The notes beneath the pieces were generated by a model. That model was not told the DNA's origin. It worked only from the letters and a program-made list of their open reading frames with translations, and did not search any database. The position numbers and the translations under genes are program-made. Of a DNA stretch of 40,632 nucleotides, positions 1-40,632 are shown piece by piece. The stretch is from an uncultured Planctomycetaceae bacterium (GTDB lineage Bacteria; Planctomycetota; Planctomycetia; Pirellulales; Pirellulaceae): positions 1-40,632 of the forward strand of contig CAIPEB010000727.1 in NCBI GenBank assembly GCA_903863885.1, given 5' to 3'. How positions within the stretch are numbered: position 1 is the first letter of the stretch; each line of letters opens with the position of its first letter.

Positions 1-147
1 GTGGACCTCCCCAAAATCCGCATGACTCGCTGGCGCAGCTCTCAGAGTCCCCAAGCGAACTCGTCCATGCCCAACGCGTGGCCCAGGGAACTCGGACTCT
101 TTGAGCTAACCGACATCGAAACCTGGGTTTTGCCCCAAGCTATTTGA
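1..147 (+). CDS. Group II intron reverse transcriptase/maturase, C-terminal end (partial)
   Basis: The first frame is open from base 1 to a TGA at 145-147, giving 48 residues of a protein that begins left of the window. The end has the pattern W-R-S-S-x-S-P, then S-M-P-N-A-W, then G-L-F-E-L-T-D, which resembles the extreme C-termini of many bacterial group II intron-encoded proteins. The main support is position: the stop lies 15 bases before a recognisable intron domain V, as expected for a reading frame placed in domain IV. The reverse transcriptase and maturase (X) domains would lie outside the window, so activity and intactness cannot be judged. The protein assignment alone would be weak; together with the RNA domains it is good. 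Confidence 0.65.
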   Translation: MDLPKIRMTRWRSSQSPQANSSMPNAWPRELGLFELTDIETWVLPQAI

Positions 148-162
148 GATTACTTGAAACAT

Positions 163-241
163 GAGCCGTATACGGACCCGTACGTACGGTTCTGTGAGAG
201 GGCTGGGCCTTGGCTGATCTCCAAGGTCCACCCTACTCGAT
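163..241 (+). mobile_element. Group II intron 3' end (domains V and VI)
   Basis: Domain V is at 163-192. GAGCCGTAT (163-171) pairs with GTACGGTTC (184-192), leaving a two-base AC bulge at 182-183 and a short upper stem, ACG/CGT, closed by GACC. The AGC of the catalytic triad is at 164-166. The upper stem is about two pairs shorter than in the usual 34-base domain V, and the loop is not a GNRA tetraloop. Domain VI follows: bases near 200-213 pair with 221-233 around a short loop. The characteristic end CTACTCGAT carries a likely branch-point A at 235, seven bases before the probable 3' splice site at about 241/242. The rest of the intron lies left of the window. Confidence 0.8.
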
Positions 242-275
242 CACCCGGTCTGTACGCTGCCCGATTTGAAGTTCG

Positions 276-296
276 CGAACCCGTATCTCGGGTTCG
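276..296. other. Perfect 8-bp hairpin downstream of the SMP-30 gene
   Basis: CGAACCCG (276-283) and CGGGTTCG (289-296) form a perfect 8-bp stem with a five-base loop. It lies about 20 bases beyond the stop of the leftward SMP-30 gene and about 35 bases into the 3' exon of the group II intron. There is no T-run on the minus-strand side, so it is not a canonical intrinsic terminator. It could still slow polymerase or protect the 3' end of the leftward mRNA. Confidence 0.4.
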
Positions 297-317
297 ACCG
301 GAGTCCGCCTGTTTGGA

Positions 318-1235
318 CTACTGGCTGCCGACACCGTGGGTCCGCATCGAGATGCCGTAAACCCCCTTGCTCGCGGTGATGAAGAGCAGATGCCGGTCGG
401 CACCGCCGAAACAGACGTTGGCGGTCCATCGCTCGGGGACCGCGATGTGTTCGACTTGCTGTCCCTTGGAATTGAAGACGGTCACTCCGTCTCCGGTCAG
501 ATAAACGTTGCCTTCGTTGTCAATCGTCATGCCGTCCGATCCCATTTCGCACAACAGCCGCTTATTGGCGAGTGATCCATCTTCCCGGATATCGTAGGCC
601 CAGGTCTTCTTCGCCCGGATGTCGGCTACGTAGACGATCTTGCCGTCCGGCGTGCCGATGATGCCATTGGGTTGTTCGAGGTCGTCCGTGACACGCCGCA
701 GGCCCTTGCGGTCGGGCGGGAGGTAGTAGACGCATTGTTTGTCCTGTTCCATTTCACCGCGATGCCAGTAGGGCCGCTTGTAGAACGGATCGGTGAAGTA
801 GGTACCTCCGCCAGGTCGGATCCAGACGTCGTTGGGACCGTTGAGCAGTTTGCCCTGGTTGTCCCGCACGACGGTCTCGTGTGTTTTGTCCGGATGAACG
901 ACCCAGAGTTCATTCCGCTCATCGGCGCACGCCCAGAGGTCGCCGGCCGCATCGAAACAGAGTCCGTTCGAGCGACCGCTCGGCTTCAGGAAGTCGGACA
1001 AATGGCCATCCGTGCTCCAGCGGACGATGCGGTCGTTCGGTTGATCGGTGAAGTAGACGTTGCCTTGCGCATCGCAAGCCGGACCTTCGGTGAACTCGAA
1101 ACCGCCCGCGATCTTGTCCAGCCTGGCTCCCGGCGCAACAGGACTCGGCGCAGCAGAACCGGCGTCGGCGGCCCAGGACGTCGAAGTGCCGACGGCCAGC
1201 AGTGCGAATACCCGAAACATGGTGGTTACGCGCAT
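318..1235 (-). CDS. SMP-30/gluconolactonase-family exported protein
   Basis: A 305-residue protein with a signal peptide (residues 1-22, hydrophobic FRVFALLAVG core, Ala-rich cleavage region). The rest matches the SMP-30/gluconolactonase/LRE family, a six-bladed propeller whose members hydrolyse sugar or aryl lactones using a divalent metal. Family signatures visible are FTEGPACDAQGNVYFTDQ, SNGLCFDAAGDLWACA, LNGPNDVWI, GGTYFTDP, EQPNGI and SDGMTIDNEGNVYLT; these include the Glu, Asn and Asp positions that bind the metal. The start at 1235 is supported by GAGGAA on the minus strand (1242-1247), six bases upstream; a Met five codons later is less well placed. The natural substrate is not readable from sequence. 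It is divergent from the hybrid kinase gene, so any promoters lie in 1236-1490. Confidence 0.9.
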   Translation of the reverse strand: MRVTTMFRVFALLAVGTSTSWAADAGSAAPSPVAPGARLDKIAGGFEFTEGPACDAQGNVYFTDQPNDRIVRWSTDGHLSDFLKPSGRSNGLCFDAAGDLWACADERNELWVVHPDKTHETVVRDNQGKLLNGPNDVWIRPGGGTYFTDPFYKRPYWHRGEMEQDKQCVYYLPPDRKGLRRVTDDLEQPNGIIGTPDGKIVYVADIRAKKTWAYDIREDGSLANKRLLCEMGSDGMTIDNEGNVYLTGDGVTVFNSKGQQVEHIAVPERWTANVCFGGADRHLLFITASKGVYGISMRTHGVGSQ

Positions 1236-1490
1236 ACGTGGTTCCTCGATTGGGTTTCCCGATCCGACAGCGATCCGATCCGCGCATTCTATCCCGCCGT
1301 TCGCTCCATCGACACATTGGCCTTGTATCGCAGAGCCGGACCTCTGCGGCGATCTGGGATTGTTCAGACATTACCACAGTTTTTCGTCGTTTTTGCCCTC
1401 CGGCCTGTCGTCCGGCGGCAATCGTCCAAGTATAAAAGAGAGTCGTAGGCTGCTTTCGGTTGAAAATCCCGAACTATTGCATAACCGTCC

Positions 1491-3545
<2,055 letters not shown>

Positions 3546-3665
3546 GCCGCCGCCCGAACGCAAACGGGCAATCCCCTTCTCCTTGCTCTGGCTCAATTCA
3601 ACGGCTTATATTGCAGCCTGCCATCCCCGCTGGTACAGCATCCCGCCCGAGACTCCAGGTATCCC

Positions 3666-4964
3666 ATGGAAAAATACCCCCGCATCTTTCGAGTCCGTCA
3701 GTCGCTGGAACGCCCGCAGGTAGCCGACGTGGCGGGGGAAGTTGAGCAGCAGCTGGCGAAGGTCGACCTGCGGCAGCGCATCCGGCCCGGACAAAGCGTG
3801 GCGATCACGGTGGGAAGCCGCGGCATCGCCAACATCGCCCGGATCGCCAGAGCCATCGTCGATCACCTCCAGCGGCTGGGCGCCCATCCGTTCATTGTGC
3901 CGGCGATGGGAAGCCACGGCGGGGGAACGGCCGAGGGCCAGGAGAAGATCCTCCGCGACTACGGTGTTACGGAGGCGTACTGCGGCTGCCCGATCCGCTC
4001 CTCGATGGAGACCGTTATCGTCTGCCGGGCGGCCGAAGGCTTTCCGGTGCACTTCGACCGCCATGCGTTCGGTGCCGACCACGTGGTTGTCTGCGGCCGA
4101 GTCAAACCGCACACGGCCTTTGTCGGCGACGTAGAAAGCGGCCTGATGAAGATGATGCTGATCGGCCTGGGCAAGCACAACGGCGCCATGGTCTATCATC
4201 GCGCCATCAAGGACTACAGCTTCGGCCAGATCGTGCGCAGCGTCGCGCGTGAAGTACTGACGCGGTGCCGCATCGCGGTCGGAGTGGGCATCGTCGAAAA
4301 CGGCTACGACGAGACGGCCAGAATCGAAGCTGTGTTACCGGACGAATTCGAAGTGCGCGAAGTTGAACTGCTGCGGCTGGCGCGCCAGTGGATGCCCCGC
4401 CTGCCGTTTCGCACCGCGCACATGCTGTTGATCGACGAGATCGGCAAGGACATAAGCGGGACGGGACTGGATACCAACGTCGTTGGACGAAAGTACCTTG
4501 ACCACTATTCGCGGGAGGACGAGTACCCGAAGGTCCGGTACATCTCGGTCCGCGGACTGACCGAAAAGACCCACGGCAACGCCACGGGGCTTGGCATGGC
4601 GGAGTTCTGCCTGACGCGGGTCATCGAGGCCATGGATGTTTCGATGACGCGAATCAACAGCCTGACAGGCGGTCACCCGACGGCGGCGATGATCCCGTTG
4701 CACTACGCGACGGACCGCGACGTGCTCGACGCCGCGCTCCCGCTGATCGGACTTGCCGATCCTCCCGACGCCCGGCTTCTCTGGATTCGCAATACGCTGG
4801 ATATATCGGAAGTCGAATGCTCGGCGGCCTACTGGAGCGAGGCCAGGGAGCGACCGGATCTCGAGATCCTGACGGACCCGCGCCCGATGCCGCTTGATGA
4901 CGCCGGGTTTCTTCCGGCAATCACGTCGCTTGGCACGGTGCCTCCGGCCGGGAGACACGCCTGA
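3666..4964 (+). CDS. LarA-like (DUF2088) nickel-dependent racemase family protein
   Basis: A 432-residue cytoplasmic protein resembling the lactate racemase LarA superfamily (LarA N-terminal domain, PF09861, followed by a C-terminal lobe). Visible signatures are G-S-H-G-G-G-T at 82-88, R-V-K-P-H-T-A-F at 145-152, and a Lys/His-rich stretch, G-L-M-K-M-M-L-I-G-L-G-K-H-N-G-A, at 159-174 with H178 just after. In LarA, conserved His and Lys residues of this region hold the nickel-pincer cofactor. The superfamily has many paralogues acting on other 2-hydroxy acids, so lactate should not be assumed. No larB, larC or larE cofactor genes are in the window. It lies 120 bp after the hybrid kinase on the same strand and may be co-transcribed with it. 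Confidence 0.75.
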   Translation: MEKYPRIFRVRQSLERPQVADVAGEVEQQLAKVDLRQRIRPGQSVAITVGSRGIANIARIARAIVDHLQRLGAHPFIVPAMGSHGGGTAEGQEKILRDYGVTEAYCGCPIRSSMETVIVCRAAEGFPVHFDRHAFGADHVVVCGRVKPHTAFVGDVESGLMKMMLIGLGKHNGAMVYHRAIKDYSFGQIVRSVAREVLTRCRIAVGVGIVENGYDETARIEAVLPDEFEVREVELLRLARQWMPRLPFRTAHMLLIDEIGKDISGTGLDTNVVGRKYLDHYSREDEYPKVRYISVRGLTEKTHGNATGLGMAEFCLTRVIEAMDVSMTRINSLTGGHPTAAMIPLHYATDRDVLDAALPLIGLADPPDARLLWIRNTLDISEVECSAAYWSEARERPDLEILTDPRPMPLDDAGFLPAITSLGTVPPAGRHA

Positions 4965-5021
4965 TCCGGCGGATTCGAATTGTGTCGGGATTCGAATCGC
5001 GAATCGGACTCGACATCGTCG

Positions 5022-8000
5022 TCAGTCGTCGCGCGAGGCGCGGTCGAAGATCCGATCGAACCGCACGCGGTTTTCCCGGGTTAATTCGCGGCATTCCCGC
5101 CACAGGCTTTCGCCGCTCGAGTGACCGAGCAGGAAAGCCAGCTTATTCAATTCGCCGCTGTCCTCAGGCAGATCGTGGCGTGCGGTTGTGTTCATCAGCC
5201 GCAGCCCCGATTCGATGCTGCGCAGAAAGCGGTACGAGCGGCTCAGGTAATCGCCGTCGCCGCCCTCGAGACAGCCGGCGGACTGCAGTTCGCGGATCGC
5301 ATCGAGAGTCCCGGGCGTGAGCACTTTCGGAAACCGGTTCGCCCATTTCAGCTGCAGCATCTGAACGGTGAACTCGATATCCACCGTCCCGCCCGGCCCG
5401 CGTTTCAGATTGTACGGGGAAGCGGTTTCCTGCAGTCGCATGCGCATGTGCCGGATCGCATCGGCGCTCTCGCCGCTCCAGGGACGAACGGTGATGCATC
5501 TGTGCACCACCTGCATCGCCCGCTGGCGCGCTTCGGGCGTCCCGAAGATCGGGCGCGCCTTGCAGAGCGCCTGCCGCTCCCAGAGTTGACCGCGTCCTTC
5601 CGAAAAGTAGCGGCCAAGCTCATCCAGCGACACGGCCAGCAGACCGCTCTTTCCCGTGGGGCGAAGCCTCGAATCCAGCTCGTAAAGCCGCCCGAACGGC
5701 CCCATGTGCGTGACCACCTTGATGATCCGCTGACCGAGCTGGCTGAAGAAATGCTGGTTGGTCGTCGTTTCAAGCTGACGCGAGGCACGCGGGGAACGCG
5801 TTGTTCCATCGGCCTCGTAGACGAAGATCAGATCCAGATCGCTGTGGTAGTTCGGCTCGCGCCCGCCCAGTTTGCCCATCGCCAGGATCAGGGGAGAACA
5901 GGGCTGTTCGGCTTCGTCGCCCGAAACCGCGGACGGGACACCGTAGCGTGCGACCAGCCGCTGGAATTCCCGTCGCGTGATTTCGTTCAGACAGACTTCG
6001 GCGATGTCGGACAGGGTGCGGTGCGTCGTGTAGATGTTCTCCTTGCCGAGAATATCCCGGACGCCGACCCGCAGGTGATAGGAGTTCTTGAAGCTGTGCA
6101 GAATCGGATCGATGTCCTCGGCGCCGCGGCACAGTTCGTTCAGCGTGGACTCGAGCGACTGCAAGGTGGGCAGCTTGTCGAGCACCAGCGAGTCCATCAG
6201 TTCGTCAATCATGCCGGGATTGCTGATCAGGATCTGCGAAAGGTACGGCGTGGATGCGCAAAGGTGCACGTACAGTTGCAGCGAGGGAGGATTGAAGCTG
6301 AACAGTTCCCAGAGCACGCCCTTGCCGCCGAGCGAATCGCTGACCTTGCTGAGATTGACCAGGGTCGCATCGGGATCGGGTGTCCTGGAAATCGCGGCCA
6401 GCAGCCGCGGCGCGATGGATGCGAGAAAATGCCGGCACCGGTGCGTTGACAGAAACGAGCTTCGCTCCTGGGACAGCGCCGTGAGGTTGTCGTAGGCTGC
6501 CCGAACGTCGCGGAAGCCGTGGCGGGTGAGCGTTTCCCGCAGGGTTTCCTCGGGCGGATCGGGATCGAGCACGAGATCCGTTTCGGGCTCGGTCTGCTGC
6601 TCCTTGCCGAACGCGTCGCTGAGAAGGTGATTCAGTATCCTGCGATTGAGTTCCGTCTTCGTCTTCAGATCGGCCCTGAATCGGGCCAGGGCCTGCCCTT
6701 GCGGCTGATCCACGTAGCCCATGCGGATCGCCAGGCGCCGCATCTCCTGGTCGCTGGTCGGCAGCGTGTGCGTCTGCATGTCGAACAGGATCTGCAGACG
6801 GTGCTCGACTCTGCGAAGAAAGACGTAGTTCTCGTCGAGCATCGACCGTTCCTCGAACGTCAGGCAGCCGACCTTTTCGAGCCGGTCGATCGCCGTGAGC
6901 GTATTTCCGGTTCGAATCTCGCGCAGTCCGCCGCCGTTGAGCAATTGCAGGAACTGGATGACGAATTCGATATCGCGGATGCCGCCATGTCCGGTCTTGA
7001 TGTTCCGCATGTCCGCGCCCTCGCGCGCGACGCGTTGTTCGATGCGGCGTTTCAGCGCCTTGATGCCGGTGATGTCGGCGCCGCTCAGGTAACGCCGGTA
7101 GACCCAGGGCTCCATCTGGTCGAGGAACTCGCGGCCGAGATCCGCACTGCCGGCCACACACCGGGCCTTCACAAAGGCCTGTCGTTCCCAGGTTCGGCCC
7201 TTCAAGTCATAGTAGCGCAGGGCTTGTTCCATCGCGATCACGGGAGTGCCCTGGTCGCCGTCTGGACGAAGCCGCAGATCGACTCGGTAAGCGACCCCCA
7301 GCTCGGTCGGCTCGGTCAGCAGTTTCACGAAGCTCGCCGCCAACCGGTCGAAAAACTCCTGGTTGCTGACGGAACGAACCCCGTCCGTTTTTCCACCGCT
7401 GTCGCTCACCAGCACCAGATCGATATCGCTGGAGTAATTCAGTTCGGTGCCGCCCAGTTTCCCGAGGGCCAGCACGGCGAGCCGGGCCGCTTGTCCGTCG
7501 GCGCGTCGCGGATTGCCCCGCGACTGCTGCATCTTCTTCCAGGCCGTGCGCAGAGCCGCTTCGCAGATTGCGTCGGCCAGGAACGAGATCTGCTCGGTGA
7601 CCGTTTCAAGCCGCTGCTTCCTCACGATGTCGCCGTACGCGATGCGCAGCGTCTCGCGCTGCTTGTAGCGGCGCAGCAGGTCCATCACGGCCCGATCGTC
7701 CGTCAGCGCATCGGCCTCGCTGCAGATTTCTTCCAGCAGCACCTCGCGGCCGACCGGCAGCCCTTCTGTCACCCGGACAAGGTCGAAGCTCTCCGGATCC
7801 CGCACGAGCAGGTCACTGAGATACTGGCTGGTGGAGAGGATCTGCAGCAGGGTCGGGAGCGCTTCGCGGTCGCGCTCGAAAAGGGTCGCAAGCGACAGCG
7901 GACTGCGGGATGCAGCCACGAATCGATCGAGGTTGTTCAGCGCCATGTCCGGGTCGCTGAGATGCGGAAGCTGATCCGCAAGCTGCCGGCAGATGTCCGC

Positions 8001-8147
8001 CAGAAGATCCAGCGTGACTCCGTTCTTCGCCAGCGAAACCAGATTGCCGTGCGCCCGCTCGCAATTCTCGATGCCCCAGGGCTTGAGCCACTCGGCCGCC
8101 TCCTTGGGTGAATCCAGATAGCGCACCAGTAATGGAATGTCGATCAT
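5022..8147 (-). CDS. glnE: Bifunctional glutamine synthetase adenylyltransferase/adenylyl-removing enzyme
   Basis: A 1041-residue GlnE, which adds AMP to and removes it from glutamine synthetase in response to nitrogen status. It has two nucleotidyltransferase units, each with the G-G-x-E-x-N-Y-x-S-D-x-D-L signature: residues about 232-244 (Asp241, Asp243) and about 761-773 (Asp770, Asp772). Each is followed by a GlnD-type helical domain; G-H-G-G-I-R-D-I-E-F near 386-395 and a matching G-P-G-G-T-V-D-I-E-F later are the paired family motifs. By homology to E. coli the N-terminal half removes AMP and the C-terminal half adds it. It is somewhat longer than E. coli GlnE. No glnA, glnB or glnD is in the window. 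It is convergent with the LarA-like gene; the 57-bp gap shows no clear terminator. Confidence 0.96.
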   Translation of the reverse strand: MIDIPLLVRYLDSPKEAAEWLKPWGIENCERAHGNLVSLAKNGVTLDLLADICRQLADQLPHLSDPDMALNNLDRFVAASRSPLSLATLFERDREALPTLLQILSTSQYLSDLLVRDPESFDLVRVTEGLPVGREVLLEEICSEADALTDDRAVMDLLRRYKQRETLRIAYGDIVRKQRLETVTEQISFLADAICEAALRTAWKKMQQSRGNPRRADGQAARLAVLALGKLGGTELNYSSDIDLVLVSDSGGKTDGVRSVSNQEFFDRLAASFVKLLTEPTELGVAYRVDLRLRPDGDQGTPVIAMEQALRYYDLKGRTWERQAFVKARCVAGSADLGREFLDQMEPWVYRRYLSGADITGIKALKRRIEQRVAREGADMRNIKTGHGGIRDIEFVIQFLQLLNGGGLREIRTGNTLTAIDRLEKVGCLTFEERSMLDENYVFLRRVEHRLQILFDMQTHTLPTSDQEMRRLAIRMGYVDQPQGQALARFRADLKTKTELNRRILNHLLSDAFGKEQQTEPETDLVLDPDPPEETLRETLTRHGFRDVRAAYDNLTALSQERSSFLSTHRCRHFLASIAPRLLAAISRTPDPDATLVNLSKVSDSLGGKGVLWELFSFNPPSLQLYVHLCASTPYLSQILISNPGMIDELMDSLVLDKLPTLQSLESTLNELCRGAEDIDPILHSFKNSYHLRVGVRDILGKENIYTTHRTLSDIAEVCLNEITRREFQRLVARYGVPSAVSGDEAEQPCSPLILAMGKLGGREPNYHSDLDLIFVYEADGTTRSPRASRQLETTTNQHFFSQLGQRIIKVVTHMGPFGRLYELDSRLRPTGKSGLLAVSLDELGRYFSEGRGQLWERQALCKARPIFGTPEARQRAMQVVHRCITVRPWSGESADAIRHMRMRLQETASPYNLKRGPGGTVDIEFTVQMLQLKWANRFPKVLTPGTLDAIRELQSAGCLEGGDGDYLSRSYRFLRSIESGLRLMNTTARHDLPEDSGELNKLAFLLGHSSGESLWRECRELTRENRVRFDRIFDRASRDD

Positions 8148-8438
8148 GTCAACCCAGCAGCTTCCTCGTACGTGATTGCCGACCTGATCCCATGATAATC
8201 ACGCGGACGCAGACCACCGATGGCCGTGGCGGACGCTGCCCCCGCCTCATGGAGCGGGCAGGCGCCCTCGCCTATGATACACGTCAATCCGCTTCGCGCC
8301 GTGAGGCGGTGCGAGTCGCCTGTCCCCTTCGTCGGAAGCAACGGTTCCCCGATGTGCCAATCCGCCTCGTCCCCCGACGGCCAAGAGTCCGCGGGCAATC
8401 GTCCGCCCGGCGAGAATCCGCCCGCCGGAGATGTGCGC
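8148..8438. other. Intergenic region between divergent glnE and moeA
   Basis: About 290 bp with no convincing gene. It must carry the promoter for the leftward glnE and the rightward moeA. A TATGAT at 8273-8278 is the best -10-like hexamer on the plus strand, but no matching -35 is visible. The rightward frame is open through most of this region, so a longer moeA start (for example 8220 or 8352) cannot be excluded. Confidence 0.35.
8427..8430 (+). promoter_or_regulatory. Shine-Dalgarno for the first moeA
   Basis: GGAG at 8427-8430 lies eight bases before the ATG at 8439. It supports that start over the earlier in-frame ATG codons, which would add a Pro/Ser-rich, non-conserved leader to MoeA. 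Confidence 0.6.
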
Positions 8439-9644
8439 ATGCGGGGGTTCACGCGGCGCACCACCGTTTCGGCCGCGATCGATTGGGTCGACCGAAACTC
8501 GCAACTCCTGACCGCCGAGATGGTCCCGCTGGGAGCCGCCGGCGGACGCGTTCTTGCCGAGAATGTGGTCAGCCGAGTCGATGTACCCGGCTTCCCGCGA
8601 GCCATGATGGATGGTTTCGCCGTCATCGCCGCGGATACCGCAGGAGCCTCGCTTTACAATCGCCTGCCGCTGGAAGTCGTCGGTCAGACGATGCCCGGCC
8701 AGTCCGCGTCGGTTGCCGTGAAAAGCGGAAAGGCGATAAGGATCATGACCGGCGCGGCCATGCCGCCGGGGGCCGACGCGGTCCTGCCCGCGGAGCAGGC
8801 TGAGGTTGACGGGTCGCGCATCCTGGTGCTCGAAGAAATCCCACCCGGAAAACACTTCGGGCGAGTCGGCGAGGACATCGCCGCCGGCACGCGGATTCTC
8901 GAGCGCGGCAGGCAGCTGCGGCCGCAGGACCTCGGCGTGCTGTCCTCGGTGGGAGCAGGCGCCGTGCCGGTCGTACGTCGCCCCGTGGTCCGTATCGTCA
9001 TTACGGGAAACGAACTGCTCCCCGCTGGAACGCCGCCTCGCGATGCAAGGATTGCCGACGCCAACGGCCCGATGCTCGATTGCCTCGTGCGGCGCGACGG
9101 CGGTTCGGTGAGAAATCCCGGAATCGTGCCGGATGACCGCGATGCGATTCTCGAAGCACTTTCGGATGATGCGGATGTCGTGGTGGTTTCGGGCGGTTCA
9201 AGCGTCGGCCAGGAGGATTTCGCACCGTCCCTCGTTGCCCGCTACGGAAACCTCGCCATCCACGGCATCGCGATGCGCCCCAGCAGTCCGACCGGCATGG
9301 GCATCATCGGGCGGAGAATGGTCTTCCTGTTGCCGGGCAACCCGGTCTCGTGCCTGTGTGCCTACGATATGTTCGCGGGCCGCGCAATTCGGATTCTCGG
9401 CGGAAGAAACCGCCAGTGGCCCTATCGCGCTGAAGTGTTGCCCCTGAGCAGAAAACTGGTGTCCGTCGTCGGTCGCTACGACTACGCCCGAGTCCGTATC
9501 GCCGATAATCAGGTTGAACCGATTGCCATCAGCGGCGCTTCGCTGTTGTCATCCACGACGCGCGCCGATGGTTTTGTGATCATTCCCGAAGACAGCGAGG
9601 GTTACGCGCCCGGCACGATGGTTCAAGTGCACCTGTACGATTGA
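8439..9644 (+). CDS. moeA: Molybdopterin molybdenumtransferase MoeA
   Basis: A 401-residue protein from the ATG at 8439, a normal MoeA length. MoeA inserts molybdate into adenylylated molybdopterin, the last step of basic molybdenum cofactor synthesis, in the cytoplasm. Visible family motifs are M-M-D-G-F-A-V near the N-terminus, M-T-G-A-A-M-P-P-G-A-D-A-V-L-P, the MoCF-fold V-V-S-G-G-S-S-V-G-Q-E-D-F, and L-L-P-G-N-P-V-S-C-L-C. The C-terminal beta-barrel domain IV ends in T-R-A-D-G-F-V-I-I-P-E. A second moeA follows after about 100 bp with short tandem repeats in between, so the two are probably co-transcribed. The stop codon lies inside the first repeat unit. Whether both paralogues handle molybdenum, or one prefers tungsten, is not visible. 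Confidence 0.92.
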   Translation: MRGFTRRTTVSAAIDWVDRNSQLLTAEMVPLGAAGGRVLAENVVSRVDVPGFPRAMMDGFAVIAADTAGASLYNRLPLEVVGQTMPGQSASVAVKSGKAIRIMTGAAMPPGADAVLPAEQAEVDGSRILVLEEIPPGKHFGRVGEDIAAGTRILERGRQLRPQDLGVLSSVGAGAVPVVRRPVVRIVITGNELLPAGTPPRDARIADANGPMLDCLVRRDGGSVRNPGIVPDDRDAILEALSDDADVVVVSGGSSVGQEDFAPSLVARYGNLAIHGIAMRPSSPTGMGIIGRRMVFLLPGNPVSCLCAYDMFAGRAIRILGGRNRQWPYRAEVLPLSRKLVSVVGRYDYARVRIADNQVEPIAISGASLLSSTTRADGFVIIPEDSEGYAPGTMVQVHLYD

Positions 9645-9687
9645 TCCCGCCCGTACGATTGACCCGGCCCGTGCGATTGATCCGGCC
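9634..9687 (+). repeat. Three tandem 18-bp repeats between the moeA genes
   Basis: Three consecutive 18-bp units occupy 9634-9651, 9652-9669 and 9670-9687. All share the core CGATTGA(T/C)CC(G/C)GCC with one to three substitutions between units, and a partial fourth unit (CGCGCGG) follows. The TGA stop of the first moeA (9642-9644) is inside unit one. Because 18 is a multiple of three, expansion keeps the frame: read through, every unit carries the same in-frame TGA. Confidence 0.85.
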
Positions 9688-9743
9688 CGCGCGGAGCCCC
9701 GTGAAATCGATGCCCGGCTCGATTCGCCAACTTGAACGCCCTG

Positions 9744-11693
9744 ATGCATCAACAACAGTTCCTGAACGTGATCGATCGCGACGAGGCCGAGAGGCGGTTT
9801 CATGCCGCACTCGAACTGCGCCCGCTCGGCATGGAGACGGTGCCTCTCGGTGAATCCCTCGGACGCGTGGTTGCCGCGGAGATCCGCGCGGGTGTGAACG
9901 TCCCCTCGTTCGATCGCTCGAATTTCGATGGCTTCGCCGTCAAAGCGGCCGACACGTTCGGGGCCACCGAAGAACGTCCCCGCCGGCTTCGCCTGCTCCC
10001 GCAATCGATCGCCACAGGCGCGGCTCCCGCATATCCCGTCAACTCCGGTGAGTGCCTGAGCATCGCGACGGGGTCCATGCTTCCGCGCGGAGCCGATGCG
10101 GTGGCGATGGTGGAACACACCTACGCAGATGACGATACCCTGCTCGTCCAGCGCGCCGTCGCGCCGGGGCACGGTGTGACATTCGCTGGAACCGATATCG
10201 CAACGGGAGAAGTCGTCCTGCGGGCCGGCGATTTGCTCACCAGTCGCGAGACCGGGGTGCTGGCGGCCATAGGGCTTTCGACCGTCGCGGTGTGGCGCAG
10301 GCCGCGCGTCGGCATCCTCTCGACGGGAGACGAAATCCTCGAACCAGGCCAGCCGATGGTTGCGGGAGGAGTATACGATTCCAATGCACGAATCCTGGCT
10401 GATGCAGTGCGTGAACTGGGCGCCGAGCCGCGGATGCTGGGTATCGCCCGCGACGACCTGGCGGAACTGGACGATCGCATCGGCGCCGCACTGAAGGACT
10501 GCGACGTCGTTGTGCTTTCGGGCGGAACGAGCAAGGGAGCAGGTGACCTTTCGTACCGCGCAATCAGCCGCCTGAAGGACCCGGGTATTGTCGCCCATGG
10601 CGTTGCACTCAAACCGGGAAAACCGATCTGCCTGGCAGTCACCGGCGGCAAACCGGTCGTGATTCTCCCCGGGTTCCCCACTTCGGCGATCTTCACGTTC
10701 CATGAATTCGTAGCGCCCGTAATCCGCATGCTCGGCGGAAGGCACCGCGAAAACCTCGGCACGGTCCGCGCCCGGATCCCGGTGAAAATCCAATCGGAAA
10801 TCGGACGCACCGAATACCTGCTCGTTGGACTGGTTCGCAATGCGGAACCCGCCGCGGACGGACCTGGGGAATGCGGCCGGTCGCAGACGATGTACTCGGC
10901 TTACCCCATGGGAAAAGGGTCCGGGTCCGTGACCTCGTTCAGCCGTGCAGATGGATTCGTGACCATCAGCCGATATGACGAAATCGTGCCGGCTGACACG
11001 GCAGTGGACGTGAAACTGCTGGGATACAACCTCGACGTCGCGGACCTCGTCGTCATGGGCAGCCACTGCGTCGGCCTGGATTACCTTCTTGGCCGTTTGC
11101 GCGATTCCGGGATCCGCGGCAAGTTCCTGGCCATCGGCTCGACCGCAGGGCTGGATGCCGTGCGGCGCGGGGAATGCGACCTGGCGGGAATGCACTTATT
11201 CGATCCGGTAACGGGACAATATAACCGGCCGTTCCTCGGCCCGGATCTCTTGTTGATCCCAGGCTACAGCCGGGAACAGGGCATCCTGTTCCGGAGCGGC
11301 GATCCCCGATTTGCATCGCGCGATATCCGCCGGTCGCTGGAGGCGGTCTTGAATGATCCCCGCTCCCTGATGGTCAATCGCAATCAGGGAAGCGGAACTC
11401 GCGTATTGATCGACAGACTGCTTGGCGGTGCCCAGCCGCCGGGATATGCGATTCAGCCCTGCAGTCATACGGCGGTCGCCGTGGCGATCTCGCAGGGACG
11501 GGCAGACTGGGGCATCGCAATCCGCATCGTGGCCGACCAGCAAGGGCTCGATTTCCTGCCGCTGGCTTGGGAACAATACGATTTCACGGTCCTCAAGTCG
11601 CGAAACGACACCTTGCCGATTCGCAGGTTCCGCGACATTCTTGATGATGCCCGCACAGCTGATTACCTGAGAAACACGGGTTTTCGACGGTGA
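9744..11693 (+). CDS. MoeA fused to a periplasmic-binding-protein-like (LysR-substrate-like) domain
   Basis: About 649 residues from ATG 9744; a TTG four codons earlier at 9732 is an alternative start, and neither has a good ribosome-binding site. Residues 1 to about 420 are a full MoeA: F-D-G-F-A-V-K-A-A-D, T-G-S-M-L-P-R-G-A-D-A-V, S-G-G-T-S-K-G-A-G-D-L and I-L-P-G-F-P-T-S-A. From about 430 to 640 comes a PBP-like domain (PF12727 type) starting V-V-M-G-S-H-C-V-G-L-D-Y-L, with N-Q-G-S-G-T-R-V-L-I-D and H-T-A-V-A-V-A-I-S-Q-G-R-A-D-W-G. Such domains probably bind an oxyanion or cofactor. The fusion is known in bacteria and archaea. It has no export signal, so the binding domain works in the cytoplasm, perhaps sensing or delivering molybdate or tungstate to the MoeA module; that role is inferred. 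Confidence 0.88.
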   Translation: MHQQQFLNVIDRDEAERRFHAALELRPLGMETVPLGESLGRVVAAEIRAGVNVPSFDRSNFDGFAVKAADTFGATEERPRRLRLLPQSIATGAAPAYPVNSGECLSIATGSMLPRGADAVAMVEHTYADDDTLLVQRAVAPGHGVTFAGTDIATGEVVLRAGDLLTSRETGVLAAIGLSTVAVWRRPRVGILSTGDEILEPGQPMVAGGVYDSNARILADAVRELGAEPRMLGIARDDLAELDDRIGAALKDCDVVVLSGGTSKGAGDLSYRAISRLKDPGIVAHGVALKPGKPICLAVTGGKPVVILPGFPTSAIFTFHEFVAPVIRMLGGRHRENLGTVRARIPVKIQSEIGRTEYLLVGLVRNAEPAADGPGECGRSQTMYSAYPMGKGSGSVTSFSRADGFVTISRYDEIVPADTAVDVKLLGYNLDVADLVVMGSHCVGLDYLLGRLRDSGIRGKFLAIGSTAGLDAVRRGECDLAGMHLFDPVTGQYNRPFLGPDLLLIPGYSREQGILFRSGDPRFASRDIRRSLEAVLNDPRSLMVNRNQGSGTRVLIDRLLGGAQPPGYAIQPCSHTAVAVAISQGRADWGIAIRIVADQQGLDFLPLAWEQYDFTVLKSRNDTLPIRRFRDILDDARTADYLRNTGFRR

Positions 11694-11833
11694 ACGGCTA
11701 CCAGAAGGCGTTTTCCTGCTGCCGGATTCCCAGGCCAGGTAATCGAATCTGCATTTTTCTTCGCCGGTCCCGCAGATTAGAATCCACAACGTGACTCCGT
11801 AGTCTGGCTATTCAACGAACCGACACGACGTAG

Positions 11834-12673
11834 ATGTTTTCCGGAATCAGCATCACCTGTTTTGCGGCAAGTTACACCGTCAGCCTGGTGCTGGAGGTGT
11901 CCCGCCTCTTTTTTCGCACGGCCGTGCGGTTCCCGATTCTGGTGGGGTTTGCCATCGCGGGCCTGCTAGCTCATGCGCTCTATCTGTCCACGCGGGCCGA
12001 AGGAGTCGTTTCGGGCCACGGAATTCCGCCGTTGTCGAGCTGGTACGACTTCTGCCTTGTCGCGTCGTGGGTGCTGGCCATGGCCTACGTCCTGCTGACG
12101 ATCCGGCGCCCGCAAAACGCCCTGGGCATTTTCCTGCTGCCGCTGGTGCTGCTGTTGATCGGAGTCGCCGTTCTGTTGAAAGACGAGCCGCCTTTTGAGA
12201 CCCAGACCGCCCTCTATATCTGGCGGCTCCTCCACAGTTTCGCCCTGATGGCCGGCACCACGGCCGTTGCCCTGGGCTTTTCGACGGGGCTGATGTACCT
12301 GATCCAGTCATACCGCCTGAAACACAAGCTGCCCCCCCGCCAGGGTTTTCGGCTGCCCAGCCTTGAATGGTTGCAGAATTTCAACCGTCAGTCGCTGCTG
12401 GTGTCCACATGCCTGCTCGGCGTCGGATTTCTCGCGGGCGTGATCCTGAATGTGATCGGTCCGCGAACCGCCGAAGTAACGGTATCCTGGTTCGACCCGG
12501 TCGTTCTTTCGTCCGGTAGCCTGTTCGTCTGGCTCGTAGCCGCTACGCTCTTTGAGTCGTTCTACAAACCGGCCCGCCAGGGCAAGAAAGTCGCATATCT
12601 GACCATGGCCAGTTTCGTTTTCCTCGGACTGGCTCTGTTCTTTGTTCTTCTTGGCAAGCACGCATTGGGATGA
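11834..12673 (+). CDS. CcsA/HemX-like cytochrome c assembly membrane protein
   Basis: A 279-residue polytopic protein with about eight hydrophobic segments, of the cytochrome c assembly/HemX family (PF01578). The family's periplasm-facing W-x-x-x-x-x-W region is reduced here to P-P-L-S-S-W-Y-D-F (about residues 65-73). His residues occur at R-L-L-H-S-F-A-L-M near 134-142, consistent with heme handling. CcsA/CcmC relatives export heme for cytochrome c maturation; HemX, encoded next to hemA in Bacillus, negatively affects HemA amount. Its stop overlaps the hemA ATG (ATGA), so the two are translationally coupled, which favours a HemX-type role in heme synthesis. The 140 bp upstream (11694-11833) contain no gene and no convincing promoter. 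Confidence 0.85.
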   Translation: MFSGISITCFAASYTVSLVLEVSRLFFRTAVRFPILVGFAIAGLLAHALYLSTRAEGVVSGHGIPPLSSWYDFCLVASWVLAMAYVLLTIRRPQNALGIFLLPLVLLLIGVAVLLKDEPPFETQTALYIWRLLHSFALMAGTTAVALGFSTGLMYLIQSYRLKHKLPPRQGFRLPSLEWLQNFNRQSLLVSTCLLGVGFLAGVILNVIGPRTAEVTVSWFDPVVLSSGSLFVWLVAATLFESFYKPARQGKKVAYLTMASFVFLGLALFFVLLGKHALG

Positions 12674-13944
12674 AGCTCCGGGTTATCGGCTGCAGCCACC
12701 ACCGTTCCAGTGTCGAAGCCCGCGAGCGTCTGGCATTCAATGCCGACCAGTCGCGAAAGGCAATGGACGAACTGCGCGCCCGCTATCCCGAGCTGGAAAT
12801 TGTCCTGCTTTCGACCTGCAATCGAGTCGAGTTCTATCTCGCGGCGGACGAGCCGCAGGGCTGTCCGGACCTGCCGCAGCTCGCCGACTTCCTGGCCGAG
12901 TTCCACAATCTGCGGCCGGATGAAGTTGCCGCAGACCTGTTTGAAAAGAACGATGACGATGCGATCCGGCACCTCTTCCTGGTTGCCGGCAGCCTCGACA
13001 GCATGGTCGTCGGTGAGGCCCAGATCCTCTCCCAGGTCAAACAGGCCTACGAGCAGGCGACGGCCTGCAACGCAACCGGTCCCCTGTCTCATGCCGCATT
13101 TCAGGCCGCCATCCGCGTGGCCAAACGCGTGGCGCGAGAGACGGCCATCAACAAAAAGCGGGTGAGCATCCCGAGCGTCGCGGTCTCGGATTTCGCCAGC
13201 CAACTGTTCGAGCGGTTCGACGACAAATATGCCGTAATCCTGGGCGCGGGAGAAATGGGCGAAGAGACCCTGCGCTACCTGATCGACGAAGGCGTGAGCG
13301 ACATTCACATCGGCAACCGGAACCGAACCCGCGCCGAAGAACTGGCAAGCCGGATGACGGGCACGATTTTCGACTGGGAAGACCGCTACGAACATCTGGG
13401 CCTGGCCGACCTCGTGATCAGCACGACGGGGGCCAACGAACCGATCGTTACCCTTGAGGAATTCCGGAGCGTGAATTCCACCCGCTCCGATCGTCCCTTG
13501 TTTATCCTCGATCTGGCCGTGCCGCGTGACTTCGATCCCGCGATCGGCGACCTGCCGGGGGTCTTTCTCTATTCGATTGACGATCTGCAGAGAGCATGCG
13601 ATGCCAACCGTCAGGATCGCGAAAAGGAATGGCCCAAAGCCTCGCGCATCGTCGAGGAGGAGCGAGTGCGATTCGCCGGTGAGTTGAGCCATCGGGCTAC
13701 CGCGCCGACGATCCAGCGGCTGAAGGATCAAGCCAACGAACTGAAGACGGATGAACTGACCCGACTGTTCAACAAGTTAGGCACCGTGGATCCGCGCACC
13801 CGCGACGAGATTCGCATCGCCTTCGACCGCCTGGTCAACAAGATCCTCCACCCTCCGCTGGAATCCCTCCGCGACGAAGCTCACCGGGGCACGCCGCACG
13901 GTCTGCTCGACGCTCTCAAACGGCTGTTCCAGATCCAAGACTGA
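12670..13944 (+). CDS. hemA: Glutamyl-tRNA reductase
   Basis: A 424-residue HemA. It reduces glutamyl-tRNA(Glu) with NADPH to glutamate-1-semialdehyde, the first committed step of C5-pathway tetrapyrrole synthesis. Visible are the N-terminal G-C-S-H-H-R-S-S-V, the catalytic S-T-C-N-R-V-E with Cys50 (same number as in E. coli), V-G-E-A-Q-I-L-S-Q-V-K, the Rossmann motif G-A-G-E-M-G-E-E-T-L, and G-N-R-N-R-T-R-A. A helical dimerisation domain forms the C-terminus. All catalytic features are intact. The start overlaps the upstream CcsA/HemX-like stop by four bases. No other heme biosynthesis gene is nearby. The inverted repeat downstream has its T-run on the minus strand only, so termination of hemA is unclear. 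Confidence 0.97.
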   Translation: MKLRVIGCSHHRSSVEARERLAFNADQSRKAMDELRARYPELEIVLLSTCNRVEFYLAADEPQGCPDLPQLADFLAEFHNLRPDEVAADLFEKNDDDAIRHLFLVAGSLDSMVVGEAQILSQVKQAYEQATACNATGPLSHAAFQAAIRVAKRVARETAINKKRVSIPSVAVSDFASQLFERFDDKYAVILGAGEMGEETLRYLIDEGVSDIHIGNRNRTRAEELASRMTGTIFDWEDRYEHLGLADLVISTTGANEPIVTLEEFRSVNSTRSDRPLFILDLAVPRDFDPAIGDLPGVFLYSIDDLQRACDANRQDREKEWPKASRIVEEERVRFAGELSHRATAPTIQRLKDQANELKTDELTRLFNKLGTVDPRTRDEIRIAFDRLVNKILHPPLESLRDEAHRGTPHGLLDALKRLFQIQD

Positions 13945-13998
13945 TTCACGCAGCCTGTGGCCAGACTCGGCCCGACGATGCGTTCGAGAAGCGGGCGC

Positions 13999-14041
13999 AA
14001 AAAAAAAGCCTCCCCCCAACTGCATCAGCGTAGGGGAAGGC
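13999..14041 (-). terminator. Rho-independent terminator of scpB
   Basis: On the minus strand GCCTTCCCC (14041-14033) pairs with GGGGGAGGC (14016-14008), nine pairs including one G-T, with a 16-base loop. Nine consecutive T residues follow (plus-strand A-run 13999-14007). It lies about 50 bases past the scpB stop. The plus-strand side has no T-run, so it should stop leftward transcripts only. Confidence 0.88.
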
Positions 14042-14090
14042 GACTGAGGTTTCCGCACGTGAATACAAGCACTAAACGCCGCGCCGGCGT

Positions 14091-15254
14091 CTAGTCCCAC
14101 TTGTCATCTCCCTCTTCCTCGTCTTCGGCTTCTTCCTCGTCGTCTTCTTCATCTTCCCAGTCGAGGTCTTCTTCCTCGTCGTCCCATTCCTCGTCGTCCT
14201 CTTCGTCTTCGACTTCCTCCCAATCCTCGTCTTCGAAGTCTTCATCTTCGAAATCTTCTTCGTCGTCGAAGTCCTCTTCCTCGTCGTACTCTTCGTCTTC
14301 AAATTCCTCGTCTTCTTCGTCGTCGTCGAAGTCGTCTTCGTCGTCATCCTCGACTTCTTCTTCCTCGAAGTCGTCATCATCGCTGCAGCGAGGTTCACTC
14401 ATCGCGACGCCTGACAGGCACTGGTTCAGCAATTCCTCGGCGGGCAGAACGGGAACAAAAGTGGCGCTCACGTCGGGTTCCTCCTCATCATCACGGTCAA
14501 GGCGAGCAGAAGCCTTCTGCGGAAACATTCCTTCAACGATTTTATCTTGCTTCGGTCCACCCTCCGGCTTTCTTTCCCCGAGGGTTGCCGCCGGAAGATC
14601 ATCGAGGCTTTTCAGTCCAAACAATTGTAAGAATACTCTTGTGGTTCCGTACAGGTATGGTCGCCCAAGTTCCTCGCTGCGTCCCGTTATACGGACCAAA
14701 TCGCGTTCGATGAGTTGTCGGAGGATTTCTCCGCAATTCACTCCTCGTATGGCCTCAATTTCCGCTCGCCCGATCGGCTGTCGGTATGCAACAACTGCCA
14801 GTGTTTCCAGGGCCGGATTGGAAAAACGGGTTTCACCCGGTACGTGGCCCAGGCGTCGCAACCAACGAGAAAACTGAGGACGCGTCAGCAATTGATAACC
14901 GCCGGCCACTTCCTCGACGCGAAACGCGCGGCCGCGTGCATCGTACAACTCATTCAGTCGGCGGATTAGTGTACGCGCTTCCGTGGCATCCGCCAAGTTG
15001 GCGTACTGGCAGACCCGGCGGCTCGACAGAGGTTCGCGAGCCATGAAGATCACCGACTCGACCCGCCGCATGCGCTCATCGCGCGCTTCATTGGACCTGA
15101 CGGGAGCGTTTGGTGCATCGTTCCGCGATGCCCGATACAGCATGCACCAGGCAGCCCCTCGATGAGAGGAACTGACGTGCGATCCGCGGTCGACCCAACG
15201 TCCGCGGCCCGCAGCAGCCCGCTCGATTTCGAATGCGACTGACCTTCTCGGCAT
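14091..15254 (-). CDS. scpB: Segregation and condensation protein B with a long acidic tail
   Basis: A 387-residue protein. The ScpB core spans about residues 61-230: R-R-V-E-S-V-I-F-M-A-R-E-P-L opens the first winged helix, and E-T-L-A-V-V-A-Y-R-Q-P-I-G-R-A-E-I-E-A-I-R-G-V with L-G-R-P-Y-L-Y-G-T-T form the second. ScpB dimers join ScpA and SMC in the condensin that organises newly replicated DNA. After a linker, residues from about 286 are almost solid Asp/Glu with a few Phe, Trp and Tyr, roughly 100 residues ending D-D-K-W-D. The family normally ends near 200 residues. GGAGAA on the minus strand (15263-15268), eight bases upstream, supports the start at 15254. ATG codons at 15143 and 15071 lie nearer the conserved part and remain possible, since residues 1-60 look non-conserved. 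scpA is not in the window. Confidence 0.9.
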   Translation of the reverse strand: MPRRSVAFEIERAAAGRGRWVDRGSHVSSSHRGAAWCMLYRASRNDAPNAPVRSNEARDERMRRVESVIFMAREPLSSRRVCQYANLADATEARTLIRRLNELYDARGRAFRVEEVAGGYQLLTRPQFSRWLRRLGHVPGETRFSNPALETLAVVAYRQPIGRAEIEAIRGVNCGEILRQLIERDLVRITGRSEELGRPYLYGTTRVFLQLFGLKSLDDLPAATLGERKPEGGPKQDKIVEGMFPQKASARLDRDDEEEPDVSATFVPVLPAEELLNQCLSGVAMSEPRCSDDDDFEEEEVEDDDEDDFDDDEEDEEFEDEEYDEEEDFDDEEDFEDEDFEDEDWEEVEDEEDDEEWDDEEEDLDWEDEEDDEEEAEDEEEGDDKWD

Positions 15255-15429
15255 AGTGCAGCTTCTCCGATGCTATCACTATCCATTTTGCCGGCAGCCC
15301 GACAAGTGGCACGAACCTGCGGGCAACCCACTTCCAGATCGGTTTGCATTGCTTGTCAACTTCATGCGGGGTGTACAGAATTCACGGTTGGCGAGCCATC
15401 TTCCGGGTCCGCACGCTTGCGAGCATGGT

Positions 15430-16245
15430 ATGTCGGCAACTTCCTCGACTGTTTCCACTCCGCGAACCTCAGCCCAAAACACCGCCCGATGGCGTGGTCG
15501 GCTGGTTTTCGTCATGCTCTGCATCGTCCCCGCTTTAGCCTTGCTTGCCTATTTGACGTTCTATCTCGGCTGCGTTCAGGGCCAGGAGTTCTCGCCGGAC
15601 ACGTTCCAACGCCGCAGTTTTGCCTACTATGAACTGCCGCTGTTCGGTCTGCAGGTTTCGCCGATCAGCCGGGACTTCAATACGGGGGCGTGCGAAAAAT
15701 ACCTGATCGATCAGAAACTCGTTGTGCCCGATCCCAAGGCTCCTGCCGAGCCTCGATGGGATTTGGTCTATGCAAACCGCGGCTTTGGAGCCACGGAACG
15801 TCTTTCGGCGTACAGCGAAGCAAAGATTCTGTGTTACTATCTGGACGCTCTCGACAAAGACGGCAAGTCGATCTGGCTTACCTGGTCCGAAAAAAATCCG
15901 TCGCAGGCAGGCATACTTTGGCCGGCTATCGCGAGCCTGGCCCGACAACACCTCTATCTCTTTACCCCGGACCTGATGCGCCTGGCAGGGGCCAATCCCA
16001 CGCCGGAACAATTGAAATCGCAGATAGCTCAGACGCTGTCCGCCAAGTACTGCCTGTTGGCCCGTTCGCACAAGTCGCTGGGACGCTATGACACGGCGGT
16101 TGAACTATTCACCGAAGCGCTCGTCCACTCGCCCGGCCTGTCGGAAGCGAGGCTTGGCCGAGCAGAAGCTCTCGAAGCTCTCGGCAAACACACTGAAGCC
16201 GAGGCCGACCGTCAAGCAGCGCAGCAGCCGAAATCACCCTCGTGA
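15430..16245 (+). CDS. Membrane-anchored tetratricopeptide-repeat protein, function unknown
   Basis: 271 residues from the ATG at 15430. A Ser/Thr/Arg-rich N-terminus is followed by one strong membrane helix (about residues 24-46, V-M-L-C-I-V-P-A-L-A-L-L-A), then a domain I do not recognise (about 50-190). The C-terminus has TPR-like helices, the clearest being S-L-G-R-Y-D-T-A-V-E-L-F-T-E-A-L near 217-232 and a second unit at L-G-R-A-E-A-L-E-A-L-G-K. The frame stays open back to 15256, but that stretch reads as non-coding and would overlap the scpB promoter region. The next gene, a cysteine desulfurase, starts 45 bases later, suggesting co-transcription. It is probably an adaptor, with the TPR domain on the outer face if the N-terminus is cytoplasmic. 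Confidence 0.7.
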   Translation: MSATSSTVSTPRTSAQNTARWRGRLVFVMLCIVPALALLAYLTFYLGCVQGQEFSPDTFQRRSFAYYELPLFGLQVSPISRDFNTGACEKYLIDQKLVVPDPKAPAEPRWDLVYANRGFGATERLSAYSEAKILCYYLDALDKDGKSIWLTWSEKNPSQAGILWPAIASLARQHLYLFTPDLMRLAGANPTPEQLKSQIAQTLSAKYCLLARSHKSLGRYDTAVELFTEALVHSPGLSEARLGRAEALEALGKHTEAEADRQAAQQPKSPS

Positions 16246-16289
16246 CGCTTTCCACGTTTCCACAGGCTCGGGGCGTCGGTGCGGAGTGC

Positions 16290-17492
16290 ATGGAATCCAT
16301 CTATCTCGACAACAACGCGACCACGTTTCTGCTGCCCGAAGTGGCCGATGCCATGGATGAGTGTTGCCGGCGCGGGTACGGCAACCCGGCCAGCCAGCAC
16401 GCTCCAGGCAGGTTCGCGCGGCGGGCGCTGGAAGAGGCACGCGATGGCGTGGCGGAGATTCTCGGAGCGCATTTGTTCGGGCCGGACGCGGATCGTCTCG
16501 TGTTTACGAGCGGCGGCACCGAAGCCAACAACCTGGCGATGCGCGGTGCTGCGGGAAACTCGCCCGGACGGATCGTGATCTCCGCGATCGAGCACCCCAG
16601 CGTCTCGCGATGTGCTGCCGACCTGCTGCGCCTTGGACACGAGGTCGTACAACTCGAAGTGGACGCTTCGGGGCGACTGCGGCTGGACAGCTGGTCTCCC
16701 TATCTGAACGCGCAAACACGACTGGTCAGCGTCATGCTGGCCAATCACGAGACGGGGGTTATCCAGCCAGTGGAAGCGCTGGCAGTCAGGTGCCGTGAAA
16801 CGGGCGTGCTTCTGCACACCGATGCGACTCAGGCCGTGGGCAAGATCTCCGTAAATTTCCGCCAACTTGGAACAGCCGCCCTGACCTGTTCAGCGCACAA
16901 GTTCCATGGGCCCGTTGGAATCGGAGTGCTTTTACTTCGCAGTGACGTCGCCATCGATCCGCTTTTTGCGGGTGGGTCTCAGCAACGGGGTATCAGGCCG
17001 GGCACTGAGTCCGTCGTGCTGGCTGTCGGCATGTTTCGAGCGCTTCAAAGCTGGCAGGCCCGTTGCGTCGAATCGCACGAACGGTTGCAGAGGATGCGTG
17101 ACCGTTTCGAGGCCTCCTTGTCCGCTGCGATCCCGAATTTGACTGTCCATGGAAGGGACTCGGCACGACTGCCGCATGTCACGAATGTCTCTTTTCCGGA
17201 CGTGGACCGGCAGGCCATGATGATGGCTCTCGACCTGGAGGGAATCGCCTGTTCCACCGGTTCAGCTTGCGCCAGCGGTTCGAGCGAACCGTCGCCGGTC
17301 CTGAAAGCGATGGGGGTATCCGACGACCTGATTTCGTCCGCCCTCCGCTTTGCTTTCAGCACGCTGAACCGAGATGCCGACGCCGAAGAAGCGGCTGTTC
17401 GTATCCCCTCTATTTGGAGCAGGTTACGATCGATGCCGAGCGACGGAAAACGGGCTGCTCCATCTCGCTATTTTGGAGGAAAACCTGTATAA
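16290..17492 (+). CDS. Cysteine desulfurase (NifS/IscS family)
   Basis: A 400-residue PLP enzyme from the ATG at 16290, which begins M-E-S-I-Y-L-D-N-N-A-T-T as is typical. It takes sulfur from cysteine to form an enzyme persulfide used for Fe-S clusters, tRNA thiolation or cofactors. Visible are G-G-T-E-A-N-N at 75-81, N-H-E-T-G near 152-156, H-T-D-A-T-Q-A-V-G at 176-184, the PLP lysine in S-A-H-K-F-H-G-P (Lys204), and the catalytic loop C-S-T-G-S-A-C-A-S-G with Cys327. The loop is short and in the position typical of NifS/IscS. An in-frame GTG at 16242 would add 16 non-conserved residues. No iscU, sufE or thiI is adjacent, so the sulfur acceptor is unknown. It lies just upstream of dnaA, whose promoter may sit at this gene's 3' end. 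Confidence 0.92.
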   Translation: MESIYLDNNATTFLLPEVADAMDECCRRGYGNPASQHAPGRFARRALEEARDGVAEILGAHLFGPDADRLVFTSGGTEANNLAMRGAAGNSPGRIVISAIEHPSVSRCAADLLRLGHEVVQLEVDASGRLRLDSWSPYLNAQTRLVSVMLANHETGVIQPVEALAVRCRETGVLLHTDATQAVGKISVNFRQLGTAALTCSAHKFHGPVGIGVLLLRSDVAIDPLFAGGSQQRGIRPGTESVVLAVGMFRALQSWQARCVESHERLQRMRDRFEASLSAAIPNLTVHGRDSARLPHVTNVSFPDVDRQAMMMALDLEGIACSTGSACASGSSEPSPVLKAMGVSDDLISSALRFAFSTLNRDADAEEAAVRIPSIWSRLRSMPSDGKRAAPSRYFGGKPV

Positions 17493-17493
17493 T
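17488..17493 (+). promoter_or_regulatory. Possible -10 element upstream of dnaA
   Basis: A perfect TATAAT at 17488-17493 overlaps the last codons of the cysteine desulfurase gene. The sequence 17 bases upstream (TCGCTA, 17465-17470) does not resemble TTGACA, so only the -10 supports this. Transcription would begin near 17500, very close to the ATG at 17507 and about 45 bases before the alternative GTG start at 17546. Confidence 0.4.
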
Positions 17494-17506
17494 CCGCCGC
17501 TTGTCG

Positions 17507-18634
17507 ATGGAGGTTTCGACGTCTTCCTGCAGGCCTGGCGGATTTGTGGTGGTTAAATCCATTTCCCTGATTCCCTTGACACCGGAGACACATGGCAGGG
17601 ACTCGGCCGGCCGGCAGAATGTGCCGAGGAAGTTTTCGTCACGATTCTTCGTCGGCCCAGAAAACTGTCTGCTTGATGTGGTCTGGAACGCCGTCACCGA
17701 ACGCACGAGCCGCTACAATCCGGTCGTGCTGTACGGTCCGAGCGGCGTTGGCAAATCGCATTTCGTCGGCGCACTTGCCCGCCGCTTTCGAGACCATCAC
17801 CCGGACAGCAAGACCCTGTTGATCGGCGGCGAGGACTTTGCGCGGGTTTACGCTTCGGCCGTGGAGTTGGATTCGATTTCCGATCTGCGAAACAAATACC
17901 ACAACGCCGACTTTTTCGGGCTCGATGGACTCGAATCCCTGGCACATAAGCCAGCTGCGCTGTTGGAACTGCTGTACACGCTGGACAGCCTGCGGCAGCA
18001 GGGCCGCTGGGTATTCATCACGGCGAACTCATCTCCCGTCCAATTGCAATGGCTGACCGGCGGGCTTCGCAGCCGGCTGATTGGAGGGCTCACCGTTCCC
18101 GTGTCCACCTTGTCGGATTCGACTCGCAGCGCAGTGATTGACGACATGTTGCGGGAGAGGATTCCGGGAGCTGCGAGACAACAGGTCGAAGTCAGTCTGC
18201 GCAACGGAGGCCGTTTGGATCAGGGATGGCGTACGGTTCCGGATCTCCGCCTCGCGCTGCAGCAACTGCTGGACGGATTGGCATCGCCGGCACGCGGCGA
18301 CCAGCCGATTCCCGAAAGACAGAGTTCCAGCACTCCGGCGAAACAGGCGACTGTGCGCGAAATCACGAAGAGCGTGGCTCGATATTTCCGCCTTAAACAA
18401 AGCGAACTAACCGGCCCTTCGCGCCGCCAGGGAATCGTGCACGCGAGAAACGTGGCAATTTATCTCAGTCGCCGGATGACCGACACAAGTTACGAGAAGA
18501 TCGGCCTCCATTTCGGCGGCCGCGACCACACAACCGTACTGCACGCGTTCCAGCGTATCGCGTCGCTATTGGCCGACGACGCGAAGACTCAGCAGGCCAT
18601 TCGGGAATTGACGGAGGAATTGTGCGAGACGTGA
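17507..18634 (+). CDS. dnaA: Chromosomal replication initiator DnaA (short, lacking domain I)
   Basis: A 375-residue DnaA from ATG 17507; GTG at 17546 or 17549 are alternatives and no start has a strong Shine-Dalgarno. It has no recognisable domain I (the DnaB/DiaA-interaction domain of about 90 residues) and begins almost at the AAA+ module. Walker A is G-P-S-G-V-G-K-S at 77-84. Walker B is divergent: L-D-G at 139-141, so the second acidic residue of the usual I-D-D-I is Gly141. An S-R pair at 189-190 matches the box VII arginine region. The DNA-binding domain is textbook, with F-G-G-R-D-H-T-T-V-L-H-A (about 336-347), predicting normal DnaA-box recognition. Context (dnaN, dciA and gyrB downstream) supports this being the main initiator. 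If 17546 is used the protein is 362 residues. Confidence 0.9.
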   Translation: MEVSTSSCRPGGFVVVKSISLIPLTPETHGRDSAGRQNVPRKFSSRFFVGPENCLLDVVWNAVTERTSRYNPVVLYGPSGVGKSHFVGALARRFRDHHPDSKTLLIGGEDFARVYASAVELDSISDLRNKYHNADFFGLDGLESLAHKPAALLELLYTLDSLRQQGRWVFITANSSPVQLQWLTGGLRSRLIGGLTVPVSTLSDSTRSAVIDDMLRERIPGAARQQVEVSLRNGGRLDQGWRTVPDLRLALQQLLDGLASPARGDQPIPERQSSSTPAKQATVREITKSVARYFRLKQSELTGPSRRQGIVHARNVAIYLSRRMTDTSYEKIGLHFGGRDHTTVLHAFQRIASLLADDAKTQQAIRELTEELCET

Positions 18635-19065
18635 TTCCTTTTCCGGGGACAGGCCGGAGTGTGGAAAACTTGTCACTTGCTGTCGACAGATGACTCGAAC
18701 AAACCGGGTTATCGACAGACAAATCGAAGCCGGCAATTGAAACGATCAGATATCGCCAGGTCAGCCACAGGAATCAAACACAACAACAACAGGTTTTCCA
18801 CGAAGATTCGCGGGTTTTCGTTCCCCGAACCTGTTTGAAATCAATAGCTTGAAGAGTTTGCGGCCTGTCACGGCCCCGCATGGCTTCCGCATCACTACCA
18901 CTGATTTAGAAAACTGTAAAAGAGAAGAGAAAGGCCGGAGGCAAGTAAGGTCCGCGAAAGCACACGCCGCAAGACAAACGGCCGAGCCAACACGAACACA
19001 GACTCCCGCATTGATTGAACCTCGCAGGCGAGAGCATCTGCAGGTCCCAGGAGGAAGAAGAGAAT
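18635..19065. other. Probable chromosomal origin region (oriC) between dnaA and dnaN
   Basis: About 430 bp without a gene, in the classic oriC location. DnaA-box-like sites: TGTGGAAAA at 18660-18668 (minus-strand TTTTCCACA, fits TTWTNCACA), TTATCGACA at 18709-18717 (one mismatch to TTATCCACA) and TTTTCCACG at 18794-18802 (one mismatch). An inverted CTGTCGACAG lies at 18680-18689 and shares TCGACAGA with the second box. A/T-richer stretches near 18838-18852 and 18899-18930 are candidate unwinding segments, but none is strongly A/T-rich. The promoter and leader of dnaN must also be here. The number of good boxes is low for an origin, and clusters may also lie elsewhere. Confidence 0.55.
19049..19054 (+). 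promoter_or_regulatory. Shine-Dalgarno of dnaN
   Basis: AGGAGG at 19049-19054 lies 11 bases before the ATG at 19066, within a purine-rich run. It fixes the dnaN start at 19066 instead of an earlier in-frame codon at 19015, which would add 17 non-conserved residues. Confidence 0.7.
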
Positions 19066-20181
19066 ATGAAGATCGTATGTGAACGAGAACACCTCTTGTC
19101 AGCGTTTCAGACTGCCGCACTTGTTTCACCAACACGCAGTCCCAAGCCGATCCTCAGGAACGTGAAATTTGATTCCACCGAAGGTTCGCTCGTGTTGATG
19201 GCCACGGATCTCGAAGTGGGCATCCGCATCGAGGTCCCGCAGGTGGAGGTGCTTGAACGTGGAAGCATCGTCCTGCCGACGGCGCAGCTGGGCCCGATCC
19301 TGAAGGAGATGATTGACGAGCGTTTGACGATTGATGCGGACCCGCAGCGGATCATCATCCAGGGCGACCGCAGTCGATTTGTTCTACCGGCTCAGAACGC
19401 CGACGAATTTCCCAATGTGCTCGGCTTCGAGGAACAGGGCTACTTCGAGATTCCGGCCCGACTGTTGCGTGAGCTGATTCGCCGGACTTTGTTCGCCGCG
19501 GATGTGGAGAGCGCCCGGTACGCGCTGGGTGGCGTATTGCTGGAATTCCAGCCCGAGCGGATGATCGCCGTGGCGACGGATGGCCGGCGGCTGGCCAAGA
19601 TGGAAGCTCCCTGTCAGGAAGTCGGCACCCGTGAAGCGGATGACATGATGACGATTGTCCCCAGCCGGGCCATGCAGCTCATCGAACGGGCGCTGGGGGA
19701 TCCGGATTCGATCGTTCACGTCTCGGCTCGCCGCAACGACGTGCTTGTGCGCAGCGACCGGGCCACGATCTACTCGCGACTCGTTGAAGGACGATTTCCG
19801 CGGTGGCGTGATGTGCTACCGCAAAGGCAGGATTCCGTACAGATCGACGTGATTGTCGGCCCGTTGTATTCGGCGTTGCGGCAGGCTTCGATCGTCACCG
19901 ACGACGAGAGCCGCGGGATCGACTTCGAATTCCAGGAAGGGTCGCTGGTGCTGACTGCGGCCACGAATCAGATCGGGCAATCGCGGGTCGAGTTTCCCAT
20001 TGCCTACAGCGGTTCGCCCGTGAAGATCACGCTGGATCATCGGTTCGTGGCGGATTTTCTCCGCGTGCTCGAGCCGGAAAAGACCGTTTCGCTGGATATC
20101 CAGAATAACGAGGCCGCGGCGCTCTTTACCACGGATGACGGTTACGGCTACGTGGTCATGCCGCTTGCCCGTGAGGCATAG
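19066..20181 (+). CDS. dnaN: DNA polymerase III sliding clamp (beta subunit)
   Basis: A 371-residue DnaN, the normal length, starting M-K-I-V-C-E-R-E-H-L-L. Two of these form the ring that tethers polymerase III and other enzymes to DNA. Three similar domains are visible: residues 1 to about 120 (P-I-L-R-N-V-K-F-D, A-T-D-L-E-V-G-I), 128-245 (F-A-A-D-V-E-S-A-R-Y-A-L-G-G-V, V-A-T-D-G-R-R-L-A) and 246-371 (L-R-Q-A-S-I-V-T-D-D-E-S-R-G). The end P-L-A-R, close to the usual (M)P-(M)-R-L finish that borders the peptide-binding pocket, is present. It follows the probable oriC and precedes dciA by about 100 bp. Confidence 0.97.
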   Translation: MKIVCEREHLLSAFQTAALVSPTRSPKPILRNVKFDSTEGSLVLMATDLEVGIRIEVPQVEVLERGSIVLPTAQLGPILKEMIDERLTIDADPQRIIIQGDRSRFVLPAQNADEFPNVLGFEEQGYFEIPARLLRELIRRTLFAADVESARYALGGVLLEFQPERMIAVATDGRRLAKMEAPCQEVGTREADDMMTIVPSRAMQLIERALGDPDSIVHVSARRNDVLVRSDRATIYSRLVEGRFPRWRDVLPQRQDSVQIDVIVGPLYSALRQASIVTDDESRGIDFEFQEGSLVLTAATNQIGQSRVEFPIAYSGSPVKITLDHRFVADFLRVLEPEKTVSLDIQNNEAAALFTTDDGYGYVVMPLAREA

Positions 20182-20186
20182 CATTC

Positions 20187-20205
20187 CTCAGGCACCGGAC
20201 CTGAG
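20187..20205 (+). other. Short hairpin after dnaN
   Basis: CTCAGG (20187-20192) pairs with CCTGAG (20200-20205) around a seven-base loop, starting five bases past the dnaN stop. No T-run follows. It could be a weak attenuator or an mRNA end-stabilising structure within a dnaN-dciA-gyrB transcript. Confidence 0.35.
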
Positions 20206-20283
20206 CACATCGACCTTCCAGTTGCCGGAGTTTTTCAGTAATGGGACGTTCGGCGTCCAGCCAGGCCGCACCGGACAATTCCT

Positions 20284-23249
<2,966 letters not shown>

Positions 23250-23286
23250 GGATCTCACCAACAGACATCTTCCCGAGGAGCCTCCG

Positions 23287-24330
23287 ATGCAGGAACTGCG
23301 GACCGTTGACGCACGTCGGAGCGAGTTGGTTCAGAGGCTCTTTCCGGACGGAATTCCAAGGCTTTGGTGTCCGCCGCTGACGCACTTCCGCGCGCCGGGC
23401 GTATTGGATCAGGAGAGAATTTCGCAGCATCTCCATCGCATCCGGCCGTTTGTGAAGGGAATTCTGGTTCCGGGCTCGACCGGCGAAGGCTGGGAGATGA
23501 ACGACGCGCAGGTGCGCGAGCTGTTGAGCGTTGTGCTCGATGTGACGCGAGCGTCCGGGATTCACGTGCTTGTGGGCGTGCTGAAGACCGAGACGCAGGC
23601 CATGCTGGATTTGATCCAGTCGGTGTGCACCTGGTTGATGGAACGTTCGGGTGCGGCGGATATCGACGAAGCGCTGACTGCGGCCGGAGTGGTTGGCTTC
23701 ACGGTATGTCCGCCGCGCGGCGCCGATCTCACGCAGGACGAGATTTACACGGCACTCGCACGGATCCTCGGACTGAAGCTGCCCGTCGCTCTGTATCAGT
23801 TGCCGCAGATTACTCAGAACGAGATGTCGCCGGAAACGGTGGCCAGGCTGGTCTGCGAGTTCCCCAACCTGTTCATGCTCAAGGACACAAGCGGCCAGGA
23901 TCGGATCGCGCTCTCGGACGCTGCGCTCGGAAACCTGTTTCTTGTCCGGGGCGCCGAAGGCGGGTACAGCCAATGGGTGAAGAGCGGAGGCGGACCGTAT
24001 GACGGCTTCCTCCTGAGCACGGCCAATGTGATGGCTCCGAATCTGCATCAGGTTCTTCGCCTGCTTGACGAAGGCCGCAGTCGCGACGCGGAGATCGAAT
24101 CGCAGCGGATCAGCCGGACCATTGACAGGTCGTTTCGTGCCGCAGGGTCCGTCGGCGCCGGCAACGTTTTCACAAACGCCAACAAGGCGATCGATCACGT
24201 ACTCGTCCACGGAGCGGCCGCCTGCGGGACGGAATGCCCCCTTCTGGTCAGCGGAGTGCGTTTGCCGGAGTCTGTAATCCGTGAAATCGCGGCCATCGTT
24301 GCCGAGGAACGAATCGCGGATAGTGCATGA
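23287..24330 (+). CDS. Dihydrodipicolinate synthase/N-acetylneuraminate lyase-family aldolase
   Basis: A 347-residue class I aldolase of the DapA/NAL superfamily. GAGGAG at 23275-23280, six bases upstream, sets the start at 23287. Family residues visible are V-P-G-S-T-G-E-G at 61-68, Tyr170 in V-A-L-Y-Q-L-P, and the Schiff-base lysine Lys199 in F-M-L-K-D-T-S-G. The R-G-A-E-G-G-Y segment later forms part of the pocket. Members make Schiff bases with pyruvate or related keto acids and cleave or build hydroxy-keto acids. It is longer than DapA (about 290), with an insertion after residue 115 (M-E-R-S-G-A-A-D-I-D-E-A-L), so it is probably a catabolic or unassigned branch, not lysine synthesis. 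It starts 38 bases after gyrB. Confidence 0.88.
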   Translation: MQELRTVDARRSELVQRLFPDGIPRLWCPPLTHFRAPGVLDQERISQHLHRIRPFVKGILVPGSTGEGWEMNDAQVRELLSVVLDVTRASGIHVLVGVLKTETQAMLDLIQSVCTWLMERSGAADIDEALTAAGVVGFTVCPPRGADLTQDEIYTALARILGLKLPVALYQLPQITQNEMSPETVARLVCEFPNLFMLKDTSGQDRIALSDAALGNLFLVRGAEGGYSQWVKSGGGPYDGFLLSTANVMAPNLHQVLRLLDEGRSRDAEIESQRISRTIDRSFRAAGSVGAGNVFTNANKAIDHVLVHGAAACGTECPLLVSGVRLPESVIREIAAIVAEERIADSA

Positions 24331-24365
24331 AGTTCGTGGTGTTTTAGATCATACAGGTAACTGGC

Positions 24366-25280
24366 ATGCTGCAACTGGCACGAGTCGTCAACGGGGTCAT
24401 CACAAGGAATGTCGAATCAGACGGAAATGTGTACGTCTACGTCAATCCGAGTGAAGCCGAACGCAAGTACCTGGCGGAGACATTCAAACTCGACGAACAT
24501 ACGTTGAATTCCGCCTTGGACCCGGACGAACAGGGCCGAATGGAGTTCGAACCCGAACACGTTGCCATCATCTTCAAGCGGCCGCACAACTATTCCAGCG
24601 AGGAGGAATTTGTTTTCCGCGTGACCTCGGCCGGGCTCTTCCTGTTTCAGGACAAGTTGATCGTGATCCTCTCGGAAAGCGTTCCGATGTTCGAAGGCAA
24701 AGCCTTCACGAGGATCTCCTCGCTGCAGGAACTGGTGCTCAAGATCGTCTACAGCTCGATCGCCCATTTTGTCGGCCACTTGAAGGTCATCAACGCGGTC
24801 TCCGAATCGCTCGAGGACCAGATCAACACGTCCATGCAGAACAAGTATCTGCTGGATCTGTTCAGCCTGGAAAAGAGCCTTGTTTATTACCTCAATGCCA
24901 TCAACTCGAACTCGAAACTGATCGAGCGTCTCAAGCTGAGTGCGGCGAAGATCGGCTTTACCGCGGAGAATATCGAGTTCATCGACGACTTGATGATCGA
25001 GAACAGCCAATGCTATGAACAGGCATCGATTTACTCGAACATTCTCGCAAGCATGATGGATGCCCGAGCCTCGATTGTCAGCAATAATCTGAACTGGCTG
25101 ATGAAGACGCTGACGATCATCACCATTGCGATCATGCTCCCGACGCTGGTGGTCAGCATTTTCTCGATGAACGTCGAATTCCCCGGCCGCACCCATCCGA
25201 GCATGTTCTGGATCGTGCTGTTCTTTGCGACAGTTTCGGTATTCATGGTGCGTATCGTCTGGCTTTGGAAACGGTGGTAG
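24366..25280 (+). CDS. CorA-family divalent-cation channel with altered GMN motif
   Basis: A 304-residue CorA-like protein (PF01544): a cytoplasmic alpha/beta domain (about 1-140), long stalk helices (about 140-245), then two membrane helices (about 246-268 and 279-299) and the short basic end W-L-W-K-R-W. CorA pentamers carry Mg2+, and some relatives carry Co2+, Ni2+ or Zn2+. The signature after the first membrane helix is normally Y-G-M-N; here it reads F-S-M-N, so the Gly of the selectivity loop is Ser. That replacement is uncommon and may change ion choice or conductance. The frame is otherwise full length and without defects. It follows the aldolase by 35 bp, apparently in the same operon. 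Confidence 0.85.
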   Translation: MLQLARVVNGVITRNVESDGNVYVYVNPSEAERKYLAETFKLDEHTLNSALDPDEQGRMEFEPEHVAIIFKRPHNYSSEEEFVFRVTSAGLFLFQDKLIVILSESVPMFEGKAFTRISSLQELVLKIVYSSIAHFVGHLKVINAVSESLEDQINTSMQNKYLLDLFSLEKSLVYYLNAINSNSKLIERLKLSAAKIGFTAENIEFIDDLMIENSQCYEQASIYSNILASMMDARASIVSNNLNWLMKTLTIITIAIMLPTLVVSIFSMNVEFPGRTHPSMFWIVLFFATVSVFMVRIVWLWKRW

Positions 25281-25360
25281 ACTATCGCCCGCCGTGCGAT
25301 CCCGGAACCCGGATCGGTCGGCGTCGGGGAACGACACGTGAGCTTGCGATGGCGGCCGTC

Positions 25361-25366
25361 GGGAGG
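25361..25366 (+). promoter_or_regulatory. Shine-Dalgarno of the HPr-like gene
   Basis: GGGAGG at 25361-25366 lies six bases before the ATG at 25373. It selects that start over the in-frame ATG codons at 25265 (inside the corA end) and 25349. Confidence 0.65.
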
Positions 25367-25372
25367 CATCGG

Positions 25373-25651
25373 ATGTTCAAACGATCCGTGACGCAGAAAG
25401 TCGTCGTGGCCAACGCCGCGGGTCTGCACGCTCGTCCGTGTCTGGCGATTGTCAACACGGTCCGGCGATTCAAGAGCCGGGTCGAGATCCGCACCGACAG
25501 GGAAGTCGTGGATGCCAACGAGATCCTGCAGTTGATGTCGCTCGGAGCCGCAGAAGGTACGGAATTGGTACTGACGGCTACCGGGCCGGATGCCCAGCAG
25601 GTGATTGCGGCGCTGGTCGATTTGTTCGCCAACCATTTCGGGCTCTATTGA
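25373..25651 (+). CDS. HPr-family phosphocarrier protein
   Basis: A 92-residue HPr-like protein. The active-site motif A-G-L-H-A-R-P places the phosphorylatable histidine at His19, so phosphotransfer from enzyme I or an equivalent is possible. The segment M-S-L-G-A-A-E-G-T-E-L is typical of the fold. At the position of Bacillus Ser46, which HPr kinase phosphorylates to control catabolite repression (usual context K-S-I), this protein has Glu50 in N-E-I. The serine switch is therefore absent, and the acidic residue could mimic its phosphorylated form. No ptsI or EII gene is nearby, so a regulatory phosphorelay (Npr-like) role may be likelier than sugar uptake. It lies 92 bp after corA. Confidence 0.88.
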   Translation: MFKRSVTQKVVVANAAGLHARPCLAIVNTVRRFKSRVEIRTDREVVDANEILQLMSLGAAEGTELVLTATGPDAQQVIAALVDLFANHFGLY

Positions 25652-25751
25652 TCGAAATCCGCTGAGCCAACCCGGCAGTTCGTCCGTTGGGGCCATCCGT
25701 GTATTCGAGTCCGTGGTAACGGAGAGGTTTTATTACGTTGCTGGGGAACGC

Positions 25752-27167
25752 ATGACGACCGATCCGCAAAAAGACACAGCACCGCATCTGGTGCGGCGAT
25801 TTGGACTGCTGCAGGCCTCGGCGCTCAACATGTCGAACATGGTGGGTGTTGGTCCGTTCATCACCATACCGCTCCTGCTGACTGCGCTGGGCGGGCCGCA
25901 GGCGATGCTCGGTTGGCTGGTGGCATTCGTCATCACGCTGTGTGACGGCTTGGTCTGGAGCGAGCTGGGCGCGATGATGCCCGGCTCGGGTGGAAGCTAC
26001 CTGTATCTGAAAGAGGGCTTCGGCCGCGAAGGACTCGGCCGGCTCATGGCCTTCCTGTTTATCTGGCAGTTCATCTTCAGCGGTCCGCTCGAGATCGCCT
26101 CGGGATATATCGGATTCTCGAGCTACATGAGGTACCTTTGGCCGGACATTCCGGCACTGCGTGATCCGCGGATTGCGAACCTTGTGCTCATCGGGGTCGC
26201 GGTGGCAGTCGGGCTGTTGAACATCCTGTTGCTGTACCGGCGTATCGGGTCGATTGCCCGCATCACGGTCAGCCTCTGGGTCGGAACGCTGCTGACGATC
26301 GCGATTGTGGTGTGTACCGGGGTGTGGAAATTCGACGCCAAGGTCGCGTTCGACTTTCCGCCGCAACCGTTCCAATTCTCGTTGGGATTCCTCTGGGGGC
26401 TCGGCCAGGCGGCTCGCATCGGGATCTACGACTATCTCGGATACTACGATGTCTGTTACATCGGAGAAGAGGTCCGCAACCCGGGGCGGGTGATTCCCCG
26501 ATCGATACTGATCAGCCTTTCGGTCGTCGCCGTCTGCTATTTTCTCATTAATCTCTCGGTGATCGGAGTGATTCCATGGCGGGAGTTCGTGCCCGCGAGC
26601 GACGATAATCAGATATCCAAGTACATCGTGTCGGTGTTCATGGAACGAGTCTATGGCCGCGGCGCCGCCCAGCTATTCACGCTGCTGATTCTCTGGACAA
26701 CCATCGCTTCCGTTTTCGCCCTGCTGCTCGGTTACTCGCGGATTCCTTATGCGGCGGCCTTGGACGGTTATTTCTTCCGCATCTTCGGCCGACTGCACCC
26801 GACCGGTCAGTTTCCTCACGTCTCACTGATCGTGATCGGTGTTCTGTCAATCGTCTGCTGTGCGCTGCCGTTGGGAATCGTTATTGACGCTCTGATCACG
26901 ACGCGAATCCTGATCCAGTTCATCGGCCAGATCGCGGCCGTGACGCTGCTGCGCTGGCGCGAGCCTCAAGCGGAACGACCATTCCGCATGTGGCTGTATC
27001 CGATCCCCAGCCTGATCGCGCTTTGCGGCTGGATGTTTGTGTTTGTCACTTCCGGCGGAGTCGTGCTGGCGTTCTCGTGCGTCGTGATTGCCGCCGGGGT
27101 CGGCTTCTTTGTCTTGTGGCGAAAGCTCCATCGTCAAAGCGAAGCCGCTCCGCAAGAGGCGGCCTGA
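25752..27167 (+). CDS. APC-superfamily amino acid/polyamine permease
   Basis: About 471 residues with roughly 12 hydrophobic helices. The start at 25752 (M-T-T-D-P-Q-K-D) follows GGGGA closely; earlier in-frame residues are not conserved. The first helix carries N-M-V-G-V-G-P-F-I-T-I-P, the G-S/V-G-x-G-type substrate loop of APC transporters. P-G-S-G-G-S-Y-L-Y-L-K-E-G-F-G in helix 2 to 3 and Y-I-G-E-E-V-R-N-P-G-R-V-I-P-R near the middle are strong superfamily signatures. It probably imports an amino acid, amine or related compound with protons or sodium; the substrate is not readable. It is the last gene of the rightward run from gyrB and converges on the quinoprotein across 76 bp that show no clear terminator. 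Confidence 0.88.
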   Translation: MTTDPQKDTAPHLVRRFGLLQASALNMSNMVGVGPFITIPLLLTALGGPQAMLGWLVAFVITLCDGLVWSELGAMMPGSGGSYLYLKEGFGREGLGRLMAFLFIWQFIFSGPLEIASGYIGFSSYMRYLWPDIPALRDPRIANLVLIGVAVAVGLLNILLLYRRIGSIARITVSLWVGTLLTIAIVVCTGVWKFDAKVAFDFPPQPFQFSLGFLWGLGQAARIGIYDYLGYYDVCYIGEEVRNPGRVIPRSILISLSVVAVCYFLINLSVIGVIPWREFVPASDDNQISKYIVSVFMERVYGRGAAQLFTLLILWTTIASVFALLLGYSRIPYAAALDGYFFRIFGRLHPTGQFPHVSLIVIGVLSIVCCALPLGIVIDALITTRILIQFIGQIAAVTLLRWREPQAERPFRMWLYPIPSLIALCGWMFVFVTSGGVVLAFSCVVIAAGVGFFVLWRKLHRQSEAAPQEAA

Positions 27168-27243
27168 GCGTCAGCGTGTGTGGAGCGCCGCGGGTTGACA
27201 TGCGGTTCGCTGGACCCTGCAGACATTGTCACCGGCGGGCGGC

Positions 27244-30200
27244 TTATTGAACCTGCCGCAGTTCAATGCCGCTGAGCGTCGGCCCGCCTTTCTTGGCTTC
27301 AAAACGGATCTGCAGCTTGTCCGCGATCTGGATGTTGTCGAAGGTCTTCACCACCGCAACGGGGCCCTGCCCTGCTTCGGCCGCGATGTCGAGATCCTGC
27401 AGGACCGGTTTGTCCTGCAGATAGACATCGAACACTCGCTGTCCCGGTTTGGCGCCGGCATCGGAGAAGAACAGGTCGACGCGGTACGGCAATGACGGGA
27501 CTGATCCGGTTTCGGAATCGGGGCCGACGACCAGCGGGATCGTCACAGTCCTGGCATTTTCAACGCCGGATGCGTGCACCCACGGCAAGGGAACTCCCGC
27601 CATCGCTGAAGCATGGTGGCTGTAATAGAGAGGATCTCCCTGCACGGAGATATTCAGCGTCGAAGCGTCTTTGCTGTCGGTGTTCGGGTACTCGACCCAG
27701 AGCGTGCCGTTCGCAGCGCGACGGTCGCCTGGCGCTCCGAAGTTGATGCCGAGCTGCCGCAGCCGCTGTCCCTTCTGCAACGATCGCGTGGCCGTGCTCA
27801 CGGTCCACATCTCTATGTCAGGCATGTGAACGAGTCCCAGCGACGTCTGGTTCTGATAAGCGCAGCTGCAGGTGCGCGTGTAATCGGGCGCGTTCAGGAT
27901 CCCGTTGGCAGCCACCAGATTGGAGGTGCAGCCGGACTTGAATCCGCCCAGGTTCCCTGTGCCGCTCTGCGAAGTCAGGTCGAAGAAGCCCGCGGCGCCC
28001 GAGCGGAACGTGAGCAGGTACTCGCTGGCGATGACGTTGTTGCAGCCGTAGGCGCGGGTCATGGTCCATGGCTGCATTTCGCCGGTAAGAGGGTTTGCGA
28101 ACAGTCTCGGCGACCCGTCCAGAAGATTGAAGGCGCCCGCCGCGAAGCTGTAGGAGTTGGTGTTGGTGATGATCAGGTCGTGATGAATGATGCAGGGGCC
28201 CGAGTATTTGAGGTCGTTCTTGCGCCATTGCAGGTGTCCGTCGCTTCCTCGGTAAACGGCCATTCCCTCTTTGGCCTCTGATGGCAGACGGTCGGTCGCC
28301 GCGGCGCCGGCTTCGAGCAGCAGCTTGTGTTCCTCGGAATAGCCGAGCCACGTGCCGAACACGCCTTCGTTCGCCTGCCAGACCGGCGCGCCGGTTCGAT
28401 GGTCGAATGCGACGATGCGGTAGTTTGCCGGGTTGGGTTTACCGCGCCTGCGCAATTCGTCTTCGACCAGGGCCGGATTGCGGTCCAGACAGTACACGAG
28501 ACCGTCACCGGCGACGATGCCGTTGTGCGAAAAACTGTGCAGCGCTTTGGTCTGCCACAGCACTTCACCCGAATGACGATCGAAAGCCGCAAGTCGCATG
28601 CTGGCTGATACGTCCAGTCCCTTCAGCCCGGTGCTTTCCTTGTCTTCCGGTTTCTTGGCGCTTCCGCCGAGCGTGATGCCGTGCCGCTGCTGGTAGTTGG
28701 CGAAAGCGGAGCCGCCGAGCAGTACGTCGTTGTAAACGCCGACGAACGTCCACGGTTCCGGTTTGGCAGGATCGTCCTGCGGCATGGAGATCATCCGCAG
28801 ACGTTCCCCCGTGCGGGCATCCAGCACATGGCACGCAGGACCCTCAACAACGTAGACACAGTCGGGAGTGGCCACAAAATTCGTGCCGCGCGCGTTGGCT
28901 CCCGGGATGTGGACCTGGTTGTATGCGGCATCCAGCGGCGTGTCCTTGTAGGTCTCGTCGAAGTAGATGCCCTGAGTCCCCAGATTCTCGAACTTCTGTT
29001 TCCACAACTCGCGTCCGGTGTACACATCGCGCGCCGTGAGACAGTTCAGTCCTTCAAGGAACAATCGGCCTCCCACGACCTGCTCGGGCGGACCATGTCC
29101 GTGGCGGGGGAGGACTTCCGCGTTGCTGCAGCCCCCGAACCAAAGCAGCCCCAGCGGCAGCTTGACCAGTTGGTCGTTCGATTTCAGCGTATTAGCGATG
29201 TTGCCCGCTTGATGCGACCAGTCCGCCGCTCCGGGCAGGGCGCCGACTCGCTGCACAACGATTCCCGCGGGGCAGGTTTCGACCTGGGCATTGGGCAGCT
29301 TCGCGTCAACGACGGATTTTTCCAGCGATTCGGCATCGGTCTCTGGCGCGAGCAGATGCAGCGAGCCTCCGTAAGGACGCACCGGTTGGAACAGGGTCTC
29401 GAGCAGTGCGCGATCGGCAGCCGCGGCCTTTGCGATCCGACTGCCTGCGAACACCCGGTGGGCGATGTATGCGGGTGCCCGAAATTCCCGCGGTGTTCCC
29501 TGATGTACCGACACGGCACCGTACACCCCTGCCGCATCCAATCGGCGTCGCAGTCGATCGACGCGGGCCGGGTCCTCGTCCACGATGACCAGTTCGGCGA
29601 AGGGCGAGACCTCAATCAATGCGTCGAGCAGCGATTCGTCTTCCGCGCCGAACCAGATCGCATAGCCTTCGGAATTGCCGGACTGCAGGATACGTTCGGC
29701 CGCCTGTTTCATCGAAGGGTCCGCAGTCGGGGATTGCGTCGTCTCGGAATGCACCGGCGGCGCCGCGTTATTCTCTGTGCCAAAGGCCAGGATTCGTCCG
29801 TCGAGCAACACCGCGAACAAACGTTCGCTTGCCGCGAGCAGTCGGACGACTTGACCGTCCACGGGCTGGGACCACACGATCGCGGGCTTGGTCTCCGGCT
29901 CGCCGGAGTTCGCCTTCGGCAAATCCACGGCGATGATCTGCGACTTGCCGGCGCCGTACAACCGCTGGCCGGCTTGGATCAACTCCAGGGATGCGTCGGC
30001 TTCGAGTTCCCAGCGGACCTTTCGCGCGTTGTCGTAGCAGCGAATGACGGGTCGGTCTTTCACGGTTTCGCAGGCATACAGGCAATCCGGAGCGATTACC
30101 GGTTCCGTTGTGACGAAGTCGGTCTTTTTACCATTCGTCAGATCGAACGCCCGCACACCCCGTTCGCGCGTGTGAACGAAGAATTGCGTCGGCCCGGCCA

Positions 30201-31047
30201 TTACGGTCGATCCGCCATTGGCTTTTCCCGAAGCGTCAAGCTCGAAATAGAGGAACTGCCCGTTGTCCCGCCGGAATGCGGCGGGCACGGATCGGCCTCC
30301 GGGGACGAGCAGCACGTCCCCGGCGACCACGAGCGACCCCTGCGGTGCGACTCCCGCAAACGCGGGTGCTCCATGAGGCTGTCGGATGTATTGCGATCCT
30401 GTCGAGTCGTTGACCCAGAGCACCTTGCCGGTTTCCGCGTCCAGCGCGTAGATGAAGACGCCCATGAACGGCCAGATGCTCGCCGCAAAATAGACACGCC
30501 CGTCTTTAAGAACCGGTCCGCCTCGCGCGGGCCATGCCGAGATCACTCGCCGGTTGCCGAGCACCTTCTGGGTGGACGGAGCAGCCGAAAAACTCCACTC
30601 CGTCTGTCCGGTTTTTGCATCCAGACAGAACAACCGGCCGCCGTCGGTGCAGACGTAAACGCGGCCGTTGCCTGCGGCGGGCGCCAGCCGAATGGGGCCG
30701 TCGGCGTGAAACGTCCATTTCTTCAGGCCGGTCACGGCATCCAGTGCGACGAGCCGGTCCGTGTCATTGAATCCCAGGATGAGGCAGCCGTCGACTGCGA
30801 TCGGCTCGAAAGCGCGATCGAAAGTCATCAGGTCGCGGTTCAGGGGGTCGTCCCACACCGGTTCGCGGGCGGTGAACTTGGCCGTCCATTGCAGGTGCAA
30901 TTGTTCGGCGAGAGGTTCCGGAGAAGAAGCCGTGCGAGCCGCGTCGTAACGCCACATTGGCCAATCAGCCGCACGGGCCTGCAATTGCGGCAGCGCGAGA
31001 AACAACAGCACGGCGAGGCGAAGGTCGCGAAACCGCGGCAGAGGCAT
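27244..31047 (-). CDS. Composite exported quinoprotein: two PQQ-like propellers, methyltransferase-like insert, malectin-like end
   Basis: 1267 residues from ATG 31047, which begins a signal peptide (L-A-V-L-L-F-L-A-L-P, cleavage near Q-A-R-A-A). The mature start D-W-P-M-W-R-Y-D-A-A-R-T-A is the usual opening of planctomycete PQQ-like propellers. Propeller 1 spans about 30-430, with repeated A-x-D-A-x-T-G-x-x-x-W blades. Residues about 455-590 look like a Rossmann methyltransferase core: I-W-F-G-A-E-D-E-S-L-L, then E-L-V-I-V-D-E-D-P-A-R-V, but the Gly-rich SAM loop is degraded. Propeller 2 runs from about 609, with a Cys-rich stretch (G-C-T-S-N near 1037, T-C-S-C-A-Y-Q-N near 1059). A beta-sandwich of malectin type ends the protein (about 1130-1267). 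It is presumably periplasmic; activity and cofactor are unknown. Longer upstream frame is ruled out by a terminator at 31162-31205. Confidence 0.85.
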   Translation of the reverse strand: MPLPRFRDLRLAVLLFLALPQLQARAADWPMWRYDAARTASSPEPLAEQLHLQWTAKFTAREPVWDDPLNRDLMTFDRAFEPIAVDGCLILGFNDTDRLVALDAVTGLKKWTFHADGPIRLAPAAGNGRVYVCTDGGRLFCLDAKTGQTEWSFSAAPSTQKVLGNRRVISAWPARGGPVLKDGRVYFAASIWPFMGVFIYALDAETGKVLWVNDSTGSQYIRQPHGAPAFAGVAPQGSLVVAGDVLLVPGGRSVPAAFRRDNGQFLYFELDASGKANGGSTVMAGPTQFFVHTRERGVRAFDLTNGKKTDFVTTEPVIAPDCLYACETVKDRPVIRCYDNARKVRWELEADASLELIQAGQRLYGAGKSQIIAVDLPKANSGEPETKPAIVWSQPVDGQVVRLLAASERLFAVLLDGRILAFGTENNAAPPVHSETTQSPTADPSMKQAAERILQSGNSEGYAIWFGAEDESLLDALIEVSPFAELVIVDEDPARVDRLRRRLDAAGVYGAVSVHQGTPREFRAPAYIAHRVFAGSRIAKAAAADRALLETLFQPVRPYGGSLHLLAPETDAESLEKSVVDAKLPNAQVETCPAGIVVQRVGALPGAADWSHQAGNIANTLKSNDQLVKLPLGLLWFGGCSNAEVLPRHGHGPPEQVVGGRLFLEGLNCLTARDVYTGRELWKQKFENLGTQGIYFDETYKDTPLDAAYNQVHIPGANARGTNFVATPDCVYVVEGPACHVLDARTGERLRMISMPQDDPAKPEPWTFVGVYNDVLLGGSAFANYQQRHGITLGGSAKKPEDKESTGLKGLDVSASMRLAAFDRHSGEVLWQTKALHSFSHNGIVAGDGLVYCLDRNPALVEDELRRRGKPNPANYRIVAFDHRTGAPVWQANEGVFGTWLGYSEEHKLLLEAGAAATDRLPSEAKEGMAVYRGSDGHLQWRKNDLKYSGPCIIHHDLIITNTNSYSFAAGAFNLLDGSPRLFANPLTGEMQPWTMTRAYGCNNVIASEYLLTFRSGAAGFFDLTSQSGTGNLGGFKSGCTSNLVAANGILNAPDYTRTCSCAYQNQTSLGLVHMPDIEMWTVSTATRSLQKGQRLRQLGINFGAPGDRRAANGTLWVEYPNTDSKDASTLNISVQGDPLYYSHHASAMAGVPLPWVHASGVENARTVTIPLVVGPDSETGSVPSLPYRVDLFFSDAGAKPGQRVFDVYLQDKPVLQDLDIAAEAGQGPVAVVKTFDNIQIADKLQIRFEAKKGGPTLSGIELRQVQ

Positions 31048-31161
31048 GTCGAATAATCTCCGTAACGCTGCTCGGGCGCAGGAAACAGGGGCGATTCGTC
31101 CCCAATTGTGGTCTCCGACGCCACAAACCGCCATGCGACTTTTTCGGCTGCGCTTCCGGTC

Positions 31162-31205
31162 AAAAAAAACGATCGCAGCATGCCTCGTTCTGCATACTGC
31201 GATCG
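31162..31205 (-). terminator. Rho-independent terminator of the Dabb-domain gene
   Basis: On the minus strand CGATCGCAGTATGC (31205-31192) pairs with GCATGCTGCGATCG (31183-31170), 14 pairs with one G-T, and an eight-base loop. Eight T residues follow (plus-strand A-run 31162-31169). It lies about 117 bases past the Dabb-gene stop and 115 bases before the quinoprotein start, so the two leftward genes should be separate transcription units. Confidence 0.92.
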
Positions 31206-31321
31206 CAATCATCGGAGTCAACAGCGACATGCGCGGGCGCATGGCGGTTCCACAATTCGCGCATTCGGGCGGGTGCTCCGGTGCAATGCTCGCCGGAGCA
31301 AGGGGAATTCGGCGGACGGTC

Positions 31322-31780
31322 TTACTTCGCCGGTTTTGTCGCGGGCATTTTCGATTCGCCTCCGTGTGCAAACGCGTCGACATAAGAGTCGAACACGCGG
31401 ACCTTGGCGAAGGACCTGCCGTTTTCTTCGACGAACTTCACGTGCTTTTCCGACTTCTGATAAACGTCGTGCGCTGCTTTGTCATGGAAGACGATATGCA
31501 GAGCCACGTCGAACTCGCGATCATTGACTTCGCGGTCGAATTCGGGAGCGAGCGGTCCGGCAGCAAACCAGACGACGCCCGGCGCATCGGACAGATACTT
31601 CTTGCAAGCGGCAATGAGCTTTGCCTTGGCTTCGGGAGTCTTTTCAGTCAGCGAAAAAAACACGTCATGCGATAGCATCTTGGCCTTACCCTCCGATTCG
31701 GCTGCGCACAGGCGTCCGAGCGGCCCGACCACAAACAGGATCACGGCGACTGCGGACAGTCGGAACATCATTGATTTCAC
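31322..31780 (-). CDS. Exported Dabb (stress-responsive alpha/beta-barrel) domain protein
   Basis: About 152 residues. The minus-strand GAGGAGA (31787-31793) lies six bases from a GTG at 31780, giving M-K-S-M-M-F-R; the ATG three codons later is too far from it. A signal peptide follows (L-S-A-V-A-V-I-L-F-V-V-G, cleavage near L-C-A-A-E). The rest matches the Dabb domain (PF07876): M-L-S-H-D-V-F-F-S-L opens the first strand, and D-V-A-L-H-I-V-F-H-D-K-A-A-H-D-V-Y-Q marks the second half. Dabb proteins are small ferredoxin-like barrels, usually dimeric, with mixed or unknown roles; in planctomycetes exported forms are common. A Lys/Pro-rich tail follows. It has its own terminator. Confidence 0.85.
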   Translation of the reverse strand: MKSMMFRLSAVAVILFVVGPLGRLCAAESEGKAKMLSHDVFFSLTEKTPEAKAKLIAACKKYLSDAPGVVWFAAGPLAPEFDREVNDREFDVALHIVFHDKAAHDVYQKSEKHVKFVEENGRSFAKVRVFDSYVDAFAHGGESKMPATKPAK

Positions 31781-31786
31781 GGTTTG

Positions 31787-31793
31787 TCTCCTC
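31787..31793 (-). promoter_or_regulatory. Shine-Dalgarno selecting a GTG start
   Basis: Minus-strand GAGGAGA at 31793-31787, six bases before the GTG at 31780. It argues for GTG initiation, with ATG codons at 31771 and 31768 placed too far away. Confidence 0.6.
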
Positions 31794-31894
31794 ACGTTGA
31801 AAACAGCCAGCAGATTCCCAATCACACAATGACCAGCATTATTTTCCGTTCGCTGCAAACGAACAAGCTGCCCAGGGCCTCAGGGATGTCGTTT

Positions 31895-33211
31895 TCAGAC
31901 TCCGCGGGGAATGGCCCAATGGTCGGGCCGATACGCGCGTCGCAGAAACTGTTCGGCTTCCGGATCGTTGAGGATCTTTTCTGCGGCGGGATCGAACGAG
32001 ATCGTGCGACCCGTGCGTGTGGCGATGTTCCCGAGGTGGCACAGCGAAGCTGTCTTGTGGCCGATCTCGATGTCTGCGTGGGGCTGCTGGCCATTGCGGA
32101 TGCAATCGAGAAAGTCCTGGTGGTGCGCAGGGAGCGAAGGGGTTCCGGACATGGACGGACCGGGTTTGTTCCCCTCGAGGATCACCTTCCAGCCGCTCAT
32201 CTTGCCCAGGATCAGCATGCCTTTGGTGCCGTAGAATGCGTTGCCGTTTTCATGGGTTTCCTGGAAGTACGGAGACCAGATTCGCTGTTCGAAGATCAAC
32301 TGCCGCGTGCCTCGCGAGCCATCTGCTGCCGGATACTCAAAGATGCAGTATTGCGTGTCCGGCCACTGTTGGTCGTCATCGAAGAAGTACTTTCCGCCCA
32401 GTGCCGAAATCCGCGAAGGATGCGTATCCACGCCCAACCCCCAGCGTGCCAGGTCGATGTCGTGGACGCCGTCGTTGCCGATGTCACCGGCGCCGAAATC
32501 ATGCCACCAGCGCCAGATTCCGTGGAGCAGATTGGTCTGGTACGCTCGCTGAGGCGCAGGGCCGAGCCAGAGATCGAAGTCCAGGTGAGCCGGCGGGTCG
32601 CTCGGCTGGCAATGCCCGATGTTCCCGCGGCGCTGACTGTTCCATGCTTTTGCGACAAGCACATCGCCGATGGTGCCTTCTCTGAGGGCCTGCATTGCGG
32701 CGATCACATGCTCGGTGCTGCGAGATTGCGTGCCGACCTGCACGACGCGGTGGTTTCGCCGAGCCGCCTCGATCATGAGGCGCCCTTCGCGGAGGTTGTG
32801 GGCGCAGGGTTTCTCGACATAGACGTGCTTGCCGGCATCGCACGCGAGAATTGTGGCTGGAGCATGCCAGTGGTCGGGGGTTGCGATCCAGACCGCATCA
32901 ACGCTCTTGTCGTCGAGGACTTGCCGGAGGTCTTTGGTTGTCTTTGGATCCTGACCGGTCGCGGATTTGACCAGTTGAGCGGCCGACGCGGCACGAAGTT
33001 CGTCCACGTCGCATATCCAGGCAATCTGAACGTCGTCTCGACTCAGCAGCGTCTTGACGTGGCTCGATCCCATACCGCCGGGACCAATGACTCCGACCAC
33101 GAATCGTTCGTTAGCTCCGGCTGCCCGCAAGGCGGCTGCACTTGCACTCCAGGCAACCGCTGCGCTCACGCCTGCTTGTTTCAGAAACCGGCGACGGTCT
33201 GGATTTGACAT
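31895..33211 (-). CDS. Tat-exported Gfo/Idh/MocA-family oxidoreductase
   Basis: A 438-residue protein from ATG 33211, set by minus-strand AGGAAA (33223-33218) six bases upstream. The N-terminus M-S-N-P-D-R-R-R-F-L-K-Q-A-G plus an Ala-rich segment is a twin-arginine signal, so the enzyme folds with its cofactor before export. The Rossmann domain has V-I-G-P-G-G-M-G at 41-48, the D-V-D nucleotide end near 68-70, D-H-W-H-A near 113-117 and E-K-P at 133-135 (catalytic-region Lys134). The C-terminal domain carries G-D-I-G-N-D-G-V-H-D-I-D-L-A-R-W, a signature of the exported planctomycete branch. Members oxidise sugars or inositols with bound NAD(P); the substrate is unknown. It is divergent from the DUF900 lipoprotein gene. 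Confidence 0.93.
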   Translation of the reverse strand: MSNPDRRRFLKQAGVSAAVAWSASAAALRAAGANERFVVGVIGPGGMGSSHVKTLLSRDDVQIAWICDVDELRAASAAQLVKSATGQDPKTTKDLRQVLDDKSVDAVWIATPDHWHAPATILACDAGKHVYVEKPCAHNLREGRLMIEAARRNHRVVQVGTQSRSTEHVIAAMQALREGTIGDVLVAKAWNSQRRGNIGHCQPSDPPAHLDFDLWLGPAPQRAYQTNLLHGIWRWWHDFGAGDIGNDGVHDIDLARWGLGVDTHPSRISALGGKYFFDDDQQWPDTQYCIFEYPAADGSRGTRQLIFEQRIWSPYFQETHENGNAFYGTKGMLILGKMSGWKVILEGNKPGPSMSGTPSLPAHHQDFLDCIRNGQQPHADIEIGHKTASLCHLGNIATRTGRTISFDPAAEKILNDPEAEQFLRRAYRPDHWAIPRGV

Positions 33212-33469
33212 GGGAGATTTCCTGATGGCCTGGGTGTTCCGCACGAGTTGCGGCACGCGTCATCGTGATACCGCGCCACCATGATACCGCACTGGGATGC
33301 CTGCACCATCATTACGGTGCCATCATCGGGACGGATGGAAGTTCGCGGCTGACGACCGGGGCTTCCCAAGCTGATGTGGAGTCGCGAGAGTCATCTCGCG
33401 TACAATGCTCGACGGTGGTCGGCGTCGTCGCTGAGCCCTGCGAATGGATCGGTGCCGGAGAAGCTTTAC

Positions 33470-33475
33470 GGAGGA
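33470..33475 (+). promoter_or_regulatory. Shine-Dalgarno of the DUF900 lipoprotein gene
   Basis: GGAGGA at 33470-33475 lies four to five bases before the ATG at 33480 and selects it over an in-frame ATG at 33444, which would break the lipoprotein signal peptide. Confidence 0.75.
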
Positions 33476-33479
33476 ACGC

Positions 33480-35201
33480 ATGGAGGCTTGTGCATCGAAG
33501 GGTCGGAGCTGCAGCGGCCTCTTGTTTGTCGGCATCGTCATCGGGTTGGCTGGCTGCGGGGCGAAGCCGGATTCTGCGATCGATCAGGCCGGCAAGGAAC
33601 AGCAGTCGCACTCAGCGAGCGATTCGACTCCTCCGGAGGCAATTCCGCCAAACGTCGAACAGCCACAAACGGCACCAGCGCAAACGGCATCCGGGGAATC
33701 CGCGCCGGGGGACTCGGGCGCGACGGTGCCCGAAGTCAGGACTCTGCCTGGCAACAAAAGCCTGTTTCCCGAAATGTCGGGAGCGGAACCGCCTCCCGCT
33801 CCAGTTCCGGAATTGCAGGCCAGTGCAGCGCAACCGGGCGCTGCGAACCACGGCAAAGCGCCGGTCGTTCACCGGGCTGCCAAGACGGAGCCCAAGCCGG
33901 CCGCTCCACTCAAGCTCTCGGATGAGCCGGCCGTTTCCGACCGGAGCGAGCCCTTTCACCGAATGAGTTTGTTCTACGCGACAGACCGTCAGCCCACCGA
34001 GACATCCGATGCTCCGGGGTTGTTTGCACTGTTCGGCCCGGTCATGGCTGCGGGCACAATTACATTGGTGTTTGCGATCGGCGCCTGGTTCTTTGCCCGT
34101 CGAATTACGCTGGCGGTTGTGTTGTTCGGCGGCGTGCTGGTCTGTGTCGGCTGGTTTCAGTCCCAGAAGATACAGCGGGAACGAAACGAGCGGCTGGAAA
34201 AGCAGGGCAACCGGCAATATGGGAGCAAGCGAAACGAAACGCCGCAGGGCTATCAGCTCGAAGTGGGCGTGTGTGAAGTCACAATCCCCGCAACGCATGA
34301 AAAAGGCAGGCTGGAAGCTCCTTCGGTGTTCAAGCTGGAATTCAGCGAAGATCCGCAGAAGCACTTGATGCTGCAGAAGATCGAGTGCGAACCGGAAGAG
34401 GTTTTCTATGGCCAACTGAAGGACTGTGTCGGGCGATCGAGAAACCAGGATGCCATGGTGTTTATTCATGGCTACAACGTGAAATTCGACGACGCCGTCC
34501 GGCGGACTGCGCAGATAGCTCACGACGTTGAGTTTGACGGAGCTCCGATTTGTTACAGCTGGCCATCGGTTGGCGGACTGGACCGGTACACGCTGGATGA
34601 AAGCAATGTCGAGTGGACGGTGGTTCACCTCGAGAGCTTCTTGAACCGTGTCGTGCAGGAGAGCGGAGCCAAGACAGTTCATCTCGTTGCTCACAGCATG
34701 GGCAATCGCGCATTGCTCCAGGCGCTGGAGCGGATGGCGCCGAGGCGGCAGGTTGCTGCGCCCGTGTTCGGTCAGGTCGTGCTTGCCGCTCCCGACGTGG
34801 ATGCGTCGGCTTTTCGAGAACGGTATGCGCCGGCGGTCGTTTCACTTGCCAAGCAGGTTACGCTTTACGCGTCATCGGACGACCTGGCTCTTGTGGCATC
34901 GACGAAGGTCCACGGGTATACGAGGGCCGGGTTGGCGGGTGACAAGCTGATCGCAATACCTGGCGTTCAGACGGTCGACGTCTCCGGCATCGATCCCTCG
35001 TTCCTCGGGCATTCGTATTACGGGAACAGTCCGCTGCTGATCAAGGACCTGAGGGCGCTGGTCGAATTGGGCCGCACCCCGCCCGAGCGTGAATGGCTGC
35101 AGAAAATGCAGATGCCGCCGAGCGAGGCATGGTGGATCTTCCGCAAGAGCGACGGAGCGAAGGGCTCAGAAAAGGCAGACGTTAACGGCAAAACTCGATG
35201 A
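33480..35201 (+). CDS. DUF900 alpha/beta-hydrolase lipoprotein with two internal membrane helices
   Basis: 573 residues. The N-terminus is a lipoprotein signal (L-L-F-V-G-I-V-I-G-L-A-G-C, lipid-modified Cys26). Then a Pro/Ala/Glu-rich disordered linker (about 27-158), S-L-F-Y-A-T-D-R as in DUF900 proteins (about 162-169), and two membrane helices (about 180-201 and 205-222) with a Lys/Arg-rich end. The hydrolase domain (about 260-530, PF05990) has M-V-F-I-H-G-Y-N near 328-335, nucleophile elbow A-H-S-M-G-N-R with Ser406, Asp467/Asp468 and G-H-S-Y-Y with His511, an apparently complete triad. Substrate unknown; esterase or lipase activity is inferred. The helices split the hallmark A-T-D-R motif from the rest of the hydrolase, which is unusual. 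Confidence 0.88.
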   Translation: MEACASKGRSCSGLLFVGIVIGLAGCGAKPDSAIDQAGKEQQSHSASDSTPPEAIPPNVEQPQTAPAQTASGESAPGDSGATVPEVRTLPGNKSLFPEMSGAEPPPAPVPELQASAAQPGAANHGKAPVVHRAAKTEPKPAAPLKLSDEPAVSDRSEPFHRMSLFYATDRQPTETSDAPGLFALFGPVMAAGTITLVFAIGAWFFARRITLAVVLFGGVLVCVGWFQSQKIQRERNERLEKQGNRQYGSKRNETPQGYQLEVGVCEVTIPATHEKGRLEAPSVFKLEFSEDPQKHLMLQKIECEPEEVFYGQLKDCVGRSRNQDAMVFIHGYNVKFDDAVRRTAQIAHDVEFDGAPICYSWPSVGGLDRYTLDESNVEWTVVHLESFLNRVVQESGAKTVHLVAHSMGNRALLQALERMAPRRQVAAPVFGQVVLAAPDVDASAFRERYAPAVVSLAKQVTLYASSDDLALVASTKVHGYTRAGLAGDKLIAIPGVQTVDVSGIDPSFLGHSYYGNSPLLIKDLRALVELGRTPPEREWLQKMQMPPSEAWWIFRKSDGAKGSEKADVNGKTR

Positions 35202-35255
35202 CCGGCTCCCTGCCTCGGCAGCGAAAGGCGGCGATATCGAGGCGTGGAACTCAAT

Positions 35256-35271
35256 CGGCGCATGAGCGCCG
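35256..35271. terminator. GC hairpin between convergent genes (weak bidirectional terminator candidate)
   Basis: CGGCGC (35256-35261) and GCGCCG (35266-35271) form a perfect six-pair stem with a four-base loop, between the stops of the DUF900 gene (35201) and the GH127 gene (35318). No T-run follows on either strand, so a canonical intrinsic terminator is not shown. Confidence 0.3.
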
Positions 35272-35317
35272 CGACGTATCCTGGGCGGGCGCCTGTAAAA
35301 AGAACCCAAAACGAAAT

Positions 35318-38182
35318 CTACGGTTGCTGCTTGAGCGAGGTCTCATAGACACGCCCGATTTCCTCGGCGGGAAATGCGCGTGCGTAGAATGCGAAGTCAT
35401 CGATCAGCCCGAGCAATTTCTCGTTAGCGATCGAGTAGTGCGGGTTCATTCCCAGGGCGAAATCCGTTGCGCTCGTGGCAAGCAGCTCGGGTACTTGCGC
35501 GGTATCCTTGAGTTGTCCGTTGACGTACAGGCGGAGCGCCGGACCTTCCTTCACAACGGCAACGTGGATCCATTTCTCGGGTTCGACGTCTATTCCTTTG
35601 GTGCCGAAGACCTGTCCTGCTTCGATGCGTGCGAACAGCTTCTTGCCGTGAATGCAGACGCGAATCGGATCATCCATGCCTGCGCGCCATGCGGAGACGA
35701 TCTGTTGCAGATGATTGTCCGCGGGGTGGCCGGGGCGTACCCATGCGTAAAACGTATAGTCGCGTTTGGGGAACTCAGCCAGTCGATAGGTGATACCCGA
35801 GTGTTCGCCGTCGAACGTTACCGCCGCGCCGGAGTGGCCGAAGCGATCGATGCCCGGCTTGACGGCGGCGGCCGATCCGAGCAGGCCGAACTTGGGATCG
35901 CCGTTGCCGTCCAGCGGTGACGAAGTGATCAGACGATTTGGCCCCAGCTGGTAGAGCTGCATTAGCTTCTCGGCCTCATTGGGCAGTTGCTTATCAAACG
36001 AGAATGCTCTTGGGCCGAGATCGTTTGCTCGCGACCGTCCCTTTTCGTGTGCGGAAACGCTCCAGTAATAGGTCGAATCGGGATCCAGGCTCTGCTTCAT
36101 GATATGGACTTCATCGCGGAGCCCTTCCGCCTTGTAGACGACGTCCTTGCCGGCGAGATCGCGGCTGACGACCAGCGAGAAGGTGCGTTGATCATCATTT
36201 ACGCCGAACAATCCTCGCCAGACGAACAGCACTGGTCCGGGGGCCACGGCTTGAGTGGACATAGGACGTGACAGGATCGGGGGCGTCGGATCCGTGTTGA
36301 CAGCTGGAATCCAGGCGGCGTAGTCATTGCCGTGGGCTCCGGCCGAGGCAAAGTCGCAGAGGACGATTTTCTTGCCGTCGGCGGTTGCGACTTTCCACAT
36401 CTTGATCGGCAAAAAGGTGCCTGGCGCCGATGTGCCCGGTGCTGGTGCGGCCGCGGGCTCAATCTGCAGCTTGGACACATCGACAGGTGGAATGTCGGCC
36501 GTATCGAGGGAGTTGTAGTGCGGGTCGAAGGTCATGAGGAGCGGACCGGCGTACAGAGCGGCGCGGTTTGCGCGTGCAAGGGCTCCCGCCCAGTGTCGCG
36601 GGGTCATGTCCAGATTCAGTTCGATCTTATCGCCGTCTTTCCAGGATCGTTCAGCGGCGAAATAGGTTCCGCGTTGAATGGTGTCGGGGGCCGGGCAATT
36701 CTCGCCGTTGATCTTGATATCTGTCTTGTGCGACCACTGGGGAATTCTCAGGCGGAGCGTGAACTTCGACGGCTCCGGCAGGTGAAGCGTAATCGCGATC
36801 TTTCCATCGCAAGGATAGGCCGTTTCCTGGATCAGTTGCAGTGCTGAGCCGTTTGGCAGGGTCGTTGTCATCTGGCAAGGACCATAGAAGTTGACAAGCA
36901 CTCCGTTAGCGTCCTGGACGATGCCCCATTCCGTGACGAATCCGATGCCGCGCGGAGCGTTGACGGAGCAGCAGTTCAGTTCGGGGGTGCCGGCGCGCGA
37001 TTGAAATACAATCGTGTGCGCGGAGGCTTCGCGAGCCCCGTTGACGGGCGTGTTGTAAGTCCACCATCGTCCGCACGGGTGCTGAGAGCCGAGGACGCTG
37101 TTCCAGAGGGACATCTCCAGTTCGTCGGCTGCGCGCGGGTCGCCGGTCAGCTTCAGCATGTCGACCGACAGAGCGCACCAGGCGGTTGTGCAGCAGGTTT
37201 CGATTGCGCCTTCCTGGTAGGGATTTCCCACGGCTTGTTCTCCGGTCGAGAAACTGCCCGAGGGATGTCGGTCGAATTCCGCGATGCCTCGCCAGAGGTT
37301 CGTGAACGCCTTCTTGTAAACGGGGTCGCCGGTGATTCGATAGAGTTCCACGATGCCCTGCAGGTCGTGGAGGCTCTCCCAGCGAGGGCGCGGGATCTGA
37401 TAGAAGGGCATGCCGCTGGCTCCGGCGCGCACGTAATCGCCCGACTTTTCCCAGTCTTTTTCAATCTCGCGCATCATCTGCAGGTAGATTTCGCGGCCGG
37501 TCAGCCTGTAGAGCTCACCCAGGCTGTGGATGATTGCCATGTTCATTTCATGCGAACCGGCGTCGATCACGCGTCGATCGGTATTCAAATAGGTCTTGCA
37601 GACGAGATCCGCTGCCCGTACGGCCGCATCAAGGGCTTTTGCATCGCCGGTCTCGCGATTCCACATAAGCAGGGCGAGCATGATGTGATAGTGACCCCAC
37701 AGATCCCAGTTGCCCCGCAGGCGGTCGGCGGCCGGGAAGGGTCCGAGATATCCGTCTTCGGCCTGGGTCGCGATCAGGGCCGAGATCATGTGTTCGACAT
37801 AGCTTCGCAGTCGGGCGTCATCCGTCATTTGCAGCGCAGGGATCGCGGACAACAGGTACTTGCCCACGAACTCGCCGGCCCACGGCACCAATTGCGGCAC
37901 GGGTTTTCGATCCCGCACGCGGAACATATCGAGCATGCCCGGATTCGACTCGGGCGCGACCAGCAGCCACTGATCGACGTTGTTGCTTATTCGCTGGCCG
38001 AGCGGGCCCTGGAAAGTGAATTTCGCATGCGGGATCGGCTGGAGAGCCATCGTGCCCTTATCCGGCACAGCGGGCTTTGGCTGGTGTGACGCTTCCGCGG
38101 CTTCCGCGACACCTGAGGTGCTGATCGCCACACACCACACGGTTGCCGCCCAGAGGGCACTTGCGCAAAGCAACGATTTCAT
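35318..38182 (-). CDS. GH127 beta-L-arabinofuranosidase-like glycosidase with C-terminal LamG domain
   Basis: 954 residues with a signal peptide (residues 1-29, A-V-W/T-V-W-C-V-A-I-S core). A (alpha/alpha)6 barrel of GH127/DUF1680 type follows (about 50-430): E-D-G-Y-L-G-P, S-H-E-M-N-M-A, and the metal/nucleophile residues Glu328 and Cys330 in I-E-T-C-C-T plus Cys404/Cys405 in L-N-C-C-S. These match Glu338, Cys340, Cys417 and Cys418 of the characterised Bifidobacterium enzyme HypBA1 in order and spacing. Beta-sandwich domains follow (about 430-640), then a region I do not recognise (about 640-740), and a LamG/concanavalin-like domain (about 770-945; V-T-F-D-G-E-H-S-G-I, F-Y-A-W-V-R-P, W-I-H-V-A-V-V). 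It is presumably secreted and acts on arabinose-containing polysaccharide. Confidence 0.9.
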   Translation of the reverse strand: MKSLLCASALWAATVWCVAISTSGVAEAAEASHQPKPAVPDKGTMALQPIPHAKFTFQGPLGQRISNNVDQWLLVAPESNPGMLDMFRVRDRKPVPQLVPWAGEFVGKYLLSAIPALQMTDDARLRSYVEHMISALIATQAEDGYLGPFPAADRLRGNWDLWGHYHIMLALLMWNRETGDAKALDAAVRAADLVCKTYLNTDRRVIDAGSHEMNMAIIHSLGELYRLTGREIYLQMMREIEKDWEKSGDYVRAGASGMPFYQIPRPRWESLHDLQGIVELYRITGDPVYKKAFTNLWRGIAEFDRHPSGSFSTGEQAVGNPYQEGAIETCCTTAWCALSVDMLKLTGDPRAADELEMSLWNSVLGSQHPCGRWWTYNTPVNGAREASAHTIVFQSRAGTPELNCCSVNAPRGIGFVTEWGIVQDANGVLVNFYGPCQMTTTLPNGSALQLIQETAYPCDGKIAITLHLPEPSKFTLRLRIPQWSHKTDIKINGENCPAPDTIQRGTYFAAERSWKDGDKIELNLDMTPRHWAGALARANRAALYAGPLLMTFDPHYNSLDTADIPPVDVSKLQIEPAAAPAPGTSAPGTFLPIKMWKVATADGKKIVLCDFASAGAHGNDYAAWIPAVNTDPTPPILSRPMSTQAVAPGPVLFVWRGLFGVNDDQRTFSLVVSRDLAGKDVVYKAEGLRDEVHIMKQSLDPDSTYYWSVSAHEKGRSRANDLGPRAFSFDKQLPNEAEKLMQLYQLGPNRLITSSPLDGNGDPKFGLLGSAAAVKPGIDRFGHSGAAVTFDGEHSGITYRLAEFPKRDYTFYAWVRPGHPADNHLQQIVSAWRAGMDDPIRVCIHGKKLFARIEAGQVFGTKGIDVEPEKWIHVAVVKEGPALRLYVNGQLKDTAQVPELLATSATDFALGMNPHYSIANEKLLGLIDDFAFYARAFPAEEIGRVYETSLKQQP

Positions 38183-38687
38183 GGCGAGGATCCTATCTTT
38201 CCAGGGAGAGCCATCGAAGTCGCATCAGCCTACCATCAGCCGCCCCCGCCGTCTAATTCGAACACAGACACCCACCCTCCGGCCGTTTTGTCCGCACCGG
38301 ACGCAGACACCCACTCTCCTCACGCCGGCGCCGTGTGGGTGTCTGTAGGCGGTACCGGCCGCCGTTGCTACGCTAGACATCCCCGCAGCGTTCGCGGCTT
38401 GGTCGAAAAACCCAGAAAAATTCCTCGAAAGCCAAGCCATGCGCAGTACGTGTCGCTCCCGCCGCGGGGAAGCCAATCTGACAACATCTCGCAAACCCTG
38501 AAATCTCAAGGCAACTCCGAACATCGCAAACGGCTCCCCCCCTGATCTGACCCGTTGCGTCGTCAGTTTTGAGGCAGTAGACTCTTCGAGCGGGCAACCA
38601 CTCGGCCGTTGTCCAGGGCCAAAGTCCTGCGACAATCAATGGTGCTTGACTCTTTTCTGTAACCCAAGTCCGATTCAGGCTGCCATC
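38183..38687. other. Intergenic region with a short repeat cluster
   Basis: About 505 bp without a convincing gene, upstream of the leftward GH127 gene and the rightward lipoprotein gene. The left half holds the CAGACACCCAC repeats listed separately. The right half (38400-38640) is unremarkable. TTGACT at 38646-38651 is a possible -35 for the lipoprotein gene, but the hexamer 17 bases on (TCCGAT) is a poor -10. Small open frames in both directions here have compositions typical of chance. Confidence 0.5.
38265..38345. repeat. Direct and inverted CAGACACCCAC repeats
   Basis: CAGACACCCAC occurs at 38265-38275 and 38304-38314 (39 bases apart), and its exact reverse complement GTGGGTGTCTG at 38335-38345. 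Copies two and three can form an 11-pair stem around a 20-base loop containing the palindrome CGGCGCCG; copies one and three could pair instead. It looks like a REP-like or small palindromic intergenic element, and could also be an operator or mRNA leader structure for GH127. Confidence 0.75.
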
Positions 38688-39983
38688 ATGCGCGGTAAAT
38701 ATGTCTGCTTGCTCTTGCTTACGCTCGCTTTCTCAGGCTGTACCGAAATGCGAGTTGAAGGCGATGCAAAAGTATTTCAGAGCTCTTCCCTAGGGTCGAC
38801 AATTCGCATCGTTATCGGCTTAGGATTGATCGGATTGGGAATCACTGCTTTTGTTGGCAGTGTGTTGCCCGACCGAATGCCAAACAACCGCACTGTGAAA
38901 CTCGGCGATAGGCTTTCTTCTGGACAGCGGGTAGGCCTGGCGCTTTTTGGTGGCGCTATGGGTTTCGTTGGATTATTCCTGGCTGCCATCTCACTCCTGT
39001 TTCCCAGCAAACTGCATGTGACTGTCTACCCTGATCGCGTCGCAATGGCATCCACATATTCGCAAACGGGTGGTAGAGAAGTCGTTGTCCCGTTTGCGGG
39101 ACTGTCTGCTGTTGAACTACGCGATGAACCGGGTATCGTTGGAAAGACGAGAACATTTTTGGTGTTTACTCAGAAAAGCGGAAGGGTGATCAAGCAGGAT
39201 GCGGGCAACAATGAAAGGCAAGCTGTGGAGACTATCCGCCAAACGCTTGCCGAGTATCAAAAGTCTGCTCCAGCCACCGAGAACAGCGTCGCTTCTGTTG
39301 CGCCTTCAAGTTCAACGGAAAGTGGTAGAGTTGAAAATCAGCGACCATTGAACTCTGGGGCCGTGCCGGCAGTCCGTCCATCTGGCCGCAACCATTCTCC
39401 AGCCCAGCCAACGGACAAAGAGTACCAACTCAAGCGATATGCCATCACAACTCTTAAGCCAGAAGGTTATCGCCTGGTTAGTCCTGGTGACTCATTTGCA
39501 CCTGGCGATAAGCTAAAAGCCTGCTCGGGGAGAATGTGGTTTTTTGTGACCGTTGTTGCCGTCAATGACGATGGGACAATTACCTGCAACTGGGACGACT
39601 TTCCATCTTTCACTTACAAAATGATGCGTGAAGATCTAATCACTGTGGATGAGACAGCGTCAAGCAACACGACTGCGACAACTGGCTCACCGTCCCCTGC
39701 TATAGTTCCGCCTACCTTGCCTCAGCAATCTACGCAGCAATACGCCTTGAAGCGTTACAAGATAACCATCCCAATCCCAAGAGGTTATGCAATTGTCGGG
39801 GCAAGTGTAGAAGTGAAAGTTGGCTCTAAGCTGCAAGCATGTTATGCAGGGCATTGGGAGTATGTAACCGTTGTCGCTGTAAATGAGGATGGAACGATTA
39901 CTTGCAATTGGGACAATTGGAAGTTGTTTACATACAAAATGGTGCGAGAAGATCTAATCGTTGCAGAGCAAAATGGTCATTAG
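38688..39983 (+). CDS. Lipoprotein with two membrane helices and a duplicated C-terminal domain
   Basis: 431 residues from ATG 38688; earlier in-frame non-ATG codons would disrupt the signal. A lipoprotein signal ends in A-F-S-G-C (Cys18). Two membrane helices follow (about 45-66 and 86-108), then a beta-rich PH-like segment (about 110-195), a Ser/Pro/Thr linker and two copies of a 70-75-residue domain (about 245-320 and 352-425). Each copy has L-K-R-Y, a G-D/S-K-L-x-A-C turn, V-T-V-V-A-V-N-(D/E)-D-G-T-I-T-C-N-W-D and T-Y-K-M-(M/V)-R-E-D-L-I. The W-D and the strand pattern suggest a small SH3- or Tudor-like barrel. No function is known. The region is visibly A/T-richer than the rest of the window. 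The next gene starts inside its 3' end. Confidence 0.8.
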   Translation: MRGKYVCLLLLTLAFSGCTEMRVEGDAKVFQSSSLGSTIRIVIGLGLIGLGITAFVGSVLPDRMPNNRTVKLGDRLSSGQRVGLALFGGAMGFVGLFLAAISLLFPSKLHVTVYPDRVAMASTYSQTGGREVVVPFAGLSAVELRDEPGIVGKTRTFLVFTQKSGRVIKQDAGNNERQAVETIRQTLAEYQKSAPATENSVASVAPSSSTESGRVENQRPLNSGAVPAVRPSGRNHSPAQPTDKEYQLKRYAITTLKPEGYRLVSPGDSFAPGDKLKACSGRMWFFVTVVAVNDDGTITCNWDDFPSFTYKMMREDLITVDETASSNTTATTGSPSPAIVPPTLPQQSTQQYALKRYKITIPIPRGYAIVGASVEVKVGSKLQACYAGHWEYVTVVAVNEDGTITCNWDNWKLFTYKMVREDLIVAEQNGH

Positions 39984-40632
39984 GCGTGACGGACAGTTGT
40001 TCGAAGGTTTACCTTTGTCATATTGGGACAGATGGCTATTGGAATGTCAGGCTAGATTTGGCCCAGCGCCCCGCGATTTCGATGTCGCCGCGCTCAGGAT
40101 GCTACTTGTCAATCCACCATGGGTTACAAAACTTAGGTTCGGTGACGTCTTAGCCAAGTTGGTGCAAAACAATACCCTTTGCGGTCTGTTCAAAACCGGA
40201 ATTGTTGTTTGGGGGCATGTAATTCAGGCCAACGAAGAACTATTCACACCCTCACCTTCCCTCGACTCGTATACGTATGATCGTGCAGGCGAGGTCGTTT
40301 TTGAAGTACATGGCGGCACACTTGGAACTCCTTTAGAACTTGAACGCGTTGCCAAGGAGTTAGGTAGTTTGAAGTACTCTGATGATCTGGATTCCGAATT
40401 GCAACCGTGGGCAGACTATTTGACTGCCGAGACCGTAAGGGTTGTGGGGTGGCAAGTTCCGACAAAGCTAACTGCATCAACAACTTGTTTTGTGTCTACC
40501 ACACTCTTCCGACGTAGCCACTTGCCAACCGGTGTTTTGCAGCAATCGCTTCTTCCGCTTGTCGTCGCGACAAAGCAGCCATACTTTGCGATGCCCCTAC
40601 CCAAAGAGTACTGGCCGCAAGATTTGCTTCAA
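39973..40632 (+). CDS. Unrecognised protein, N-terminal 220 residues (partial, runs off the window)
   Basis: An ATG at 39973 overlaps the last 11 bases of the lipoprotein gene in another frame and opens a frame with no stop to the end of the window, 220 codons. It begins M-V-I-R-R-D-G-Q-L-F-E-G-L-P-L-S-Y-W-D-R. Composition is balanced, with hydrophobic and charged residues spread as in a soluble globular protein; N-P-P-W-V-T-K near residue 47 and G-V-L-Q-Q-S-L-L-P-L-V later are notable but not diagnostic. No signal peptide or membrane helix is visible. I recognise no family. The short overlap suggests translational coupling to the lipoprotein and shared function. The A/T-richer base composition matches that gene. 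Confidence 0.7.
   Translation, partial: MVIRRDGQLFEGLPLSYWDRWLLECQARFGPAPRDFDVAALRMLLVNPPWVTKLRFGDVLAKLVQNNTLCGLFKTGIVVWGHVIQANEELFTPSPSLDSYTYDRAGEVVFEVHGGTLGTPLELERVAKELGSLKYSDDLDSELQPWADYLTAETVRVVGWQVPTKLTASTTCFVSTTLFRRSHLPTGVLQQSLLPLVVATKQPYFAMPLPKEYWPQDLLQ

Follow-up and report, generated by a model that had tools for sequence, protein, structure and literature searches.

What do two overlapping genes of low GC content at the very end of a planctomycete contig encode, and do they amount to a unit of a new kind? The window analysed here is the whole of contig C727, a stretch of 40,632 bases belonging to a genome of 11.0 Mb in 789 contigs, and the original prediction saw in its last two genes (here p1 and p2) a coupled, recently acquired and unrecognised pair. 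Our preferred reading, to which we would give a probability of about 0.4, is that p1, anchored in the inner membrane, reads amine-modified peptides of the envelope and that p2 is its co-translated cytosolic partner.

The gene structure is as anticipated (Table 1): p1 is a gene for a lipoprotein of 431 residues, the frames of the two genes overlap by 11 bases, and the contig stops inside p2; as close p2 relatives have 225-228 residues, the window copy misses roughly six. The last 24 bases of the window are absent from all other contigs of the same genome. Base composition deviates as claimed, at about 50% GC against 61% before the pair (0.498 in p1 and 0.495 in p2, vs 0.606 in bases 1-38687), with the fall setting in near 38400-38600. 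Codon usage bears this out, GC3 being 0.47 in p1 and 0.49 in p2 against 0.59-0.80 in 24 of the 25 other open reading frames of the window; the exception (24420-25337, at 0.50) may not be a gene. No tRNA lies in the window, and promoter and terminator signals were not above chance. Named matches to p1 in the genome collection number four, all from Planctomycetota.

Table 1. Features of the p1-p2 locus, in window positions
Feature	Position	Strand	Basis or remark
p1, lipoprotein gene	38688..39983, stop included	+	Open reading frame; purifying selection, dN/dS 0.14-0.24, two homologue pairs
Signal peptide and lipobox (...AFSGC), Cys18	38688..38741	+	Cys18 invariant, 8/8 homologues
Modelled PH strands 1-2, residues 19-32	38742..38783	+	AlphaFold2 model, block pLDDT 43-50
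Predicted transmembrane helix 1, residues 34-59	38787..38864	+	Hydropathy, model
Positive loop, residues 60-81, PDRxPxNR, predicted cytoplasmic	38865..38930	+	Charge, conservation
Predicted transmembrane helix 2, about residues 82-104 (78-104 in model)	38931..38999	+	Hydropathy, model
Remaining PH-like domain and C-terminal helix, residues 105-193	39000..39266	+	Model
Barrel 1, chromo/Tudor-like as modelled, residues 246-321	39423..39650	+	One cage position is Ser
Barrel 2, chromo/Tudor-like as modelled, residues 352-427	39741..39968	+	Cage candidates Y386, W390, W408, W411, F414
Overlap of p1 and p2 reading frames, 11 bases	39973..39983	+	Same length in L005 and L015
p2, uncharacterised protein, first 220 residues; contig end cuts gene	39973..40632, ATG at 39973	+	

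The surroundings offer some observations in their own right. The divergent neighbour gene (window 35318-38182) encodes a GH127 enzyme of the beta-L-arabinofuranosidase type with a C-terminal laminin-G-like domain. Further upstream, dnaN (19015-20178) and gyrB (20649-23246) lie close together and the cumulative GC skew is lowest near 15-17 kb, such that the window may span or adjoin a replication origin (15000-23250). Two metagenome-assembled contigs from related genomes begin at the same codon of the p1 signal peptide (L003:1-10 and L004:1-10), which, together with the ending of the window contig within p2, points to repeated assembly breaks at this locus.

For the first half of p1, modelling gives a PH domain interrupted by a membrane hairpin. 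In the AlphaFold2 model (five sequences; mean pLDDT 59, modest), strands at residues 19-32 are followed by a two-helix hairpin, by further strands and a helix to residue 193, and then by a low-confidence linker and two barrels; the order is that of beta1-beta2, two transmembrane helices, beta3-8 and a helix, with strands 1-2 at low confidence. VIA-align superposes residues 20-188 on a bacterial PH domain (3dcx_B; Z 8.7, 89 residues, rmsd 3.1), Z values for p1 (8.7 here and 8.9 below) being middling by the tool's own note. The top Foldseek match is 8kei_D (E 2e-4; target TM-score low at 0.41, rmsd 9.6), from the NOX2-p22phox-EROS complex, in which we infer chain D to be EROS. A profile of this half searched against PDB sequences returned three matches (E 0.3-2.9), none meaningful and none an EROS chain.

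Thirteen of the 16 positions from 18 to 33 are invariant in seven homologues, the most conserved stretch of the first half, and a lipobox-like pattern occurs in 7 of 8 p1 homologues (L043 is without it). The loop between the helices carries +5/-2 charges in the window and +6 to +8 against -2 or -3 in six close homologues (residues 60-82), and 9 of its 22 positions are invariant across these seven sequences. The diverged p1 of G147, a genome that has no p2, keeps three of those nine; this speaks weakly for docking at the loop, because other parts of that protein have changed equally. Lipobox-like motif and positive loop hint at secretion, and suggest that p1 lies mainly on the periplasmic side. 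We regard the architecture of p1 as fairly well supported.

The second half holds the two near-copies of a domain that had first drawn attention. They are 76-residue repeats that align without gaps at 43/76 identical residues (score 224, equalled by none of 2000 shuffles, the best of which reached 14), and the core quoted for them, V-x-V-V-A-V-N-x-D-G-T-I-T-C-N-W-D, is exact; as the copies are 62% identical in DNA, the duplication is not fresh. We model the repeats as Tudor/chromo-like SH3 barrels with an aromatic cage that is largely kept. The block has a pLDDT of mostly 65-85, Foldseek matches it to a tandem Agenet structure (6ie4_C, E 4.5e-4) and to the PHF20 Tudor domain (3qii; E 0.011, 50 columns, rmsd 1.3, target TM-score 0.79), and VIA-align places barrel 2 on plant SAWADEE domains (7ef0_B; Z 8.9, 65 residues, rmsd 1.8). 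A profile search of the PDB is led by L3MBTL MBT, PHF20 Tudor and Agenet chains (E 0.005 to 1.5), with a few unrelated chains at 1.4-1.7; with a best value of E 0.005, support from sequence alone is weak. In Pfam the repeats have no match above cut-off, and only single members give Tudor, Agenet or MBT matches, at chance level. The claim that neither gene is recognisable has thus to be given up for the p1 repeats, on the strength of modelled fold and cage residues and despite their absence from Pfam, and kept for p2: profile and structure searches led to Tudor, Agenet and MBT folds for the barrels, and sequence searches to no family for p2.

The cage positions were equated, by inspection and partly via the MBT alignment, with the five described for bacterial chromo-like barrels (PMC5906684). 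An aromatic residue (F, W, Y or H) stands at the position of Y386 in 28/29, of W390 in 29/29, of W408 in 29/29, of W411 in 27/28 and of F414 in 23/27 cases, in a 29-barrel alignment without five of the 32 copies found, which are more diverged; with those five copies the counts are 32/34, 33/34, 32/34, 29/33 and 29/34. In the window, the cage of barrel 2 is complete with five aromatics and that of barrel 1 has four, the latter counting against a reader function. Tandem barrels, two in the window p1, number three in L008 and L049. An SHD1 domain is found above cut-off in four relatives with barrels (L008, L048, L052 and L084) and is lacking in the window p1, and planctomycete relatives also join the barrel to zinc-ribbon-like N-termini (by eye; L050 is below cut-off) or to hydrophobic helices (likewise by eye). 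A search for p1 paralogues in the window's own genome brought up one distant barrel protein, on contig C733 (L128:1483-2529), which has 349 residues, hydrophobic segments and one diverged C-terminal barrel.

The pairing of the two genes extends beyond the window. Eight of 241 family genomes, from 7 of 68 genera, were found to have a p1 with the split PH-like domain, and seven of the eight also have p2, vs 30/241 overall (hypergeometric 1.7e-6, relatedness ignored); such genome counts, for p1 and p2 alike, are minimum values wherever scoring covered only part of the first-look candidates. In six of the eight, p2 adjoins p1 (the window, G065, G194, G006, G249 and G248), with overlaps of 11, 11, 11 and 26 bases and with gaps of 70 and 40, the gaps counting against the proposed reading. 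Two further genomes count against the proposed reading, G024 with p2 elsewhere in the genome and G147 with its diverged p1 and no p2. Both genes are under purifying selection (dN/dS 0.11-0.24 over p1 and p2, in two genome pairs and by two methods), and the identities of p1 and p2 correlate with each other (rho 0.72, over 10 non-independent pairs), vs rho values of -0.54 to -0.01 with dnaN and hemA over the same 10 pairs. Synonymous divergence between L003 and L004 is about 0.3 in p1 and about 0.9 in p2, hinting at recombination between the two genes. In G190 and G192, p2 lies 50 bases behind a different protein, which has a hydrophobic hairpin, one barrel and SHD1. By eye, from the starts of reading frames and within the contigs, we noticed no shared neighbour beyond the pair; the survey ends where the contigs do, such that the downstream side of the window and the upstream sides of L003 and L004 fall outside it.

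By its sequence matches, p2 is an uncatalogued protein family that reaches other phyla on plasmids. Searched for families, single p2 sequences and a set of 32 members alike gave scattered chance matches at most; of the 32, run against Pfam, PHROGs and PADLOC, no two shared a match, with none at E 0.1 in PADLOC and one, at chance level, in PHROGs. The window p2 by itself has no match in NCBIfam, and the 32-member alignment searched as a profile against the PDB met three designed coiled-coil chains, as judged by their names. Three columns are invariant in the 32 sequences and 12 nearly so, from which no catalytic set stands out, and a structure model (four sequences, pLDDT 41) failed, which counts against the proposed role. 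Profile searches find p2 in 30/241 family genomes and in 18/294 genomes spread over the phylum, and tblastn on 4 of 72,556 plasmids, one of Streptomyces venezuelae and three of Moraxella osloensis; p1 had no match on the plasmids searched. A phage origin of p2 was considered and set aside, as 0 of 50,697 phage records match. In 23 of the 30 family genomes with p2 there is no p1, another point against the proposed reading.

The settings of p2 away from p1 are varied. It occurs alone, behind zinc-ribbon-like N-termini (L082, L083 and L085; CxxC by eye), before hydrophobic segments (L101 and L114, by eye) and beside varied genes elsewhere, those named including an RsmB/F methyltransferase, YjeF_N, a protein kinase, an M48 peptidase-TPR protein and a SUKH-ankyrin protein. 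It follows an RsmB/F-type methyltransferase-like gene after 2-3 bases in L106:6480-8602 and L107:6053-8224 (the latter assigned by likeness to L106) and after 168 bases in L104:7692-10865. In L101:3855-9283 the p2 domain starts a 586-residue protein with hydrophobic segments (by eye), whose reading frame overlaps a serine/threonine kinase-TPR gene by one base. A tandem pair of p2 genes stands directly behind a SUKH (SMI1/KNR4)-ankyrin gene in L102:5949-8250; SUKH genes are known from immunity arrays. The relatives on Moraxella osloensis plasmids (L114:5926-6783, which ends in a hydrophobic tail, and L115:1338-2270) lie near toxin-antitoxin and recombinase genes.

As to the history of the pair, lateral spread of p1-p2 is suggested, and composition and patchiness together suggest acquisition in the window lineage. 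Among the five taxa with the adjacent pair compared in trees, the trees of pair and core genes are at one on the window-G065 grouping and in conflict only on that of G006 with G194. These two genomes are each other's closest in p1 (80%) and p2 (73%), while in dnaN a third genus is equally close and hemA does not place them nearest each other; dnaN and hemA together reject a G006-G194 clade (p-AU 0.016), these two genes being the whole of the core yardstick and agreeing poorly with one another (rho 0.35). Transfer between the window lineage and G065 was considered and set aside, as it is G024 that makes the core genes reject the two as an exclusive clade (p-AU 0.003); with G024 removed, the trees of core genes and pair are in accord on this point, and recent acquisition stays a suggestion. 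The deviating composition on which that claim leaned holds; recency itself is no more than suggested, with no tRNA and no obvious mobile gene seen on the one flank that the window covers. The genomes searched all lie outside the window's own genus. In L005, L080, L084 and L086, too, p1 or p2 has a GC3 slightly under that of its neighbours, which is not so in L002-L004. The idea of an undescribed unit survives in that the genes appear coupled, are atypical in composition and patchy in distribution, that p2 belongs to no named family, and that neither the p1-p2 pair nor a PH-barrel fusion has an earlier account that we found in the open-access literature; it fails for the repeats, which are of a kind already described.

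Gene structure, repeats, conservation and co-occurrence rest on direct observation and the folds on modelling; on these we build a proposal for topology, ligand, coupling, docking and relay. p1 would be a lipoprotein with two additional passes through the inner membrane, such that the lipidated Cys18, the split PH-like domain and both barrels face the periplasm and only the loop of residues 60-81 is cytosolic; a point against this topology is that in other bacterial PH membrane proteins the PH domain is predicted to lie inside the cell (PMC2817789). We suggest that the aromatic cage of the barrels holds a side chain with a modified, methyl-lysine-like amine on a peptide of the cell wall or envelope, a ligand taken by analogy from the literature on this kind of barrel, and that the PH part holds p1 against the membrane or a partner. 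p2 would be soluble and cytosolic, made from the message of p1 by coupled translation, and would most likely dock on the membrane at the conserved loop, through which p1 may tether or signal to it. We consider it improbable that a fuller version holds in all its parts, namely that the EROS-like split PH and the chromo-like barrels sense methylated envelope peptides, that the PDRxPxNR loop signals to p2 and that the unit spreads laterally.

Several other explanations have to be weighed against this. p1 alone could be a tether to wall or matrix, made of a membrane anchor and peptide-binding barrels, with p2 a co-transcribed accessory that has its own cytosolic role; most p2 genes found do stand alone or by other genes, and barrels occur without p2 in several genomes (relatives in G106, G147 and G201, for example). 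The co-occurrence of the genes in seven of eight genomes, their adjacency in six and the concordant identities of p1 and p2 argue against such independence, as does the finding of p2 beside a second hairpin-plus-barrel architecture (L084 and L086), and we regard a tether acting by itself as rather unlikely, if a serious competitor. A role for p1 as a chaperone or assembly factor of membrane proteins, its split PH domain holding a client as in EROS and its barrels supplying extra contacts, would fit the order of strands and helices in p1, which is that of EROS in its AlphaFold model and of PIGH as predicted (PMC9767466), and also the best Foldseek match. That match has the low TM-score and the rmsd given above, no shared third gene was noticed by eye beside the pairs, and the predicted membrane side of the p1 PH part differs from that in EROS. 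The PH domain of EROS is cytosolic. We hold the chaperone explanation to be clearly unlikely.

Less probable still is that the pair forms a conflict system with p2 as an immunity or defence protein, for which one may cite the patchy distribution, the toxin-antitoxin genes beside p2 in two of the three Moraxella osloensis plasmid records opened, and the tandem copies beside the SUKH-ankyrin gene; against it, inspection by eye of the genes beside the pairs, on the contig sides present, brought up no recognisable toxin, and the PADLOC and PHROGs searches gave the results reported above. We would be similarly surprised if p1 and p2 were ordinary genes of their lineage, with low GC for expression reasons and forming no unit. 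The somewhat lowered GC3 in four other loci, where there is no proof of transfer, speaks for this; the presence of p1 in 8/241 genomes, the 11-base overlap in three of them and the conflict of the pair tree with dnaN and hemA over G006-G194 (p-AU 0.016, from two core genes only) speak against.

If p1 is indeed an envelope reader with p2 as its partner, the two genes might serve to monitor the state of the envelope. Eukaryotic histone-mark readers have been suggested to derive from bacterial chromo-like barrels, the ligand of which is a prediction (PMC5906684), and a unit of just two genes, in which barrel 2 keeps its full cage, the membrane topology is predicted and a partner gene is at hand, would make a tractable test case for that ligand. 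The p1 model also points to a bacterial protein with the PH topology that the paper on the EROS model described as not seen before (PMC9767466), and p2 to an uncatalogued family present in other phyla via plasmids.

Among known systems, the closest description of the barrels is that of Kaur et al. 2018 (PMC5906684), the available part of which covers secreted, tandem, SHD1-linked bacterial chromo-like SH3 barrels with a five-position cage, planctomycetes included, and predicts methylated-lysine-like groups of murein or matrix as their ligand. Fold, five cage positions, predicted secretion and tandem copies recur in p1, as do SHD1 in its relatives and planctomycete hosts; p1 differs in its fusion to a PH domain with a membrane hairpin and in its partner p2, features beyond those named in that part of the paper. 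EROS (CYBC1), and PIGH as predicted, resemble the p1 model in that two transmembrane helices are inserted into the PH domain after strand 2 and ahead of strand 3, an arrangement seen for EROS in an AlphaFold model (PMC9767466, eLife 2022), but p1 bears barrels, would be lipid-anchored and is predicted to lie on the outer face. The Pfam family bPH_10 (PF23494, YqeB-like bacterial PH) matches the same region weakly in L004 and L048 (E 0.05-0.09), the best homologues reaching 13.4 and 12.6 bits vs a cut-off of 27, and is unlisted for the window p1. Finally, the eukaryotic Tudor, Agenet and MBT readers share the modelled fold and the aromatic cage with the barrels of p1, which differ from them in being bacterial and, by prediction, extracytoplasmic.
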